Below, one piece after another: positions 1-64,000 of a stretch of DNA of 64,000 bases. Origin of the DNA: Gemmiger formicilis. Its GTDB lineage: Bacteria; Bacillota; Clostridia; Oscillospirales; Ruminococcaceae. The notes under the pieces are model-generated. The model did no database searches, was not told where the DNA came from, and saw only the letters and a program-made list of their open reading frames with translations. The translations under genes and the position numbers were made by a program. Numbering within the stretch: position 1 is the stretch's first letter; every line of letters starts with the position of its first letter. The stretch covers positions 1 through 64,000 of the forward strand of contig NZ_FUYF01000002.1 of assembly GCF_900167555.1 (NCBI RefSeq). Reading direction: 5' to 3'.

Positions 1-7
1 AAGCGTG

Positions 8-33
8 CGGGCCGGGCATGCCCGGCCCCTACT
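8..33. repeat. Family A palindromic unit
   Basis: A near-perfect palindrome with core GGGCCGGGCATGCCCGGCCC followed by CTAC. The same unit recurs more than fifteen times in the window, always between genes, singly or as inverted pairs. No gene lies upstream of it within the window. Confidence 0.85.
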
Positions 34-63
34 GGGTGGTTAAAGGAAAGCAGTCGGCAACAG

Positions 64-118
64 GCAGGAATCCCTCCGGCGCTGCGGCGCCACCTCCCTT
101 TGACAAGGGAGGCAGGGG
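64..118. repeat. Family E repeat half (CTCCCTTTGACAAGGGAGG)
   Basis: Contains AATCCCTCCGGCGC and then the hairpin CCTCCCTTTGACAAGGGAGG. Related units lie at about 6321-6375, 13255-13400 and 43601-43655. It sits upstream of the racemase promoter and may also act as a hairpin after an upstream gene outside the window. Confidence 0.7.
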
Positions 119-227
119 GGCGGTCTGCAATATAATTGAATTGAAATTAGGTTCCACCACAGACACCTTGCATGAAAATGCAGGGCGTTTTTTATTGCGA
201 ATCTCCCGAAAACCGTCGCCCTTGCCC

Positions 228-256
228 TTGCATAATTTCCGCGTTAGCCTTATAAT
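228..256 (+). promoter_or_regulatory. Promoter for the racemase gene
   Basis: TTGCAT at 228-233 and a perfect TATAAT at 251-256 are separated by 17 bases, so transcription should start near 263. That is only 3 bases before the first in-frame GTG (266), which matters for the choice of start codon of the racemase. Confidence 0.6.
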
Positions 257-265
257 ATACTGTAA

Positions 266-1009
266 GTGTACTATAAGGAGGGGTGTGCCACGCTGCAGAC
301 AAAACCACAAAAACAGGTGCTGGGAATCCTGGGAGGGCTGGGACCCGCGGCCAGCTGTTATCTGTATCAGATGCTGATCGACCACACACCCGCGACGTGC
401 GACCAGGACCATATCGACATTGTCATCTCGTCCCGCGCGTCGACACCGGACCGCACAGCGTTCATCATGGGTAAAAGCAAGGATGACCCGTTTGCTGTGA
501 TGGAGCAGGATGGCTTCAGCCTGGTACACTACGGCGCAACGGTGCTGGCGATTCCATGCAACACAGCGCACTATTTTTATGACCGCCTGGCCGAGGCACT
601 GCCCGTGCCTGTGCTGAATATGCCGCGGCTGACTGTAGCGGATGCTAAGGCGGCAGGCTGCACAAAGCTGGGCATTCTGGCAACGGACGGCACGCTGGCC
701 GCCGAGACGTATCAGCTCGCCTGCCAGGCGCAGGGCATTGATTGGGCGATACCGTCGGAGGAGCACCAGCAGGAGGTCATGTCGGTCATTTATGACGACA
801 TCAAGCAGGGCAAACGCGCTGATATGGCAAAGTTCGGCGCGGCGGTGCACGACCTGAAAAAGCAGGGCTGCGACATGGCCGTGCTGGGCTGCACAGAGCT
901 GAGCCTCGTTAAGCGGGACGAGCACTTGGGCAAGTTCTTCATCGACAGCACCGAGGTGCTGTGCAGGCACGCGCTGGAGGCGTGCGGGGTGAAGCCGATA
1001 GGGTTCTAA
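266..1009 (+). CDS. Aspartate/glutamate racemase family protein
   Basis: Probable PLP-independent amino-acid racemase (Asp/Glu/hydantoin racemase superfamily, cytoplasmic). The N-terminal LGILGGLGPAA motif and the two cysteine motifs IPCNTAH (Cys98) and LGCTELS (Cys209) are the expected two-base catalytic pair. Length, about 240 residues, fits the family. It has its own promoter and is probably monocistronic. The start is uncertain. The first in-frame GTG is at 266, but it lies almost at the predicted transcript end and before the only good Shine-Dalgarno, AAGGAGGGG at 275-283. The codons correctly spaced after that site are ACG (290) and CTG (293), and there is no in-frame ATG. A non-canonical start is therefore likely. 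Substrate (Asp, Glu or another amino acid) cannot be decided from sequence. Confidence 0.88.
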   Translation: MYYKEGCATLQTKPQKQVLGILGGLGPAASCYLYQMLIDHTPATCDQDHIDIVISSRASTPDRTAFIMGKSKDDPFAVMEQDGFSLVHYGATVLAIPCNTAHYFYDRLAEALPVPVLNMPRLTVADAKAAGCTKLGILATDGTLAAETYQLACQAQGIDWAIPSEEHQQEVMSVIYDDIKQGKRADMAKFGAAVHDLKKQGCDMAVLGCTELSLVKRDEHLGKFFIDSTEVLCRHALEACGVKPIGF

Positions 1010-1260
1010 AGGTGCGGGGCGGCGGCCAGAGGACCGACCGCCCTACGGGGGACACAGAGGCAACCCGGAATGCCCATTACGGCGGCATACGGCCAGAACC
1101 CTTCCGGCCATCGCTGCGCTCGGCCACCTCCCCTGTGAGGGGAGGCTTTTGCGGGCTTCGCCCGAATAAAGCACACACTGCTTGCGGGACGTCGGGGACG
1201 CCGCCCTCTGCAAGGCACGTCATAAACGTAAAAAGCACACCACACCGGTTTGTTTATATA
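1010..1260. other. Gap between racemase and metG with repeat fragments
   Basis: No ORF of substance. Contains palindromic fragments: GGCCACCTCCCCTGTGAGGGGAGG near 1121-1146 and a degenerate GGACGTCGGGGACGCC module near 1188-1206 that recurs elsewhere. The metG Shine-Dalgarno AAGGAGAG follows at 1260-1267. I see no T-box signature. Confidence 0.5.
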
Positions 1261-1276
1261 AGGAGAGAAATCACAG

Positions 1277-3298
1277 ATGAATCAGAAAAAATTCTACATT
1301 ACAACGCCGATCTATTATCCCAGCGATAAGCTGCACATCGGCCATACCTACTGCACCGTCGCTACCGACGCTATGGCCCGCTACAAGCGGCTGCAGGGCT
1401 ACAACGTCAAGTTCCTGACCGGCACCGACGAGCACGGCCAGAAGATCGAGCTGAAGGCCAAAGAGGCCGGCGTTACGCCGCAGCAGTTCGTCGATAACAT
1501 CGTCGAGGGCCCCAAGGGCGTCAAGGATCTGTGGAAGCTGATGAACATCAGCTATGACCGCTTCATCCGCACCACCGACGACTACCATGTTGCCGCCATC
1601 CAGAAAATCTTCAAGAAGATGTATGAAAAGGGCGACATCTACAAGGGCAAGTATGTCGGCAAGTACTGCACCCCCTGCGAGAGCTTCTGGACCGAGAGCC
1701 AGCTCGTCAACGGCTGCTGCCCCGACTGCGGCCGCCCCGTTGTGGACGCCGAGGAGGAGGCCTATTTCTTCCGCCTGTCCAAGTACGCGGACCGCGTGCG
1801 TGACCTGCTCGTCAACACGGACTTCCTGCTGCCGCGCTCCCGCGTCAACGAGATGGTCCACAACTTCATTGACCCGGGCCTGGAGGACCTCTGCGTCTCC
1901 CGCACGAGCTTCAAGTGGGGCATCCCTGTTGACTTCGACCCCAAGCATGTCGTGTACGTCTGGATCGACGCGCTGTTCAACTACACGACGGCGCTCGGCT
2001 TCATGAACGACAAATATCCCGACAGCGACTACGAGACCTTCTGGCCTGCCGATGTACATTTCATCGGCAAGGAGATCGTCCGCTTCCACTCCATCATCTG
2101 GCCCGCGATGCTGATGAGCATGGATATGCCCCTGCCCAAGCACGTCTACGGCCACGGCTGGCTGCTGCTGGACGGCGGCAAGATGTCCAAGTCCAAGGGC
2201 AACGTCGTTGACCCGTATCTGCTGGCCGAGCGCTACAGCGCCGATGCGCTGCGCTACTTCCTGCTGCGCGACTTCCCGTTCGGCTCTGACGGCAACTTCT
2301 CCAATGAGCTGCTCATCAACCGCATCAACATGGATCTGGCCAACGACCTCGGCAACCTGCTGAGCCGCACTACCGCTATGGCCGACAAGTACTTTGGCGG
2401 CAATCTGCCCATTGAGCAGGACGAAGGCCCCGAGGACGCCGCGCTGCTCGAGAAGGCCAGGGGTCTGCGTGACCGCTATGAAGCCGACATGGAGGCGTAT
2501 GCCTTCCAGAATGCGCTGGCTGACGTGTTTGAGGTCATCGACAACGCAAACAAGTATATCGACGCCACCGCGCCGTGGGTGCTGGCCAAGAGCGAGGACT
2601 CCAAGCCCCGTCTGGCCCGCGTGCTGTACAATCTGGCCGAGACGCTGCGCATCTGCACCGTCCTGCTGCAGCCGTTTATGCCCACCACCTGCGAGAAGAT
2701 CTTTGCCCAGCTGAACGTGGAAGCTGACGGCAAGACCTGGGACAGCGCCACCGCCTTCGGCACGCTGCCCGTCAACGCCACCCTGCACAAGGGCGAGAAC
2801 ATCTTCCCCCGCATCGACGCCGCCAAGGAGCTGGCCGAGCTGGAGGCCCTGGAGGCTGCCCAGAAAGCCGCTGCCCAGGCTGCCAACGCCCCTGCCGAGG
2901 AGAAAGAGGAAAAGCCCGCCGAGAGCGGCGCAGCGTCCGCGGAACTCATCGGCGAGCATGAGGAAGAAATCACGTTTGACGACTTCTGCAAGGTCGAGCT
3001 GCGCGTGGCCGAGGTCCGCGCCTGCGAGCGCATGAAGGAGAGCAAAAAGCTGCTGCACCTGACCGTGTTCGACGGCGAGCGCGAGCGCTGCATTCTGTCC
3101 GGCATTGCCAAGTGGTTTGCGCCGGAGGATCTGATCGGCAAGAAGATCGGCATCGTCGCCAACCTGGCTCCGCGCCCGATGATGAAGGGCAAGTACGTCA
3201 GTGAGGGCATGATTTTTGCCGCTGACACCGACGTGGACGGCGGCTGCTCCATCGCGTTCTTCCCCGACAACACCCCCGCGGGCGCACGCATCCACTAA
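1277..3298 (+). CDS. metG: Methionine--tRNA ligase
   Basis: Charges tRNA-Met with methionine in the cytoplasm. Class I motifs are clear: HIGH at residues 20-23 and KMSKS at about 302-306. A CxxC...CxxC zinc knuckle (CTPC, CPDC) lies at about 130-150. Residues about 566-673 form the C-terminal EMAP/Trbp111-type tRNA-binding domain, after an Ala/Glu-rich linker, so this is the long dimerising bacterial form (673 residues). ATG follows AAGGAGAGAAATCACAG. It is the first gene of a metG-eamA-tatD run; metG next to tatD is a widespread Firmicutes arrangement, here with a transporter inserted between them. Confidence 0.98.
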   Translation: MNQKKFYITTPIYYPSDKLHIGHTYCTVATDAMARYKRLQGYNVKFLTGTDEHGQKIELKAKEAGVTPQQFVDNIVEGPKGVKDLWKLMNISYDRFIRTTDDYHVAAIQKIFKKMYEKGDIYKGKYVGKYCTPCESFWTESQLVNGCCPDCGRPVVDAEEEAYFFRLSKYADRVRDLLVNTDFLLPRSRVNEMVHNFIDPGLEDLCVSRTSFKWGIPVDFDPKHVVYVWIDALFNYTTALGFMNDKYPDSDYETFWPADVHFIGKEIVRFHSIIWPAMLMSMDMPLPKHVYGHGWLLLDGGKMSKSKGNVVDPYLLAERYSADALRYFLLRDFPFGSDGNFSNELLINRINMDLANDLGNLLSRTTAMADKYFGGNLPIEQDEGPEDAALLEKARGLRDRYEADMEAYAFQNALADVFEVIDNANKYIDATAPWVLAKSEDSKPRLARVLYNLAETLRICTVLLQPFMPTTCEKIFAQLNVEADGKTWDSATAFGTLPVNATLHKGENIFPRIDAAKELAELEALEAAQKAAAQAANAPAEEKEEKPAESGAASAELIGEHEEEITFDDFCKVELRVAEVRACERMKESKKLLHLTVFDGERERCILSGIAKWFAPEDLIGKKIGIVANLAPRPMMKGKYVSEGMIFAADTDVDGGCSIAFFPDNTPAGARIH

Positions 3299-3306
3299 GG
3301 TGAAGC

Positions 3307-4251
3307 ATGCAGAAATCTAAACTCGACCAATTCTTTTCCATCCCGGCGGCAGCGGTCCTGATGGCCATTGTCTGCAATGTGCTGTGGGGCTCGGCGTTTC
3401 CGTTCATCAAGCTGGGCTACCGACTGTTTGCCATTGATTCTGCCGATACCGCGTCGATTTTGTGCTTTGCGGGCGTTCGATTCATGATAGGCGCGGCGCT
3501 GGTCTGGCTGGCCGGTCTGGCGCTGAACCACCGTCCGCTGCCGATGCCGCGCGGCAAAACGCTGGCCTCGGCCTGCGGGCTGGGCCTGTGGCAGACCGCG
3601 GCGCAGTATTTCTTCTACTACTCCGCCGTCGCGCTGCTGACCGGCGCTATGGGCGGCATCCTGAACAGCACCCAGAGCTTTATGGGCGTCATTCTGGCGC
3701 ACTTCCTCTACGGCAATAAGGATCGCCTGACCCCGCGCAAGGCGCTGGGCTGCGCGCTCGGCTTCGGCGGTGTGCTTGTCGCCACGCTGGGCAACCACGG
3801 CGGCGGCAGCGTCAAGGGCATGGTCTTTATGCTGATCGCGTCGGTCATCTTTGCGTTGGCCGGGCCGTGGAACAAGGCCGTCACCCAGCACGCGGACAGC
3901 TTCTCGGTCAGTGTGCTCAACCTTGGCGTCGGCGGACTGGCGCTGGCTGTTCTGGGCTTTGCGATGGGCGGCAGCCTGCACCCGCAGAGCGCCGCCGGTA
4001 TCCCGGTGCTGCTGTTCCTTGCGTTCATCTCGGGCGCGGGGTATGTTATCTGGGCGCTGCTGATGAAGAACAACCCGGTGTCCCGCATCGCGGTGTTCGG
4101 CCTCATCATCCCCATTATGAACGTCCTGCTGTCGGCGCTGCTCAACGGTGAGCCGCTGTTTGAGTGGAACTATCTGGCCGCGCTGGTGCTGGTCTGCATT
4201 GGAATCTTCCTGGTCAACCGCGCCCCGCAGACGCAGGAGACAAAGGCATGA
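3307..4251 (+). CDS. EamA/DMT-family transporter
   Basis: Integral membrane protein of 314 residues in the drug/metabolite transporter superfamily. About ten hydrophobic segments form two repeated EamA halves, beginning with the typical MAIVCNVLWGSAFPFIKLGY and ending in VLVCIGIFLVNRAP. It starts 8 bases after metG and its stop overlaps the tatD start (ATGA), so it is co-transcribed and probably translationally coupled. The exported or imported substrate cannot be told from the sequence. Confidence 0.92.
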   Translation: MQKSKLDQFFSIPAAAVLMAIVCNVLWGSAFPFIKLGYRLFAIDSADTASILCFAGVRFMIGAALVWLAGLALNHRPLPMPRGKTLASACGLGLWQTAAQYFFYYSAVALLTGAMGGILNSTQSFMGVILAHFLYGNKDRLTPRKALGCALGFGGVLVATLGNHGGGSVKGMVFMLIASVIFALAGPWNKAVTQHADSFSVSVLNLGVGGLALAVLGFAMGGSLHPQSAAGIPVLLFLAFISGAGYVIWALLMKNNPVSRIAVFGLIIPIMNVLLSALLNGEPLFEWNYLAALVLVCIGIFLVNRAPQTQETKA

Positions 4252-5039
4252 ACAACATTTTTGACACCCACGCGCACTATTCCTCCCGCCAGTTCGACGC
4301 AGATCGCGCCGAGCTGCTGACGGCGCTGCCCGCGGGCGGCGTGGTCGGTGTGCTGGAATGTGCCACACATTCCGGCGATGCTGCGCAGGTTTTGGAGCTG
4401 GCGCACGCCGCGCCCTACTTCCACGCCGCGCTGGGCATCCACCCGGAGAGCCTGATCGAGGAGGACGCCGCCACGGTGGCCGTCTACCACGGGGACTGGC
4501 GTGCCGAGCTGGCCGCCATGCGCCCGCTGTTTGCGGATAAGGCCGTTGCGGCGGTGGGGGAGATCGGGCTGGACCATCACTGGCCCGTGCCGCGGCAGGA
4601 GCAGTACGACCTGTTTGAAGCACAATTGCAGCTTGCCAAGGAGCTCGACCTGCCCGTGTCGATCCATGACCGCGAGGCCCACGCCGAAATGTACGAGCTG
4701 CTGCGCAAATATAAGCCCCGCGGCGCGCTGCACTGCTACAGCGGCAGTGCCGACGACGCGGCCTGGCTGGTGGAGCAGGGCATGTATCTGGGTTTTGGCG
4801 GCGCTGTGACCTACAAGGGCGCGAAGCGCGCGGCCAGGGTGCTGGCGGCCATCCCGCATGACCGGGCGCTGCTCGAAACCGACTGCCCCTACATGGCCCC
4901 CGAGCCTGTGCGCGGCACCCGCAACGACAGCCGCAGCATTGCCCATGTGGCCGCGTATATCGGCACGCTCTGGGATATGGACGCCCAGGCCGTGCTGGAC
5001 CAGACCGCGGCAAACGCCAGGGCTTGCTTTGGCGTGTAA
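4248..5039 (+). CDS. TatD family metal-dependent hydrolase
   Basis: Cytoplasmic TIM-barrel metallohydrolase (TatD DNase family, 263 residues), implicated in other bacteria in 3'-5' nuclease activity. The metal ligand motifs are present in order: FDTHAHY, ALGIHPE, VGEIGLDHH, PVSIHDREAH, LHCYSGS and LLETDCPYMAPEPVRG. ATG overlaps the eamA stop in an ATGA junction, which fixes the start. A family-A-like palindrome (GGGGCGAGCATTGCCCGCCCC near 5077-5097) follows. Confidence 0.95.
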   Translation: MNNIFDTHAHYSSRQFDADRAELLTALPAGGVVGVLECATHSGDAAQVLELAHAAPYFHAALGIHPESLIEEDAATVAVYHGDWRAELAAMRPLFADKAVAAVGEIGLDHHWPVPRQEQYDLFEAQLQLAKELDLPVSIHDREAHAEMYELLRKYKPRGALHCYSGSADDAAWLVEQGMYLGFGGAVTYKGAKRAARVLAAIPHDRALLETDCPYMAPEPVRGTRNDSRSIAHVAAYIGTLWDMDAQAVLDQTAANARACFGV

Positions 5040-5151
5040 CCTTTTTTGGTATATTCGGTATGGCAAAAATCTGTGGGGGGGCGAGCATTGCCCGCCCCTA
5101 CATGACAACATGCCGCGTATGTATAAACAAATTTTTCAGGAGTGACTTACT

Positions 5152-5385
5152 ATGAAAGCACGCATCCCTAAGCATCGCGAATTTATCATTGATTTCCCGC
5201 AGGATATGGACCAGGCCAAGGCTGACGAGGGCTGGAACAAGCTGAACGAGATCGTCGAGGAGTACAAGAAGGCCCACAACGGCCAGAGCGTCTACTCTGC
5301 GACCTTCATTGAGGACTGCGAGCCTGCCGTCAAGAAGCTGCAGGAGGAGTACGGTTTCAAGTACACGATCCAGGAAATCAAGTGA
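5152..5385 (+). CDS. Small conserved-looking protein, function unknown
   Basis: 77 residues, soluble and charged, predicted mostly alpha-helical, with no signal peptide or membrane segment and no motif I recognise. The ORF has a good site CAGGAGTGACTT before ATG, codon use like its neighbours, and a strong terminator 5 bases after the stop, so it is very likely a real gene expressed on its own. Function unknown. Confidence 0.7.
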   Translation: MKARIPKHREFIIDFPQDMDQAKADEGWNKLNEIVEEYKKAHNGQSVYSATFIEDCEPAVKKLQEEYGFKYTIQEIK

Positions 5386-5390
5386 TTTGC

Positions 5391-5420
5391 ACCGGCGGAC
5401 AACTGCGTCCGCCGGTTTTT
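5391..5420 (+). terminator. Rho-independent terminator
   Basis: Perfect 10-bp stem (ACCGGCGGAC at 5391-5400 with its complement at 5407-5416), a 6-base loop and a T-run. It ends the 77-residue gene and separates it from the acetyltransferase. Confidence 0.85.
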
Positions 5421-5454
5421 GGTTTACACGCATGTAGGAGAAGGGGAGGACAAG

Positions 5455-5931
5455 ATGGCCGCAAAGACTGTGATACGCCCGGCGGCGGAGGCGGATATTC
5501 CCGCCATTCTCGCGCTGTACCGCCAGATGGACAGCGCTTTGGTAGCGATGCAGCCGGAGTTTTTCTGCGAGGGCCCGCGGGAGGAGGACGAGATCCGCAA
5601 GGCCATCCGTGCCGACGATGCGGATTTCCTGCTGGCGGAGCGCGGCGGCGCAGTTGTCGGCTTTGCGCTGGTCGGCTACGCGGGCTGGACGCCGGAGTTC
5701 AGCTGCGTTTTGCCCCACCGCTATGCGCGGCTGGAAGATCTGGCCGTGGACGAGGCCGTGCGCGGGCAGGGCGTCGGCGGCGAGCTTTTGGCCGCCGCCA
5801 AACGCTGGGCACGCAACCGGCGCTTGGAGTACTTAGAGCTGAACGTGCTGGCCCAGAACGAGAACGCTATCCGGCTGTATGAGTCGCAGGATTTTGTCGA
5901 GGCGACGAAGGTTATGCGGTGTATGCTGTGA
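5455..5931 (+). CDS. GNAT family N-acetyltransferase
   Basis: 158-residue acyltransferase using acetyl-CoA. Motif B/A is clear: LEDLAVDEAVRGQGVGGELL (acetyl-CoA pyrophosphate loop R/Q-x-x-G-x-G), followed by the helix AAAKRWARN and the C-terminal LELNVLAQNENAIRLYESQDF. I chose ATG 5455 because AAGGGGAGGA precedes it closely; an upstream in-frame start at 5419 lacks a site. The acceptor substrate is not predictable. The gene is followed directly by the multi-hairpin repeat. Confidence 0.92.
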   Translation: MAAKTVIRPAAEADIPAILALYRQMDSALVAMQPEFFCEGPREEDEIRKAIRADDADFLLAERGGAVVGFALVGYAGWTPEFSCVLPHRYARLEDLAVDEAVRGQGVGGELLAAAKRWARNRRLEYLELNVLAQNENAIRLYESQDFVEATKVMRCML

Positions 5932-5944
5932 CAGAGAACGGGTG

Positions 5945-6480
5945 CCCCCCGGAAGGTGGTTCTTTCTTTTGCCAACAAAAGAAAGAACCAAAGAAAATTG
6001 CCGCTGTTTCGACGTGGTGCGGGGGTGTGCGCGTGGGGCCACAGTTGAGCGCAGCGAAACTGGGGAGCGCACAATGATTGCCCCCGCGGGGCAATCAACC
6101 ACAAGAGCGTGTTTGCGAAGCAAACTGGCGGCGCTCGTTGTGCGCCGCCAAGCGGGACCCGCGACTTGGGGGCTGCACGCCCCCAAGACCCCCAATAAGG
6201 AAGTCGCAGAGGGCGCGGGCTACGCGAACGCAGTATTACTGTTCGCGCTTAACGCCCGCGCCCTCTGCTCCGATTTAAAATTCGGGAGTTCCCCCGAACC
6301 CCCGCAGGGGGGAGGCAAAGGCCCCCTTGTCAAAGGGGGCTGTCACCGTTAGGTGACTGGGGGATTCCGACGGGCTATGCGTTGCAACCCGTTCCCGGGC
6401 AACCGCCCGCCAACTGCAAAGGGGCGGGCTGCCGCCCTCCCTCGCCCCTCTCGTCCGCAACCCATTCACGCTACCTCGCC
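5945..6480 (+). repeat. Long multi-hairpin repeat, copy 1
   Basis: Shares its plan with 43362-43760. Stems seen: 14 bp with arms 5958-5971 and 5976-5989; CTTGGGGGC/GCCCCCAAG with loop TGCAC (6165-6187); a 15-bp stem 6206-6220/6254-6268 enclosing a 6-bp stem 6224-6229/6241-6246 with the 11-base loop GCAGTATTACT; GCCCCCTT/AAGGGGGC (6321-6340); and GTCACC/GGTGAC with loop GTTA (6342-6357). Copy 1 has about 150 extra bases (near 6035-6160) with further hairpins. The copies differ by compensating base-pair changes. The longest apparent ORF here (about 157 codons from 5879) is not credible as a gene, since it runs through hairpins. Transcription, if any, may come from the upstream GNAT gene. Confidence 0.8.
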
Positions 6481-6780
6481 ATTGCACCCCTTTATCCTTT
6501 GCATCGTAGGGAGGGGGCTTGACCCCTCCGCAACCTTCCGGCCAACTCCCGCTAACAGGTAACCCGTAGGGGAGAAATTCATCCCTCCCGCGTACCTTCC
6601 GCCGCCGCGCACCTCCGCGGGGCGTCGGGGACGCCGCCCCCTACAGCGGCGACCCGTAAGGCTTCGCATTGCCGTAAATCTCCGCGGTGGCCTGGGGGCA
6701 GGCCGCCCTACATCCCACTTTACTACATTCCGTAGCCACAGCCTCCCGTCATATCCCACTGCCGTTTAACCACCCATACC
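6481..6780. repeat. String of intergenic repeat modules
   Basis: No gene. Successive small palindromic modules: GTAGGGAGGGGGCTTGACCC (near 6507), CGTAGGGGAGAAATTCATCC (near 6565), CGGGGCGTCGGGGACGCCGC (near 6617) and GGCCTGGGGGCAGGCCGCCC (near 6690). The same modules in the same order recur at 12520-12670 and 12750-12905, and partly at 51010-51270. Confidence 0.7.
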
Positions 6781-6781
6781 A

Positions 6782-7610
6782 AACAAAAAGCCGGGGCGAA
6801 CATTTCGTTCGCCCCGGCGGTCTTACTTCTTCGGAGTCATAGCCTCATAACCCTTTTCGTTATTTTTCGGACTGCTTCCGCATCGTCATGGGAATCATCC
6901 TATCTTTACGCGAATTTTGTTTGCCCTTTCAAGACCTTAACTAACTGTTCATTGGACTTACCCTCTGGTTCGTTATTTGCTCAAAAGCATTTGTGGAACG
7001 GAGTAATGTTTGTTATTAAGATCGTTCTTGGGGTAGTGGGTCTGATGCCGAGGACCAAAGCCTCTTAACTCTAGTACATTGGAGTATCTCCTTATGGATC
7101 AGGTGAAGTTCAGGTACATCCTGTTCGGCGGAGTGGTGACGGTCATCTCTACCAGCCTTCTTTCATCCTAATCTATATCTCATGCGGGGGTCTGTGTTTT
7201 GACGGCCCCTGAGTCTGCTAAATAACTGCTAAGCAACCGTGCATCGCTGTTTTTAAATCTTTTACAAGTTATGACTTGCGGCTTCGGATGCGGTTCTTGC
7301 GTTTTCAGCAGGCCCAGGCCCGCCGGTGATGAATGGGATCTTTGAAGTTTGCCATTGGACTTGAGCCTCCTTTCTTACGAAATACTGCCGGCGGCCTTTA
7401 CAATTTCTTTCCGGTCTCTTCCTTTGCCCTCGTGCTGCTGGATCGGAGTCCCTGAAGTGCTTCCTTTTTTCACTCCCCGACTTTGGGCAGCTTGCGGAAA
7501 ATCTTCTTCAGGATGTCGATCTGTTCACGATGGGACTTTGCTGAAGAGCCTTTTGGAAAGTGGCTTCGCTTGGAGTTCTTATCTCCTTATCTCCGGCTGT
7601 TTTCTTTCTG
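6782..7610 (-). ncRNA. Candidate large structured noncoding RNA (about 830 nt)
   Basis: The interval lacks credible ORFs on both strands, is clearly AT-richer than flanking DNA and is purine-rich on the minus strand. A strong terminator in minus orientation closes it: arms 6808-6817 and 6791-6800, then a T-run (6789-6785). At the other end the minus strand has an extended -10, TGGTATAGT (7626-7618), with no good -35. Local hairpins are visible, for example CAAGT/ACTTG with a 4-base loop (7265-7278), plus many A-rich single strands and GAGG/CCTC-type stems. Length and texture resemble the large ornate RNA classes (OLE, ROOL, GOLLD), but I cannot assign a class. It does not match my recollection of RNase P RNA, tmRNA, SRP RNA, 6S RNA or group II intron domain V. 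The alternative is a decayed mobile element. Confidence 0.5.
6785..6818 (-). terminator. Terminator of the large ncRNA
   Basis: 11-bp stem pairing 6808-6818 with 6790-6800, 7-base loop, followed on the minus strand by CTTTTTGTTT. There is no minus-strand protein gene immediately upstream of it, so it must serve a transcript from the noncoding region. Confidence 0.8.
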
Positions 7611-7612
7611 TG

Positions 7613-7626
7613 ACTATACTATACCA
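7613..7626 (-). promoter_or_regulatory. Possible promoter of the large ncRNA
   Basis: Two overlapping TATAGT hexamers on the minus strand (7623-7618 and 7618-7613); the first is preceded by TG to give an extended -10. No convincing -35 at 16-18 bases. Expected RNA 5' end is about 7607-7611. Confidence 0.4.
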
Positions 7627-7694
7627 CAGCCCTAAGGTTTCGTCTATTCGCAGACCGCACAACCTTTATATGCAAGATTTGTGCATAATCAGGA

Positions 7695-7724
7695 TTGAAT
7701 AACACATAGTGAAAGTGGTATAAT
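7695..7724 (+). promoter_or_regulatory. Promoter of a short RNA
   Basis: TTGAAT at 7695-7700, 18-base spacer, then TGG TATAAT with a perfect -10 at 7719-7724. Expected transcription start 7730-7731. No gene follows except a short hairpin-terminator RNA. Confidence 0.6.
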
Positions 7725-7730
7725 AGATAT

Positions 7731-7793
7731 GTTGGGCGCGTGTACGCCAACATAAAACCGCTGCTTCTTGGAAAAAAGAAGCAGCGGTTTTTC
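7731..7793 (+). ncRNA. Candidate small RNA (about 62 nt)
   Basis: It follows the promoter at 7695-7724 directly. It consists of a short hairpin (TGTTGG 7730-7735 with CCAACA 7747-7752) and a 15-bp terminator stem (7755-7769 with 7776-7790, 6-base loop) ending in a T-run. No ORF fits inside. The terminator is almost symmetrical and could also stop argS transcripts arriving on the minus strand. Alternative: the promoter is fortuitous and the hairpin is only the argS terminator. Confidence 0.45.
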
Positions 7794-7799
7794 GCTATA

Positions 7800-7952
7800 T
7801 TGGCTTCCCCCTCGGGGGAAGCTGTCGGCGGCCCCGCCCGCCGACTGATGAGGGGCAAACTTACTGTAATTGCCCATGAACGGGTTGCTGAGGCAAACTT
7901 GCCCCTCATCCGGCCCTGCGGGGCCACCTTCCCCCAAGGTGGAAGGCTTTAG
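7800..7952. repeat. Family C inverted repeat element
   Basis: About 150 bp with inverted ends: GCTTCCCCCTCGGGGGAAGC then GACTGATGAGGGG on the left; CCCCTCATCCGGCCCTGCGG then CCTTCCCCCAAGG on the right. Same plan at 10254-10403, 15945-16075, 33510-33665 and 36315-36470. It lies between argS and its likely terminator. Confidence 0.8.
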
Positions 7953-7960
7953 CTTTACTT

Positions 7961-9718
7961 TTACATCGTCTCCGGTGCATTCACCTTGAACATCGTCAGA
8001 ATGTTGTGGATGACCCCGCGCACGGCCAGGCAGAGCGCGATGCGGCCCTGCTGAACGGCACCCTCGGCATCCAGGATGCGGCAGGCGTTGTAGAAGCGGT
8101 GATACGCAGACGCCACATCGATGCAGTAGCGGGTGATGCGCGCCGGGTCGTACTTCTCGGCGGCGGCGGCGATCTCGGCGGGGAAGGCGGCCAGCAGGCG
8201 GATCAGCGCCTGCTCGGCGGGGTCGGTCAGCACGCTGGCGTCCACGGCGTCCGCGCCCTCAAACTTCACGCCCTCGCTCTCGAGCTTTTTCAGCACCGAG
8301 CAGATGCGCGCGTGGGCGTACTGCACATAGTAGACCGGGTTCTCGCTGTCGTTGCGCACGGCCAGGTCCAGGTCAAAGTCCAGCGTGGACGAGCTCTCGC
8401 GCTGGTTGAAGAAGAACCGTGCGGAATCAATGGGTACCTCGTCCAGCAGGTCGGTCAGGGTGATGGCCTTGCCGGTACGCTTGCTCATGCGCACGGGCTT
8501 GCCGTCGCGCATCAGGTTGACCATCTGCATCAGCACGATGTCCAGACGGCTGCCGTCCAGCCCGATAGCGTCCATCGCGCCCTTCATGCGGGCGACGTGG
8601 CCGTGGTGGTCGGCGCCCCAGACGTCGATGGCCTTGTCAAAGCCGCGCACGGCCAGCTTGTTGTAGTGGTAGGCAATGTCGGCGGCAAAATAGGTCGGGA
8701 TGCCGTTGGCGCGGACGAGCACCTCGTCCTTGGCCTCCTCCTCGCTGCCGTCGTCGGTCTTGCGCTTGTTCACGACGCCGTACTTGGCGGCGTACTGGGC
8801 GCTGCGGTACATGATTGCGCCGTCCTCGGCCTTGTAGCACGCGCCGGTCTCCAGCAGCTTGTCCACCACGGCCTTGACTGCGCCGGAGCTGTGCAGGTCG
8901 CTCTCGTGGAACCAGACGTCGTACTTGATGCGATACTTGCCGAGATCGCGCTGCAAACCGGCAATGTTCTTGGGCAGGGCGTCGGCAACGATGGCCTTTT
9001 TCAGCTCGTCAAAGTCCTTGTTGACGTAAGCGTCGCCGTGGACCTCGGCAAACTCCTTGGCGCGGGCGATGATGTCCGCGCCCTGGTAGCACTCCTCGGG
9101 CAGCGGGCAGGCGTCCTCGCCCTTGTACAGCTGCAGATAGCGGATGGCCAGGCTCTTGCCGAACTTCTCGATCTGGTTGCCCGCGTCGTTGATGTAGAAC
9201 TCGCGGGTCACGTCGTAGCCGGCCCAGTCCAGGCAGGCGGCCAGGCCGTCGCCCAGTGCGCCGCCGCGGGCGTTGCCCATGTGCATGGGGCCGGTGGGGT
9301 TGGCGGAGACGAACTCGACGTTATACTTCTTGCCTGCGCCCGCGTCGGTGCGGCCATATTCAGGGTTGGCGACAGCGGCACGCACGACGCTGGTGAACCA
9401 GTCCTGGCCCAGGAACAGGTTGATGAAGCCGGGGCCGGCGACCTCAAAGCGGTCAAACAGGCTGCCTTCCAGCTGCAATTTTGCGGTAATGGCTTCTGCG
9501 ATCTGGCGCGGTGCCTTGTGGAAGGCGCGCGCACCGGCCATAGCCACGTTGGACGCAATATCGCCGTTTTTGACGTCAGCCGGGATCTCGACGATGAAGT
9601 CGGGCAGTGCGGCCTCGGGCAGGGTGCCGTCGGCGACAGCCGCCTTGACGGCGTCGGTCAGCAGCGTGCGCGCCTGTGCCAGCGCCGCCGCCCGCGGGTT
9701 GTAGTTTTTATAATCCAT
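7961..9718 (-). CDS. argS: Arginine--tRNA ligase
   Basis: Charges tRNA-Arg (585 residues, class I). The HIGH-type motif appears as ANPTGPMHMGNARGG and the KMSKS-type loop as PVRMSKRTGKAITLTDLLDEV. An N-terminal additional domain, arginine pocket features (NDAGNQIEKFGKSLAIRYLQ) and a C-terminal DALR anticodon-binding domain (VQYAHARICSVL onward) are present. ATG follows an AGGAGG-type site (minus strand, CCACAGGAGGTTCATC). It lies 81 bases downstream of the DUF1934 gene, the same pairing as ywiB-argS in Bacillus. Confidence 0.98.
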   Translation of the reverse strand: MDYKNYNPRAAALAQARTLLTDAVKAAVADGTLPEAALPDFIVEIPADVKNGDIASNVAMAGARAFHKAPRQIAEAITAKLQLEGSLFDRFEVAGPGFINLFLGQDWFTSVVRAAVANPEYGRTDAGAGKKYNVEFVSANPTGPMHMGNARGGALGDGLAACLDWAGYDVTREFYINDAGNQIEKFGKSLAIRYLQLYKGEDACPLPEECYQGADIIARAKEFAEVHGDAYVNKDFDELKKAIVADALPKNIAGLQRDLGKYRIKYDVWFHESDLHSSGAVKAVVDKLLETGACYKAEDGAIMYRSAQYAAKYGVVNKRKTDDGSEEEAKDEVLVRANGIPTYFAADIAYHYNKLAVRGFDKAIDVWGADHHGHVARMKGAMDAIGLDGSRLDIVLMQMVNLMRDGKPVRMSKRTGKAITLTDLLDEVPIDSARFFFNQRESSSTLDFDLDLAVRNDSENPVYYVQYAHARICSVLKKLESEGVKFEGADAVDASVLTDPAEQALIRLLAAFPAEIAAAAEKYDPARITRYCIDVASAYHRFYNACRILDAEGAVQQGRIALCLAVRGVIHNILTMFKVNAPETM

Positions 9719-9756
9719 GATGAACCTCCTGTGGGGGATTTTCTATTGCAATAACG

Positions 9757-9787
9757 CGGTTGGGCCGGACATGTCCGGCCCCTACAG
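9757..9787. repeat. Family A unit between DUF1934 gene and argS
   Basis: Palindrome variant GGGCCGGACATGTCCGGCCC then CTAC: relative to the common form, G-to-A and C-to-T changes are compensated on the two arms. Confidence 0.8.
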
Positions 9788-9799
9788 GGAAGCGAATTT

Positions 9800-10237
9800 T
9801 TACGCCTCCGGCAGTTTATCCACCGTAATATCGACTAAGTTCCGGCTGATGAAGCTCTCGGCGCCGGAATCGAGGGTGTAGCTGAATTTCAGACTGCCGC
9901 CGTTCTCGTCGAGCCGCTGCTCAATGACGTCGGCGGCCACGCCCAGACTCACAGAGCCGTAGCCGGTCTCATAATGGCAGAGATGGCGCGTGCCCTTCTC
10001 GATGATGAGCTGGCTCGACTGCTTGCCGAACCGCAGCATCGAGACCTTGCGCGCGTCCTCGGCCACCTTGACCGTCGTTGTGCAGCCCTCATAGCCGGTG
10101 GTCTCGGTCTCCTTGTAGACAATATAGTAGGCACCGTCCTTGTGGACGAGCGAGCCGCGGGTCATCAGCTCCACGGTATCCGTGTCGCCCCGCTGCTCCA
10201 TCGTGCCCTTGATGGTGATCAGATAGTTTTCTTCCAT
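9800..10237 (-). CDS. DUF1934 domain-containing protein (YwiB-like)
   Basis: 145-residue beta-rich cytoplasmic protein resembling the DUF1934/YwiB family (calycin-like barrel). Recognisable stretches: ITIKGTMEQ at the start, YYIVYKETETTGYEGC, RFGKQSSQLIIEKG and YTLDSGAESFISRNLVDITV at the end. No catalytic motif is evident and its biochemical role is unknown. Position immediately upstream of argS is conserved in Firmicutes and supports the assignment. Confidence 0.85.
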   Translation of the reverse strand: MEENYLITIKGTMEQRGDTDTVELMTRGSLVHKDGAYYIVYKETETTGYEGCTTTVKVAEDARKVSMLRFGKQSSQLIIEKGTRHLCHYETGYGSVSLGVAADVIEQRLDENGGSLKFSYTLDSGAESFISRNLVDITVDKLPEA

Positions 10238-10253
10238 GGTGTACCTCTACGCT

Positions 10254-10403
10254 AAAGCCTTCCCCCTCGGGGGAAGGTGGCCCGCAGGGCCGGATGAGGG
10301 GCGACCTTCCGTCATTGCTCGGTAAATGGGCGGCCACGGCAACCCGCCCCTCATCAGTCACCTTCGGTGACAGCTTCCCCCGAGGGGGAAGCCTTTTTTC
10401 CCC
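10254..10403. repeat. Family C inverted repeat element
   Basis: Complete copy between murI and the DUF1934 gene: left arm GCCTTCCCCCTCGGGGGAAGG and GGATGAGGGG, right arm CCCCTCATC and CTTCCCCCGAGGGGGAAGCC. It ends only a few bases from the murI stop codon, so its right-hand hairpin could shape the murI transcript end. Confidence 0.8.
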
Positions 10404-11218
10404 TAGTACGTCTCAATCGCGATTCTTTCCACCGTTCCGCCGGCGTACTCGCCCAGAAACGTGTGTGCCAATTCGTCAAAATTGTCGGGGGTGTCGCTGA
10501 CAAAATACCGCGCGGTGCCGCCTGTTTTTTTGCCGTTCAGCAGCCCTAAATCGTCCAGCGCCGCCGCGGCGGCCTGCGCCGTGACCTTGCCGGAATCGAC
10601 AAGATGCACCTCGTCGCCCATAAAGTCCCCGATCATCTTTTTCAACAGGGGATAGTGGGTGCAGCCCAAAATCAGCGTGTCAACGCCCGCGTCCTTCAGC
10701 TCCTGCAGATACTCCGCAATGATCAGCTTTGTGACCGGGTTGCCGTCGTTGAAATAGCCGTTCTCGACCAGCGGCACAAACATCGGGCAGGCGCGGGCAA
10801 AAATCTGCACGTCGGGCATCATGTCGCGGATGATGGCGGCATACGACCCGCTGCGCACCGTGGCCGCTGTGCCGATGATGCCGATTTTGCGGTTCCGCGT
10901 CGCGTCCACCGCCGCGCGGGCCGTGGCACCCACAACGCCGGTAAACGGCACGGGCAGCCTGGCGGCCTCCTCCGGCGGATAGGTCGAGGACACCGTGCCG
11001 CAGGCGGCAATGATAAATTTAACGTCCTGCTGCAATAAAAAGCGGATGTCCTGCCGCGCGTACTGGACAATGATGTCCCGCCCGCGGCTGCCGTAGGGCA
11101 CGCGGCCCGTGTCACCGAAGTAGACGATGTCCTCACCGGGCAGCACGCGGCGCAGCTGGCGCACGGCGGTCAGCCCGCCCAGGCCGCTGTCAAACACGCC
11201 GATGGGCCGTGTGTCCAT
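10403..11218 (-). CDS. murI: Glutamate racemase
   Basis: Makes D-glutamate for peptidoglycan. 271 residues with the start IGVFDSGLGGLTA, the first catalytic Cys73 in AACGTVSS and the second Cys186 in LGCTHYP, and DTGRVPYGSR. The usual ACNT motif reads ACGT here (Gly for Asn), a variation worth noting but with both cysteines intact. Its ATG overlaps the ddl stop by one base (TGATG), so the two cell-wall genes are translationally coupled. Confidence 0.97.
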   Translation of the reverse strand: MDTRPIGVFDSGLGGLTAVRQLRRVLPGEDIVYFGDTGRVPYGSRGRDIIVQYARQDIRFLLQQDVKFIIAACGTVSSTYPPEEAARLPVPFTGVVGATARAAVDATRNRKIGIIGTAATVRSGSYAAIIRDMMPDVQIFARACPMFVPLVENGYFNDGNPVTKLIIAEYLQELKDAGVDTLILGCTHYPLLKKMIGDFMGDEVHLVDSGKVTAQAAAAALDDLGLLNGKKTGGTARYFVSDTPDNFDELAHTFLGEYAGGTVERIAIETY

Positions 11219-12327
11219 CAGTAGGCCCCCTTCCGGCGGTGGACGGCCAGCGTCAGCAGCTTGTCGACCAGCGCAGGATAGCTGTAGCCCTCGTGCTCCA
11301 TCAGCTTGGGGTACATGCTGATGGACGTAAAGCCCGGCAGGGTGTTCAGCTCATTGCAGAGCACCCGCCCGGTGCTGCGCTCGACGAAGAAGTCGCAACG
11401 GGACAGGCCGGAGCAGCCCAGCGCCAGATACGCCTTGCGGGCCTCGGCGCGGACCTCGTCGAGCTTTTCCTCGCTCAGATGCGCGGGGATGACGGTCTGG
11501 GACACGCCGTTTTTGTACTTGTCGTCGTAGGTGTAGAACTCGGCCCCGGCCAGGATCTCGCCCGGGCGGGTCGTGGAGACGGTGGACGGGTCATCGGGGT
11601 TGCCGATGGCGGCGCACTCGACCTCCTGCGCGTCCACGAACTCCTCAAACACGACCTTGTCGTCCTCGCGCAGGGCGATTTCGACGCCCCTTTCCAGCGC
11701 GGCGCGGTCCGCAACCTTGGAGATGCCGACGCTGGACCCCGCGTTGGCGGGCTTGACGAAGATGGGGTAGCCGAGCTTTGCCTCGATGCCGTCCAGCACC
11801 ACAGGGCCGTTCAGCTCCAGATCGGCGCGGCTGGCGGCGACCCACTTGCAGTGGGGGACCCCGGCGGCGTCCATCAGGGCGTTGGCGACGGCCTTATCCA
11901 TGCAGACGGCGCTGCCCAGCACGCCGCAGCCCACATAGGGGATGCGGGCCAGTTCAAACAGGCCCTGGATCGTGCCGTCCTCGCCGTTTTTGCCGTGCAT
12001 GACGGGTGCGCAGATGTCAATGTGGACCAGCTCCGCCCTGCCGTCCTTCAGCAGCCAGATGCCGTGGTCCTTCCGGTCCGGGCTGAGCACGCAGGGCGTG
12101 CAGTCGCCCTGCTCCCAGCTGCCGTCGGCCATAGCCTCGGGCGTGGGGCAGCAGGCCAGCCAGCGGCCATCCTTCGTGATGCCCACGGGGAAAACCTCAT
12201 ATTTGTCCGCGCAGGGCTTCTGACCCAGTGCGCGCAGCCAGGCCGAGGCCGACACGCAGCTGACGTCATGTTCACTGGAAACGCCGCCGAAGAACAGTGC
12301 GACGCGCAGCTTGGAATTTGTATTCAT
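11218..12327 (-). CDS. ddl: D-alanine--D-alanine ligase
   Basis: ATP-grasp ligase making D-Ala-D-Ala for peptidoglycan (369 residues). Motifs: FFGGVSSEHDVS (N-terminal loop), HGKNGEDGTIQGLFE, the glycine-rich ATP loop KPANAGSSVGISKV, and the metal site CNELNTLPGFTSISMYPKL. ATG 12327 follows AAGGGAGTCTTTTTG. A TTG one codon upstream is less likely. First gene of the minus-strand ddl-murI-DUF1934-argS series. Whether the product prefers D-Ala or D-Lac cannot be settled by eye, but nothing suggests a vancomycin-resistance cluster. Confidence 0.97.
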   Translation of the reverse strand: MNTNSKLRVALFFGGVSSEHDVSCVSASAWLRALGQKPCADKYEVFPVGITKDGRWLACCPTPEAMADGSWEQGDCTPCVLSPDRKDHGIWLLKDGRAELVHIDICAPVMHGKNGEDGTIQGLFELARIPYVGCGVLGSAVCMDKAVANALMDAAGVPHCKWVAASRADLELNGPVVLDGIEAKLGYPIFVKPANAGSSVGISKVADRAALERGVEIALREDDKVVFEEFVDAQEVECAAIGNPDDPSTVSTTRPGEILAGAEFYTYDDKYKNGVSQTVIPAHLSEEKLDEVRAEARKAYLALGCSGLSRCDFFVERSTGRVLCNELNTLPGFTSISMYPKLMEHEGYSYPALVDKLLTLAVHRRKGAY

Positions 12328-12454
12328 CAAAAAGACTCCCTTTGTTCAATGTGGCCGTGCCCTTTGGGCACACTACAAGTCTTCAGCTTATTATCATAAC
12401 ATATTATGCGTGCGTTGGCTAGATTATTTTTGGAAAATTTCTGAACCGGGAACG

Positions 12455-12912
12455 GCAGTCCGTAGGGGCCGGGCATGCCCGGCCCGCAGCCTTGCCGTTG
12501 CCGCCCATTTATCATTTGCATCGTAGGGAGGGGTCTTGACCCCTCCGCTGCCTTCCGCCGCCGTTCACCTCCGCGGGGCGTCGGGGACGCCGCCCCCTAC
12601 AGCGGCAACCCGTAAGGCTTCTCATTGCCGCCAACCTCCCCGGCGGCCTGGGGGCAGGCCGCCCTACATCCCACATTACCATATTCCGTAGGGGCCGGGC
12701 ACGCCCGGCCCGCAGCCTTGCCATCGCCACCCATTTATTTTTATATTGTAGGGAGGGGGCTTGACCCCTCCGCTGCCTTCCGCCGCCGCTCACCTCCGCG
12801 GGGCGTCGGGGACGCCGCCCCCTACAGCGGCAATCCGCATGGCTTCTCATTGCCGCTAACCTCCCCGGCGGCCTGGGGGCAGGCCGCCCTACATCCCACT
12901 TTATCACAGTTC
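12455..12912. repeat. Tandem duplication of a 226-bp block of repeat modules
   Basis: Two head-to-tail copies (about 12459-12684 and 12685-12910) of the order: family A palindrome, GTAGGGAGGGG...CCCCTCC, CGGGGCGTCGGGGACGCCGC, AACCCGTAAGGCTTCTCATTG, GGCCTGGGGGCAGGCCGCCC. They differ at scattered positions, so the duplication is not recent. The 12328-12940 gap holds no gene; its first 120 bases are AT-rich and probably contain the ddl promoter, which I could not place confidently. Confidence 0.85.
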
Positions 12913-12940
12913 GCAGGGTGGGGTGCCCTCACCCCGCCGC

Positions 12941-13090
12941 AACTCTGACGGCAATGCCTATGTTGCCTACACCAAGGACAGCAATGAGGCAGGTACCTAC
13001 AGCGAAGTCTCTAAGACTAATAAGCTTGACGCTGGTTTTACGGCGAATGCTAATAGCACTTTGAACGGCAAGACTGGTAACGAAGCCTGA
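12941..13090 (+). pseudogene. 3' remnant of a surface- or pilin-like protein gene
   Basis: An open frame of 49 codons without a start ends at TGA 13088-13090 and is followed by a good terminator. It reads NSDGNAYVAYTKDSN at its start and TLNGKTGNEA at its end: small, polar, Asn/Thr/Gly-rich, like the C-terminus of a secreted or pilin-like protein. Codon use (AAT, ACT, GCT, GGT) is AT-richer than neighbouring genes. The 5' part is replaced by a repeat module (GGGTGGGGTGCCCTCACCCC near 12917), so the gene appears deleted by, or rejoined at, the repeat. The family is not identifiable from this length. Confidence 0.55.
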
Positions 13091-13111
13091 TTTTGAGTTT
13101 CATTAAATTCC

Positions 13112-13137
13112 ACCACCTCCCGTGGTGGGATTTTTTA
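13112..13137 (+). terminator. Terminator after the gene remnant
   Basis: CCACCAC CTCC GTGGTGG-type hairpin (TCCACCACCTCCCGTGGTGG) followed by GATTTTTTAT. It supports the reading that an intact gene once ended here. Confidence 0.75.
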
Positions 13138-13159
13138 TACCCTCTACCTTATAATACCC

Positions 13160-13410
13160 GCTCTGTAGGGGCCGGGCATGCCCGGCCCTCAACCTTGCCA
13201 TAGCCGCGCGGCCCCGGGTCAGCCGTAGGGGAGGGATTTATCCCTCCCGCAGAAAAGCCTCCCTTGTCAAAGGGAGGTGGACGCCGAAGGCGGCCAGAGG
13301 GATTCTGACGGGCCTTGCCCTGCACGTCCTCCCCCCGCAGCCGGGCAGGAATCCCTCCGCCTCGTTTACGCTCGGCACCTCCCTTTGACAAGGGGGGCCT
13401 TTCGACAATC
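13160..13410. repeat. Family A unit plus family E inverted pair
   Basis: A family A palindrome at about 13168-13190, then TAGGGGAGGGATTTATCCCTCC, then a full family E element: CCTCCCTTGTCAAAGGGAGG, a central part with AGAGGGATTCTGACGGG and AATCCCTCC, and CCTCCCTTTGACAAGGGGGG as the inverted right end. It ends 30 bases before the HTH-protein start. Confidence 0.75.
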
Positions 13411-13440
13411 CGTCCCTACAACCTCCGAAAGGCGGTTACC

Positions 13441-14358
13441 ATGCCCCAAACTCCAAAGCTGTCTCCACAACAAAAGGTCGCGCTTGTGGAAAAAATCAAA
13501 GCAGGCGAGATCAGCCGTCAGGCCGCGGCGCAAAGCGTCGGCGTCAGTAACACCACCGTGCGCCAATGGCTGCGCATCTATGAATCCGAGGGTGCAGACG
13601 GCCTTGCACCCCGGGAAAAGTCCCGCCACCTTACTGCCGAGGAAAAGCAGGCCGCCGTGGCGGAGTACCTCGCGGGCGGGGTCTCACTGTTTGACGTCTG
13701 CAAAAAGTACGGCATCCGCAGCCCGCAAAACCTGCAAAAGCTCGTGGAAAAGGCGCAGGCGGGCGGCGAGCTGCGCGGCTACCACGGCGCGTCCCGCCAC
13801 AGGGGCGGCGCGTACACCACCGCCGCGGACCGGGAAAAGATCGTGCGGGAATGCCTGGCCGACGGCTGCGATTACGGCGCAGCTGCGTTAAAATATAACG
13901 TCGATTACAAGGCGCTGGTGCATTGGGTGGGGCAGTACCGTGCGGGCGCGGCCCTGCACGACGCCCGTCACAGCAGCGAGGGCACAAGCCGCGCCAAGGG
14001 CCGCGCCCGCACCGTGCCGCCGATGCAGCGGATGGTTATGGTGCTGGACTGTCTGGAAAACCGAAAAAATTACGGCGCTATGGCGCAGAAATACGCGATA
14101 GCCTACCACCAGATCTACCGCTGGGTGCAGCGCTATCTGCAGGACGGCTGGCTCGGCATGAATGACCGCCGCGGCCCCGCCGACGACCCAGACCCAGCGG
14201 GGGAGTGGGGGAAGATCGCCCCCGCTGGTGAGGCCGACGCGGAGCTGTGGGTAGCCAAATGCAAAGGCGTACCGGAGGCTTTGCCCGCCATGCTGCGCCG
14301 CGCCGGGTACAGCTGGATGATGATTGCAAAAATTTTGTTTGATCTGGCGCGGATGTAG
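13441..14358 (+). CDS. Multi-HTH protein, transposase-like DNA-binding region without catalytic domain
   Basis: 305 residues. Several helix-turn-helix units resembling those at the N-terminus of IS3/IS150-type transposases: residues about 8-50 (KLSPQQKVALVEKIKAGEIS, then QSVGVSNTTVRQWLRIYESEG), about 60-100 (AAVAEYLAGGVSLFDVCKKYGI), about 125-165 (EKIVRECLADGCDYGAAALKYNV then ALVHWVGQYR) and about 198-240 (VLDCLENRKNYGAMAQKYAIAYHQIYRWVQRYL). No DDE/rve integrase domain follows, and no terminal repeats or target duplication are evident. ATG 13441 follows AAAGGCGG. It may be a domesticated transposase fragment or a regulator; function is unproven. Confidence 0.75.
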   Translation: MPQTPKLSPQQKVALVEKIKAGEISRQAAAQSVGVSNTTVRQWLRIYESEGADGLAPREKSRHLTAEEKQAAVAEYLAGGVSLFDVCKKYGIRSPQNLQKLVEKAQAGGELRGYHGASRHRGGAYTTAADREKIVRECLADGCDYGAAALKYNVDYKALVHWVGQYRAGAALHDARHSSEGTSRAKGRARTVPPMQRMVMVLDCLENRKNYGAMAQKYAIAYHQIYRWVQRYLQDGWLGMNDRRGPADDPDPAGEWGKIAPAGEADAELWVAKCKGVPEALPAMLRRAGYSWMMIAKILFDLARM

Positions 14359-14452
14359 GGGCCGGGCATGCCCGGCCCTCAGCCTTGCGTAATTGCCCGT
14401 GAACGGGCAGCCGTCCACAGTTGCGGGCCGGGCATGCCCGGCCCCTACAGCG
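14356..14452. repeat. Two family A units in inverted order
   Basis: GTAGGGGCCGGGCATGCCCGG overlapping the HTH-gene stop region (about 14355-14380) and GGGCCGGGCATGCCCGGCCCC at about 14427-14447. Together with the infC leader they account for the 14359-14683 gap. Confidence 0.8.
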
Positions 14453-14476
14453 CTGCAAAAAACTTTCCAAATCCCC

Positions 14477-14505
14477 TTGACACGCCCTTGTTTTTATGAT
14501 AAACT
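14477..14505 (+). promoter_or_regulatory. Promoter of the infC-rpmI-rplT operon
   Basis: Perfect TTGACA at 14477-14482, 17-base spacer, TAAACT at 14500-14505. It lies about 180 bases before infC, leaving room for a regulatory leader. Confidence 0.7.
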
Positions 14506-14511
14506 ATCCCT

Positions 14512-14650
14512 TGTAAAAAAAGCAGCAACCGGCAGTAGGCCGTCGGCTCACCTTGAGGGTTTGCAAAAGCCCCGGGTCATACCATGATTACGCACAACAG
14601 GTGCGCAACTTCGTATGTTCGGCGGCTGCTTTCAATGGCAGCCGCTTTTG
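14512..14650 (+). promoter_or_regulatory. infC leader with attenuator
   Basis: The leader contains a strong intrinsic terminator before infC: GCGGCTGC (14622-14629) pairs with GCAGCCGC (14638-14645), followed by TTTTGT. Upstream lie other paired segments, such as CGGCAGTAGGCCG and TGCGCA around 14590-14610. In Bacillus the same operon is controlled by a leader that ribosomal protein L20 binds. By analogy this leader probably attenuates the operon in response to L20, but I cannot confirm the L20 site. Confidence 0.6.
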
Positions 14651-14683
14651 TCATTATCATACACTTGTGGGAGGTGTGTTACA

Positions 14684-15214
14684 ATCGCCAGCAACAGCAA
14701 ATCCAACGAACTGGAGATCAATGAGCAGATCCGCGACAAAGAAATCCGCCTGATCGGGGCAGATGGCGCGCAGATGGGCATTATGAGCCCGCGCGACGCA
14801 CTGAAGATGGCTATCGACAAGGACCTTGACCTCGTCAAGGTCGCGCCGCAGGCCAAGCCGCCGGTGTGCAAAATTCTTGATTACGGTAAATACCGGTTCG
14901 AGATGCAGAAAAAGGAAAAGGAAGCCAAGAAGAACCAGAAAGTGGTTGAACTCAAGGAGATCCGCCTTTCCCTGAACATCGACACCAACGACTTCAACAC
15001 CAAGGTGAACCAGGCTGCCAAGTTCCTGCAGCAGGGTCACAAGCTCAAGGTGAGCATCCGGTTCCGCGGCCGTGAGATGGCACATACCAGCCTGGGTCTG
15101 GATGTCCACAAGCGTTTTGCCGAGGCGTTGGAGGGCAAGGCCGTCATCGACAAGCAGCCCAAGCTTGAGGGCCGCAGCATGATGATGTTCATGTCCCCCG
15201 TTCCCAACAAGTAA
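14684..15214 (+). CDS. infC: Translation initiation factor IF-3 with an ATC start codon
   Basis: IF-3 binds the 30S subunit, discriminates against non-canonical start codons and prevents subunit joining. 176 residues from ATC 14684, in line with the family. N-domain: NEQIRDKEIRLIGADGAQ, DLDLVKVAPQAKPPVCKILDYGKYRFE; linker Lys-rich; C-domain: EIRLSLNIDTNDF, KVSIRFRGREMAH, EGRSMMMFMSP. GGGAGGTG ends 9 bases before ATC and no in-frame ATG, GTG or TTG lies near it. Extending to the upstream ATG 14615 would place the start before the attenuator hairpin. A rare start that IF-3 itself rejects is the known autoregulatory device in Escherichia coli infC (ATT). Confidence 0.95.
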   Translation: MASNSKSNELEINEQIRDKEIRLIGADGAQMGIMSPRDALKMAIDKDLDLVKVAPQAKPPVCKILDYGKYRFEMQKKEKEAKKNQKVVELKEIRLSLNIDTNDFNTKVNQAAKFLQQGHKLKVSIRFRGREMAHTSLGLDVHKRFAEALEGKAVIDKQPKLEGRSMMMFMSPVPNK

Positions 15215-15243
15215 GAAAGTAAACTCTCTAGGAGGAAACAACA

Positions 15244-15450
15244 ATGGCTAAAATGAAGCTCAAGACCCTTTCCGGCGCCAAGAAGCGCTTCAAGATGACT
15301 GCTTCCGGCAAGATCAAGCGCAATGCGTCCAAGCGCCGTCACATCCTGACCAAAAAGACCACCAAGCTCACCCGCGGCCTGCGTATGCCCAAGTACGTCG
15401 ACAAGACCAACGAGGCTGCCGTCAAGAAAATGATGCCCTACGGTGGCTAA
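15244..15450 (+). CDS. rpmI: 50S ribosomal protein L35
   Basis: 68-residue basic protein of the large subunit; typical KMKLKTLSGAKKRFKMTASGKIKR start and RHILTKKTTK. ATG follows AGGAGGAAACAACA. Second gene of the infC operon, 29 bases after infC. Confidence 0.98.
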   Translation: MAKMKLKTLSGAKKRFKMTASGKIKRNASKRRHILTKKTTKLTRGLRMPKYVDKTNEAAVKKMMPYGG

Positions 15451-15507
15451 TCACTAAGACATTTAAAGGTCAGTTACTACCAGTTACAGACAAAGGAGAT
15501 ATAAAAC

Positions 15508-15861
15508 ATGGCTCGTATTAAAGGCGCTACCATGACGCACAAGCGTCGTGCTAAGACTCTCAAGCTCGCAAAGGGTTACTACGGTGCTAAGTCCAAGCAC
15601 TTCCGCATGGCCAAGCAGGCCGTTATGAAGAGCGGCAACTACGCTTTCGTCGGCCGTAAGCAGAAGAAGCGCCAGTTCCGCAACCTGTGGATCACCCGCA
15701 TCAACAACGCTGTTCGTGCTCAGGGTATGAACTACTCCACCTTCATGAACGGCCTGAAGAAGGCCGGCGTCGAGCTGAACCGCAAGATGCTGTCTGAGAT
15801 GGCCATCCACGATCCCGCCAGCTTCAACGCTCTGGTCGAGACCGCCAAGAAGGCTCTGTAA
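15508..15861 (+). CDS. rplT: 50S ribosomal protein L20
   Basis: 117 residues; binds 23S rRNA early in large-subunit assembly and in Firmicutes represses its own operon. Recognisable [45 protein letters not shown] and [19 protein letters not shown] follows AAAGGAGATATAAAAC. Last gene of the operon. Confidence 0.98.
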
Positions 15862-15875
15862 TAGCTTGCATAAAA

Positions 15876-15903
15876 GACTCGCGCACACGCGCGAGTCCTT
15901 TTG
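15876..15903 (+). terminator. Terminator of the infC operon
   Basis: GACTCGCGC (15876-15884) pairs with GCGCGAGTC (15889-15897), 4-base loop, then CTTTTGTG. Confidence 0.85.
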
Positions 15904-15944
15904 TGTTTAAAGGGGAAAATGGCAAAAAAGCGGGCAACCAAGGA

Positions 15945-16078
15945 AAGCTCTCCCCTCATCCGGCCTGCGGGCCACCTTCTCCCCCAAGGGGAGAAGGCTT
16001 GAGGCTGTGGAGCCTTCCCCTTCGGGGGAAGGTGTCGGCGGCCCCGACCGCCGACGGATGAGGGACGGCCTTCCGGCA
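15945..16078. repeat. Family C inverted repeat element
   Basis: Inverted orientation relative to the 7800 copy: CCCCTCATCCGGCCTGCGGG, CTTCTCCCCCAAGGGGAGAAG, then GCCTTCCCCTTCGGGGGAAGG and CCGACGGATGAGGG. Short central segment. It lies between rplT and the methyltransferase gene. Confidence 0.75.
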
Positions 16079-16137
16079 GACTGCCGTTTCCCTTTATTCA
16101 TACAAATCAGTTGATTTTATCCAAAAGGGGCGCTACA

Positions 16138-16905
16138 ATGGAAACGATCACAAGCCGCGAAAACGCTAAGATCAAATACGCCTGCGCGGTGCGCGACTCA
16201 GAAAAGCAGCGCGCCGCCGACGGGCTTTTCTTTGCCGAGGGGCCGAAGCTCTGCCTGGAGCTGGCCAAAAGCTGCACGCCGCGTGCGATGTACGCCACGG
16301 CGGCGGCGCTGGCCAAAACGCCCGAGCTGGCCCAATTCGACCCCGCCGAGATCGCGCCCCATGTGGCCGAAAAATTAAGCGGCACCAAATCCAATCAGGG
16401 CGTGTTTGCCCTGTTTGAAACGCCCGTGCCGCCCGCGGACACGCTGGACACGGCCCGCCGCATTTTGATGCTGGAGGGCGTGCAGGACCCCGGCAACGTG
16501 GGTACGCTGCTGCGCAGCGCTGCCGCGTTCGGCTTTGATGCCGTCGTGCTGGGGCCGGGCTGCGCGTCGCCGCTGTCGCCCAAGACGCTGCGGTCCTCGA
16601 TGGGCGCGGCGGGGCGGCTGCCGACGCTGCACAGCGACGATCTGCCCGCCGCGCTGGCCGCCCTGCGTGCCCGCGGCGTGACGACGCTGGCGACGGCACT
16701 CTACCGTTCGCGTCCGCTGGACGAGGCCGGGAACGATTTCCCGGGCGGGCTGTGCGTTGTCATCGGCAGCGAGGGGCAGGGCCTGACGGACAGGACCGTC
16801 GAGGCCTGCGACATGGCCGTCCGCATCCCGATGACTGACCGCGTCGAGAGTTTGAACGCGGCAGTGGCGGGCAGCGTGCTGCTGTGGCATTTCAGGGGTG
16901 TGTAA
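16138..16905 (+). CDS. TrmH/SpoU family RNA 2'-O-methyltransferase
   Basis: 255 residues; methylates ribose 2'-OH of a nucleotide in tRNA or 23S rRNA using SAM, with a trefoil-knot fold. N-terminal L30e-like substrate-binding part (residues 1-95, including FFAEGPKLCLELAKS) and C-terminal SPOUT motifs: GVQDPGNVGTLLRSAAAFG (motif 1), VIGSEGQGL (motif 2) and IPMTDRVESLNAAVAGSVLL (motif 3). ATG 16138 follows AAAGGGGCGCTACA. Exact target nucleotide unknown. In many Firmicutes such a gene lies next to rplT or pheS. Confidence 0.93.
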   Translation: METITSRENAKIKYACAVRDSEKQRAADGLFFAEGPKLCLELAKSCTPRAMYATAAALAKTPELAQFDPAEIAPHVAEKLSGTKSNQGVFALFETPVPPADTLDTARRILMLEGVQDPGNVGTLLRSAAAFGFDAVVLGPGCASPLSPKTLRSSMGAAGRLPTLHSDDLPAALAALRARGVTTLATALYRSRPLDEAGNDFPGGLCVVIGSEGQGLTDRTVEACDMAVRIPMTDRVESLNAAVAGSVLLWHFRGV

Positions 16906-16907
16906 CG

Positions 16908-17053
16908 CATTCCCGGCCCCCTTTGGGAGGGGGCTGCCGCGGAGCGGGTGAGGGGAGAGAACCTTGCCATTGCCGGAAAATTTCGGGTTGAGATGAAGTT
17001 CTCTCCCTCAGTCGCCTGCGGGCGACAGCTCCCTCGCAGAGGGAGCCAAGGAG
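16908..17053. repeat. Family D inverted repeat element
   Basis: CCCCCTTTGGGAGGGGGCTG, GTGAGGGGAGAGAACCTTGCC, then AAGTTCTCTCCCTCAGTCGC and CTCCCTCGCAGAGGGAGCC. The right end runs into CAAGGAG, which serves as the dprA Shine-Dalgarno. Relatives: 32945-33095 and 56540-56690. Confidence 0.75.
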
Positions 17054-17059
17054 TTGCCC

Positions 17060-18160
17060 ATGGACAAAACACTTGCCTGGCTCTGGCTGGCGGATGCGGT
17101 CGGGTCGGCGTGCCAGTACGCACAGGAGCTGCTGGAACTCTACCCCGACCCGGTCGAGCTGTACGACCTCCTGCGCACGGGCAGCGAAGCCCCGCCCGCC
17201 TGCCTGACGCCCCACGCGCTGGCACAGCTGCGGGACACGACGCCCTTTGATTATGAGGAACGGCTCGACCACTGCCTGCTGTCAGGCATCGACGTGCTGA
17301 CGCCCGACGAGGGCGTATACCCGGACCGTTTGCGGGACCTGCCCGACCTGCCGCTTGCGCTCTACGTGACCGGCGACATCGCCTGCCTGAACGGGCGGCG
17401 GTACGCGGGCATGGTGGGCACGCGGCGGCCCAGCACCTACGGGCGGCAGGCCGCGTTTGACCTGTCACTGTCGATGGCGCGGGCGGGCGTTGTGCTCGTC
17501 AGCGGCCTGGCCGACGGACTGGACAGCGAGGCACACCGCGCCGCCGTGCAGGCTGATGTGCCGACGGTTGCCTTTCTGGGCACGGCCATCGACAAGACCT
17601 ACCCGGCGTCCAATGCGAAGCTGCGCACCGCCATTGAGAAGGGCGGCGGCGCGGTCTGCAGCGAGTATCCGCCCGGCTACAGCGGGCGCACGACGGGCAC
17701 TTTTCTGGCCCGCAACCGGCTCATTGCCGCGCAGAGCGAGGCGCTCTGCGTCGCCGAGGCCCGCACCCGCAGCGGCACGCTGAACACCGTCGGCCACGCC
17801 GAGCGGCTGGGCCGCCCCGTGCTGGCCGTGCCGGGCAGCATCTACAGCGCTTTGAGCGAGGGCACAAACGAGCTGCTGCGCACCCACCGCGCCGAGCCGC
17901 TCTGCAAAGCCGCGGACGCGCTGGATATACTGGGTATTGGCGCGGAGACCGCCGCCCCGGCGCAGCAGCGGTTTGACCCGGCCACGGTCGGCGCCGATGC
18001 GCAGGCCGTCTACGCCGTGTTAAAGCCCACGCCCCAAAGCATCGACGCCCTGTGCGCCGCCGCAAGCCTGCCCGCCGGACGGGTGCTGGCGGCGTGTACC
18101 GAGCTGGAGCTGATGGGCGGAGCCCAGGCGCAGCCCGGAAGGCGGTACATTGCCAAATAA
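17060..18160 (+). CDS. dprA: DNA-processing protein DprA
   Basis: Loads RecA on incoming single-stranded DNA during natural transformation (366 residues). N-terminal SAM-like region, central Rossmann core with YAGMVGTRRPSTYGRQ, LVSGLADGLDSEAHRAA, AFLGTAIDKTYPASN, SEYPPGY, FLARNRLIAAQSEALCVAEA and RSGTLNTVGHAERLGRPVLAVPG, then a C-terminal winged helix (about 300-366). ATG 17060 follows CAAGGAG at a 6-base distance; the TTG at 17054 abuts the site. First of the dprA-topA-trmFO series common in Firmicutes. Confidence 0.95.
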   Translation: MDKTLAWLWLADAVGSACQYAQELLELYPDPVELYDLLRTGSEAPPACLTPHALAQLRDTTPFDYEERLDHCLLSGIDVLTPDEGVYPDRLRDLPDLPLALYVTGDIACLNGRRYAGMVGTRRPSTYGRQAAFDLSLSMARAGVVLVSGLADGLDSEAHRAAVQADVPTVAFLGTAIDKTYPASNAKLRTAIEKGGGAVCSEYPPGYSGRTTGTFLARNRLIAAQSEALCVAEARTRSGTLNTVGHAERLGRPVLAVPGSIYSALSEGTNELLRTHRAEPLCKAADALDILGIGAETAAPAQQRFDPATVGADAQAVYAVLKPTPQSIDALCAAASLPAGRVLAACTELELMGGAQAQPGRRYIAK

Positions 18161-18350
18161 TAAAGAATAAATAATAAATAATAAATAAGGTGGAGTTTGC
18201 GCCCGGGGGCGCAAACAAAACGGGGCGTCGGGGACGCCGCCCCCTACAACCGTTTAAAACGGGATCGTCGATTATTAAAAACGTGCCGCCGTGGGCGGCA
18301 CACCAAATTTATTATTTATTATTTATTATCTATTATTTAAAAAACTAACA
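18161..18350. repeat. MITE-like element with A/T-rich terminal inverted repeats, copy 1
   Basis: Left end AATAATAAAGAATAAATAAT (about 18158-18187), right end TTATTATTTATTATTTATTA (about 18308-18341), i.e. inverted ends of about 30 bp around a core holding GCGCCCGGGGGCGC, the CGGGGCGTCGGGGACGCCGC module and GTGCCGCCGTGGGCGGCAC. A second copy with the same ends and another core lies at 60454-60668. Confidence 0.7.
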
Positions 18351-18364
18351 CATTGAGGTAACTT

Positions 18365-20449
18365 ATGCCAAAATTAGTCATCGTGGAATCCCCTGCCAAG
18401 GCCAAGACCATTGGCAAGTATCTGGGCCGCGGCTACAAGGTCACGGCCAGTATGGGCCATGTGCGCGACCTGCCCGCCAGCACGCTGGGCATTGATGTCG
18501 AAAATGGCTATACACCGAAATATATCACCATCAAGGGCAAGCAGAAGCTCGTCAAGGAGCTGAAGGCCGAGGCCAAAAAGTGCGACGGCGTCCTGCTGGC
18601 AACCGACCCGGACCGCGAGGGCGAGGCCATCAGCTGGCATCTGGCGAACATTCTGGGGCTGGACCCCAGCGCACCCAACCGCGTGACCTTTGACGAGATC
18701 ACGAAGAAGGGCGTCAAGGAGGGCATGGCCCACCCGCGCGCCATCAATATCGATCTGTTCAACGCCCAGCAGGCCCGGCGCGAGCTGGACCGTCTGGTCG
18801 GCTACAAATTGAGCCCGTTCCTGTGGAAAAAGGTCCGCCGCGGCCTGTCCGCGGGCCGCGTGCAGAGCGTGGCCGTGCGGCTGATCCGGGACCGTGAGCT
18901 GGAAATTGAAAACTTCAAGCCCGACGAATACTGGAACATCGACGCGCTGCTGAACCCGCAGGGCGAGAAGGGCGAGTTCACGGCCCGCCTGGCCGCCACC
19001 GCCGACGGCAAAAAGCTGACCGTCACCAATAAGCAGCAGGCCGACGGCATCCTGGCCGCGCTGGACGGCAGGGACTATACCATCACGAAGATCGAAAAGG
19101 GCAAGCGCCGCCGCCAGCCCTCGCCGCCCTTCATCACGTCCACCTTGCAGCAGGACGCGAGCCGCGCGTTCGGCTTCTCGGCCACCCGCACGATGCGCGC
19201 CGCCCAGACGCTGTATGAAGGCATGGACATTGCGGGCCACGGCACGGTGGGTCTTATCACCTATATGCGTACCGACTCGCTGCGCATTGCCGCCGAGGCT
19301 CAGGCCGCGGCCAAGACCTTTATTGCGGAGCGCTGGGGCGACAACTACGTCTGCAAGACCGCCCGCAAGTGGAAAAGCCGCTCCGCCACCGCCGCGCAGG
19401 ACGCCCACGAGGCCATCCGCCCGTCTATGCCCGAGCTGACCCCCGACGAGGTCGAGCAGAGCATCAGCGGCGACACCGCAAAGCTCTACCGCCTGATCTG
19501 GAGCCGCTTTATGGCCAGCCAGATGGCCGACTGCATTCAGGACACCGTCTCCGCGTCCATCACGGCAGGGGACTACCTGTTCCGTGCGTCGGGCTTCCGC
19601 GTCTCGTTCGACGGCTTCACCGCGCTGTACGAGGAATCCACCGACGACGCCAAAAAGAAGGAGACCGCCCTGCCCCCGCTGGAGGAAGGCCAGACCCTCA
19701 AACTCAAAAAGCTGACGGCGGACCAGAAGTTCACCCAGCCGCCGCCGCTTTACACCGAGGCCACGCTGATCCACGCGCTGGAGGAAAACGGCATCGGACG
19801 CCCGTCCACCTATGCGCCCATCATCACGACCATCGTGGACCGCGGCTATGTGGAGAAGGACCAGAAGAAGCTGAAAACCACCCCGCTCGGCCAGGCCGTC
19901 AACACGGTCATGATGGAGCAGTTCCCCGACATCGTCAACGTGAAATTCAGCGCTGACATGGAGAAAAAGCTCGATGTTGTCGAAGCCGGCCAGGCGGACT
20001 GGGTCAAGACCATCGACGACTTTTACCAGGGCTTTGAAAAGAGCCTGGAGCAGGCCGAGAAGAATATGGAGGGCAAGCGCATCAAGGTCGAGGACATCCC
20101 CACGGATGAGATCTGCGAAAAATGCGGGCGGCCCATGGTCATCAAATCTGGCCGCTACGGCAAGTTTGTGGCGTGCTCGGGCTTCCCGGAGTGCCGCAAC
20201 GCCCACCCGCTGGTCAAGGACACGGGCGGCCTCTGCCCGCTGGACGGCGGCCACATGCTGGTGCGCAAGAGCGCCAAGGGCCGCGTCTACTACGGCTGCA
20301 GCAACTACCCCAAGTGCAACTATATGACCTGGGACGAGCCGGTGCCCGAAAAGTGCCCCCAGTGCGGCAGCACCCTCTTTAAAAAGAAGGGCCAGCTGTA
20401 CTGCGCCAAAGAGGGGTGCGGGTTTGTGAAGGCGATTGAGAAGAAATGA
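18365..20449 (+). CDS. topA: DNA topoisomerase I
   Basis: Type IA enzyme relaxing negative supercoils. 694 residues. Toprim domain at the N-terminus (VIVESPAKAKTIGKYLG, ATDPDREGEAISWHLA), catalytic Tyr300 in GLITYMRTDS, and three C-terminal zinc-finger units: CEKCGRP...CSGFPEC, CPLDGGHM...CSNYPKC and CPQCGSTLF...CAKEGC. The start at 18365 follows ATTGAGGTAACTT. The adjacent dprA and trmFO support the assignment. Confidence 0.98.
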   Translation: MPKLVIVESPAKAKTIGKYLGRGYKVTASMGHVRDLPASTLGIDVENGYTPKYITIKGKQKLVKELKAEAKKCDGVLLATDPDREGEAISWHLANILGLDPSAPNRVTFDEITKKGVKEGMAHPRAINIDLFNAQQARRELDRLVGYKLSPFLWKKVRRGLSAGRVQSVAVRLIRDRELEIENFKPDEYWNIDALLNPQGEKGEFTARLAATADGKKLTVTNKQQADGILAALDGRDYTITKIEKGKRRRQPSPPFITSTLQQDASRAFGFSATRTMRAAQTLYEGMDIAGHGTVGLITYMRTDSLRIAAEAQAAAKTFIAERWGDNYVCKTARKWKSRSATAAQDAHEAIRPSMPELTPDEVEQSISGDTAKLYRLIWSRFMASQMADCIQDTVSASITAGDYLFRASGFRVSFDGFTALYEESTDDAKKKETALPPLEEGQTLKLKKLTADQKFTQPPPLYTEATLIHALEENGIGRPSTYAPIITTIVDRGYVEKDQKKLKTTPLGQAVNTVMMEQFPDIVNVKFSADMEKKLDVVEAGQADWVKTIDDFYQGFEKSLEQAEKNMEGKRIKVEDIPTDEICEKCGRPMVIKSGRYGKFVACSGFPECRNAHPLVKDTGGLCPLDGGHMLVRKSAKGRVYYGCSNYPKCNYMTWDEPVPEKCPQCGSTLFKKKGQLYCAKEGCGFVKAIEKK

Positions 20450-20462
20450 CCGCTTTCGGCAC

Positions 20463-20550
20463 CTCTGTAGGGGTCGATGCTTGCATCGACCCGCGGACAG
20501 GCTGCCGACTTGCGGGCGGATGCGCGTATCCGCCCCTACAACCTGCGGAA
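20463..20550. repeat. Two GTAGGGG palindromic units, inverted pair
   Basis: GTAGGGGTCGATGCTTGCATCGACC and GCGGATGCGCGTATCCGCCCCTAC flank a short spacer between topA and trmFO. Same plan as the family A pairs but with different palindrome cores. Confidence 0.7.
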
Positions 20551-20573
20551 AACAGAGACGTTACGGAGAAACT

Positions 20574-21887
20574 ATGCAAGTGAAAATCATCGGTGCCGGT
20601 CTGGCCGGCTGCGAGGCGGCGCTTTGGCTGGCGGACCGCGGCGTGCAGGTCGAGCTGTACGAGCAGAAGCCTGCAAAATATTCCCCGGCCCATAAAAGCG
20701 CGGGCTTCGCGGAGCTGATCTGCTCCAACTCGCTCAAGGCCGAGCGCCCCGACTCCGCGTCGGGCCTTTTGAAAATTGAGATGAAGATGATGGGCAGCCA
20801 TCTGTTGGACGCCGCCGAGACCGCCCGCGTGGCGGCGGGCGGTGCGCTGGCCGTGGACCGCGATGTGTTTTCCACCGCCGTGACCGAAATGGTGGAAAAC
20901 CACCCCAACATTACGGTCCGGCGCGAGGAGGTCACGGCGCTGGACGAGAGCGCACCCGTGCTCGTCGCCAGCGGCCCGCTGACCGAGGGCGCACTGGCAC
21001 AGGCCGTCGCCGCGCTGACCGGCGACCATCGGCTGAGCTTTTATGACGCTGTCGCGCCCATCGTGACCGCCGAGAGCCTTGACTATGACAAGGTTTTTGC
21101 CGCGTCCCGCTATGGCCGCGGCGAGGCGGACTACCTGAACTGCCCGTTCAATAAAGAGGAATACGAGGCGTTCCACGCGGCGCTCATTGCCGCCGAGCGC
21201 GCGCCGCTCCACGACTTTGACGGCGACCTGACCGTCTACGAGGGCTGTATGCCGATTGAGGTCATGGCCGCCCGCGGCGCGGATACGATCCGGTTCGGCC
21301 CCCTGCGCCCCGTCGGTCTGCGCGACCCGCGCACCGGCCACCGCCCCTGGGCCGCTGTCCAGCTGCGTGCCGAGAACACGGCCCGCACGCTCTATAACCT
21401 CGTCGGCTTCCAGACCAACCTGAAATGGGGCGAACAGAAACGGGTGTTCAGCATGATCCCCGGCTTGGAGCACGCCGAATTTGTGCGTTACGGCGTCATG
21501 CACCGCAACACCTTTTTGGAGAGCCCGAAAGTTTTGACGAAACAGCAGTTCTTGAAAGAACATCCCAACGTGTTTTTCGCAGGGCAGATCACCGGCTTTG
21601 AGGGCTATATGGAGAGCGCGGCGTCCGGCTTGCTGGCGGCGCACCAGATGCTTGCACGGCTCAAGGGCCGTGAGTTGCCGCCGCCCCCGGCGGCAACGAT
21701 GTGCGGCGCACTGCTGGACTACATCACGACGCCGAACAAGGACTTCCAGCCGATGGGTGCGAACATGGGCATCCTGCCCCGCACCGAGGAGATCAACATC
21801 ATCCGCGACAAGCGGGAGCGCTACATGGCGCTTTCGCAGGCCGCGCAGGACGCCATGCAGGCGTGGGTAAAGGAGTACGAAGCATGA
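20574..21887 (+). CDS. trmFO: Methylenetetrahydrofolate--tRNA-(uracil-5-)-methyltransferase TrmFO
   Basis: FAD- and folate-dependent enzyme forming m5U54 in the tRNA T-loop (437 residues). N-terminal FAD-binding IIGAGLAGCEAALWLADRG; family-specific AELICSNSLKAE, YLNCPFNKEEYEAF, FEGCMPIEVMA-like EGCMPIEVMA, FGPLRPVGLRDP, FQTNLKWGEQKRVFSMIPGLE, FFAGQITGFEGYMESAASGL. ATG 20574 follows ACGGAGAAACT. Its stop overlaps the plsX start (ATGA). Confidence 0.97.
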   Translation: MQVKIIGAGLAGCEAALWLADRGVQVELYEQKPAKYSPAHKSAGFAELICSNSLKAERPDSASGLLKIEMKMMGSHLLDAAETARVAAGGALAVDRDVFSTAVTEMVENHPNITVRREEVTALDESAPVLVASGPLTEGALAQAVAALTGDHRLSFYDAVAPIVTAESLDYDKVFAASRYGRGEADYLNCPFNKEEYEAFHAALIAAERAPLHDFDGDLTVYEGCMPIEVMAARGADTIRFGPLRPVGLRDPRTGHRPWAAVQLRAENTARTLYNLVGFQTNLKWGEQKRVFSMIPGLEHAEFVRYGVMHRNTFLESPKVLTKQQFLKEHPNVFFAGQITGFEGYMESAASGLLAAHQMLARLKGRELPPPPAATMCGALLDYITTPNKDFQPMGANMGILPRTEEINIIRDKRERYMALSQAAQDAMQAWVKEYEA

Positions 21888-22909
21888 AAATTTTAGTGGA
21901 TGCCATGGGCGGCGACAACGCCCCGCTGTGCGTTTTGCAGGGCGTGAGCCAGGCCGCGGCGGAGTTCGGTGACGGCATGGAGCTGGTGCTGCTGGGTGAG
22001 GAAAAAGCCATCCGCGACTGCGCAAAAGAGAATAAAATCGACCTTGCACCGTTTGAGATCCTCAACTGCACCGAGACCATCGACATGCACGATGACCCGG
22101 TCAAGGCTGTGCGCCACAAAAAGGATTCCAGCCTTGTGAAGGGTCTGACCATGCTGAAGAACGGCGAGGCCGATGCCTTTGTCAGTGCCGGCTCCACCGG
22201 TGCGCTGCACGTCGGCACCAGTCTCATCGTGCGCACGGTCAAGGGTGTCAAGCGCCCGGCGCTGGCCACCCCGATGCCTGGTGCCAAGCAGAATTTCCTG
22301 CTGCTGGACTGCGGTGCGAACGTCGAGTGCCGCCCCGAAATGCTGAACGCCTTCGGCACGATGGGCAGCGTCTACGCCGAGAAGGTCATGGGCCGCGAAA
22401 CGCCGAAGGTCGCGCTTGTCAACAACGGCGCGGAGGACACGAAGGGCACGCCGACCTACCGCGAGGCCCACAAGCTGCTGAAGGCAAACCCCTGCATCCA
22501 CTTTGCGGGCAACATCGAGCCGCGCTACATCATGGACGGTGACGTGGACGTCGTCGTCTGCGACGGCTTTGTCGGCAACGTCGTGCTGAAATTGACCGAG
22601 GGCGTCGCCAAAACGCTGCTGGGGATGCTGAAAAAAATCTTCTTGCAGAACCTGATCACCAAGCTCAGCTATCTGGGCATCAAGGGTGGTCTGGGCGAGC
22701 TGAAACGTATGATGGACTCCGAGGAGGTCGGCGGCGCACCGCTGCTGGGCGCCGCGAAGCCGGTCATCAAGGCGCACGGCTCCAGCCACGCCAAGGGCAT
22801 CAAGAATGCCATCCGTCAGGCCAAGCTCTGCGTCGCCAACGACCTGTGCGGCACGATGGAGAAGGCGCTGGCAGAGGTGGCCGCACAGAAGGAAGAAGCA
22901 GACGCTTAA
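21884..22909 (+). CDS. plsX: Phosphate acyltransferase PlsX
   Basis: Makes acyl-phosphate from acyl-ACP for phospholipid synthesis at the membrane surface (341 residues). Typical start MKILVDAMGGDNAP; FVSAGSTGALHVGT; DCGANVECRPEML; NNGAEDTKGTPTYREAH; DVVVCDGFVGNVVLKLTEG; GGAPLLGAAKPVIKAHG. ATGA overlap with trmFO sets the start. In many Firmicutes acpP sits between plsX and rnc; here that place holds a repeat element instead. Confidence 0.97.
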   Translation: MKILVDAMGGDNAPLCVLQGVSQAAAEFGDGMELVLLGEEKAIRDCAKENKIDLAPFEILNCTETIDMHDDPVKAVRHKKDSSLVKGLTMLKNGEADAFVSAGSTGALHVGTSLIVRTVKGVKRPALATPMPGAKQNFLLLDCGANVECRPEMLNAFGTMGSVYAEKVMGRETPKVALVNNGAEDTKGTPTYREAHKLLKANPCIHFAGNIEPRYIMDGDVDVVVCDGFVGNVVLKLTEGVAKTLLGMLKKIFLQNLITKLSYLGIKGGLGELKRMMDSEEVGGAPLLGAAKPVIKAHGSSHAKGIKNAIRQAKLCVANDLCGTMEKALAEVAAQKEEADA

Positions 22910-22921
22910 AAGGTAAGCTGC

Positions 22922-23024
22922 CCTGTAGGGGCCGGACATGTCCGGCCCGCGGCATAAAAAATACCGCCCGTAAAAGGGCAATCGAGATAAGGTTGAGGGC
23001 CGGGTATGCCCGGCCCCTACGGAC
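22922..23024. repeat. Family A inverted pair (about 100 bp)
   Basis: GTAGGGGCCGGACATGTCCGG then CGCGGCATAAAAAATACCGC, CCCGTAAAAGGG, and GGGCCGGGTATGCCCGGCCCC. This compound element (palindrome, short A-rich spacer, inverted palindrome) recurs at 23718, 29176 and 30278. Confidence 0.85.
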
Positions 23025-23045
23025 TAGCCGGAAAGGTGAAAGAAT

Positions 23046-23711
23046 ATGGCTCACAAACCGGAAGAACTGCAGGAGGTCCTGCACTATACATTCAAAAATC
23101 CCGCGCTGCTGCGCATTGCGCTGACCCATACCAGCTATGCCAACGAGAGCAAGGTCGCCACGACCCACAATGAGCGGCTGGAATTTCTGGGCGACAGCGT
23201 GCTGTCCGTCGTTGTAGCGGACTACCTGTTCCACCAGTCGGGCCGCCCCGAGGGCGAGCTGACCCGTATGCGCGCCAGCCTCGTCAGCGAGGATGCACTG
23301 TTCCAGTTCGCACAGGAAATTCAGCTGGGTGAGTATCTGCGCCTTGGCCACGGCGAGGACCTTGGCGGCGGACGCAGCCGCCCGAGCGTTGTCTCCGATG
23401 CGTTCGAGGCGGTCATTGCCGCGCTGTATCTGGACGGCGGCATGGAGGCCGCGCGCAATTTCATCCTGCCCTTCATCACCGAGGGCAAGACTGCCGAGGA
23501 CGACTACAAGACCCGACTGCAGGAGGTCGTCCAGCAGGACCCGTCCGCCGTGCTGAAATACGAGGTCACCGGCGAGACCGGCCCCGACCACAACAAGCAG
23601 TTTACGGTCTGCGTCTGGCGCAACGGCGAGCTGCTGGCCGAGGGCCGTGGCCGCAGCAAAAAAGCCGCCGAGCAGCACGCAGCAAAGGTGGCGCTGGAAA
23701 AGCTGCAATAA
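23046..23711 (+). CDS. rnc: Ribonuclease III
   Basis: Double-strand-specific RNase processing rRNA precursors and other RNAs (221 residues). Catalytic domain with HTSYANE and ERLEFLGDSVLSVVVADYLF (signature), VSDAFEAVIAALYLDGG; double-stranded RNA-binding domain about residues 155-221 (DYKTRLQEVVQQ, GRGRSKKAAEQHAAKVALEKL). ATG follows GGAAAGGTGAAAGAAT. Part of the plsX-rnc-smc-ftsY order. Confidence 0.97.
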   Translation: MAHKPEELQEVLHYTFKNPALLRIALTHTSYANESKVATTHNERLEFLGDSVLSVVVADYLFHQSGRPEGELTRMRASLVSEDALFQFAQEIQLGEYLRLGHGEDLGGGRSRPSVVSDAFEAVIAALYLDGGMEAARNFILPFITEGKTAEDDYKTRLQEVVQQDPSAVLKYEVTGETGPDHNKQFTVCVWRNGELLAEGRGRSKKAAEQHAAKVALEKLQ

Positions 23712-23717
23712 GTGACG

Positions 23718-23822
23718 CCCTGTAGGGGCCGGGCATGCCCGGCCCGCGGCATAAAAATCGCGACCCGTTTACGGGTACATAAGGCGAGGTTGAGGGCCGG
23801 GCATGCCCGGCCCCTACGACCA
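23718..23822. repeat. Family A inverted pair
   Basis: Same compound element as at 22922: two GGGCCGGGCATGCCCGGCCC palindromes around GCGGCATAAAAATCGCGACC and CCCGTTTACGGG. Confidence 0.85.
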
Positions 23823-23851
23823 TTTTAAGAATTTTGAAAGGTACCCATGGA

Positions 23852-26800
23852 ATGCGCCTGAAAGAACTGGAAATCCAAGGCTTCAAATCCTTCCCCGATA
23901 AGACAAAGATCGAGATCGGCGAGGGCATTACCGGCGTTGTCGGGCCGAACGGCTCGGGCAAGTCGAACATCTCCGACTCCATCCGCTGGGTTCTGGGCGA
24001 GACCAGCTCCAAGCAGCTGCGCGGCAGCGGCAAGATGGAGGACGTCATCTTCGGCGGCACCCAGTCCCGCGGTGCCATGGGCTATGCCTCCGTCGCGCTG
24101 ACCATCGACAACAGCGACCACGGTCTGGACATGGACGCCGACGAGGTCACGATCGGCCGCCGGTACTACCGCAGCGGCGAGAGTGAATACTCCATCAACG
24201 GCCAGAACGTCCGCTTAAAGGACGTGTACGAGCTGCTGCTCGACACCGGCATTGGCCGCGACGGCTATGCCATCGTCGGGCAGGGCCGCATTGCCGAGAT
24301 CGTCGGTGCAAAATCCGCGGAGCGCCGCGAAATTTTTGAGGAAGCGTCCGGCATCGCCAAGTACCGTTACCGCAAAAACGAGGCCGAGCGCCGCCTGGAC
24401 GCCGCCGAGGGCAACTTAGAGCGCCTGCGGGACATTCTGGGCGAATTGGAAAAGCGCGTCGGCCCCCTGAAACGCGACAGCGAGAAGGCCCAGCAGTTTC
24501 TGGAATTGAGCGAGAAGCGCAAGACGCTGGAGATCACACTCTGGGTCGATGCCATCCGCCGCGCCAACGACTCGCTGCGCGACCAGCAGCGCAAGTACGA
24601 GGCCGCCCAGGCCGACTATGACCGCCTGAGCCGCCAGCTGGACGAGTTTGACGAAAAAAGCGCGTCCCTGCGTGCCGAGGCCCAGCAGCTGGTGCTGGCC
24701 GTCGAGCAGGCCAACGCCGACATCCGCGCCATCACCGAGGCAAACGCCGGCAGCGAGAGCGAGATCGCCGTCCTGAAAAACGAGAGCGAGCACAGCCGGT
24801 TCCGCATCGACGATGCTACGTCCGAATTGGAGCGCGCCGGGCAGGGCCGCGAGAGCATCGAGCGCGAGGCCGCAGACCACCGCGCCGCCATCGAGACGCT
24901 GAAAAGCGGCATGGCCGGGCTGGACGCCCGCGTGGCCGAGCTGCGCGAGGCCCTGCGTGCCCTTGAGGAAAAGGCCGCTGCCAGCGGCGAGCGCCGCGAC
25001 GTCATTGACGCCGCCATGGCCCGCCTGCAGGACACCGCCACCGCCGCCAGGGTCAGCGCCGCGTCGGCGCAGTCGGCAGGGGAGGCTGCGGCCAACCGCC
25101 TGGCCGAGGCGCAGCGCCAGGCCGAGGAGCTGAAAGTCGGCGCCGCCGCCACCGACGAGGAACGCCGCCGCGCCGAGCGCCGCTTTAAGGACGCCGAGGA
25201 GGCCGTGACCCGCAACGACAACATCAAGGCGGGCCTGAAGCTGAAATTGGACAGCCGCCGCCGTCAGCAGGCCGAGGCTGCCGACAACCTGCAGAAGGCG
25301 GACCGAGAAAGGTCCGCCGCCGCCCAGCGCATCCACATTCTGGAAGATCTGGAGCGCAACATGGACGGCTACCAGCAGAGCGTCAAGGCCGTCATGCGCG
25401 CGGCGGGCGGCGGGCGGCTGCGGGGCATCATCGGCCCCGTGGCGGGCATCATCACCGTCGAAAAGGGCTACGAGACCGCCATTGAGACAGCGCTCGGCTT
25501 TGCGCTGCAGAATATCGTCGTCGAGGACCAGGGCTGTGCCCGCGCCGCCATCGGCTTTTTGAAGGACGAGCGCGCAGGCCGCGCTACGTTTTTGCCGCTG
25601 GACACCGTGCAGGGCTCCCGCTTCACGGGCCGCCTGACCGGCACGGCGGAGGTCGCCGCCGACCTGGTCAGGACAGACCCGAAATATCAGCATATCATCG
25701 ACAATCTGCTGGGCCGCATCATCGTGGTCGAGGACCTGACCGAGGCGTCCGCCGTGGCGCGGAACCTCGGCTATCGGAACCGCATCGTCACGCTGGACGG
25801 CCAGGTCATCAACGCGGGCGGCTCGTTCACCGGCGGCTCCACCGCCCGCAGCGTCGGCGTGTTCAGCCGCAAGCAGGAGCTGGACGAGCTGCGCAGCAAG
25901 CTGGCGAAGCTCGAGCAGAAACGCACCGAGGCGGAAAAGGAATTGGCCGCCCGCAAGGCCGAGGTGGACAACCTCTCGGCCCAGCTGGCCGGTGCCGAGG
26001 GCGAGGGCATGAACGCCGCGACGGAGCACGTCCGCGCGAACCTCGAGCTCGAGCGCCTGACGAAGGCCGCCGCCCAGTACGACGAGACGGCCCGGAGCAT
26101 CGAGGCCGAGATCGCCGCCCAGCAGGCCGCCGTGACCCGGAACGAGACCGCGCGCACCGAGGCCGAGAAAGCCCGGACCGACGCCGAGGCCGAGCTGGCG
26201 CAGTACACCGCCGAGCTGGCAGCCTTGGGCGAGAGCACGGGAAGCCTGACGGCAGAACGCGAAAAAATCACCGGTGAGCTGTCCGAAAAGCAGCTGCAGC
26301 GCCTGGCGGACGAGAAGGACGTCGGCCTGCATGAGGCCGCGCTGGAGGGCTTGCGGAGCCGTACCGGCGAGGCCGACGCCCGCGCCCGCGAGCTGCAGAC
26401 GGCGATTGAGGCCGCCAAGGCAAAAATCGAGGCCAACGCGCTGAAAATCGCCGAGATGGAGCGCGTGCGCGGTGACAACCAGCAGAAAATTGCCGCCGCG
26501 GAGGAAACGATTCGATCTGCCAACGCGGCCCGCCTCGAAAAGGAGGCTGCGATCTCGAAGCTGGGGCAGGACAACCGCGCCCTGACCGACGAGCGCGAGC
26601 GGATGAGCGGCGAGATGGCCCGACTGGCCGAGCGCCGCACCGCCGCTGAGACCGAGCTGAACGACACCAACAGCAAGCTGTGGGAGGAATACCAGCTGAC
26701 CGAGAGCGAGGCCCGCAGCCAGTGTGTGCCGTTTGAGAGCCTGACCGAGCTGCGCCGCAGCGTGACCGAGGTCCGCGGCAAGATCCGCGCCTTGGGCAAC

Positions 26801-27409
26801 GTCAACGTCGGCGCGATTGACGAATATAAAGAGGTCAAGGAGCGCTATGACTTCATGAAGGCGCAGGTCACCGACGTCGAAAAGGCGAAGGCCGAGCTGA
26901 CGAAGATGATCGCCGAGCTGTGCAGCGAGATGCAGGAGCTGTTCACGGCGAGCTTTAAGCAGATCAACGCGAACTTCCAGCAAATCTTCAAGGAGCTGTT
27001 CGGCGGCGGTCATGCGCGGCTGTACCTGTCGGATGAAGCGAACGTGCTGGAATCCGGCATTGAAATCGAAGTCTCGCCCCCGGGCAAGGTCATCAAGAAC
27101 CTGTCCGCGCTTTCCGGCGGCGAGCAGGCGCTGGTCGCTATCTCGATCTATTTCGCCATCCTGCGCGTCAACCCCGCGCCGTTCTGCTTCCTCGATGAGA
27201 TCGAGGCCGCGCTGGACGACGTAAACGTCGCGCGCTATGCGCAGTATCTGCGCCGCATGACGGACCGCACCCAGTTCATTGTCATCACCCACCGCCGCGG
27301 CACGATGGAGGCCGCCGACGTCCTCTACGGCGTCACGATGCAGGAGGACGGCGTGTCGAAGATTTTGCGCCTGGATCTGGATAATGTGAGCGCGGACCTT
27401 ATTACCTGA
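23852..27409 (+). CDS. smc: Chromosome partition protein SMC
   Basis: Condensin ATPase organising the chromosome (1185 residues). Walker A GPNGSGKSN within the N-terminal head, signature SALSGGEQALVAI and Walker B FCFLDEIEAALDDVN in the C-terminal head. Long coiled coils (about 170-500 and 680-1020) are Ala/Glu/Arg-rich and flank a hinge at about 510-660 (RLRGIIGPVAGIITVEKGYE...GGSFTGGSTARS). Start: ATG 23852 (MRLKELEIQGFKSF); a TTG at 23834 would add six residues, with AAAGG between them. scpA and scpB are not in the window. Confidence 0.98.
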   Translation: MRLKELEIQGFKSFPDKTKIEIGEGITGVVGPNGSGKSNISDSIRWVLGETSSKQLRGSGKMEDVIFGGTQSRGAMGYASVALTIDNSDHGLDMDADEVTIGRRYYRSGESEYSINGQNVRLKDVYELLLDTGIGRDGYAIVGQGRIAEIVGAKSAERREIFEEASGIAKYRYRKNEAERRLDAAEGNLERLRDILGELEKRVGPLKRDSEKAQQFLELSEKRKTLEITLWVDAIRRANDSLRDQQRKYEAAQADYDRLSRQLDEFDEKSASLRAEAQQLVLAVEQANADIRAITEANAGSESEIAVLKNESEHSRFRIDDATSELERAGQGRESIEREAADHRAAIETLKSGMAGLDARVAELREALRALEEKAAASGERRDVIDAAMARLQDTATAARVSAASAQSAGEAAANRLAEAQRQAEELKVGAAATDEERRRAERRFKDAEEAVTRNDNIKAGLKLKLDSRRRQQAEAADNLQKADRERSAAAQRIHILEDLERNMDGYQQSVKAVMRAAGGGRLRGIIGPVAGIITVEKGYETAIETALGFALQNIVVEDQGCARAAIGFLKDERAGRATFLPLDTVQGSRFTGRLTGTAEVAADLVRTDPKYQHIIDNLLGRIIVVEDLTEASAVARNLGYRNRIVTLDGQVINAGGSFTGGSTARSVGVFSRKQELDELRSKLAKLEQKRTEAEKELAARKAEVDNLSAQLAGAEGEGMNAATEHVRANLELERLTKAAAQYDETARSIEAEIAAQQAAVTRNETARTEAEKARTDAEAELAQYTAELAALGESTGSLTAEREKITGELSEKQLQRLADEKDVGLHEAALEGLRSRTGEADARARELQTAIEAAKAKIEANALKIAEMERVRGDNQQKIAAAEETIRSANAARLEKEAAISKLGQDNRALTDERERMSGEMARLAERRTAAETELNDTNSKLWEEYQLTESEARSQCVPFESLTELRRSVTEVRGKIRALGNVNVGAIDEYKEVKERYDFMKAQVTDVEKAKAELTKMIAELCSEMQELFTASFKQINANFQQIFKELFGGGHARLYLSDEANVLESGIEIEVSPPGKVIKNLSALSGGEQALVAISIYFAILRVNPAPFCFLDEIEAALDDVNVARYAQYLRRMTDRTQFIVITHRRGTMEAADVLYGVTMQEDGVSKILRLDLDNVSADLIT

Positions 27410-27413
27410 TGGC

Positions 27414-27442
27414 ATGCAGGGGCCGGGCATGCCCGACCCGCC
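27414..27442. repeat. Half of a family A element
   Basis: GGGGCCGGGCATGCCCGACC then CGCCGCATAAATACGACCACCC: only the left palindrome and the A-rich spacer remain between smc and ftsY. Confidence 0.7.
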
Positions 27443-27518
27443 GCATAAATACGACCACCCGCCAATGGGAAGCCACACAAACCCGCGGGGCGGCAAATCA
27501 AAAGTAAGGAGGGCCACG

Positions 27519-28513
<995 letters not shown>

Positions 28514-28517
<4 letters not shown>

Positions 28518-29143
28518 TCGTTTGCGCCGCCAGCAACAACGCGGGCAAGCTGAAGGAATTGCGCCGCATTCTGGAACGCATGGGCCATGAGGTCAAGAGC
28601 CTGCGGGAGCTGGGGATAAACCTTGACCCCGAGGAAACCGGCACGACATTTGCCGAAAACGCCCGCATCAAGGCCGAGGCGTTCTGCAAGGCCAGCGGCC
28701 TGCCCACCGTGGCCGATGACTCCGGCCTCTGCACCGATGCGCTGCACGGTGCGCCCGGCGTCTACAGCGCCCGCTACGCAGGGCATCACGGCGACGACGA
28801 TGCGAACAACGCAAAGCTGCTGCGGGAGCTGACCGACGTGCCGGAGGAACAGCGCGGCGCAAAGTTCGTGTCGGCGGTTTGCTTCATGCTGCCGAACGGA
28901 CGCGCACTGGAGGTCGAGGGCGAGTGCCCGGGCCGCATTGCGTTTACATTGCAGAACGGCGACTACGGCTTCGGCTATGACCCGTTGTTTATCCCCGACG
29001 AGTACGGCGCACCCGACGGCAAGCGCCCGAACACCGAACGCCGCAGCTACGCCCAGCTCACCCCCGACGAGAAGGACGCCATCAGCCACCGCGGCCGGGC
29101 GATGGAGAAGCTGGAAGCGGAATTGCCGGCGTTTTTGGGGTGA
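28514..29143 (+). CDS. rdgB: XTP/dITP diphosphatase (RdgB/HAM1)
   Basis: Removes non-canonical purine nucleotides (ITP, XTP) from the pool (209 residues). Motifs: ASNNAGKLKELRRIL, TFAENARIKAEAF, VADDSGLCTDALHGAPGVYSARYAG, GYGFGYDPLF-type GFGYDPLFIPDE, and SHRGRAMEKL. Start overlaps ftsY (ATGA). Confidence 0.96.
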
Positions 29144-29147
29144 CATG

Positions 29148-29278
29148 TAAAAGCCTTCCCCTTTGGGGGAAGCATTTGTAGGGGCCGGGCATGCCCGGCC
29201 CGCAGCATAAAAGCAGCAACCCGTTTAAAAGGAAACCACACAGACTAGAGGGCCGGGCATGCCCGGCCCCTACCGAGA
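29148..29278. repeat. Partial family C hairpin plus family A inverted pair
   Basis: GCCTTCCCCTTTGGGGGAAGC, then two family A palindromes around CGCAGCATAAAAGCAGCAAC and CCCGTTTAAAAGG. Fills the rdgB-yhbY gap. Confidence 0.8.
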
Positions 29279-29304
29279 TATATACAATAAAAAGGAGATA
29301 ATTT

Positions 29305-29607
29305 ATGGCACTTACCAGCAAACAGCGCGCGGCTCTGCGCAGCGCGGCGAACACGATGGACCCCGTTTACCAGATCGGCAAGGGCGAGATCGACGACACC
29401 CTCAAGCAGGGCATCGCCGACTGCATCGCCGCACGCGAGCTTATCAAAGTAAAGGTACTGGAAAACAGCGAATATTCCGCCCGCGAGGCCGCCGACATCC
29501 TGTGCGAGGCGCTGGACTGCGAGTGCGTGCAGGTCATTGGCCGCAAATTTGTGCTGTTCAAGCAGAAGAAAAAGGAAAGCGCCTACACCGCCGTGCTGGC
29601 AAAATGA
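29305..29607 (+). CDS. yhbY: YhbY/YqeI family RNA-binding protein (CRM domain)
   Basis: 100-residue ribosome-assembly-associated RNA-binding protein. CRM features: TSKQRAALRSAANTMDPVYQIGKGEI, then GIADCIAARELIKVKVL, the GxxG-like region and VQVIGRKFVLFKQKKK. ATG follows AAAAAGGAGATAATTT. Its stop overlaps nadD (ATGA). The yhbY-nadD-yqeK order matches Bacillus yqeI-nadD-yqeK. Confidence 0.94.
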   Translation: MALTSKQRAALRSAANTMDPVYQIGKGEIDDTLKQGIADCIAARELIKVKVLENSEYSAREAADILCEALDCECVQVIGRKFVLFKQKKKESAYTAVLAK

Positions 29608-30203
29608 AAACACTGCTCTACGGCGGGACGTTCGACCCGCCCCACAACGGCCACATGAACAACCTGCGCGCCGCGCTGGCACTGGTACAGCCGGACCGCG
29701 CCCTCGTTATGCCCGCGGGCACGCCGCCCCACAAGCACGCCAGCGCCACCCCGGCAGAGCTGCGCCTGCAGATGTGTGCCTGCTTTGCAGCGCTGTCCCC
29801 GGCGGTGCAGGTCAGCGATTGGGAGATACGCCGGGGCGGGCGCAGCTACACCGTGCACACGCTGGAATGGCTGCGCGGCCAAGACCCGGACGGCGCACTG
29901 TACCTCTGCGTCGGCAGCGACATGCTGCTGACGTTTCAGGAATGGTACCGCTGGCAGGATATGCTGAAAATGGCTGCCCTCGTCGTCGAGAGCCGCACCG
30001 GCACCGATGAGGCCGCCCTGCACGCCGCCGCCGCAGAACTGAAAAAGGCCGGGGGCCGCGTCCTTTTTGCCCGCGCCGAGAGCTACCCCTGCGCGTCGAG
30101 CGACATCCGCAGCGGGAAGATCCCGCGGGAGCAGTGGCCGGAGGTGCTGCCGCCGGAGGTGCTGGCAGTGATAAAGGAGCATCGGCTGTACGGGAGCCTG
30201 TAG
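29604..30203 (+). CDS. nadD: Nicotinate-nucleotide adenylyltransferase
   Basis: Forms deamido-NAD from nicotinate mononucleotide and ATP (199 residues). Nucleotidyltransferase motif YGGTFDPPHNGHMNNL (GxFDPxHxGH), PAGTPPHK, then GSDMLLTFQEWYRWQDML and the C-terminal ASSDIRSG (SSTxIR-type) motif. Start coupled to yhbY by ATGA. Confidence 0.96.
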   Translation: MKTLLYGGTFDPPHNGHMNNLRAALALVQPDRALVMPAGTPPHKHASATPAELRLQMCACFAALSPAVQVSDWEIRRGGRSYTVHTLEWLRGQDPDGALYLCVGSDMLLTFQEWYRWQDMLKMAALVVESRTGTDEAALHAAAAELKKAGGRVLFARAESYPCASSDIRSGKIPREQWPEVLPPEVLAVIKEHRLYGSL

Positions 30204-30376
30204 GGCGGCCTGCCCCCAGGCCGCCGCGGCGGGGTGAGGGCACCCCGCCCTACGCATGACCCGAAAAGGCTGCTCTGTAGGGGCCGGGCATGCCCGGCCC
30301 GCAGCATAAAAATACACCACCCGTTCAAGGGCAATCACGGCAAAGTTGAGGGCCGGACATGTCCGGCCCCTACAGC
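30203..30376. repeat. GGCGGCCTG module plus family A inverted pair
   Basis: GGGCGGCCTGCCCCCAGGCCGCC and GGGGTGAGGGCACCCC immediately after nadD, then two family A palindromes (second one GGGCCGGACATGTCCGGCCCC) around AGCATAAAAATACACCACCC. The first hairpin could end nadD transcripts. Confidence 0.8.
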
Positions 30377-30399
30377 CAGTCAGGAGAAGGAAAAACGCC

Positions 30400-30966
30400 A
30401 TGGATTACTCCGAAGCCAAGAAGTTGGTCAAGGCCCGCCTGAGCGAAAAGCGCTGGACGCACACGAAAAATGTAAAAAAAATGGCTGTAAAACTTGCCAG
30501 GCGCTGGGGCACAGACCCGGAAAAGGCCGCTATGGCGGCAATTTTGCACGATTCCGCCAAGGAACTGCCCAAGCAGGAGTTGTTGCAGATTTTTGCCGAT
30601 AATGCTATAATAGCAGAAAATGCCCCCGCGCGTCCGTCGCCGGTCTGGCACGGCATCGCCGCCGCCATCCTGGCCGAAACGCAATGGGGCATCACCGACC
30701 CGGAAATTTTGTCTGCCATCCGCTGCCATACTACCGGCAAGCCGGAAATGTCCAAGCTCGATAAGATCATCTATTTGGCCGATATGACCAGCGCCGAGCG
30801 CGACTGGCCCGGCGTAGACGACCTGCGCGCGCTGGAAATGCAGGATCTGGACCGGGCTCTTTGCGACGCACTCAAGCGCAGCATTGATTTTGTGGAAGAA
30901 AAGGGCGGCTCGCTGGACCCTGAAAGCGTCGCCGCTTATGAGTATGCAAAAGCACACCTTGAATAA
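30400..30966 (+). CDS. yqeK: HD-domain protein YqeK (likely diadenosine tetraphosphate hydrolase)
   Basis: 188 residues with an HD metal-binding fold: RWTHTKNVKKMAVKLA (first His), ILHDSAKELP (HD pair), WHGIAAAIL (His), IRCHTTGKPEMSKLDKIIYLADMTS (His and Asp). YqeK proteins of Firmicutes have been characterised as symmetric Ap4A hydrolases; the assignment here rests on motif match and the nadD neighbour. ATG 30400 follows AGGAGAAGGAAAAACGCC. Confidence 0.92.
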   Translation: MDYSEAKKLVKARLSEKRWTHTKNVKKMAVKLARRWGTDPEKAAMAAILHDSAKELPKQELLQIFADNAIIAENAPARPSPVWHGIAAAILAETQWGITDPEILSAIRCHTTGKPEMSKLDKIIYLADMTSAERDWPGVDDLRALEMQDLDRALCDALKRSIDFVEEKGGSLDPESVAAYEYAKAHLE

Positions 30967-30996
30967 AAACACTCCACAGAGCAGGGAGGAAATGTA

Positions 30997-32931
30997 ATGA
31001 GCGAACCGCGTAAGCTGTATACCGGCAGTGCATCGGGCGGGCTGGATCAGGAGCAGTATGAGGCTGCCCGCCGCCGCGCCCAACAGCTGGCCGAACAGAA
31101 TGCCCGCCGCCGCACCGTGCAGCAGCCCATGCGCACGGCCCAGGGACGGCATATCAGCCAGCGCCCCGTTGTGACCGAGCAGCCGGCCCCCGCACCCGAG
31201 CCGCCGGTACAGGAGCGTGCCCAGCAGGCTGCGCCCGCACCGGAAAAGCCCCGTGAGCTGACCTACGCCCAGCGGCAGGCCATGGCCTACCGCGCCGCTG
31301 CCGAGCGCAGATACGGCGATACCTTGCAGTTTCAGGTGCAGCGCCCCCGCCGCACCGTGAACCGCCCGCCGGAGCCGGAGCAGCGCGCCCGGCAGGCCGC
31401 CGCCCAGCTGTATGAGCAGCCCGCGGCTCCGCGGCAGGTGCAGCAGCCCGCCCCGCGCCCCCAGGCGCAGGCCCCTGTGCAGCAGGCGGCTCCCGGTGCC
31501 CCGGCCCCCGTCGGCGGCATCCGGCTGGAGGAGGCTGCCGCGCAGCCCCGCCGCGCAAAGCATGCGGATGCCCCGCAGTCCGCAGCCCATAAGCCCCGCA
31601 CCGCCGCAGGCGGCAATGGCGGCAGCCGCAAGCCCCCGCGCGATGAGGACGATGCCCCGCGCAAGGCAAAGGGCAGAAAGTCCGGCAAAAAGGGCGGCAG
31701 CGGCAAGGGCGGAAACGGGAAAAAGAAGAAAAAGATCCGCTGGTGGCAGATCCTGCTGATCACGCTGCTGGTCATCGCGCTGATCTTCGGCGGTGCGTTC
31801 GCGCTCATCATGGGGGCCATCACCCCGGCGGGCGGCAACATCAAGCTGAACCAGCTCATCAACACGCCCAAGGAATTCCAGGGCAAGGAGTTCAACATCC
31901 TTGTCACCGGCGTTGACCGTTCGTCCACCGGCGATCTGTCCGCAGGTGCGGCCAATGACTCCAACGTCAACGACGGCATGACCGATATGATTTTGTACGT
32001 CCATTTCAACAATGAGACGGGCGAGATGAAGATGCTGCAGATCCCGCGTGATACGATGGTCACGACGGACACGAGCGTCTCCGGCAACTTCCGCATCAAC
32101 GGCGTGGCCAAGACCCAGGGCAGCGACGGCAACAACAACATGGCCGCCCTGTGTGAGCTGGTCGCAGACCAGTACAAGCTGCCAATCGACGGATTTATGA
32201 CGATCCGCCTGGAAATGCTGACCGAGCTGGTAGACCTGTTCGGCGGCGTGGAGATCAACGTCCCCATGGATGTAGACTACGCCGCGCTGGGGCTGGGAGA
32301 CAGCGTCATTCACGCCGGCTACCAGACGTTGAACGGTGCGTCGATGGAGTTCCTGCTGCGTGCGCGTAAAATTTACCCCGACGGCGACATTGGCCGCCTG
32401 AACATGCAGCGCCAGTTCTACGCGGCACTGTTCCGCAAGCTCAAGAGCATCGGCAACATCTGGGACGTCGCCAAGCTGACCCCCGCCGTGCTGAACTATA
32501 TGGAGACGAACCTCAGCGCGTCCGACCTCATCAGCTTTGCCATCAGTATGCTGAAAATTGATTCCAGCAAGATCATGATCTGCCAGATGCCGGTCATCAG
32601 CGGCCCGCAGTACAACGGCCAGTCGCTTTTGTACCCCGCGCGGCAGGCGGATGCGGACCTGCTGAACCAGTACTTCCGCGAGAACACCGGCCCCGTCGAT
32701 GCCAGCCAGCTGAACCTGTGCGACAATGTCATTGACCTGTCCGGCTACACGGCCACCGACCCGAACATCCAGCAGATGGGCGGCCTGATGGCCGCGGCGG
32801 ACGACGCGCAGAAGAACGAGAACCTCGACGGCTCCAACCAGGTCACCGACATCATGGCGTCCGAGTCCACGGCGGAGAGCGAGAGCACCGACACGGATTC
32901 CACCGATACCGAGAGCCAGCCGGCAGCGTAA
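30997..32931 (+). CDS. LytR-CpsA-Psr family cell-wall glycopolymer ligase
   Basis: 644 residues. LCP enzymes transfer undecaprenyl-linked glycopolymers to peptidoglycan outside the cell. Residues 1-248 are an unusually long cytoplasmic, disordered Gln/Pro/Ala/Arg-rich region ending in a Lys/Gly cluster; a membrane segment lies at about 249-275. The LCP domain (about 300-540) shows NILVTGVDRS, the catalytic-type Arg motifs QIPRDTMV and RARKIYPDGDIGRLNMQRQFY, and DLFGGVEINVP. An acidic Ser/Thr tail follows. ATG after GGGAGGAAATGTA. It lies between yqeK and rsfS, a common position for lytR genes in Clostridia. Confidence 0.93.
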   Translation: MSEPRKLYTGSASGGLDQEQYEAARRRAQQLAEQNARRRTVQQPMRTAQGRHISQRPVVTEQPAPAPEPPVQERAQQAAPAPEKPRELTYAQRQAMAYRAAAERRYGDTLQFQVQRPRRTVNRPPEPEQRARQAAAQLYEQPAAPRQVQQPAPRPQAQAPVQQAAPGAPAPVGGIRLEEAAAQPRRAKHADAPQSAAHKPRTAAGGNGGSRKPPRDEDDAPRKAKGRKSGKKGGSGKGGNGKKKKKIRWWQILLITLLVIALIFGGAFALIMGAITPAGGNIKLNQLINTPKEFQGKEFNILVTGVDRSSTGDLSAGAANDSNVNDGMTDMILYVHFNNETGEMKMLQIPRDTMVTTDTSVSGNFRINGVAKTQGSDGNNNMAALCELVADQYKLPIDGFMTIRLEMLTELVDLFGGVEINVPMDVDYAALGLGDSVIHAGYQTLNGASMEFLLRARKIYPDGDIGRLNMQRQFYAALFRKLKSIGNIWDVAKLTPAVLNYMETNLSASDLISFAISMLKIDSSKIMICQMPVISGPQYNGQSLLYPARQADADLLNQYFRENTGPVDASQLNLCDNVIDLSGYTATDPNIQQMGGLMAAADDAQKNENLDGSNQVTDIMASESTAESESTDTDSTDTESQPAA

Positions 32932-32939
32932 TACAGAAA

Positions 32940-33105
32940 AACTTCGGGTAAAGGCGAAGCTCTCTCCCTCAGCCGCCTGCGGGCGGCAGCTCCCTCGCAG
33001 AGGGAGCCGAGAAAAGAGCGCGGCGAAGCCGCCGCTCTCTTGCCTCCCTCTGCGAGGGAGGTGGCCCGCAGGGCCGGAGGGAGAGAACCTCCCGCAGCCC
33101 GAAAC
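32940..33105. repeat. Family D inverted repeat element
   Basis: CTCTCTCCCTCAGCCGCCTG, CTCCCTCGCAGAGGGAGCC, a central hairpin AGAGCG-CGGCGAAGCCGCCGCTCT, then CCTCCCTCTGCGAGGGAGG and GGGCCGGAGGGAGAGAACC in inverse order. Fills the gap between the LCP gene and rsfS. Confidence 0.8.
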
Positions 33106-33128
33106 CTACCCCTTTAAGGAGAACATCT

Positions 33129-33503
33129 ATGGAAAGCAAAGAACTTGCCATTCGTCTGGCGCGTGCGCTGGACGCAAAGAAGGCCGTCAACGTCCACATT
33201 CTGGCCGTGGAGGACCTGACCACCGTCACCGAATATTTCGTCATTGCCACGGGTATGTCCACCACCCATGTCGGCGCACTGGCCGATGAGGCTGAGTTCC
33301 AGCTGGACCGCGAGGGCGTCAAGGTGCTGCGCACCGAGGGCCACGACGGCAAGCGCTGGGTGCTGCTGGACTACGGCAGCGTCATCGTCCACGTCTTTAC
33401 CCAGGAGGCCCACGACTACTACGACCTCGAGCACCTCTGGGCCGACGCCACGGTTGTGCCCGCCAGCGAGTGGATGCCGGAGCAGCCCGAGGACGAGCAG
33501 TAA
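33129..33503 (+). CDS. rsfS: Ribosomal silencing factor RsfS
   Basis: 124 residues. Binds ribosomal protein L14 and blocks subunit joining under nutrient limitation. Family features: VNVHILAVEDLTTVTEYFVIATG, LLDYGSVIVHVFTQEAHDYYDLEHLW, and an acidic end. ATG follows TTTAAGGAGAACATCT. Conserved third or fourth member of the yhbY-nadD-yqeK-rsfS group. Confidence 0.96.
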   Translation: MESKELAIRLARALDAKKAVNVHILAVEDLTTVTEYFVIATGMSTTHVGALADEAEFQLDREGVKVLRTEGHDGKRWVLLDYGSVIVHVFTQEAHDYYDLEHLWADATVVPASEWMPEQPEDEQ

Positions 33504-33509
33504 AAATGC

Positions 33510-33665
33510 GGAATGGCTTCCCCCTCGGGGGAAGCTGTCAGCGGCCCCGACCGCTGACTGATGAGGGCAGATTTTCCCGCGGTAGCCTATAAACGGGCAG
33601 CGGCGGCACACGCGCCCCTCATCCGGCCCTGCGGGGCCACCTTCCCCCCAAGGGGAAGGCTTTAA
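33510..33665. repeat. Family C inverted repeat element
   Basis: GCTTCCCCCTCGGGGGAAGC, CCGCTGACTGATGAGGG, centre with AAACGGGCAG, then CCCCTCATCCGGCCCTGCGG and CTTCCCCCCAAGGGGAAGG. Confidence 0.8.
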
Positions 33666-33703
33666 CGCTACCCATCTAAAATTCATCTGTGGGGAGAAGA
33701 ATC

Positions 33704-36247
33704 ATGAAATACGACTTTAAAACAGTTGAGGCCAAATGGCAGAAGGTCTGGGAGGACGAGGATACCTTCCATGCCGAGATCGACCATTCCAAGCCGAAAT
33801 TCTACGCGCTGGTCGAGTTCCCGTACCCGTCCGCCGCGGGCCTGCACGTCGGCCATCCGCGCAGCTACACCGCGCTGGACATCGTCGCGCGCAAAAAGCG
33901 TCAGTGCGGCTATAACGTCCTGTACCCCATGGGCTGGGACGCCTTCGGCCTGCCTACCGAGAACTACGCCCTGAAAAACCACATCAACCCCGAGATCGTC
34001 ACCGCCCAGAATGTGGCCCGCTTCAAGAGCCAGCTCAAGGCGCTGGGCCTGTCCTTTGACTGGGACCGCGAGATCAACACCACCGACCCCGAGTACTATA
34101 AGTGGACGCAGTGGATCTTCATCCAACTGTTCAAGAAAGGCCTTGCCTACAAGAAGGAGACCACCGTCAACTACTGCACCGGCTGCAAGGTCGTTCTGGC
34201 CAACGAGGAGGTCGTCAACGGCGTCTGTGAGCGCTGCGGCAGCCCCGTTGTCCAGAAGAACAAGAGCCAGTGGATGCTGAAGATCACGGCCTACGCAGAC
34301 CGCCTGATCAACGACCTGGACGACGTCGATTACATCGACCGCGTCAAGACCCAGCAGCGCAACTGGATCGGCCGCAGCCACGGCGCCGAGATCAACTTCG
34401 ACACCACCGCGGGCGACACCCTGACGGTCTACACCACCCGCGCGGACACGCTGTTCGGCGCGACCTACATGGTCATCAGCCCCGAGCACGCCTTCATCAA
34501 AAAGTGGGTCGACGCGGGCCTTATCCGGAACGCCGACGCCGTCGCCGCCTATCAGGAGGAGGCCGCCCGCAAGTCTGACTTCGAGCGCACCGAGCTGAAC
34601 AAGGAAAAGACCGGCGTTGTCGTCGAGGGCGTCAAGGGCATCAACCCCGTCAACGGCAAGGAGATCCCCATCTTTATCTCCGACTACGTCCTGGCAACCT
34701 ACGGCACCGGCGCCATCATGGCCGTGCCCGCCCACGACACCCGCGACTGGGAGTTTGCCAAAAAGTTCGGCCTGCCCATCATCGAGGTCGTCAAGGGCAA
34801 TACCCCCAGCGACCTCGACAAGGAGGCCTTCACCGACGTGGCCACCGGCACGCTCGTCAACTCCGACTTCCTGAACGGCCTGTCCGTTGAGGATGCCAAG
34901 AACAAGATGTACGCTTGGCTTGAGGAGAACGGCAAGGGCCACAAGCAGGTCAACTTCAAGCTGCGCGACTGGGTGTTCAGCCGCCAGCGCTACTGGGGCG
35001 AGCCGATCCCCATGGTGTACTGCGACAAGTGCGGCTGGGTGCCCCTGCCCGAGAGCGAGCTGCCCCTGCGCCTGCCCGAGATCAAGGACTTTGAGCCGGG
35101 CGAGAACGGCGAAAGCCCGCTGGCGCGCCATACCGAGTGGGTCAGCACGACCTGCCCCTGCTGCGGTGCCCCCGCCAAGCGCGAGACCGACACGATGCCC
35201 CAGTGGGCCGGTTCGAGCTGGTACTTCCTGCGCTACTGCGACCCGAAGAACCACGACGCCATCGCCAGCAAGGAGGCGCTCGAGTATTGGAGCCCCGTGG
35301 ACTGGTACAACGGCGGCATGGAGCACACCACCCTGCACCTGCTGTACAGCCGTTTCTGGCACAAGTTCCTGTATGACATCGGCGTTGTGCCCACCAAGGA
35401 GCCGTACCAGAAGCGTACCTCCCACGGCATGATCCTGGGCCTGAACCCCCATGCCTTTGAGAACCAGCCCGATGCCGAGCGCAAGCGCCTGCTGGCCGAG
35501 TACGGCGACGAGAAGGGCGCGCGCAAGGCCCTTGTCGAGAAGTACGGCGAGATGGCCGAGCACCCCATCGTCAAGATGTCCAAGTCCCTCGGCAACGTCG
35601 TCAACCCCGACGATGTGGTCAACGAGTACGGCGCCGACACGCTGCGCCTGTATGAGATGTTCATCGGCGACTTTGAGAAGGCCGCCCCGTGGAACACCTC
35701 CTCCATCAAGGGCTGCAAGCGCTTCCTCGATAAGATCTGGTCGATGAGCGAGAAGCTCGTTCCCGGCGAGGGCGTCCGCCCCGAGCTGGAGGCCGTTGCC
35801 AACCGCACCATCAAGAAGGTCGGTGAGGACATTGACGCGCTGAAGGCCAACACCGCCATTGCCCAGCTGATGATCTACGTCAACGCACTGAGCGATCAGG
35901 GGGGTGCGACCAAGGCAGAGTACGAGCTGCTGCTGCAGCTGCTGAACCCGTTTGCCCCCCACATGACCGAGGAGCTGTGGCAGCAGCTGGGCCACACCGA
36001 GCAGCTGGCCTACCACGCCTGGCCGACCTACGACGAGGCCAAGTGCGTCGAGCAGACGATTGAGATCGCCGTGCAGGTCAACGGCAAGGTCAAGGCCCGC
36101 ATCAAGGTGCCCGCCGCCATCGAGAACGCGGACGCCATCGCCGCCGCCAAGGCCGAGCCCGCCGTAGCCGAAGCGATTGCCGGTAAGACCATCGCCAAGG
36201 AGATCTACGTCAAGGGCAAGCTGGTCAATATCGCGGTCAAGGGCTAA
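33704..36247 (+). CDS. leuS: Leucine--tRNA ligase
   Basis: Class Ia synthetase with editing domain (847 residues). HIGH motif as [14 protein letters not shown] (residues about 42-55); KMSKS as [16 protein letters not shown]; connective editing domain with [18 protein letters not shown]; Cys pairs CTGCKVV...CERCG and CDKCG...CPCCG. C-terminal anticodon and tail domains end in [12 protein letters not shown]...[16 protein letters not shown] chose ATG 33704 after GGGGAGAAGAATC; an in-frame GTG at 33689 is upstream of that site. Confidence 0.98.
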
Positions 36248-36263
36248 AATTTCATAGCATTTT

Positions 36264-36291
36264 AAGGCAGAGCGAAGGCTCTGCCTTTTTT
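36264..36291 (+). terminator. Terminator after leuS
   Basis: GGCAGAGC (36266-36273) pairs with GCTCTGCC (36278-36285), 4-base loop GAAG, then six T. Confidence 0.9.
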
Positions 36292-36314
36292 GTGTTGCAG
36301 AAGCCATTCAGTCT

Positions 36315-36470
36315 GAGCGGCTTCCCTCTTGGGGGAAGCTGTCAGCGGCCCCGCCCGCTGACTGATGAGGGGGAACTTACCCACAGCAGTCCGTCTACGG
36401 GCGGCAATGGCACACCTGCCCCTCATCCGGCCCTGCGGGGCCACCTTCCCCCAAAGGGGAAGGCTTAGGG
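36315..36470. repeat. Family C inverted repeat element
   Basis: GCTTCCCTCTTGGGGGAAGC and CCGCTGACTGATGAGGGGG on the left; CCCCTCATCCGGCCCTGCGG and CCTTCCCCCAAAGGGGAAGG on the right. With the leuS terminator and the next promoter it accounts for the gap 36248-36554. Confidence 0.8.
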
Positions 36471-36488
36471 CTCCCACTACATCCGTTG

Positions 36489-36517
36489 TTTACAAACCGC
36501 CCAAACTACGCTATAAT
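36489..36517 (+). promoter_or_regulatory. Promoter of the glycosyltransferase cluster
   Basis: TTTACA at 36489-36494, 17-base spacer, TATAAT at 36512-36517. Leader of about 35 bases to ATG 36555. Confidence 0.7.
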
Positions 36518-36554
36518 AAAACCATCAAAAACTTTGACGAAAGCAGGTCCTACC

Positions 36555-37499
36555 ATGCTCATCAGTCTGATCGTACCCTGTTACAATGAAGAAGAAGCGA
36601 TGCCGCTTTTTTATAAAGAAGCCTCCCGCGTGGCGGCGGAGATGAAAGCCAGCCACGGCGCGGAGTTTGAGTTTATCTTTGTGGACGACGGCTCCCGCGA
36701 CGGCACGCTGCGCGTCGCGCGTGAGCTGCACGCGCAGGACCCCCGTGTGCGGTATGTCTCGTTCAGCCGCAACTTCGGCAAGGAGGCCGGTATCTACGCG
36801 GGTTTACAGGCCGCCAGGGGCGATTACGTCGCCACGATGGACGCCGATCTGCAGGACCCGCCCGCGCTGCTGCCGCAGATGCTGGACACGCTGCTGACCG
36901 GCGAGTACGACTGCGCCGCCACCCGCCGCACGACCCGCAAGGGCGAGCCGCCGTTGCGCAGCTGGTTTGCCCGCAAGTTCTACCAGATCATCAACAAGAT
37001 GTCTGATACGGAAATTGTCGACGGTGCGAGGGATTTCCGCCTGATGAGCCGCAAAATGACCGACGCGGTGCTCAGCATGGCCGAGTACAACCGCTTCAGC
37101 AAGGGCATTTTCAGCTGGGTCGGCTTCAAGACCAAGTGGTTCGACTATGAGAACATCGAGCGCGTCGCCGGTACGACCAAGTGGAATTTCTGGGGCCTGT
37201 TCAAGTACTCCATCGAGGGCATCGTCGGCTTCTCGACCACGCCGCTGCTGATCGCGGCGGGGGCGGGCGTGCTGTTCTGCATCCTCGCGTTCATCGGCAT
37301 CCTCTTTGTCGTCGTCCGCGCGCTGATGTTCGGCGACCCGACCTCCGGCTGGCCCAGCATGGTCTGCATCATTCTGCTGTGCAGCGGCGTCCAGCTGTTC
37401 TGCACCGGCATTGTGGGCGAGTACCTCGCCAAGACCTACCTGGAGGTCAAGCACCGCCCCATCTACATCGTCGCCGAGACCGAAGAGGACAAAAAATAA
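36555..37499 (+). CDS. GT2 glycosyltransferase, GtrB/DPM1-like
   Basis: 314 residues. GT-A domain at the N-terminus: SLIVPCYNEEEAMPLF, FEFIFVDDGSRDGTL, YVSFSRNFGKEAGIYAGLQAA, DYVATMDADLQDPP (metal-binding DxD), then DGARDFRLMSRKM; two C-terminal membrane helices (about 232-262 and 272-300). This is the form that transfers glucose or mannose from a nucleotide sugar to undecaprenyl phosphate. The next gene is a GtrII-type transferase, which would use that lipid-linked sugar outside. ATG 36555 follows AAAGCAGGTCCTACC. Confidence 0.93.
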   Translation: MLISLIVPCYNEEEAMPLFYKEASRVAAEMKASHGAEFEFIFVDDGSRDGTLRVARELHAQDPRVRYVSFSRNFGKEAGIYAGLQAARGDYVATMDADLQDPPALLPQMLDTLLTGEYDCAATRRTTRKGEPPLRSWFARKFYQIINKMSDTEIVDGARDFRLMSRKMTDAVLSMAEYNRFSKGIFSWVGFKTKWFDYENIERVAGTTKWNFWGLFKYSIEGIVGFSTTPLLIAAGAGVLFCILAFIGILFVVVRALMFGDPTSGWPSMVCIILLCSGVQLFCTGIVGEYLAKTYLEVKHRPIYIVAETEEDKK

Positions 37500-37502
37500 A
37501 CG

Positions 37503-39068
37503 ATGGACTGGCAGAAAAAAGTGAGTCTGTGGTGGGCGAAAAACTTCCGCCCGCTGGTCGTGGCGCTGCTGGTCGGTTGCGGCGTACATTACACGATTTA
37601 TGCTAACCAACTCGGCAATTTTGATGCCGTACACATCGGTGCACTGTACACTGCCGATGGCTGGCCCGAGCATCTGTATTGGGAGACACAGCAGGGGCGT
37701 TGGGCGCTGCGCCTGGTGGATATGCTGCGCGGCGGCATCAATCAGCCTGCGCTTTCGGCATTGCTGATGCTGTTCCTCTACGCATTGGCGGGAGTGCTGC
37801 TAACGGATTTGTTTGCTGTGCGCAGCCGTGTGGCAAAATATCTCATCCCGCTTACACTGGTCTGTGCGCCCTATGTAGCGGAAGTTGAAACCTACCACTA
37901 TTGCAGTGTATCCTATGCGCTGTCTTTCCTGCTAGCGGTGCTGGCCGTGCGATCCGCCGTCTGCGGCGTACGGTTTGTCTGGCTGATGGGTACGGTCTGC
38001 CTGGCGTTCGCGCTGGGAATGTATCAGGCCAATCTGGGCACAGCGGCGGGCTTGTGCGTCATGCTGCTGCTTCTGGCCGTTCTGCGCCGCCCCGGCGAAT
38101 GGCAGGCCACCGGCCTGACTGCCCTGCGCATGGTGTTGATGGGCGGCAGCGGTGCGGCGCTGTATATGCTGATTTTAAAATTGTTCCTGCGGCTGTACGA
38201 TGTGGGCCTATCCGGCATCAACGGTATCAACACCGTGGGAATGGAGACACTGCGCAATCTGCCGTTAGGCCTGAAAAACGCCTACTTTGATTTTTACGCC
38301 TACTTCTTCACCCACGGCATTGCCCAAAACCACTATGGGCAGATCGCGGGCTACCTGCTGCTGTTTGTGCTGGCGGCGCTGGCCGGGCTGCGGTGGCTCG
38401 TCGTGCTGCACGACCGCAAGGCCGCCGCTGTGGCGGTGGTACTGGTGGCCCTGCTGCCCGCCGCAGCCAATGTGACCGACGTTATCAACACCGGGGCCAC
38501 TGTGGCGCTGCGGATGGCGGGCTCGCTGGCCATCGTGGTGCCGTTTGCCATCGCCGTGATCGACGCGGCTCCCGCACTGACGGAACGGGCGTTCTCCTGG
38601 GGAATGGCGCTCTGCACGGCGTTTTGCGCGGTGCTGCTGCGCGGGTTTGCCGTGCAGGTCAACAACGACGCGGCGGTCATGCTGAAACAAAAGACCACAG
38701 TTGTGAACCTCGCCAACCGCCTGTGTACCCGGCTGGAAGAAAACGCCGACTACCAGAACGGCGCCGAGGTCGTGATCCTGGGTGAGCCGAAGCGCGGCGC
38801 GTACCCGGAGGAATCCCCGCTCAAGCCTATGGCCGGGGAACTGGCGCAGTTCGGCCCGCTCTCCTTCGACCCGACGTTCAACGCCCACGGCTGGTATGTG
38901 CTGGTGTGGGACAAGCTGGGCGTCCAGCTCAACGAATGCGCGGACGAGACTGTCCGCACCATCAGCAATTCCGATGCGTTCAAGGCCATGCCCAACTACC
39001 CGGCAGATGGCTGTATCCAGACCATCGACGGCGTTGTAACGCTGAAGGTGGCAGATTTTCCGTTTTGA
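37503..39068 (+). CDS. GtrII-type membrane glucosyltransferase (predicted)
   Basis: 521-residue polytopic membrane protein with about ten helices in residues 15-380 and a C-terminal extracytoplasmic domain (about 385-521). Similar in layout to the GtrII/glucosyltransferase II family: an N-terminal periplasmic-type loop with FDAVHIGALYTADGWPEHLYWETQQGRW (charged residues likely catalytic) and conserved short loops such as VAEVETYHYCSVSYALS. It starts 3 bases after the GtrB-like gene. Inferred role: adding a lipid-carried sugar to a wall polymer. Codon use is slightly less GC-biased near the start. Confidence 0.75.
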   Translation: MDWQKKVSLWWAKNFRPLVVALLVGCGVHYTIYANQLGNFDAVHIGALYTADGWPEHLYWETQQGRWALRLVDMLRGGINQPALSALLMLFLYALAGVLLTDLFAVRSRVAKYLIPLTLVCAPYVAEVETYHYCSVSYALSFLLAVLAVRSAVCGVRFVWLMGTVCLAFALGMYQANLGTAAGLCVMLLLLAVLRRPGEWQATGLTALRMVLMGGSGAALYMLILKLFLRLYDVGLSGINGINTVGMETLRNLPLGLKNAYFDFYAYFFTHGIAQNHYGQIAGYLLLFVLAALAGLRWLVVLHDRKAAAVAVVLVALLPAAANVTDVINTGATVALRMAGSLAIVVPFAIAVIDAAPALTERAFSWGMALCTAFCAVLLRGFAVQVNNDAAVMLKQKTTVVNLANRLCTRLEENADYQNGAEVVILGEPKRGAYPEESPLKPMAGELAQFGPLSFDPTFNAHGWYVLVWDKLGVQLNECADETVRTISNSDAFKAMPNYPADGCIQTIDGVVTLKVADFPF

Positions 39069-39077
39069 GAGCTGATA

Positions 39078-40403
39078 ATGATGCGTGATATGACCAAGGG
39101 TGCCCCGCTGGGGCACCTCTTTCTGTATGCGGTGCCGCTGCTGCTGGGGAACTGGCTGCAGCTGGCGTACAATGCGGTGGATTCCATCATCGCAGGGCGG
39201 TTCATCGGGCGGGACGCGCTGGCCGCCGAGGGCGTGGCCGGGCCGGTCATGAATCTGGTGATTTTGGCCATCAGCGGCCTGTGCATCGGCGCGGGCGTAC
39301 TGATGAGTGAGGCGTTCGGCGCAAAGCGGACCGCCCGCCTAAAAGAGACGTTGGCAACGACGCTGCTGTTCGGCGCGGCGCTCTGCTGTGCCGCCGCGGC
39401 GCTGGGCTGTGCGCTGACGCCGTGGATCCTGCGCGCGCTGGCCGTGCCGGACTCGATTTTTAGCATCACCGGCATCTACCTGCGCATCGCGTTCCTGGGC
39501 GCGCCGTTCACGTTTTTCTATAACGCGCTGGCGGCGGGCCTGAAAAGTGTCGGCGACAGCAAAACGCCGCTGAAATTCCTGGCGTTCTCCGCCGTGCTCA
39601 ACGCGGTGCTGGATCTCATTTTAATTGGCGGGCTGGGCTTCGGCATTGTGTGCAGCGCCGTGACCACTGTCGTGGCCGAGGCTGCCAGCGCGCTGCTGGC
39701 CGCCGTCTACCTGGCACGCCGCGTGCCGGAGCTCTGCCCCGGGCAGGGGCAGTGGCGCATCCGCCGCGACCTGCTGGGGCCGATTTTGCGCTACGGCGCG
39801 GTGACGGCGGTGCAGCAGGCCGTGCAGCCGATCTGCAAGGTGCTCATTCAGGGGCAGGTCAACGCGCTGGGGGTCGGGGCTATCGCGGCGTTCAACGCGG
39901 TCACGCGGGTGGACGATTTTGCCTTCACGCCGGAGCAGAGCATTGCCACGGCCATTACGACCTACATTGCCCAGAACCGCGGCGCCGGGCAGACCGCCCG
40001 CATCCGCCGCGGCTTTGCGGTGGGCCTGCGGCTGGAGCTGGGCTATTGGCTGCTGATGGGCAGCCTGACGCTGCTGCTGCGCCGGGGCATCCTGTCCCTG
40101 TTTGTGGCAGGGGAGGGAGCCGCCGACGTCATTGCACTGGGCAGCACGTATCTGGGCTGGATGGCGGTGTTCTACGCCCTGCCCGCGCTGACGAACGGTT
40201 TCCAGGGCTTTTACCGCGGCATGGGCAAGATGACGACGACGCTGATCGGCACCTGCTTACAGGCGGGGCTGCGTGCTGCCGCTGCTGCGGTGCTGGCCCC
40301 GCGGGTGGGCCTGCCCGGCATCGCCTTTGCCTGTGCCTTCGGCTGGTGCGTCATGCTGGCGTTTGAGGTGCCGTATTATTTTTGGACGTGCAGGGAGTTA
40401 TAA
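39078..40403 (+). CDS. MATE family efflux transporter
   Basis: 441 residues, twelve predicted membrane helices, two MATE halves. N-terminal signature LFLYAVPLLLGNWLQLAYNAVDSIIAGRFIG, then GVLMSEAFGAKR, NALAAGLKSVGDSKTPLKF; second half TAVQQAVQPICKVLIQGQVNALG and GFYRGMGKMTTTLIGT. It follows the GtrII gene by 9 bases, so it is probably co-transcribed. Substrate unknown: cationic drug, or a metabolite linked to the envelope cluster. Confidence 0.93.
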   Translation: MMRDMTKGAPLGHLFLYAVPLLLGNWLQLAYNAVDSIIAGRFIGRDALAAEGVAGPVMNLVILAISGLCIGAGVLMSEAFGAKRTARLKETLATTLLFGAALCCAAAALGCALTPWILRALAVPDSIFSITGIYLRIAFLGAPFTFFYNALAAGLKSVGDSKTPLKFLAFSAVLNAVLDLILIGGLGFGIVCSAVTTVVAEAASALLAAVYLARRVPELCPGQGQWRIRRDLLGPILRYGAVTAVQQAVQPICKVLIQGQVNALGVGAIAAFNAVTRVDDFAFTPEQSIATAITTYIAQNRGAGQTARIRRGFAVGLRLELGYWLLMGSLTLLLRRGILSLFVAGEGAADVIALGSTYLGWMAVFYALPALTNGFQGFYRGMGKMTTTLIGTCLQAGLRAAAAAVLAPRVGLPGIAFACAFGWCVMLAFEVPYYFWTCREL

Positions 40404-40405
40404 GG

Positions 40406-40424
40406 CTTCCTCCGAGGGGGAAGG
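40406..40424. repeat. Family C remnant
   Basis: GCTTCCTCCGAGGGGGAAGGC only; the rest of the element is absent. Confidence 0.5.
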
Positions 40425-40431
40425 CAAAGAA

Positions 40432-40462
40432 CGGCGGTCAGGGAGCTGGCCGCCGCTTTTTT
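40432..40462 (+). terminator. Terminator after the MATE gene
   Basis: 9-bp stem 40432-40440/40447-40455 (CGGCGGTCA with TGGCCGCCG, one G-T pair), loop GGGAGC, then CTTTTTTATT. Confidence 0.85.
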
Positions 40463-40498
40463 ATTCTGTAAAATTTCCCCAATATCTCGCGTTTCCGA

Positions 40499-40527
40499 TT
40501 GTAATTTCTTCGACAAAATGCTACACT
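40499..40527 (+). promoter_or_regulatory. Promoter of the GH25 fusion gene
   Basis: TTGTAA at 40499-40504, 17-base spacer, TACACT at 40522-40527. About 45 bases of leader before GTG 40577. Confidence 0.5.
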
Positions 40528-40576
40528 AATACTATCTATCCACAGCATAAAATCTGCCCAAGAGAGGTAACGCACC

Positions 40577-43348
40577 GTGCCAGAAGAACGCAAAGTCTAC
40601 CGCCGCCCTGCCCGGACGGCTGCGCCCGCCCCGCAGGCCGGGCAAACGGCCCCGCGCCCCGACGCGCCCCCGCCGCCGAAGAAAAAGAAACGTCCCGGCG
40701 CCAAACGCCGCCGCAGCCGCCTTGTGCTGGGGCTGTGTTTGCTCTGCCTGCTGGTCGTGGTCATTGTGTCGGTGGTGCTGGTGCGCTGCTCGGCAGAGGA
40801 GAAAGGCCCCGCCGAGGCGGACTTCGGCACGCCCGCCGCGGCCTGGCAGAAGAACGATCTGGGCTACTACTTCAACACAAGCGGCCGGGCCATGCCCGCC
40901 GCGGTGCTCAAAGGCATGGACGTATCCAAGTTCCAGGGCGAGATCGACTGGGAAAAGGCCAAGGCTGCCGGCATCGACTTTGCCATCATCCGCTGCGGCT
41001 TCGGCGGCGAGTGGGACGGCCAGGAGGAAAACTGGGCGCAGGATGACCCCCAGTGGCGGCGCAACGCCGACGAATGCACCCGGCTGGGCATCCCGTTCGG
41101 CGCGTACCTTTATTCCTACGCCACGACGGTGGAGGAGGCCCGCAGCGAGGCCGACCACGTCGCGCGGCTGCTGGGCCTGACCGCCCCGCCGCAGGAGGGG
41201 CTGGACGACTACACCGCCGCGCCCTACCGGCTGAGCTACCCGGTCTACTACGACCTCGAGGATAAGTACATCAGCGGCGTTTTCCCCTCCGAGATGGCCG
41301 AGATCACGCAGGCGTTCTTTGACCGCCTGACCGAGTACGGCTACATCGGTGCGCAGGGGCTGTATGCCTCCCGCAACTGGGTACGCGCCCGCATGACGGA
41401 TCCAGCCTTTGACAAATGGCGCGACAACCTCTGGATCGCGCGGTTCTCCGACGATTTGGACTACGCGGGCACCTACGATATGTGGCAGTGCACCTTCAGC
41501 GCCCCGGGCGCGGACTACGGCGTCCAGAGCGAGACGGTGGATCTGGATTTTGTCATGAAACCGTTTAAATTTACCGGTGTGTCCGCCTGCAACGGCAAGA
41601 CCGCCGCGCCGGTGCTCCTGAACGATACCTACACCGACGAGCTGCACATGGACGGCAAGGACGCCTACGCCACGCTGGCAACGAACGAGCCGGGCGAGAA
41701 GGACGGCGGACGCAGGGTCTACTGGACGACGAGCGACAAGACCGTGGCCACCGTGGACAAAAACGGCACGGTCCGCGCCCGCACCGACAGCGGGGAATGC
41801 ACGATCACGGCCACGCTGGCCGATGGCACCGAGCGCCTGACCTGCCGCGTGCGGGTCGGGGACATCACGGTCCCGATCTTTGCCACGGCGGGCCTGCGCG
41901 GGGACCGCGCCACGCTGGCGGACGCCGCCGCGCTCAAGGGCGCGACCCCGGATTCCATCCTGCTGGACGCGGGCGACAGCCTGCACGGCACCGAGAGCGC
42001 CAGCCTGACCGGCGGCATGGATATGCTGTCGGCGTTCTCGGCGGCGGGGTACGACCTGCACGCCATGGCGCTGACCGACTTTGCCTACGGCACGACCCGC
42101 CTGGTCAGCGATGCCAACATGGGCAGCGGCCCGTCGCTGGCGTCCAATCTGCTGAACAACGAGGGCACCGCTGTGTTCTATCGCTCCACAAGCTGGAGCC
42201 GCAACCGCGTGACCAATGGCCGCTACACCGTCGTGGAGCGCGCGGGGTATAAAATCGGCTTCTTTGTGTTGAACGACCCGGCGCAGGCCGCGGTCATCTC
42301 GGCGTCCAACGGGGAGTTCATCACGGCCCGCGACTGGACCGACACCGCCGCCGAGCAGATCACCGCCCTGCAGAACGCCGGGTGCGATGCCATCCTTGCG
42401 ATTGTCTCCACCGCCCCGGCGGGCGACTGGCAGAAGGCCCTGCTGAGCCAGGGTGTGACGGCCATTATTGACGGCACAACGGCGGAAAACGGCACGAACG
42501 TGCTGGGCGCGGATCTGGGTCTGACCGGTGTGGCACAGCTGGACCTGGTCTTTACCCAGGGCGGTGGCTGCCGCGTCGAGCTCCGGCAGCCTGTGGCGGC
42601 TGCCGAGATGGAGAGCCGCCGCGCCACCTGGCTGGCGATGAGCACTGCCGACGCCGCGCAGGCCGACACCGCTGCCGATGCCGCCGACCCCGGCAAGGAC
42701 ACCGAGGCCGTGGGCGGCAGTGACACCACCGCCCCCACCGAGACGGCAGACGAGGCCCAGCAGGCCGGTGCGGACGCCTATACCAGCGCCGCGGCGGAGA
42801 TCGCCACGCTGGACGCCGACGACCAGAGCATCCTCTACACGCCGCTGTTCACCTACGCGGCCAACCCCGACGCCAACAAAACCATCAGCTTCGGCAACTA
42901 TCTGGCGGCGCTCTACGCCGAGATCGTCACAAATGACACGGCCACGGGGCTGCCGGAGGGGGCGTCCGTCGAGGCTTTCGCGGGCGGTGTGACCGAGCCG
43001 GAATACGGCGAGATCACCCGCGGGGATTTGATGGCCGCCCTGCCCGCGACAGCGCGCATTCAGCTGGTCAGCACCACCGCAGAAGCCGCCCGGGCGCTGG
43101 CCGACGGCGGCACGGTCAGCCGCGTCTACCAGAACAGTCTGACCGAGTACGCCCCCGAGGGGGATGTAGTCTACATCGTCACCGACACGGCGACTCTGGC
43201 CGGTCTGGGTGCGGAGTACACGGTCCTGCGCGATTACGGCGATGTCTTTTGGAGTGTTCGGATGAACATCAACGACCTGACCGCTAACTTTACCACAGAG
43301 TTTGTGCTGCCGGAGGCCCCGCAGTACGGGGTCGGGAGACGCGGCTAA
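40577..43348 (+). CDS. Membrane-anchored GH25 lysozyme fused to a degenerate 5'-nucleotidase
   Basis: 923 residues, GTG start after AGAGAGGTAAC. Order: Pro/Lys/Arg-rich cytoplasmic tail (1-48); one membrane segment (49-69); GH25 muramidase (about 111-330) with GMDVSKFQGEIDW (Asp115) and the catalytic PVYYDLED (Asp226, Glu228); an Ig-like Big_2-type domain (about 345-428, WTTSDKTVATVDKNGTV); a calcineurin-like phosphoesterase/5'-nucleotidase domain (about 430-640); a Thr/Asp/Ala-rich linker; and a 5'-nucleotidase C-terminal-like domain (about 770-920). In the phosphoesterase part LLDAGDSLHGT is kept, but the DxH metal motif (FATAGLRGD here), the GNHE motif (ALTDFAYG here) and GGHSH (DGTTAENG here) are lost, as is the NGGGIR-type motif (AGGVTE). 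So the lysozyme should be active outside the cell, while the nucleotidase part is probably a binding or structural pseudoenzyme. Confidence 0.85.
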   Translation: MPEERKVYRRPARTAAPAPQAGQTAPRPDAPPPPKKKKRPGAKRRRSRLVLGLCLLCLLVVVIVSVVLVRCSAEEKGPAEADFGTPAAAWQKNDLGYYFNTSGRAMPAAVLKGMDVSKFQGEIDWEKAKAAGIDFAIIRCGFGGEWDGQEENWAQDDPQWRRNADECTRLGIPFGAYLYSYATTVEEARSEADHVARLLGLTAPPQEGLDDYTAAPYRLSYPVYYDLEDKYISGVFPSEMAEITQAFFDRLTEYGYIGAQGLYASRNWVRARMTDPAFDKWRDNLWIARFSDDLDYAGTYDMWQCTFSAPGADYGVQSETVDLDFVMKPFKFTGVSACNGKTAAPVLLNDTYTDELHMDGKDAYATLATNEPGEKDGGRRVYWTTSDKTVATVDKNGTVRARTDSGECTITATLADGTERLTCRVRVGDITVPIFATAGLRGDRATLADAAALKGATPDSILLDAGDSLHGTESASLTGGMDMLSAFSAAGYDLHAMALTDFAYGTTRLVSDANMGSGPSLASNLLNNEGTAVFYRSTSWSRNRVTNGRYTVVERAGYKIGFFVLNDPAQAAVISASNGEFITARDWTDTAAEQITALQNAGCDAILAIVSTAPAGDWQKALLSQGVTAIIDGTTAENGTNVLGADLGLTGVAQLDLVFTQGGGCRVELRQPVAAAEMESRRATWLAMSTADAAQADTAADAADPGKDTEAVGGSDTTAPTETADEAQQAGADAYTSAAAEIATLDADDQSILYTPLFTYAANPDANKTISFGNYLAALYAEIVTNDTATGLPEGASVEAFAGGVTEPEYGEITRGDLMAALPATARIQLVSTTAEAARALADGGTVSRVYQNSLTEYAPEGDVVYIVTDTATLAGLGAEYTVLRDYGDVFWSVRMNINDLTANFTTEFVLPEAPQYGVGRRG

Positions 43349-43361
43349 AGGATTAACGGCA

Positions 43362-43760
43362 GTCTCCCGGGAGGTTGTTCTTTCTTTTGGCAGCAAAAGA
43401 AAGAACCAAAGAAAACTGCCGCTGTTTCGACGCAGCGGACCCGCGACTTAGGGGCTGCACGCCCCTAAGAACCCCAAAGCGGAAGTCGGAAGTCTCGGCG
43501 GCTAAACGGACGCAGTATTACTGTCCGTTCTTAACGCCGCCGAGCCTTCCTCCACTTTTGAGTCGGGTGTTCCCCCGAACCCCCGCAGGGGGAGAGGGAG
43601 GCCCCCTTGTCAAAGGGGGCTGGCCGCGCTAGCGGCCTGGGGGATTCCGACGGGCTTTCCGTCGCCGCCCATCCCCGGGCTTCACCCGCCAACTTGGAAG
43701 GGGCGGGCTGCCGCCCTCCCTCGCCCCTCTCGTGCGCACCCATTCACGGCAGTCCGTAGG
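43362..43760 (+). repeat. Long multi-hairpin repeat, copy 2
   Basis: Same succession as 5945-6480, without the extra insert: 13-bp stem 43377-43389/43394-43406; CTTAGGGGC/GCCCCTAAG, loop TGCAC (43447-43469); outer stem 43488-43502/43536-43550 (one mismatch) around ACGGAC/GTCCGT with the same loop GCAGTATTACT (43506-43528); GCCCCCTT/AAGGGGGC (43601-43620); GGCCGC/GCGGCC, loop GCTA (43622-43637). The 3' part (AAGGGGCGGGCTGCCGCCCT, then CGCCCCTCTCGTGCG) is nearly identical. Accounts for most of the gap 43349-43843; a GTAGGGGGCGGCG module follows at 43757. Confidence 0.8.
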
Positions 43761-43843
43761 GGGCGGCGTCCTCGACGCCCCGCCAACCTCACGGCAACTC
43801 TCGTTCTCCCCGTAACATCCCTAAATAAAGGAGGTTCTCCCAC

Positions 43844-45466
43844 ATGAAGCTCACATTCTTAGGCGCTGACCGGGAAGTGACCGGCAGCTGCACACAGCTG
43901 GAGGCGGCGGGACACCGCTTTCTGATCGACTGCGGCATGGAGCAGGGCCGCGACGTGTATGAGAACGCCGACCTGCCCTGCGCGCCCGGCACCTATGAGG
44001 CACTGCTGCTGACCCATGCGCACATCGACCACTCGGGCCGCATCCCGTACCTGTACAAAAACGGCTACCGCGGCCCCATCTATACCACCGATGCGACCCG
44101 CGACCTCTGCGCCATCATGCTGGAGGATTCCGCTCACATTCAGGAGCAGGAGGCCGAGTGGAAAAACCGCAAGGCCATGCGCAGCGGTGCCGAGATGATC
44201 GAGCCGGACTACACCGTCGAGGACGCGCAGAACGTCATGAAGCAGTTTGTGCCCTGCCCCTATGAGACGTGGCAGACGCTGTTCGACGGGCCAACCGGCA
44301 AAATCGAGATGCGCTTTACCGATGTGGGGCACCTGCTGGGCAGCGCGTCCGTCTCGCTGCGCATTGCGGAGCCGGGCCGCACGCCGGAAATCATCGTTTT
44401 CTCGGGCGACATCGGCAACACCCATCAGCCGCTCATCAAGGACCCGTCCAACCCGGGCCACGCGGATTACCTTGTCATGGAATCCACCTACGGAGACCGC
44501 AGCCACGGCCCGAAACCGGATTATATCGGTGATTTGAGCGCCGTGCTGCAATCGACGTTCGACAAGGGCGGCAATGTCGTCATCCCCAGCTTTGCCGTGG
44601 GCCGCACGCAGGAACTTTTGTATTTTATCCGCCAGATCAAGGCCGAGGGCCGTATCAAGGGCCACGAAAACTTCCCGGTCTTTGTGGACAGCCCGCTGGC
44701 GAGCAAATCCACCACGATCTTCCGGGAAAACTTTGCCGAGTGCTACGACGACGAAGCCCTCGCCCTGGTGCAGAGCGGCCGGAACCCCCTGCAGTTCCCG
44801 GGTCTGCACGTCAGCGAGACGAAAGAGGAATCCATGGCCATCAACGGTGACCCGACGCCCAAGGTCATCATCTCCGCCGCCGGCATGTGCGACGCGGGCC
44901 GCATCCGCCACCACTTAAAATATAACCTCTGGCGGCCCGAGTGTACGGTGCTGTTCGTCGGCTACCAAAGCCCCGGCACCTTAGGCAACGCGCTGGTCAA
45001 CGGTGCGCAGGAGGTCAAGCTCTTTGGCGAGCCGGTGCAGGTCAGGGCCCGCATTGCGCAGCTGGGCGGGCTTTCGGGTCACGCCGACAAGGACGGGCTG
45101 GAAGCCTGGCTCCGCGCCTTTGACGAAAAGCCGAAGTTCGTCTTTGTCAACCACGGCGAGGACGCCGTCGCCGAGCACTGGGCCAACCATCTGAAGGAGG
45201 AGGGCTACGAGGCCGACGCCCCCTACAACGGTTCGATCTGGATCGCCGCCGAGGGCCGCGTCGCCTGCGCCGAGGTCGGCAACACCCAAAAGATCATCAA
45301 GACGAAATCCGCCGAGACTGTGTGCACCAGCGCGGCCTATGACCGGCTGGCCAACATGGGCCAGCGCCTGCTGGAGGTCATCCGCCACAACCAGGGCGGG
45401 GCCAACAAGGACCTTGCAAAATTTGCCAGCCAGATCGCTGCGCTGTGCGACAAATGGGATCGATAA
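43844..45466 (+). CDS. MBL-fold beta-CASP ribonuclease-like protein
   Basis: 540 residues. Metallo-beta-lactamase fold: motif 2 LTHAHIDHSGRIPYL, motif 3 GHLLGSAS, motif 4 FSGDIGN; beta-CASP insert with MESTYGDR, VVIPSFAVGRTQELLYF, motif A-C ISAAGMCDAGRIRHHLKYNLW, and LGGLSGHADKDGL plus FVNHGE near the end. Family members act as endo/exoribonucleases (RNA processing or decay) in the cytoplasm. C-terminal ~70 residues look specific. ATG follows AAAGGAGGTTCTCCCAC. Confidence 0.93.
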   Translation: MKLTFLGADREVTGSCTQLEAAGHRFLIDCGMEQGRDVYENADLPCAPGTYEALLLTHAHIDHSGRIPYLYKNGYRGPIYTTDATRDLCAIMLEDSAHIQEQEAEWKNRKAMRSGAEMIEPDYTVEDAQNVMKQFVPCPYETWQTLFDGPTGKIEMRFTDVGHLLGSASVSLRIAEPGRTPEIIVFSGDIGNTHQPLIKDPSNPGHADYLVMESTYGDRSHGPKPDYIGDLSAVLQSTFDKGGNVVIPSFAVGRTQELLYFIRQIKAEGRIKGHENFPVFVDSPLASKSTTIFRENFAECYDDEALALVQSGRNPLQFPGLHVSETKEESMAINGDPTPKVIISAAGMCDAGRIRHHLKYNLWRPECTVLFVGYQSPGTLGNALVNGAQEVKLFGEPVQVRARIAQLGGLSGHADKDGLEAWLRAFDEKPKFVFVNHGEDAVAEHWANHLKEEGYEADAPYNGSIWIAAEGRVACAEVGNTQKIIKTKSAETVCTSAAYDRLANMGQRLLEVIRHNQGGANKDLAKFASQIAALCDKWDR

Positions 45467-46797
45467 CATTGACAAAAGCAAAAGGAATATGGCAGACGCT
45501 GCCCGCACCCCTGCGCGGCGCGGCGACCCTGCTGGCAGTGCTGGCGCTGGCCGCGCTGCTGACAACGGTGCGGCACAATGCCAGCGCCTACCTGACCGGC
45601 GTGTGGGATACAGGCTCCCAGACGCTCGTCTATGGCCGCATCCACCAGATGGAGCAGGGGCAGTACGCCCCCGGCGGCTTTCTGGGGGTCTACACCGACG
45701 ATTGGAGCGACGACACGAACCGCGCACTGTTCCGGGACGACACCCCCACCGACGCGGCAGCGTTCCACCCCTACACCCACCAGTCGGGCTTACAGGGCTG
45801 GCTGTTCGGCAGGGTCAACCGTCTGCTGCGGCACCGGCTGCCCGACGGTCTGGCGCGGGAGACCGCCCTCTACTGGCTGAACAGCACGCTGTTCTACGCG
45901 GCGGAGCTGCTTGTGGCGCTGGCCGTGTGGGAAGAATTCGGCCCGCTGGCGGCAGCGTTCGGGTTTGCGTCGGTGCTGCTGGCCCCCTGGCTGCAGCGCG
46001 GCATGAAGGACCTGTACTGGTGCCTCTGGACCTGGCTGCTGCCGCTGCTGGCGGCGCTTTGGCTCTGCCATTGCACCCGCGTGCGCGGCAAAACGCCCCG
46101 CGGGTGCTGGCCGCTGGTGGCCGCCGCCTGCATGGTGCGCTGCATGTGCGGGTTTGAATTTATCACAACATTTTTGATCCTGTGTGAGATCCCGCTCTGC
46201 TACGCGGCAGCCAAGGCGTATTTTGTGCGGCGCGACCCGCACGGCGCGCTCGTCTGGCTGGGCCGCACCGTCGGGGCGGGTGTCTCGGCGCTGGGCGGTG
46301 TGACTGCGGCGCTGGCGCTCTGGTTCGCACAGGAATGGCTCTGCTTCGGCAGCGCGGCGGACGCCTGGCAGAACATGACCCGGGCCGTCACGGACCGCGT
46401 CAGCCTGACGGACGGCGCGGTGCGGGACGTGAACGTGCCGCAGGTGCTCGCGCAGTATTTCCGTGAGAGTACGGAGCCGCTTTTGCAGCTCGGGCCCGTC
46501 AGCGTCACGGCATGGCAGCTGCTGCTGTTTGCGCTGCTGGTCGGCGCGGTGAGCGTTGTTGTCTGCCTGCGCCGCGGCACGGCGGCGCAGCTGGTGCCGC
46601 CGTGCATCGTCTGGGGGCTGGGGCTGGCGGCCCCGGCGTCCTGGATGATGCTGTCCAAGGCGCACGCCGCGATCCATACCCACCTTGTACCGATGCTGTG
46701 GCACTTTGCGTTTGTGCCGATCAGCTGTATGCTGCTGCCGGTGCTGGCAAAACTCATGATCCCGGGGAGGAAAAAAGACCTTGTGGCATCCCATTAA
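45454..46797 (+). CDS. Polytopic membrane protein, function unknown
   Basis: About 447 residues with eight to ten hydrophobic segments. A first membrane helix (about 20-38) is followed by a long, probably external loop rich in Asp/Trp/Thr (GGFLGVYTDDWSDDTNRALF), then helices to the end and a basic tail. The layout, an acidic loop after the first helix, is like GT-C glycosyltransferases and GtrII proteins, but I see no diagnostic motif. Start is uncertain: ATG 45454 overlaps the beta-CASP gene by 13 bases, TTG 45469 would not overlap; neither has a strong site. Its 3' end overlaps the DUF5662 gene. Confidence 0.75.
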   Translation: MGSITLTKAKGIWQTLPAPLRGAATLLAVLALAALLTTVRHNASAYLTGVWDTGSQTLVYGRIHQMEQGQYAPGGFLGVYTDDWSDDTNRALFRDDTPTDAAAFHPYTHQSGLQGWLFGRVNRLLRHRLPDGLARETALYWLNSTLFYAAELLVALAVWEEFGPLAAAFGFASVLLAPWLQRGMKDLYWCLWTWLLPLLAALWLCHCTRVRGKTPRGCWPLVAAACMVRCMCGFEFITTFLILCEIPLCYAAAKAYFVRRDPHGALVWLGRTVGAGVSALGGVTAALALWFAQEWLCFGSAADAWQNMTRAVTDRVSLTDGAVRDVNVPQVLAQYFRESTEPLLQLGPVSVTAWQLLLFALLVGAVSVVVCLRRGTAAQLVPPCIVWGLGLAAPASWMMLSKAHAAIHTHLVPMLWHFAFVPISCMLLPVLAKLMIPGRKKDLVASH

Positions 46798-47320
46798 ACA
46801 CTACAAAACGATCCGCCATCACAAAATGCTGGTGATGAAAAACTGCTTCCGCTGCGGGCTGTACTGGCAGGGCCTGACCCACGATTTAAGCAAGCTGGCC
46901 CCCGTGGAGTTCTGGGCCGGGGCCAAATACTGGCAGGGGACGTGCAGCCCCAACAACGCCCAGCGCCAGGCCGAGGGCTACAGCGCCGCCTGGCTGCACC
47001 ATAAGGGCCGCAACAAGCACCATCTGGAATACTGGATCGACTACGCGCCGGACGGCGACCATGCCATGGCTGGTATGCGGATGCCCGCCCGCTACGTGGC
47101 CGAGATGGTCTGTGACCGCATTGCCGCCAGCAAGAACTATAAGGGCGACAAGTACACCGACGCCGCGGCGTGGGAGTACTATGACCGCAGCAGGGACCAC
47201 TACATCCTGCACCCCGAGACCCGCAAGGAGCTGGAGACCTGCCTGCTGATCCTGCGCGACGAGGGCGAGGACGCCTGCTTCCGCTACATCCGCACCGAGC
47301 TGCTCGGCAAAAAAGCATAA
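46781..47320 (+). CDS. DUF5662 family protein
   Basis: 179 residues, TTG start justified by GGGGAGGAAAAAAGACC just upstream. The His-rich N-terminal part (HYKTIRHHKMLVMKNCFRCG, then GLTHDLSKLAPVEFWAGAKYW) and the central WLHHKGRNKHHLEYWIDY carry many potential metal ligands, suggesting an HD-like metal-binding protein (HDLSK). Similar proteins are common in gut Firmicutes and phages; the function is not established. Overlaps the preceding membrane-protein gene by 17 bases. Confidence 0.85.
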   Translation: MWHPIKHYKTIRHHKMLVMKNCFRCGLYWQGLTHDLSKLAPVEFWAGAKYWQGTCSPNNAQRQAEGYSAAWLHHKGRNKHHLEYWIDYAPDGDHAMAGMRMPARYVAEMVCDRIAASKNYKGDKYTDAAAWEYYDRSRDHYILHPETRKELETCLLILRDEGEDACFRYIRTELLGKKA

Positions 47321-47362
47321 GAAAAAGACCCCCGCAGCGTCAGGCGCTGCGGGGGTCGGTGT
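47321..47362 (-). terminator. Terminator between convergent genes
   Basis: 13-bp stem GACCCCCGCAGCG (47327-47339) with CGCTGCGGGGGTC (47345-47357). The minus-strand side ends in CTTTTTC (good for the SGNH gene); the plus side has the weaker GGTGTTTTAT. Confidence 0.85.
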
Positions 47363-47363
47363 T

Positions 47364-48617
47364 TTATGTAGGTTGAGTTCCGTCATTCCCGGCGGAAACA
47401 TCTGCATCGGAGGTGTTCTCCGGGGGCGTGGGTGTCGGCTCCGCGGTCGGCTCGGGGGGTGTCGGTGTCGGCTCAGTTGACTCCGGGGGAGTTGGTGTCG
47501 GCTCAGTTGACTCCGGGGGAGTTGGTGTCACCTCGGGCGTCGGGGACGGGGTGGCCGTGACCTCGGGGGTCGGCGTCGGCGTGGTCTCCACATAGCTGTC
47601 ACTCGTGCTCTCGCTGTCGGCGGGCTCCTCCGTCGGCTCGGGCGTGGCCGTCGCCGTGGCGGTGCTGGAGGAGCTGACCACCGGCACCGTGTAGACTACG
47701 GCGTCCTTGTCGCCGGTGTGCTTCGGGATCGTCGTCAGCGCGGGGCGGTCATCTTCGGTAATGTAGCTGTGGGTGCGGATGTAGTTGAACAGCGCGTCCA
47801 TCGCCGTGCGGGTCAGATGGATGCCGTCGCTCGTCTCCACATAGCCGCTCTTGGCGTAGCCGGTAACGGAATCCTTCAGCACCTCGGCGCTGTTTAGGAA
47901 CTTCCAGCCCTTCTCCTGGCACATTTCGACGAGCGCTTTGTTGTACTCGTCCACCTGGGTCTGGGTCAGGCTCTGGTTGGAGTGCTGCTGCCCGATGGGC
48001 GGGATGGCGTTGACGATGATGTCCACGCTGGGGTAGGCGGTGACGATGGCCTCGATGCCGGTCCGGTAGTTTTTGACGAAGTCCGCGGCCTTATAGCCGG
48101 GGTTCAGGTCGTTCGTGCCGAAGGTCAGGATGACCCGGCGCGGCTGCAATTTCGCCACGGCCTGGGGCATTGTGATGTAGCCGGACGAAGTGCTTACCTG
48201 CACGCAGGCAAAGGTCGCCAGGCTCTTGGCGGTCATGCCCACCGAGCCGATGGCGTTGTCGTAGCTGCAATAGTCGAACATGCGGTACATGCGGGCTGTG
48301 TTGCTGTCGCCCAGAAACAGCGTCTCGTCCACATAGCTGTCGCCCGCGTCGGCGGCCTGCTCAAGGATCGTCGAGGTGTAGGCCTGGGTATCAATGGTGT
48401 TTTCCTCTTTATTATAGCCGCTCTCGACGACCATGGACGCGCTGTCCACGGTGGACACGCTCTGGGCGTCCGCGCCGCCGAGGTCGATGCCGCCGATGAG
48501 CACCAGCGAGATGCCGACGCTGACCAGCAGCATGACGCTGCACAGAGCCAGCACCAGATACATCTTGCTGCGCATATCCAGCGCTTTTTTCTTTTGTGAT
48601 TTGGTTTTGCCTGCCAT
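47364..48617 (-). CDS. Membrane-anchored SGNH/GDSL hydrolase
   Basis: 417 residues. Short basic start, one membrane segment (about 19-41), then an extracellular SGNH domain: LFLGDSN (103-106, Ser nucleophile), conserved Gly/Asn region, FGTNDLNPGY (167-170) and DGIHLT (Asp264, His267). Likely an O-acetyl or acyl esterase acting on wall polysaccharide. The C-terminal about 100 residues are Thr/Pro/Glu-rich with PTPPESTE-type repeats that make direct DNA repeats at 47455-47530, probably a wall-spanning stalk. ATG after AAAGGAGCCTTTC. Confidence 0.92.
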   Translation of the reverse strand: MAGKTKSQKKKALDMRSKMYLVLALCSVMLLVSVGISLVLIGGIDLGGADAQSVSTVDSASMVVESGYNKEENTIDTQAYTSTILEQAADAGDSYVDETLFLGDSNTARMYRMFDYCSYDNAIGSVGMTAKSLATFACVQVSTSSGYITMPQAVAKLQPRRVILTFGTNDLNPGYKAADFVKNYRTGIEAIVTAYPSVDIIVNAIPPIGQQHSNQSLTQTQVDEYNKALVEMCQEKGWKFLNSAEVLKDSVTGYAKSGYVETSDGIHLTRTAMDALFNYIRTHSYITEDDRPALTTIPKHTGDKDAVVYTVPVVSSSSTATATATPEPTEEPADSESTSDSYVETTPTPTPEVTATPSPTPEVTPTPPESTEPTPTPPESTEPTPTPPEPTAEPTPTPPENTSDADVSAGNDGTQPT

Positions 48618-48733
48618 GAAAGGCTCCTTTCGCGTGGGAGCATGGAGTGTTTACACAATATGTAAATTCATTTTACACCATTTCCCACCGGAACGCCAGT
48701 CTTTTTGCAATTTTTACATAATTTGCCGCAAAA

Positions 48734-48757
48734 CAAAAACCCCGCCGAAGCGGGGGT
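48734..48757 (-). terminator. Terminator after the ECF S-component gene
   Basis: CCCCGC/GCGGGG stem (48740-48745 with 48750-48755), loop CGAA; on the minus strand followed by TTTTTGTTTTG. Confidence 0.85.
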
Positions 48758-48783
48758 AAACAGAAATGAGGATGGTGTGGTTT

Positions 48784-49437
48784 TTACTCCTTCGGCAGCA
48801 GATGTGCCTTCTCCAGGGCGGGGCGCAGGGCGATGTACAGGACAACGGCGCAGACGGTGGAGAGCAGGGAATTGACCAGCGTCACACCGCTGGCGATCTT
48901 GGTCACGACGGAGACGAACTCCGCGGGCTGGCCAAAGATGTACAGGTTGCGGAAGTAGCCGATGAACGGGTCGGTGAACACGTTGACCAGCAGGCCGCTG
49001 AAGGCCGACGCCGTGACGGCGGCCACGTACTTGAACTTGCTGCCGGTGGGGAAGGTCCTGAGGTGGATGACCTTGTGGGACACCGCGCCGCAGACCAGAC
49101 CGATGATGAATTTCAGAATAAAGGTCGTGATGGCGTAGCCCGGGTCACCGGCGACAACGTCGGCCAGCGCCAGGCCGATGGCACCGGCCAGACCGCCGGA
49201 CACACCGTCCAGCAGCATGGCGGTCAGCGCCGTGAAGGTGTTGCCCAGATGGAAGCTGGACCCCGTGCCAAAGACGTTCGGGATGCGGAAGAACTCATAC
49301 GCGACAAAGCTCATCGCGGCCATGATGCCGATGATGCTGATTTTCTGCACGGTGAATTTCGTTTTGGTCAGCGCTGCGATCAGCAGTGCCAGGGCTGCTA
49401 CGACGAACAGCAGCAGCCACATCGTTGCGGTAGACAT
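48784..49437 (-). CDS. ECF transporter S component
   Basis: 217 residues, six hydrophobic segments. Resembles the substrate-binding S subunits of energy-coupling factor vitamin importers: IIGIMAAMSFVAYEFFRIPNVFG, FHLGNTFTALTAMLLDGVSGGLAGAIGLALADVVAG, ITTFILKFIIGLVCG. The shared EcfAA'T module is not in the window. I prefer ATG 49437 (AGAGGTG nine bases before); ATG 49461 is also possible. Divergent to a MocR-type regulator, which suggests a vitamin B6 vitamer or an amino acid as substrate; this is inference. Confidence 0.85.
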   Translation of the reverse strand: MSTATMWLLLFVVAALALLIAALTKTKFTVQKISIIGIMAAMSFVAYEFFRIPNVFGTGSSFHLGNTFTALTAMLLDGVSGGLAGAIGLALADVVAGDPGYAITTFILKFIIGLVCGAVSHKVIHLRTFPTGSKFKYVAAVTASAFSGLLVNVFTDPFIGYFRNLYIFGQPAEFVSVVTKIASGVTLVNSLLSTVCAVVLYIALRPALEKAHLLPKE

Positions 49438-49559
49438 AGTTTCGTACACCTCTATTGACATTTTCCTTCCGGGAAGGTATGTTTTTATTATACTGATTTC
49501 TGGCTCTGAATAAATGCTCAGTTTTTAAATTTTTTATGGGGCCAGTGTGGAGGACTGTC
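49438..49559. promoter_or_regulatory. Divergent promoter region between ECF S component and MocR regulator
   Basis: On the minus strand a perfect TATAAT (49492-49487) points to the S-component gene, with only a weak -35. The segment ACTGATTT...CTCTGAAT holds a CTGA direct repeat spaced about 13 bases, a possible regulator site. AT-rich, about 120 bases. Confidence 0.45.
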
Positions 49560-50951
49560 ATGATAGAGTTGGATGCCGACCAAAAAACGCCGCTGTATGA
49601 GCAGCTGTACGCCGCCCTGGCGGATGAGATCCGCACCGGCCAGCGCGCACCCGGAACGCCGCTGCCGGGCCGCCGCACGATGGCTGCGCAGCAGGGCGTC
49701 AGCGTCAACACGGTGGACGCCGCCTACCAGATGCTGGCCGCCGAGGGTCTGGCAGAGCCGCGCCCCCGCAGCGGCTTTTATGTGCAAAAGACCTACGGCA
49801 TGCTGCACAGCCGCGCCCGCCGCGCACCCGCCGCCCCTGCACCGCAGCCGCCCGCCGCGACGCAGCCGGTCTACGACCTGTCCACCGGCAGCGTGGACAC
49901 GGCGCTGTTCCCGGCGCGCAGCTGGGGACGCATCCAGAAGGAGCTGCTCTACCAGCGGCCCGAGCTTTTACAGCGCGGCGAAATGCAGGGCGACGCCCCG
50001 CTGCGCACGCAGATCGCGGAATATTTGTCGGTGTACCGCGGTGTGGAATGCACGCCGGAGCAGATCGTCGTCGGCGCTGGCATTGAGTATCTGCTCGGGT
50101 GCCTGGCGCACCTGTTCAGCGACGGCATGGCGGCCATCGAGAACCCCGGCTACTTCCGCACGCGGACGGTCCTGCAGAACAGCGGCATTCCCTGCACGCT
50201 GGTGGACATTGACCGCGAGGGTCTGCCCGCCGACGCGCTGGAAAAAAGCGGTGCAAACCTCTGCTATCTGACGCCCAGTCATCACTTTCCGACGGGTGTT
50301 ACGATGCCTGCGACCCGCCGCGCCCAGCTGCTGGCCTGGGCAGCGGCCCAGCCCGGGCGATACATTTTGGAGGACGACTACGACTCGGAGTTCCGCTTTG
50401 ATACGCGCCCTCTGCCCAGTTTGCAGGGCATGGCGGGCCCGGACGGCCCGGTGGTCTACCTGACGACGTTTTCAAAAAGTCTGGCCCCGGGCATCCGCAT
50501 TGCCTGCATGGTGCTGCCGCAAAGCCTGCTGGCGCGCTATCGCCGGGATTTTGCGACCTACGCCAACACGGTCAGCCGCTTTGAGCAGCAGACGCTTTGC
50601 GAGTTCATGGCGGGCGGGTATTTCACGCGGCATCTTGCCCGGATGCGCCTTGCCTACAAGCGCCGTATGGAGGCGTTTGCGGCAGCGCTGCGCGCGGCGC
50701 TGCCGGGCGTGGAGCTGGACGGCGTACACAGCGGGCTGCATTTTCTGCTGACGCTGCCGGGGGCCGGCGGCGAGCGTGCCATGGTCGCCGCCGCGGCACA
50801 GCAGGGCGTGCGGCTGCGCGGCCTGAGTGAGTATTATCTCGCCCGGCCCGAGCTCTGCCGGGCGGATACCGTGGTAGCGGGGTACTCGGCCCTGAAGGAG
50901 GACGATGTGGAGAAGGTGGCACAGGCGCTGGCGAGGGCGTGGCTATCGTGA
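49560..50951 (+). CDS. MocR/PdxR-type regulator (GntR HTH fused to class I aminotransferase)
   Basis: 463 residues. N-terminal GntR winged helix (1-75: PLYEQLYAALADEIRTGQRAPGTPLPGRRTMAAQQGVSVNTVDAAYQML), Pro/Ala-rich linker (about 90-110), then a fold-type I PLP domain with YLTPSHHFPTG, LEDDYDSEFRF and the PLP lysine in TFSKSLAPGIRIA. Such proteins sense PLP or an amino-acid aldimine and control neighbouring genes, typically B6 synthesis or uptake, GABA or D-amino-acid use. ATG 49560 after GTGGAGGACTGTC. The divergent ECF S component is the obvious target. Confidence 0.92.
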   Translation: MIELDADQKTPLYEQLYAALADEIRTGQRAPGTPLPGRRTMAAQQGVSVNTVDAAYQMLAAEGLAEPRPRSGFYVQKTYGMLHSRARRAPAAPAPQPPAATQPVYDLSTGSVDTALFPARSWGRIQKELLYQRPELLQRGEMQGDAPLRTQIAEYLSVYRGVECTPEQIVVGAGIEYLLGCLAHLFSDGMAAIENPGYFRTRTVLQNSGIPCTLVDIDREGLPADALEKSGANLCYLTPSHHFPTGVTMPATRRAQLLAWAAAQPGRYILEDDYDSEFRFDTRPLPSLQGMAGPDGPVVYLTTFSKSLAPGIRIACMVLPQSLLARYRRDFATYANTVSRFEQQTLCEFMAGGYFTRHLARMRLAYKRRMEAFAAALRAALPGVELDGVHSGLHFLLTLPGAGGERAMVAAAAQQGVRLRGLSEYYLARPELCRADTVVAGYSALKEDDVEKVAQALARAWLS

Positions 50952-50954
50952 ATG

Positions 50955-51335
50955 CCCTGTAGGGGCCGGGCATGCCCGGCCCGCAGCCTTGCCGCTGCCG
51001 CCCGTTTATCTTTCGCATGGTAGGGAGCGGTCTTGACCGCTCCGCGGGGCGTCGGGGACGCCGCCCCCTACAGCGGCGATCCGTAAACCTTCTGCTGCCG
51101 CACACGCCTGCGGGCGGATATGGAATCCGCCCCTGCGCACAAACAAAGCCACCCTGTAGGGGCCGGGCATGCCCGGCCCGCAGCCTTGCCGTTGCCGCCC
51201 GTTTATCTTTCGCATGGTAGGGAGCGGTCTTGACCGCTCCGCGGGGCGTCGGGGACGCCGCCCCCTACAGCGGCGATCCGTAAACCTTCCGCCGCCGCCA
51301 ACCCCGCGGGCGGATAGGAAATCCGCCCCTGCGCA
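50955..51335. repeat. Tandem duplication of a 199-bp block of repeat modules
   Basis: Two head-to-tail copies (from about 50959 and 51158): family A palindrome, TTGCCGCTGCCGCCCGTTTA, GGTAGGGAGCGGTCTTGACC, CGGGGCGTCGGGGACGCCGC, then GCGGGCGGATA...ATCCGCCCCTG. They are almost identical, so this duplication is younger than that at 12455. Fills most of the 50952-51398 gap. Confidence 0.85.
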
Positions 51336-51340
51336 CAAAC

Positions 51341-51382
51341 AAAAGCCGCTGCCTATGTGCATTCCACAGGCAGCGGCTTTCT
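51341..51382 (-). terminator. Terminator after glyA
   Basis: AGCCGCTGCCT (51344-51354) pairs with AGGCAGCGGCT (51368-51378); the minus side continues AAAGCCGC...GGCTTTTGTTTG. Confidence 0.85.
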
Positions 51383-51398
51383 ATTTTCCAATCAAGGC

Positions 51399-52655
51399 TT
51401 ATTCATACAGCGGGAACTTCTTCGTCAGCTCCTCGACCTTGCTGGCGACCTCGTCCTTCTTGCTCGCAAAGTCAAGCACGCAGTCTGCAATGCAGTCGGC
51501 GATCACCTTCATCTCGTCGGGACCCATGCCGCGGGTCGTGACGGCGGGGGTGCCGATGCGCACGCCGCTCGTCACAAACGGGCTGCGCCTCTCGCCGGGG
51601 ACGGTGTTCTTGTTCGCGGTGATGTGCACCTCGTCCAGATTGTGCTCCAGCTCCTTGCCGGTGCAGTCCTCGTCGGTCAGGTCGATCAGCAGCAGGTGGT
51701 TGTCCGTGCCGCCGGAGACCAGCTTCACGCCGCGGGCGGTCAGCTCGGCCTCAAGCGCCTTCGCGTTCTCAACGATTTTGCGGGCATACTCCTTGAACTC
51801 CGGCTTCAGCGCCTCGCCAAAGCAGACGGCCTTCGCGGCGATGACGTGCTCCAGCGGGCCGCCCTGCGTGCCGGGGAAGATGGCGGAGTTGATGCGCTTG
51901 ATGATATACTCGTTGTTCGTCAAAATCAGGCCGCCGCGGGGGCCGCGCAGCGTCTTGTGGGTCGTGGTGGTGACCACGTCGGCGTAGGGCACAGGACTCT
52001 GGTGCTGGCCGCCTGCGACAAGACCTGCAATGTGCGCCATATCGACCATCAGCATCGCGCCGTAGCCGTGGGCAATCTCGGCCAGCTTCTCAAAGTCGAT
52101 GGCGCGGGGATAGGCCGACGCACCGGCGATCAGCAGCTTGGGGCGGACCTTCGCGACCTGCTTGGCCAGTGCGGCGTAGTCGATGCGGCCATCCTCGGCG
52201 GAGACGCCGTAGGAGACAAAGTTGTAGTTCTTGCCGCTCATGTTCACGGGGGAGCCGTGGGTCAGGTGGCCGCCCTGGGACAGGTCCATGCCCATGACGG
52301 TGTCGCCGACGTTCAGCAGCGCAAAGTAGACGGCCAGGTTGGCCTGTGCGCCGGAGTGCGGCTGGACGTTGGCATACTTCGCACCGAACAGCTTGCAGGC
52401 GCGGTCAATGGCGATCTGCTCGACCTGATCGACGTACTGGCAGCCGCCGTAATAACGGTGGCCGGGGTACCCTTCCGCGTACTTGTTCGTCAGCACGCTG
52501 CCCATGGCCGCCATGACGGCGGGGGAAACGATGTTCTCGCTGGCGATCAGCTCAATGTTCTGCCGCTGGCGGCCCAGCTCACGCTGCATAGCCGCGCCCA
52601 GCTCGGGGTCGTAGCGCTCCACAAAGCCGATGGTGTCGATGATGTCCTTGTACAT
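51399..52655 (-). CDS. glyA: Serine hydroxymethyltransferase
   Basis: PLP enzyme interconverting serine and glycine with tetrahydrofolate (418 residues). Motifs: [62 protein letters not shown], and the PLP-lysine motif [18 protein letters not shown] 52655 follows AGGAGGGAAAGCAGT; a longer upstream reading frame is not supported. Its next upstream neighbour on the same strand is hisB, 112 bases away. Confidence 0.98.
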
Positions 52656-52767
52656 ACTGCTTTCCCTCCTAATGTATATGCTGTCCACGGCGGGAAACGC
52701 CCCTACGGTGATCCATGTAGGGGCACATTCTATAGGCGCCCGTCGTTCCCGCCGCCGAGCATCTCCC

Positions 52768-53355
52768 TTACAGCGTCCCCTTGGTGGACAAAACGCCGTC
52801 GATCCGCGCATCTCTGCGCGTCGCGGCGTCCAGCGCCTTGGCAAACGCCTTGAACATGGACTCCAGCTTATGGTGGTCATTCTCCCCGTAGAGCACCTTC
52901 AGATGCAGATTCATCATGGCGCTGTACGATACGGCGTAGAAAAACTCCCGCGCCATCTGGGTGTCCATGCCGCCGCAGCTCTGGCCTGCAAAGCTGGCGT
53001 CGTACACAAAGTAGGGCCGCCCGCCCAGATCGACGGCGCAGAGTGCCAGCGTCTCGTCCATCGGCAGCATGCAGCTGCCGTACCGCACCAGCCCGGCCTT
53101 GTCGCCCAGCGCTTCTTTTATGGCCGTGCCCAGCGCAATGCCGATGTCCTCAATTGTGTGGTGGCAGTCTACGTCCAGGTCGCCGCGGCAGGTGACGCTT
53201 ACATCAAACAGGCCGTGGCGGGCGAAGCCGTCCAGCATGTGGTCAAAAAAGCCGATGCCCGTGTGCAGGTCGGCCCTGCCGGTGCCGTCCAGGTCAATCG
53301 TCAGCGTGATCTGTGTCTCCCGCGTATTGCGGGTGACCGTCGCGGTGCGTGCCAT
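52768..53355 (-). CDS. hisB: Imidazoleglycerol-phosphate dehydratase
   Basis: Sixth step of histidine synthesis (195 residues, monofunctional, manganese-dependent). Motifs [61 protein letters not shown] and [22 protein letters not shown] after AGAGGGGGATTCCT. No other his gene is in the window, so either the pathway genes are scattered or this is a remnant of a dispersed operon. Confidence 0.96.
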
Positions 53356-53423
53356 AGGAATCCCCCTCTTTAGTGCTTTAAACTAACTATAGCACGTTGG
53401 GGCGTGAGCGTCAACATTTTCTT

Positions 53424-53456
53424 GGGCTTCCCCCGAGGGGGGAAGCCCCGCAGGTT
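53424..53456. repeat. Family C hairpin remnant
   Basis: GGCTTCCCCCGAGGGGGGAAGCC only, between hisB and the DnaK-like gene. Confidence 0.6.
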
Positions 53457-53566
53457 TATAAAATTCTCCTCAATTTATTTACGAAATCGCAACACTTTTC
53501 CCGGCGGCAGGCGCTACAATAGAATTATGATTCAAAAGTGTCTTTTTTGAAAGGACAAGCACCACC

Positions 53567-55345
53567 ATGGCAAAAATAATCGGAATTGACCTGGGGACTA
53601 CCAACAGCTGTGTGGCGGTGGTCGAGGGCGGCAAGCCCGTCGTCATCCCCAACGCCGAGGGGCAGCGCACGACGCCCTCTGTCGTCGCGTTCACCAAGGT
53701 GGGAGAACGGCTGGTGGGCGAGCCCGCCAAGCGCCAGGCCGTGACGAACGCCCCCCGCACCGTGTCCAGCGTCAAGCGGCTGATGGGCAGCGAGACCCGC
53801 GTGCCCATCGACGGAAAATGCTACACGCCGCAGGAGCTGAGCGCCCTCATCCTGCAAAAACTGAAGGCCGATGCCGAGGCGTATCTCGGTGAGCCTGTCA
53901 CCGAGGCGGTCATCACCGTGCCCGCCTACTTTAACGATGCCCAGCGCCAGGCCACGAAGGACGCCGGGCGCATTGCCGGGCTGGACGTGCGCCGCATCAT
54001 CAACGAGCCGACAGCCGCGGCGCTGGCCTACGGGCTGGACAATGGCCGCACCCAGACCGTCATGGTCTACGACCTCGGCGGCGGCACATTTGACGTGTCG
54101 CTCATCCGCATCGGCGACGGCATCGTGCAGGTGCTCTCGACCTGCGGCGATAACTTTCTGGGCGGCGACGACTTTGACGAGCGCATCGTCAACTGGCTGG
54201 CAGACCAGTGCAGGGCCGAACACGGCGTGGACCTGACGAATGACCGCGTGGCGATGCAGCGCCTGCGCGAGGAGGCCGAAAAGGCGAAAAAAGCGCTTTC
54301 CAGCGCGAAGCAGACCGACATCAATCTGCCGTTCCTCACGATGGCGACAGACGGTGCGCTGCACCTGCAAACTACGCTGACACGCGCTAAATTTGAGGAG
54401 CTCTGCGCCGATTTGATCGAGCGCACCGCCTTGCCCGTGCGCAACGCCCTGAGCGACGCACGCCTTTCGGCCAGCGACCTGGATCAGGTTTTGCTGGTCG
54501 GCGGCTCGACCCGCATCCCGGCGGTGCAGGCCAAGGTCGTGCGGATGACCGGTCTGGAGCCGTCCAAATCGCTGAACCCCGACGAGTGCGTTGCACTGGG
54601 CGCGGCGGTGCAGGCCGGACGTCTGGGCGGCGAGATGCTCTCCGGCCCCGGCGAGGACCTGCTGCTGATGGACGTGACCCCGCTGACCCTTTCCATCGAG
54701 ACCGTCGGCGGCGTGGCAACGCATTTGATCGAACGCAACTCCACAATCCCGACGCGGTTCAGCAAGGTATTCACCACCGCGGCGCCGTTCCAGAAAACGG
54801 TGCAAATTAAAGTGCTGCAGGGCGAGCGCGAGTTTGCCAAGGACAATAAGCTGCTGGGCACCTTCACGCTGCGCGGCATCAAGCGCGCCTGGGCGGGCGT
54901 GCCGAAGATCGAGGTCACGTTTGACATCGACGCCAACGGCATTGTCAAGGTCAAGGCGCGCGACATGGACACCGGCAAGCAGCAGAGCATCACGATCTCG
55001 GGCACATCGAACCTGACCGAGGATGAGATCAAACGCGCCAAGGAGAACGCCGCCGCCTTTGCCGGGCAGGACAAGGAGCGCAAGGCCGCGCTGGAGGCGC
55101 TGAACGCCGGAGAGGCCGCGCTTTACCGCGTGAACACCGCGCTGGGCAGCAAGGCCGGCAAGGCGCTGGACCGCGAGACCCGTACTAAAATCAAAGAAGC
55201 AGAAAGAACGCTGGAGCGCGTTCTGAAGCACAAAAAGGCCGACAAGCTGACCCCCGTGGACGTGAATGCCATCAACACCGCACGGGAGGCGCTTTCCGCT
55301 GTGGCCGCCCCGCTGGTGGCCCGGTGGGAGAGCGAGAAGGCGTAA
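53567..55345 (+). CDS. dnaK: Hsp70 (DnaK) family chaperone, stand-alone
   Basis: 592 residues. ATPase domain: [58 protein letters not shown] region, [25 protein letters not shown], then the linker-type [14 protein letters not shown] and substrate-binding domain [20 protein letters not shown]. The helical lid is shorter than in classical DnaK (610-640 residues) and there is no conserved EEVD-like end. No grpE, dnaJ or hrcA nearby and no CIRCE operator upstream, so this is probably a second, non-canonical Hsp70 rather than the main dnaK, though that cannot be proved from one window. Confidence 0.9.
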
Positions 55346-55426
55346 AACGAGGCGGCAGCCGCAGGGTCCCCGGGGCGGTGCAAGCATCCGCCCGTGCCCG
55401 TTTGCGGTACTATTGAACAATGCCTT

Positions 55427-55452
55427 TTCCCCGCTTGCGCGGGGATTTTTTT
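55427..55452 (+). terminator. Terminator after the DnaK-like gene
   Basis: CCCCGC (55429-55434) with GCGGGG (55439-55444), loop TTGC, then ATTTTTTTT. Confidence 0.9.
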
Positions 55453-55477
55453 TGTGCTATACTACCCAACATAGCAC
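55435..55477 (+). promoter_or_regulatory. azlC promoter with a candidate operator
   Basis: TATACT at 55458-55463 with TTGCGC at 55435-55440 (17-base spacer); the -35 lies inside the preceding terminator hairpin. GTGCTAT (55454-55460) and ATAGCAC (55471-55477) form a 7-bp inverted repeat spaced 10 bases across the -10 box, a plausible repressor site (Lrp/AzlB-like or other). Confidence 0.45.
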
Positions 55478-55504
55478 TTTAGTAGATTAAAGAGGAAAAG
55501 AAAA

Positions 55505-56200
55505 GTGAAAACGATTCGTTACGCCTTTGTGCGGTCCCTGCCCATCATGGCGGGGTATATCGTGCTGGGGCTGGGCTTTGGTGTGCTCTTGCAAAGCAAG
55601 GGCTACGGCGCAGGGTGGGCGCTGGTCATGAGCGGGCTGATCTACGCGGGCAGCATGCAGTATGTCGCAATTGACCTGCTGGCGGGCGGCGCGTCGCTGA
55701 TCTCGGCGGCAATCATGACACTGATGGTCAACGCGCGGCATCTGTTTTATGGAATTTCGATGCTGGAACGCTATAAAGACACCGGCGCGGCCAAGCCGTA
55801 CCTGATTTTTGCGCTGACCGATGAGACCTATTCCGTCGTGTGCAGCGGCGGCGTGCCCGAGGGCGTGGACCGGAAAAAATACTATTTCTGGGTGTCGCTG
55901 CTGAACCAGCTTTACTGGATCGCGGGCGGCGTGGCGGGCGCACTGCTGGGCAGTGTGCTGCCGTTTGACACGACGGGCATTGACTTTTCGATGACCGCGC
56001 TGTTCCTCGTCGTTATGACCGAGCAGTGGAAGGCCAGCCGCGACCATACCCCCGCGCTGGTGGGGCTGGGTGTGTCGCTGGTCTGTCTGCTGATTTTCGG
56101 CAGCAGCGATTTCCTGATCCCGTCCATGGTGGGCATCACGGCAGCCTTGACGGTGCTGCGCGGTTTTATGCAGAAAAAGGAGGCCGACCATGCCGTTTGA
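55505..56200 (+). CDS. azlC: AzlC family branched-chain amino acid exporter, large subunit
   Basis: 231 residues, membrane protein. Typical start FVRSLPIMAGYIVLGLGFGVLLQSKGYG, GLIYAGSMQYVAIDLL, NARHLFYGISML, FALTDETYSV. AzlC-AzlD (BrnFE-type) exports leucine, isoleucine, valine or analogues. GTG start after AAAGAGGAAAAGAAAA. Overlaps azlD by 11 bases. Confidence 0.95.
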   Translation: MKTIRYAFVRSLPIMAGYIVLGLGFGVLLQSKGYGAGWALVMSGLIYAGSMQYVAIDLLAGGASLISAAIMTLMVNARHLFYGISMLERYKDTGAAKPYLIFALTDETYSVVCSGGVPEGVDRKKYYFWVSLLNQLYWIAGGVAGALLGSVLPFDTTGIDFSMTALFLVVMTEQWKASRDHTPALVGLGVSLVCLLIFGSSDFLIPSMVGITAALTVLRGFMQKKEADHAV

Positions 56201-56522
56201 TGTACACGGTGCGCTGCTTGTGGCCGTTGTGGCGGGCGTGACAGCGCTGATCCGGTTCCTGCCGTTTGTGGTGTTCGGCGGCGGGCGGCCCACGCCGAAA
56301 TTTGTGGTGTATCTGGCCGGGGTGCTGCCCTGCGCCATCATGGCAATGCTCGTCGTCTACTGCCTGCGCGGCGTGGACCTGCTCGGCCCCACCCACGGCC
56401 TGCCGGAGCTGCTTGCCGGGGCCGCCGTGGTGGGGCTGCACCTGTGGAAGAAGAACACGCTGCTCAGCATCGCCGTGGGCACCGCCCTGTATATGGTGCT
56501 GGTGCAGGCGGTGTTTGTGTAA
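56190..56522 (+). CDS. azlD: AzlD family branched-chain amino acid exporter, small subunit
   Basis: 110 residues, three to four membrane helices: GALLVAVVAGVTALIRFLPFVVFGG, PKFVVYLAGVLPCAIMAMLVVYCL, and a final LLSIAVGTALYMVLVQAVFV. Partner of AzlC. Its AAAGGAGG site lies inside the azlC end. Confidence 0.94.
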   Translation: MPFDVHGALLVAVVAGVTALIRFLPFVVFGGGRPTPKFVVYLAGVLPCAIMAMLVVYCLRGVDLLGPTHGLPELLAGAAVVGLHLWKKNTLLSIAVGTALYMVLVQAVFV

Positions 56523-56539
56523 CCAGAAAAAATGCGCGT

Positions 56540-56692
56540 CCCCAAAACCTCTTGGCCCCCTCTGCGAGGGGGCTCCGCCCGCAGGCGGTGGGGGAGAGAA
56601 CCTAGCGGCAATCCGAAACATTTCGGGCTGTGGCAAGGTTCTCTCCCTCCGGCCCTACGGGCCACCTCCCTCGCAGAGGGAGGCAAGAAAAA
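56540..56692. repeat. Family D inverted repeat element
   Basis: CCCCCTCTGCGAGGGGGCTC, GGTGGGGGAGAGAACC on the left; GGTTCTCTCCCTCCGGCCC and CCTCCCTCGCAGAGGGAGG on the right, between convergent azlD and the VTT gene. Confidence 0.8.
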
Positions 56693-56717
56693 AGCCGGAG
56701 CTTACGCTCCGGCCTTT
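56691..56717 (-). terminator. Terminator overlapping the end of the VTT gene
   Basis: GCCGGAGC/GCTCCGGC stem with loop TTAC; on the minus strand it is followed by TTTTTTC. The stop codon and last codons of the VTT gene form one arm. Confidence 0.85.
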
Positions 56718-57445
56718 TGGGTATGCCTGTTTTTGACCTCATGTGCCCACGCGATGAATTTTGTGCGGTTGAAGAACAGAATCCCCACAAAGCTGAACAG
56801 CACAATGCCGGTCAGCACGGTGAACAGCCAGTTGCCCTCCAGCATAAAGCTGCCTGCCGCGCAGGTCAGCAGGGTGGGGAAGGGCAGACTGATGAAGATG
56901 GCCGCTAAAAACTGCTTCGGGCGCATCCCCGCGTTGGCGGCGGCATAGGGAATGATGCCGTTGGGCAGCCCCGGCGTGATGAACGCCAGAATTGTGTAAA
57001 ACCAGGGGTCCTTGCTGCTGCGCACGCTGTCCAGCAGCTTCGCAGCCTTGGGGGTGTCGGCGACAAGGCGGCGGATGACCGGCACGAGCCGCCGTGCAAT
57101 GAGGTAGACGCTCATGTTGGCGACGGCGGAGGCCGAGAAGCTCGTCAGAAAGCCCATCCACGGGCCGTAGGCCAGCCCTGCCGCCAGCTGCACCGGCATG
57201 GCCGGAATGACGAGCGACAGCACCTGCACGACGGCCAGGAACCACAGCGTCAGAAAGCTGCGCAGCCGCCCCTGGCTGGCCAGGTATTCGCTCAGCGCCT
57301 GCTCATCCCCGGCAGAAAACGCGGACCAGAGCCCGGGCAGCAGCAGGCGGAACGTCTCCACGATGAGCAGCACCGTGAACAGCACCACCGCCGCCACGAC
57401 CAGCATCGCCAGCCGCTTTTCTCTTTTATTGGCATGTTCGGACAT
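56702..57445 (-). CDS. TVP38/TMEM64 (VTT domain) membrane protein
   Basis: 247 residues, six hydrophobic segments. SNARE-associated/VTT core: VIPAMPVQLAAGLAYGPWMGFLTSFSASAVANMSVYLIARRL region, then FITPGLPNGIIPYAAANAGMRPKQFLAAIF. Related bacterial proteins (DedA/TVP38) are lipid scramblase or flippase candidates, e.g. for undecaprenyl phosphate recycling, but the function is unproven here. ATG after AAGGAGATACTATTTC. Confidence 0.92.
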   Translation of the reverse strand: MSEHANKREKRLAMLVVAAVVLFTVLLIVETFRLLLPGLWSAFSAGDEQALSEYLASQGRLRSFLTLWFLAVVQVLSLVIPAMPVQLAAGLAYGPWMGFLTSFSASAVANMSVYLIARRLVPVIRRLVADTPKAAKLLDSVRSSKDPWFYTILAFITPGLPNGIIPYAAANAGMRPKQFLAAIFISLPFPTLLTCAAGSFMLEGNWLFTVLTGIVLFSFVGILFFNRTKFIAWAHEVKNRHTQKAGA

Positions 57446-57481
57446 GAAATAGTATCTCCTTGTGGTTAAAAAACAGAGAAT

Positions 57482-57510
57482 ACTATACCAAAAACAGCGG
57501 AGAAAAGCAA
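57482..57510 (-). promoter_or_regulatory. Promoter of the VTT gene
   Basis: Minus strand: TTGCTT (57510-57505), 17-base spacer, extended -10 TGGTATAGT (TATAGT 57487-57482). Confidence 0.65.
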
Positions 57511-57539
57511 GAAAATTTTGGGGCCCCTTCGCTGGTCAT

Positions 57540-57712
57540 GTGTAGGGGAGGAATTCATCCCTCCCGTGAACGCTGCGGCAGCCGTGAACGACCCGGGAGA
57601 GTCAAGACCCTCCCCTACAAACCGACACTCACGGCTGCTTTGTAGGGAACGGTCTTGACCGCTCCGGGGCGATTACGGCGGACGGGTGTTTGTGGGTAGG
57701 CCCCTACTGTGC
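57540..57712. repeat. Repeat modules between VTT and citrate synthase genes
   Basis: GTAGGGGAGGAATTCATCCC, GGGAGAGTCAAGACCCTCCCC and GTAGGGAACGGTCTTGACCG palindromic modules and GGCCCCTAC. No gene in 57511-57724. Confidence 0.65.
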
Positions 57713-57721
57713 GGCATTCCA

Positions 57722-57756
57722 AACAAAAAATCCCGGTGCATACTTGCACCGGGAAA
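57722..57756 (-). terminator. Terminator after gltA
   Basis: TCCCGGTGCA (57731-57740) with TGCACCGGGA (57745-57754); minus strand then reads TTTTTTGTTT. Confidence 0.9.
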
Positions 57757-57765
57757 ATACCAATC

Positions 57766-59142
57766 TTATCGCTTCTCCAGCGGAACGTACTCCTGCGGCT
57801 TGCCGAGGTACTTGTAGGCGGGGCGGATGATGCGGTTCGCGAACTCGACCTCCTCGACGCGGTGGGCACACCAGCCGGGCACACGGGCAATCGCAAACAG
57901 CGGGGTGTACAGGTCCTCGCTGATGCCGAGCATACGGTAGATCAGGCCGCTGAACAGGTCCACGTTGGCGCAGACCTTCTTCGGGCCGTGCTTTTCCTCG
58001 GCAAAAACCTGCGGGGCCAGGCGCTCAATGCTGCACAGCAGCTCGTACTCCTCGTCGTAGCCCTTCTTGTAGGCCAGGCTCTTGGCGTGGGTTTTCAAAA
58101 TCTGCGCACGGGGGTCGCTCATCGTGTAGACGGCGTGGCCCATGCCGTAGATCAGGCCGCTGCCGTCGCCGCGCTCCTTGCGGAGGATCTTGCGCAGGAA
58201 CTCGCGGACCTCGTCGTCGTTGGACGGGTCCTCGACATTTTCCAGAATGTAATCCAGCTGGTGCATGACCTTCAGGTTCGCGCCGCCGTGCTTGGGGCCT
58301 TTCAGCGCGCCGATGGCCGAGCTGATGGCCGCATAGGTGTCCGTGCCGGAGCTGGACAGCACGCGGCAGGTGAAGGTCGAGCAGTTGCCGCCGCCGTGGT
58401 CCGCGTGGACGAGCAGGCAGAGGTCGAGCAGACGCGCTTCCTCGTGGGTGAACTTCTGGTCGGCGCGGTAGGTGCTCAAAATATGCTCCGCCGTGCTCTG
58501 GCCCTCGGTGGGCAGGTGGAAGTACATGCTGGACCGGTCATAGACGCGGCGCTTGATCTGGTAGGCGTTCACCATCATCGTGGGCAGCTCGGCGATCAGG
58601 TTGATGCTCTGGCGCAGGATGTTGGGCAGACTGTTGTCCTCGGCGTGCTCGTCGTAGCTGTACATGGCCAGCACGCTTCGTGCCATCTTGTTCATCAGGT
58701 TCGGCGACGGCGAATTTAAGATCATGTCGTCGGCAAAGCCCTGGGGCAGCTCGCGATGGTGCTCCAGCAGCTTGCGGAACTTGGCGTACTGCTCCTGCGT
58801 GGGCAGGGAGCCGAACAGTAGCAGCCAGATGACCTCCTCAAACATGAAGCGGTCATGGGCGTCGGCCTCGGCGGCCAGCGTGTCAATGTCGATGCCGCGG
58901 TAGACCAGGCGGCCCGGAATGGGCACGATGGTGCCGTCCTCCTTCTTGTCATAGCCGATAACGTTGGAAACGTTCGTGATGCCGGCCAGCACGCCGGTGC
59001 CGTCCAGATTGCGCAGGCCGCGCTTGACGCCCATCTGATCCGCCAGATGCGGGTCAAGGGTGGCGTTGTGTTCCAGATATTCGTGGCAGAGCAGCTCAAG
59101 CTCATCCGGCTCCAGGGCCGGGACGTCCGGGTAATACATCAT
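57766..59142 (-). CDS. gltA: Citrate synthase
   Basis: Condenses acetyl-CoA and oxaloacetate (458 residues). Motifs: RLVYRGIDIDTLA, VIWLLLFGSLPTQEQ, catalytic-region HADHGGGNCSTFTCRVLSSSGTD, GALKGPKHGGAN, and GMGHAVYTMSDPRA. ATG after AGAGAGGGGTACGC. Divergent from the isocitrate dehydrogenase-aconitase pair, so the three enzymes for 2-oxoglutarate (glutamate precursor) synthesis share one control region. Confidence 0.96.
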   Translation of the reverse strand: MMYYPDVPALEPDELELLCHEYLEHNATLDPHLADQMGVKRGLRNLDGTGVLAGITNVSNVIGYDKKEDGTIVPIPGRLVYRGIDIDTLAAEADAHDRFMFEEVIWLLLFGSLPTQEQYAKFRKLLEHHRELPQGFADDMILNSPSPNLMNKMARSVLAMYSYDEHAEDNSLPNILRQSINLIAELPTMMVNAYQIKRRVYDRSSMYFHLPTEGQSTAEHILSTYRADQKFTHEEARLLDLCLLVHADHGGGNCSTFTCRVLSSSGTDTYAAISSAIGALKGPKHGGANLKVMHQLDYILENVEDPSNDDEVREFLRKILRKERGDGSGLIYGMGHAVYTMSDPRAQILKTHAKSLAYKKGYDEEYELLCSIERLAPQVFAEEKHGPKKVCANVDLFSGLIYRMLGISEDLYTPLFAIARVPGWCAHRVEEVEFANRIIRPAYKYLGKPQEYVPLEKR

Positions 59143-59444
59143 GCGTACCCCTCTCTTTGACCAATTTTATATACTTTGCATACTTATACAGGCGCATACC
59201 ACTGTTGGCTTCCCCTAGCAATATGCCCGATAGATTGATTTTATAGCATTTCCGCAAATTTGTCAAGAAAAACTTAAAATTTTTCTAAATTTTTCGGGAA
59301 AATGCTTTAAAAAATTAAGCTGGCGGCCAAAAATGTGCCTATTGTGTAAAAATGCGGATTGACAACCGGCTCTAAACCGGGTAGTATGTTAGGTATACCG
59401 CAGAAAATGCAGAGTAAGACAGGGAAAGGGGAAAAGTACTATTT
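59143..59444. promoter_or_regulatory. Shared divergent control region of gltA and icd-acn
   Basis: About 300 bases, AT-rich, no ORF. Minus-strand gltA promoter: TTGACA (59266-59261), 17-base spacer, TAAAAT (59243-59238). Plus-strand icd promoter: TTGACA (59359-59364), 17-base spacer, TAGTAT (59382-59387); its spacer holds the direct repeat ACCGG-N6-ACCGG. Between them lies AAAATTTTTCTAAATTTTTC-type AT sequence (about 59276-59296). A common regulator site is plausible but not identified. Confidence 0.7.
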
Positions 59445-60443
59445 ATGAAAGCAGTTCTGATTCCGGGCGACGGCATTGGCCGTGAAATTGCCGAGAGCGT
59501 CCGCGAGGTATCCGCCGCACTGAACACCGGCATTGAATGGCAGGAGTTTGCTGCCGGTGCCGAGTACGCCGCCGAGAGCGGCGAGCTGATCGCCCCCGGC
59601 ACGCTGGATGCGATCGAAGCGTGCGGCTGGGCACTCAAGGGCCCCACCGCCACCCCCATCGGCAAGGGCTTCCGCAGCATCAATGTGCAGCTGCGCCAGC
59701 GCTTTTCCACCTATGCAAACCTGCGCCCGGTGCACACGCTGCCGGGCGTACCGACCCGCTTTGACAATGTAGACCTTGTCATCGTGCGCGAGAACACCGA
59801 GGATCTCTACAAGGGCATCGAGTATATGCTGAACGACGAGATCGCCAACGGCGTCAAGCTCATCACCCGCCCCGCGTGCGAGAAGATCTGCCGCTTTGCA
59901 TTTGACTATGCCCGCAAAAATGGCCGCAAAAAGGTCACGGCAGTCCACAAGGCCAACATCATGAAGCTGACCGACGGCCTGTTCCTGCGCACCTTCCGCG
60001 AGGTCGCCGCGGAGTACCCCGAGATCACCGCGGACGACTGCATCATCGACGCTTTGTGCATGAAGCTGGTGCAGAAGCCCGAGCAGTTCGACGTGCTCGT
60101 CGCGCCGAACCTCTACGGCGATATTATCAGTGACCTGTGCGCCGGTCTCGTCGGCGGCCTGGGCTTTGCGCCCAGCGCCAACATCGGCGACAGCACCCGC
60201 ATCTATGAGGCCGTCCACGGCTCTGCCCCCGACATTGCCGGGCAGGACAAGGCTAACCCCAGCGCCATCCTGATGGCCTTTGCCATGATGCTGAACGACC
60301 TTGGCGAGACTGACAAGGCCGCCAAGCTCAATGCCGCCATCCTGGCCCAGGTCGAGGAGGGCAAGGTCGTCACTGCCGACATCGGCGGCACCGCGGGAAC
60401 GAAGGAGTTTACCCAGGCAATCATCAGCCGACTGGCAGAGTGA
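59445..60443 (+). CDS. icd: Isocitrate/isopropylmalate dehydrogenase family protein, probable NAD-dependent isocitrate dehydrogenase
   Basis: 332 residues, beta-decarboxylating dehydrogenase. VLIPGDGIGREIAESV, GPTATPIGKGFRSINVQLRQ, YANLRPV, VIVRENTEDLYKGIEY (phosphate/substrate loop), HKANIMKLTDGLFL, NLYGDIISDLCAGLVGGLG (metal Asp) and EAVHGSAPDIAGQDKANPSA. The short length and neighbour aconitase favour isocitrate over isopropylmalate as substrate. ATG after AAAGGGGAAAAGTACTATTT. Confidence 0.9.
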   Translation: MKAVLIPGDGIGREIAESVREVSAALNTGIEWQEFAAGAEYAAESGELIAPGTLDAIEACGWALKGPTATPIGKGFRSINVQLRQRFSTYANLRPVHTLPGVPTRFDNVDLVIVRENTEDLYKGIEYMLNDEIANGVKLITRPACEKICRFAFDYARKNGRKKVTAVHKANIMKLTDGLFLRTFREVAAEYPEITADDCIIDALCMKLVQKPEQFDVLVAPNLYGDIISDLCAGLVGGLGFAPSANIGDSTRIYEAVHGSAPDIAGQDKANPSAILMAFAMMLNDLGETDKAAKLNAAILAQVEEGKVVTADIGGTAGTKEFTQAIISRLAE

Positions 60444-60453
60444 GCGGTGCTCA

Positions 60454-60668
60454 AATAATAAAGAATAAATAAAAAATAATAAATGCGGTGGATCGCGTCG
60501 CTGTGCTCCGCTCAAAAAAATGTGCATCGTAGGGGCGCATTCTATATGCGCCCGCAAGGCGGCTGCCTGTGTCCGGGCGGATATGGAATCCGCCCCTACG
60601 TTTTTGTTTTCGACCAACGGGAGAAAACTCCACAATCTTTATTATTTATTATTTTTTATTTCTTATTT
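60454..60668. repeat. MITE-like element with A/T-rich terminal inverted repeats, copy 2
   Basis: Left end AATAATAAAGAATAAATAAA, right end TTTATTATTTATTATTTTTT; core holds GTAGGGGCGCATTCTATATG and GGGCGGATATGGAATCCGCC modules. It separates icd and acn. Same ends as the 18161 element, different core. Confidence 0.7.
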
Positions 60669-60688
60669 GCAAAAACGGAGGTTTTCCC

Positions 60689-62935
60689 ATGAAGCTGCAC
60701 GACACCGGCGTATACCTTGTAAACGGCGTGCCTCAGACTTCCGCCCCGGCGGGCGTCACCGAGGCAGACGCCAAAAAAGGCACCATCGCCTACGGCATTT
60801 TGAAGGCCCATAATACCGGTGACTCCATGCAGGACCTGCGCATGAAGTTCGACTCGATGACCAGCCACGACATCACCTATGTCGGCATCATCCAGACGGC
60901 CCGCGCGTCCGGCATGACGGAGTTCCCGCTGCCCTACGTCATGACGAACTGCCACAACAGCCTCTGCGCTGTCGGCGGCACCATCAACGAGGACGACCAT
61001 CAGTTTGCCCTGTCCGCTGCCCACAAATACGGCGGCATCTATGTTCCGCCGAACATGGCCGTCATCCACAGCTACAACCGCGAGATGATGTCCGGCTGCG
61101 GGCGGATGATCCTGGGCTCTGACTCCCACACCCGCTACGGCGCCCTCGGCACGATGGCCGTCGGCGAGGGCGGCGGCGAGCTGGCCAAGCAGCTCGTGGG
61201 CCGCACCTACGATATGAGCTATCCCGGGGTCGTTGCCATCTACCTGACCGGCAAGCCCGCTCCGGGCGTCGGCCCGCACGACGTCGCGCTGGCGCTGGTT
61301 GCCGCGACCTACGCCAACGGCTATGTGAAGAACAAGGTCATGGAGTTCGTCGGCCCCGGCGTGGCAAACCTGAGTGCCGACTACCGCAACGGCATCGACG
61401 TCATGACCACCGAGACGACCTGCTGGTCCTCCATCTGGCAGACCGACGATACCACGAAGAAATATTTTGTGCAGCATGGCCGCCCCGAGGCTTATAAGGA
61501 ATTGAAGCCCGCCGACGTGGCCTACTACGACGGCTGCATTGAGCTGGACCTCTCCACCGTCGAGTGCATGATCGCGCTGCCGATGCACCCCAGCTACGCC
61601 TACCCGATCCGCGAGCTGAAGGCCAACGCCAAAGAGATCCTGCAGGCGGCGCAGGACCAGGCCAACAGGCAGCTGGGCGGCAAGGTCGAGATGGACCTCG
61701 TCGGCAAGATCTGCGACGATGGCCGCATCTACGTTGACCAGGGCGTTGTGGCCGGCTGCTCCGGCGGCACGTATGAAAATATCTGCGCCGTGGCGGACAT
61801 CATTAAAGGCAAGAGCTGCGGCAACGGCGAGTTCAAGTTCAGCGTCTACCCCGACAGCATGCCGACCTATCTGGAGCTGGTCAAAAATGGCGCGGTGGCG
61901 GACATTGTCGCCGCCGGCGGCATCTTCCGCGAGTGCTTCTGCGGCCCCTGCTTCGGCGCGGGCGACACCCCGGCCAACGGCGAGTTCTCCATCCGCCACA
62001 CGACCCGCAACTTCCCGAACCGCGAGGGCTCCAAGCCCGGCGAGGGCCAGATCAGCGCCGTCGCCCTGATGGACGCCCGCTCCATTGCGGCCACCGCGGC
62101 CAACGGCGGCTACCTGACCGCCGCCAGCGAGCTGACCGACGTGGAGTACACCGTGCCCGACTACCACTTTGAGCAGGGAGTCTACGACAAGCGCGTCTAC
62201 AACGGCTGGGGCCATCCGGAGCCGGACTACGCGCTGAAATTCGGCCCGAACATCAAGGACTGGCCCGAGCAGCCCGCTCTGACCGACGACCTGCTGGTCA
62301 AAATTGTCAGCTACATCACCGACCCCGTCACGACGACGGACGAGCTGATCCCGTCGGGCGAGACATCGTCCTTCCGCTCCAACCCGCTGCGGCTGGCGGA
62401 GTTCACCCTCTCCCGCAAGGACCCGGCCTACGTGCCGAACGCCAAGGCCGTGAAGGCGCTGGACGAACAGCGCAAGGCAGGCAAGCTGCCCGCCGAGGTT
62501 GCGCGTGTCTACGACGATTTGAAGAAGCTGGGCTACGCGCCCGACGCGGCCAACACCAACATTGGCTCGGCCATTTTTGCCAACAAGCCCGGCGACGGCT
62601 CCGCCCGTGAACAGGCCGCCAGCTGCCAGCGCGTGCTGGGCGGCGCGGCTAACTTTGCCTGCGAGTACGCCACAAAGCGCTACCGCTCCAACTGCATCAA
62701 CTGGGGCATGCTGCCGTTCCTGGTGGAGAACCCCGGCGCGCTGGACAACGGCGATTACGTCTACCTGCCCGGCGTCCGCAAGGCTCTGCTGGAGGCCGCG
62801 GACGAGCTGGACGCCGTGGCCGTCAAGCCGGACGGCGGTCTGGTGAAGTTCACCGTCAAGCTCGGCGCCATGACCGACGCCGAGAGACAGATTCTGGCGG
62901 ACGGCTGCCTGATCAATTATTACAAGAATAACTAA
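60689..62935 (+). CDS. acn: Aconitate hydratase (hydratase/aconitase family)
   Basis: 748 residues, 4Fe-4S enzyme converting citrate to isocitrate. Fe-S cysteines: GCSGGTYENI region and CFCGPCFGAG (C-x-x-C); substrate motifs GSDSHTRYGALGTMAVGEGGGELA, SIRHTTRNFPNREG. C-terminal swivel domain with KRYRSNCINWGMLPFLV. ATG 60689 after ACGGAGGTTTTCCC; longer frame upstream runs through the repeat and is rejected. The order differs from AcnA; it fits the clostridial single-polypeptide group. Confidence 0.93.
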   Translation: MKLHDTGVYLVNGVPQTSAPAGVTEADAKKGTIAYGILKAHNTGDSMQDLRMKFDSMTSHDITYVGIIQTARASGMTEFPLPYVMTNCHNSLCAVGGTINEDDHQFALSAAHKYGGIYVPPNMAVIHSYNREMMSGCGRMILGSDSHTRYGALGTMAVGEGGGELAKQLVGRTYDMSYPGVVAIYLTGKPAPGVGPHDVALALVAATYANGYVKNKVMEFVGPGVANLSADYRNGIDVMTTETTCWSSIWQTDDTTKKYFVQHGRPEAYKELKPADVAYYDGCIELDLSTVECMIALPMHPSYAYPIRELKANAKEILQAAQDQANRQLGGKVEMDLVGKICDDGRIYVDQGVVAGCSGGTYENICAVADIIKGKSCGNGEFKFSVYPDSMPTYLELVKNGAVADIVAAGGIFRECFCGPCFGAGDTPANGEFSIRHTTRNFPNREGSKPGEGQISAVALMDARSIAATAANGGYLTAASELTDVEYTVPDYHFEQGVYDKRVYNGWGHPEPDYALKFGPNIKDWPEQPALTDDLLVKIVSYITDPVTTTDELIPSGETSSFRSNPLRLAEFTLSRKDPAYVPNAKAVKALDEQRKAGKLPAEVARVYDDLKKLGYAPDAANTNIGSAIFANKPGDGSAREQAASCQRVLGGAANFACEYATKRYRSNCINWGMLPFLVENPGALDNGDYVYLPGVRKALLEAADELDAVAVKPDGGLVKFTVKLGAMTDAERQILADGCLINYYKNN

Positions 62936-62942
62936 AGAAAAA

Positions 62943-62978
62943 CGGCCCGCTGGGAAAAAATCCCGGCGGGCCGCTTCT
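62943..62978. terminator. Hairpin terminator after acn
   Basis: 13-bp stem 62943-62955/62961-62973 (one G-T pair), loop AAAAA. The plus side ends CTTCTG (weak); the minus side ends in TTTTTCTTT. Confidence 0.65.
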
Positions 62979-63172
62979 GTAGGGGCTGATGCTTGCATCG
63001 GCCCGCGGAGGGGTCAAGACCTCTCCCTACAATGCAATTCAAAAGGGGTGCTGTAGGGGCGAACATTGTTCGCCCGCGGCACATGGCGGCGGTCACAACA
63101 CTTCCGGGGCGATGACGAGCATCGCCCCCTACACCGTAGGGGCGGATTCCATATCCGCCCGTAGTGTCCGGC
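62975..63172. repeat. Repeat modules upstream of the small antisense locus
   Basis: GTAGGGGCTGATGCTTGCATCGGCC, GGAGGGGTCAAGACCTCTCCC, GTAGGGGCGAACATTGTTCGCCC, GGGGCGATGACGAGCATCGCCCC and GTAGGGGCGGATTCCATATCCGCCC: five palindromic modules in a row. No gene. Confidence 0.75.
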
Positions 63173-63190
63173 GGATCGCTGCAAAAATTC

Positions 63191-63219
63191 TTGCATACCG
63201 TCGAAATTTCTGCTATAAT
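63191..63219 (+). promoter_or_regulatory. Promoter of the 29-residue gene
   Basis: TTGCAT at 63191-63196, 17-base spacer, perfect TATAAT at 63214-63219. Predicted start near 63226, giving an 80-base leader. Confidence 0.75.
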
Positions 63220-63306
63220 ACAAAAGCCGCCTGTTTCACAACAGACGGCAAGGCGCTGCACACAACGGCAGGCGGTTGGCCACACTTCCGTAAAGGAGGT
63301 GAGACC

Positions 63307-63396
63307 ATGCGTTTTACATTTACGTTCTATATCGGTCGCAAGACCTTTACTTTGAGCTTAGTTGTAAAAAGCAATAACCGCCACCCTGGCCGGTGA
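63307..63396 (+). CDS. 29-residue peptide, candidate type I toxin
   Basis: Very short ORF with the strongest ribosome site in the neighbourhood (AAAGGAGGTG, 63292-63301, ATG 7 bases after GGAGG). The peptide starts MRFTFTFYIG, has an alternating hydrophobic middle (TFTLSLVV) and a basic end (KSNNRHPGR); too short for a confident membrane helix. Its last codons form one arm of a bidirectional hairpin (63373-63404). Own promoter, long leader, long-range mRNA duplex and an antisense promoter all fit a type I toxin; a leader peptide is the main alternative. I do not know a named family for it. Confidence 0.65.
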   Translation: MRFTFTFYIGRKTFTLSLVVKSNNRHPGR

Positions 63397-63462
63397 CGGT
63401 TATTAGTTTGAGCTTTTAACTTTCACCTGAAAGGGCCAACCGCTTGTCGCAGCGCCTTTTCT
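63364..63462 (-). ncRNA. Antisense RNA overlapping the 29-residue gene (candidate antitoxin)
   Basis: Predicted from the consensus minus promoter (63497-63469), start about 63462, to the hairpin 63404-63373 followed on the minus strand by GCTTTTTAC. About 98 nt, complementary to the mRNA tail and the last codons. Its 5' part carries the same AAGGCGCTGC and GCGGTTGGCC words as the mRNA leader, so it could compete for the tail. Confidence 0.6.
63373..63404. terminator. Bidirectional hairpin at the end of the small ORF
   Basis: AATAACCG (63373-63380) with CGGTTATT (63397-63404), extended by CACC/GGTG; minus tail GCTTTTTAC is a good terminator, plus tail AGTTTGAGCTTTT weaker. Confidence 0.75.
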
Positions 63463-63468
63463 ATAGTC

Positions 63469-63497
63469 ATTATACCCCACTGCCGCGGCCATGTCAA
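63469..63497 (-). promoter_or_regulatory. Consensus antisense promoter
   Basis: Minus strand TTGACA (63497-63492), exactly 17 bases, TATAAT (63474-63469). All twelve hexamer bases match the sigma-A consensus. It is the best promoter I found in the window. Confidence 0.85.
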
Positions 63498-63504
63498 GCG
63501 TGCC

Positions 63505-63533
63505 TTGCACCCCGCGGCATTTCGTGCTACAAT
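63505..63533 (+). promoter_or_regulatory. Promoter of the Ntn-hydrolase-like gene
   Basis: TTGCAC (63505-63510), 17-base spacer, TACAAT (63528-63533); back to back with the antisense promoter. Confidence 0.65.
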
Positions 63534-63567
63534 AGACGTACCATTAAAAAACAAAGGACGAAAAACA

Positions 63568-64000
63568 ATGAGTGCGATTTTAGCAGTATGCGGTGATACC
63601 TTCTGCGCCATGGTCAGCGATGGCCGCTATGTCGAGGAACCCATCACCGGCGAAAAGCCCCATATCCTCAAAAACGACCTGCCCAAGGTCCGCAAGATCA
63701 ACCGCAACGTCGTGGTCGGTTTTGCGGGCGACACGCTGGCCGCCGTGCAGATCATCAACGCGGTGGACGAGTACCAGACCCAGTACCTGACGCTGGAAAA
63801 GGTCGTCAAGATCCTGCGCGAAAAGGCCGCCACGGTCTCGGTGCAGCCGGTGGGCGTGCGGCTCATCGTGGGTGGGCGCAACCGCAAGGGCGTGTTCACC
63901 ATGACGATGATGGGCAGCGTTGACGGCTACGAGCCGCAGACCCAGGCCGCCCGCAAGGGTGCCTACCTCATCGAGGGTGCCTGCTCCCACACCGACGTGG
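63568..64000 (+). CDS. Proteasome/HslV-like Ntn-hydrolase fold protein (truncated by window end)
   Basis: 144 codons seen, open at the window end. KVRKINRNVVVGFAGDTLAAVQII resembles the HslV/proteasome-beta region after the nucleophile (ARKVRRL...GFAGGTADA), and RLIVGGRNRKGVFTMTMM resembles the following strand. The usual N-terminal Thr1 (TT) is absent; the product starts MSAILAVCGDTFCAMVSDGR, so Ser2 after Met removal is the only candidate nucleophile at that place. It may be a non-proteolytic relative. ATG 63568 follows AAAGGACGAAAAACA. Confidence 0.6.
   Translation, partial: MSAILAVCGDTFCAMVSDGRYVEEPITGEKPHILKNDLPKVRKINRNVVVGFAGDTLAAVQIINAVDEYQTQYLTLEKVVKILREKAATVSVQPVGVRLIVGGRNRKGVFTMTMMGSVDGYEPQTQAARKGAYLIEGACSHTDV

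Follow-up and report, generated by a model that had tools for sequence, protein, structure and literature searches.

The element at positions 63191-63497 of the window (the whole stretch of DNA that was analysed, 64,000 nucleotides) is most likely one of a large family of type I toxin-antitoxin modules, in which a scaffold shared with Hol_Tox-type membrane peptides carries as its cargo a predicted beta-hairpin peptide, probably under antisense control. A preliminary description had proposed the type I reading from the architecture of the locus, and three kinds of comparative evidence, namely selection on the ORF, pairing on the sense strand, and conservation of the antisense promoter and terminator, argue in its favour.

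Organization of the locus

The span of the element was read directly from the sequence, and all coordinates in the preliminary description proved correct. The features are:

63191-63196 (-35) and 63214-63219 (-10), plus strand: sense promoter of the candidate toxin mRNA, TTGCAT-17-TATAAT, read in the sequence
63226-63249, plus strand: 5' hairpin of the mRNA, GCCGCCTGTTTCACAACAGACGGC, from sequence reading and folding; its letters differ from locus to locus
63250-63259, plus strand: outer leader word, pairing with 63449-63458
63272-63281, plus strand: inner leader word, GCGGTTGGCC, pairing with 63434-63443
63283-63301, plus strand: hairpin holding the SD, CACTTCC-GTAAA-GGAGGTG, from folding
63292-63301, plus strand: SD, AAAGGAGGTG, read in the sequence
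63307-63396, plus strand: 29-codon ORF, MRFTFTFYIGRKTFTLSLVVKSNNRHPGR (ATG at 63307, TGA at 63394-63396), candidate toxin, predicted beta-hairpin
63372-63405, minus strand: intrinsic terminator of the antisense RNA, a 14-pair stem followed by CTTTTTACAA; it also codes for the last residues of the peptide
63362-63466, minus strand: predicted antisense RNA of about 100 nt, antitoxin candidate, matched at E = 6.3e-18 by model R1, whose training set includes the window's own antisense sequence
63434-63458, plus strand: the two tail words, GGCCAACCGC and GCAGCGCCTT, which complement the leader and are also covered by the antisense 5' end
63497-63492 (TTGACA) and 63474-63469 (TATAAT), minus strand: antisense promoter, TTGACA-17-TATAAT, 12/12, from scan and reading

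Reading the sequence thus bore out the ORF with its TTGCAT-17-TATAAT promoter and AAAGGAGGTG site, as well as the two word pairs, which are exact reverse complements in nested order. Of 3000 dinucleotide shuffles of 63191-63497, a single one produced two nested inverted 10-mers lying 100 or more apart. The opposing perfect promoter, 73 bases past the ORF stop, was found both by reading and by a promoter scan of 62000-64000, where it was the single site reported (12/12; 0.5 sites expected at the scan threshold). The sense promoter went unreported in that scan, and its -35 matches three of six consensus bases. The proposed bidirectional terminator over the last codons held in part: the overlap with the last codons and the minus-strand terminator stood, but bidirectionality was unconvincing, since a terminator scan gave the minus strand 14 pairs followed by CTTTTTACAA and the plus strand 6 pairs. 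By eye, positions 63054-63165 of the window hold palindromic intergenic repeats of the types GTAGGGGCGAAC..GTTCGCCCGC and GTAGGGGCGGATTCCATATCCGCCCGTAG.

The beta-type peptide

Across the family the peptide is mostly 25-29 residues long, with the consensus M[R/P]ITLxFHIxxxTVTIxVKSxNRH[P/S]x[R/K] and a two-strand pattern. The ORF is conserved, as the preliminary reading requires: dN/dS, computed without the start codon and the last six codons, was 0.11 in the 25-residue class (655 pairs), 0.22 in the 27-residue class (232 pairs) and 0.27 in the 29-residue class (38 pairs). Changes were concentrated at third positions, and shifted frames of the same DNA gave values of 0.73-2.8. Judged by these codon comparisons, the ORF is under purifying selection and is translated.

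AlphaFold2, applied to a 35-residue relative (L093; 34 sequences), placed strands at residues 2-9 and 12-19 and left the tail loose, with pLDDT of 87-88 across the first 20 residues and a pTM of just 0.32. The beta hydrophobic moment exceeded the mean of a peptide's own shuffles in 78 of 79 beta peptides, and the mean net charge of the beta peptides is +5. Their maximal 15-residue hydropathy averaged 1.3 (range 0.47-1.95; 79 peptides), compared with 2.6 (1.99-2.99) in 25 TM peptides found on the same scaffold; by this measure, the hydrophobic membrane helix usual for type I toxins is absent from the 79 beta peptides. The beta-type peptide is predicted, from the model, to be a cationic amphipathic beta-hairpin.

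The peptide had not been recognised as any named toxin, and database searches agreed. The window's peptide matched no Pfam family, and the 79 beta peptides all stayed below every Pfam cut-off, with weak matches to unrelated families and none to Hol_Tox (PF16935) at E <= 0.1. Nothing above cut-off was returned by NCBIfam (the window's peptide and one consensus peptide) or by PHROGs (three peptides; one weak match, E 0.069), and a PDB profile search returned nothing. Bac_small_YrzI, a sub-cut-off Pfam match of 4 of the 79 peptides (best E 0.027; 0.038 in a second scan), is not claimed as a relative. Five peptide words had no occurrence in 5.39 million open-access papers, and the beta family was undescribed in open-access titles and abstract openings on type I systems, beta-hairpin toxins and gut small proteins.

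Pairing between leader and tail of the sense mRNA

Leader and tail vary across loci yet remain complementary. The mean duplex energy was -52.3 kcal/mol for a leader with its own tail, -39.3 with the tails of other loci and -32.3 for shuffled leaders, and the own tail was the better partner in 109 of 112 loci. Reading the duplex on the sense strand made it stronger in 93 loci and weaker in 19.

Base pairs were counted in alignment A1, which comprises 89 of 102 nonredundant loci (13 were omitted by eye for odd length or want of a plain tail). The two helices contain 1265 Watson-Crick, 135 G-U, 22 A-C, 116 other and 64 gapped cells. The outer helix accounts for 532 Watson-Crick, 58 G-U and 13 A-C of its 648 ungapped cells, with two-sided changes in all 8 pairs, and the inner helix for 733, 77 and 9 of 890 cells, with two-sided changes in 6 of 10 pairs. 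In a test of this named structure, 91.0% of 1538 cells were paired, as against 83.6% in shuffles and 33-53% when one side was slid. The words of the preliminary description are thus conserved as pairing: two-sided compensatory cells numbered 143 against 35.9 in shuffles (sd 5.5; 0 of 500 reached 143) and touched 14 of the 18 pairs, counts that kinship among the loci inflates, though kinship by itself makes no strand bias. G-U outnumbers A-C by 6:1, and an A-C in the sense RNA is a G-U in the antisense RNA, so the helix appears to have been selected in the sense mRNA, more than as a DNA repeat. On these counts (135 G-U versus 22 A-C), the leader-tail helix belongs to the sense mRNA. RNAalifold found the outer helix, with compensatory changes in 6 of 6 predicted pairs, as well as the terminator; it missed the inner helix, whose columns it folded into a small local hairpin.

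Folding placed the SD in a hairpin of 7 bp whether or not the tail was included, and the SD was paired in all three lengths folded. A stem of at least 5 bp was present in 136 of 158 beta loci, compared with 50% when the 5' arm was shuffled, so that SD hairpins are only moderately commoner than chance would give.

The antisense RNA and the C-terminal codons

On the antisense strand, a promoter scoring at least 9/12 was found in 153 of the 160 distinct beta loci, in 31 of the 32 TM loci and in 55 of the 64 loci in which no ORF was recognised, against 7.7% of shuffles; these and other counts by class are approximate, because the automatic beta, TM and none labels contain errors (L136, L223, L230) and some of the "none" loci are missed starts. 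On the sense strand, 106 of the 160 distinct beta loci reached the same score, against 5.7% of shuffled regions. Along with the comparison of terminator stems, the 153 of 160 promoters indicate that antisense promoter and minus-strand terminator are conserved across the family, in keeping with the preliminary reading. At the sequence level, the locus has what characterises a type I system, a predicted antisense RNA with its own promoter that is complementary to the candidate toxin mRNA.

The terminator stem contains one fixed mismatch: the mRNA has C.A at this position, as on the plus strand of the window, and the antisense RNA, like the window's minus strand, has G.U. L309, a locus reached via its neighbour gene, has the mismatch in the same orientation (by eye). 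In one terminator column of the alignment, the search pattern itself dictates the 89 A-C cells, which carry no weight as evidence; the terminator columns left free show 11 A-C versus 5 G-U, a weak signal that the stem leans towards the antisense strand.

That pattern, AACCGCCACYCNGNNNNGTGACGGTT, is the antisense terminator and simultaneously the last codons of the ORF. In the set of 114 peptides that end in NRHxx[KRQ], for which the underlying bases are free in the pattern except for a Y at the first, the residue after NRH and the last residue were P..R in 46, S..K in 63 and S..Q in 5, with no mixed combination. The two residues base-pair through their codons, and the end of the peptide thus appears to be shaped by the antisense terminator. 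L258, which lies outside this set, ends in R..G, keeping the base pair and breaking the P..R/S..K rule. The ORF stops just ahead of NRH in L044 and L053, and L167, L205 and L206 are without NRH. Rfam gave no match at gathering score in the whole window and none at E <= 5 in the element (L001 1350-1750).

Distribution of the family

The window's genome (G000) holds a second copy, G000:C54, with a peptide 79% identical. A protein search of 297 family genomes gave 10 matches at E <= 0.1, of which those in G000, G011, G104, G157 and G244 are real; L007-L011 were chance matches on inspection and were dropped. The family extends far more widely, pattern AACCGCCACYCNGNNNNGTGACGGTT being found in at least 120 genome stretches and 19 viral contigs, with an expectation of 0 in the shuffled window. 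The titles of the listed matches are nearly all Clostridia (Oscillospiraceae, Ruminococcaceae, Lachnospiraceae or unnamed), and at a minimum L036, L096 and L110 (Verrucomicrobiae) resemble chance matches or remnants. An in-frame start, SD and full flanks accompany 121 of the 159 pattern matches listed in L001-L155, and 115 of these are distinct. A tblastn search gave two phage records, one a true member (L015) and the other a chance match without the scaffold (L016), and none against plasmids.

The covariance model of the antisense RNA, R1, was built from 41 beta loci out of 79 antisense stretches. At E <= 1e-3 it matched 53 of 197 family, 73 of 394 order and 7 of 35 genus genomes, and at E <= 1e-4 it matched 19 of 291 class and 5 of 249 phylum genomes, in sets that overlap and all include G000. 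Its occurrence in 7 of 35 genus genomes argues against a housekeeping function.

Ten flanking genes from seven of the 19 viral contigs were compared with PHROGs and Pfam; an integrase, an antirepressor, a phage-adaptor-like protein, an MmeI-type restriction enzyme and an S-layer domain protein were recognised, and the rest of the ten had no match, so that "phage-borne" is true of some contigs only. In one viral contig (L155 2611-5364), a beta-type locus adjoins an MmeI-type restriction-modification gene. Tandem arrays were also seen: L019 (DETN01000198.1) carries five terminator copies at 396-2206, spaced by about 450 bp, four with intact peptides (three distinct sequences) and one without a recognisable toxin, and further arrays are found in G126:C92, G157:C22, G552:C63, L055 and L071.

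Other peptides on the same RNA scaffold

When R1 loci were read individually, those above about 50 bits were mostly of the beta type, and those at 30-50 bits included many short hydrophobic peptides with lysine-rich ends. In the 32 TM loci (of which L136 is a mislabel), the leader preferred its own tail in 28, pairing was stronger on the sense strand in 29, and the leader and tail motifs derived from beta loci were both present at p <= 0.05 in 25. Five of 25 TM peptides matched Hol_Tox at E <= 0.1. The L236 peptide reached 23.5 bits (cut-off 23.3) in a locus with both motifs. L304 scored 44.7 bits over its first 28 residues and 43.4 bits (E = 3.1e-11) over the 42-residue ORF, which runs 14 residues beyond the Hol_Tox part, against the same cut-off of 23.3; in its locus the tail motif is present, the antisense promoter scores 10/12, the leader-tail duplex comes to -64.4 kcal/mol and the leader motif is weak (p 0.057), which slightly loosens this one link. 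Among nine class- and phylum-level loci, the tail motif was present in 7 and the leader motif in 7 at p <= 0.05; L301 has neither at p 0.05, and L299 also is without one or both. On these likenesses of sequence, the RNA scaffold is common to beta peptides and Hol_Tox-type membrane peptides.

The two cargoes can be close neighbours, as in G109, where two beta and two TM loci lie within a 5.2-kb stretch (L222), and both occur in 4 of 14 genomes mapped by hand (G109, G539, G569, G637). A third peptide class, MRISFDIWRFHVIINIKLKKHKK-like, is found in L322 and L323, where leader and tail motifs are strong. These two loci come from G1182 and G1158, which belong to the same phylum and another class, and G1182 has 16 R1 matches. 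Rfam gave nothing above its curated score in ten TM loci, and nine low-score matches there were discarded, including a plastid psbA UTR match overlapping the element in L214 (1499-1554; 27.8 bits, cut-off 55.8). An Rfam BsrG match in L170 (20.9 bits, cut-off 55) lies outside the element.

On balance we lean towards a still broader view, in which a modular scaffold of Clostridia and some neighbours, chromosomal and on viral contigs, has had its toxin exchanged in evolution between Hol_Tox-like helices, beta-hairpins and the third, MRISFDIWRFHVIINIKLKKHKK-like class. The beta type would then be the first non-helical class of small-peptide type I toxin, with the antisense terminator placed in the last codons and C-terminal residues covarying as base pairs.

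Gain and loss of the element and alternative explanations

Among 137 listed non-edge, non-duplicate matches (L017-L155), 107 have both ORF and antisense promoter, 20 the antisense promoter only, 7 the ORF only and 3 neither. Of the 20 copies without a recognised toxin, three (L083, L102, L119) have a different short ORF, and four of the seven antisense-less ones keep a degenerate promoter (scores 8-9), so that the asymmetry of orphans is about 17 to 3. This excess of antisense-only copies, in small numbers, fits a toxin unable to outlive its antitoxin. Antisense promoter and terminator are intact with no recognisable toxin upstream at L019:396, L021, L026, L106, L117, L164 and others. Toxin-less copies may be anti-addiction RNAs or decay products.

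The orphans also bear on whether the peptide is a toxin. A small antisense-silenced peptide that is no toxin of its own cell, acting as a signal or regulator or as a secreted antimicrobial, would account for the lack of likeness to known type I toxins in the Pfam, NCBIfam and PHROGs searches, and the cationic amphipathic beta-hairpin of the beta loci presumably resembles host-defence peptides in general character. We nevertheless regard such a role as unlikely: no export signal is apparent by eye, Hol_Tox-type peptides sit on the same scaffold, and antisense-only copies are more numerous than toxin-only ones.

The site of the window element's paralogue is empty in a close relative, G948, with flanks 88% and 82% identical; the stretch from antisense promoter to leader is missing there, and DNA of the 5' hairpin and the sense -10 region remains. 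No empty site was found for the window's own element, and the neighbour gene differs in more distant Gemmiger (15 loci). One empty site, inverted repeats near both ends, and the presence in some genomes of several copies, scattered or in tandem, are what a miniature mobile element might leave, its leader and tail being terminal inverted repeats and the element having no product of its own. Yet the ORF is under codon-level selection, the conserved promoters lie outside the repeats, and G-U and A-C cells stand at 135:22, where about equal numbers would be expected of a DNA repeat. No target duplication was seen by eye at the single empty site, and the strand-symmetric repeats with target duplication typical of miniature inverted-repeat elements were not found, so that a mobile element seems very improbable.

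A trans-acting sRNA made from the minus strand, the ORF being incidental, would suit the copies that have the antisense promoter only (20 of 137 listed, about 17 by eye), but it sits so badly with an ORF dN/dS of 0.11-0.27 and with an in-frame start, SD and full flanks in 121 of the 159 listed pattern matches that we give it very little credence indeed.

The next gene downstream starts at 63568 and encodes an HslV-like protein (Pfam Proteasome, E = 3.5e-8). The match of this proteasome-family protein to HslV models proper is weak (NCBIfam, 22.8 bits; cut-off 137). A promoter-like TTGCAC-17-TACAAT for the gene lies at 63505-63533, with a -35 matching 3 of 6 bases and unreported by the promoter scan, and the copy L030 lies at the same site as the window's element. 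The preliminary description had itself named a leader peptide read into the next gene as the case that would count against it, and such a leader peptide or attenuator is scarcely credible: although the element is directly upstream of the HslV-like gene, in the same arrangement in G948, G949 and L030, the gene has the promoter-like site of its own, three copies (L002, L032, L111) match window positions 60001-64000 within the element alone, and a long match to the gene is present in 34 of 35 genus genomes, while 28 of the 35 have no R1 match.

A proposed mechanism

The type I module would work as follows. The sense mRNA, about 240 nt long provided that it extends to the tail, would encode the 29-residue peptide. 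With the SD in a short hairpin and about 25 bp of pairing between leader and tail, little translation is expected from the full-length mRNA, which could be inert. The strong opposing promoter would yield an antisense RNA of about 100 nt covering the tail and the last codons, whose 5' part resembles the leader and thus would compete with the leader for the tail; from this pairing, it would prevent toxin synthesis. By analogy with RatA/txpA and SR4/bsrG, the duplex of antisense RNA and tail probably recruits RNase III, and the mRNA could become active once its tail is trimmed, after the manner of aapA3. Excess beta-hairpin peptide probably disturbs the membrane or aggregates, which is a guess. 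Transcription, repression, the part of RNase III, toxicity and the target are all candidate steps.

Searches for type I toxins usually look for short, hydrophobic peptides whose ends are charged, and would miss the beta type. The scaffold, with any cargo, occurs in about a quarter of the sampled family genomes (53 of 197), at up to 16 places per genome. A type I system can therefore be searched for through its RNA half, and one control scaffold can be joined to unrelated peptide folds. Should the beta-hairpin prove toxic, it would represent a new way to harm a cell from inside, in Clostridia common in the gut, and would bear on the conflict between phage and host.

Relation to known systems

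The class of mechanism is already known; judged by the searches above, the beta-type cargo is below all database cut-offs and the RNA is not in Rfam. The Fst/par system of Enterococcus resembles the window locus in that its sense and antisense RNAs converge and repeats lie at either end. The par repeats are direct, so the 5' ends of the par RNAs are complementary; unlike these, the repeats in the window are inverted, and the 5' ends of its sense and antisense RNAs are consequently alike.

The txpA/RatA and bsrG/SR4 toxins of Bacillus subtilis we take to belong with Hol_Tox, PF16935. The window locus resembles these systems in its short toxin (BsrG has 38 aa) and in a scaffold that carries Hol_Tox in its relatives L236 and L304. 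It differs in that its peptide has no membrane helix and is below Pfam cut-offs, its leader-tail pairing is long and conserved, and it has no Rfam match. Excerpted accounts of RatA/txpA (PMC3531473) and SR4/bsrG (PMC5848175) describe dependence on RNase III and a 3' overlap. In source excerpts on the Clostridioides difficile modules (CD2517.1/RCd8 and relatives), the toxins have 34-59 residues, a transmembrane domain and a charged end, which sets them apart from the beta type. A 2019 review of clostridial type I systems describes, in the portions at hand, membrane toxins and a TxpA-like sequence in Clostridium bolteae, and its sections 2 and 3 contain no beta-hairpin toxin type (PMC6563280). 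A membrane helix is usual for type I toxins, not universal, RalR and SymE being cytosolic according to an excerpt of PMC8309996.

In its mRNA, the window locus comes close to aapA/IsoA of Helicobacter pylori. The excerpted account of aapA3, which names hok/Sok alongside, describes pairing between the 5' and 3' ends of the toxin mRNA and SD-sequestering hairpins, as in the window locus, and activation of the mRNA by trimming of its tail (PMC6733600). In aapA/IsoA and hok/Sok, as given in the same excerpt, the 3' end itself masks the SD, whereas the SD in the window has a hairpin of its own (PMC6733600). The window's predicted antisense RNA also differs from those of aapA/IsoA and hok/Sok, in that it covers the 3' end of the mRNA and resembles the leader.
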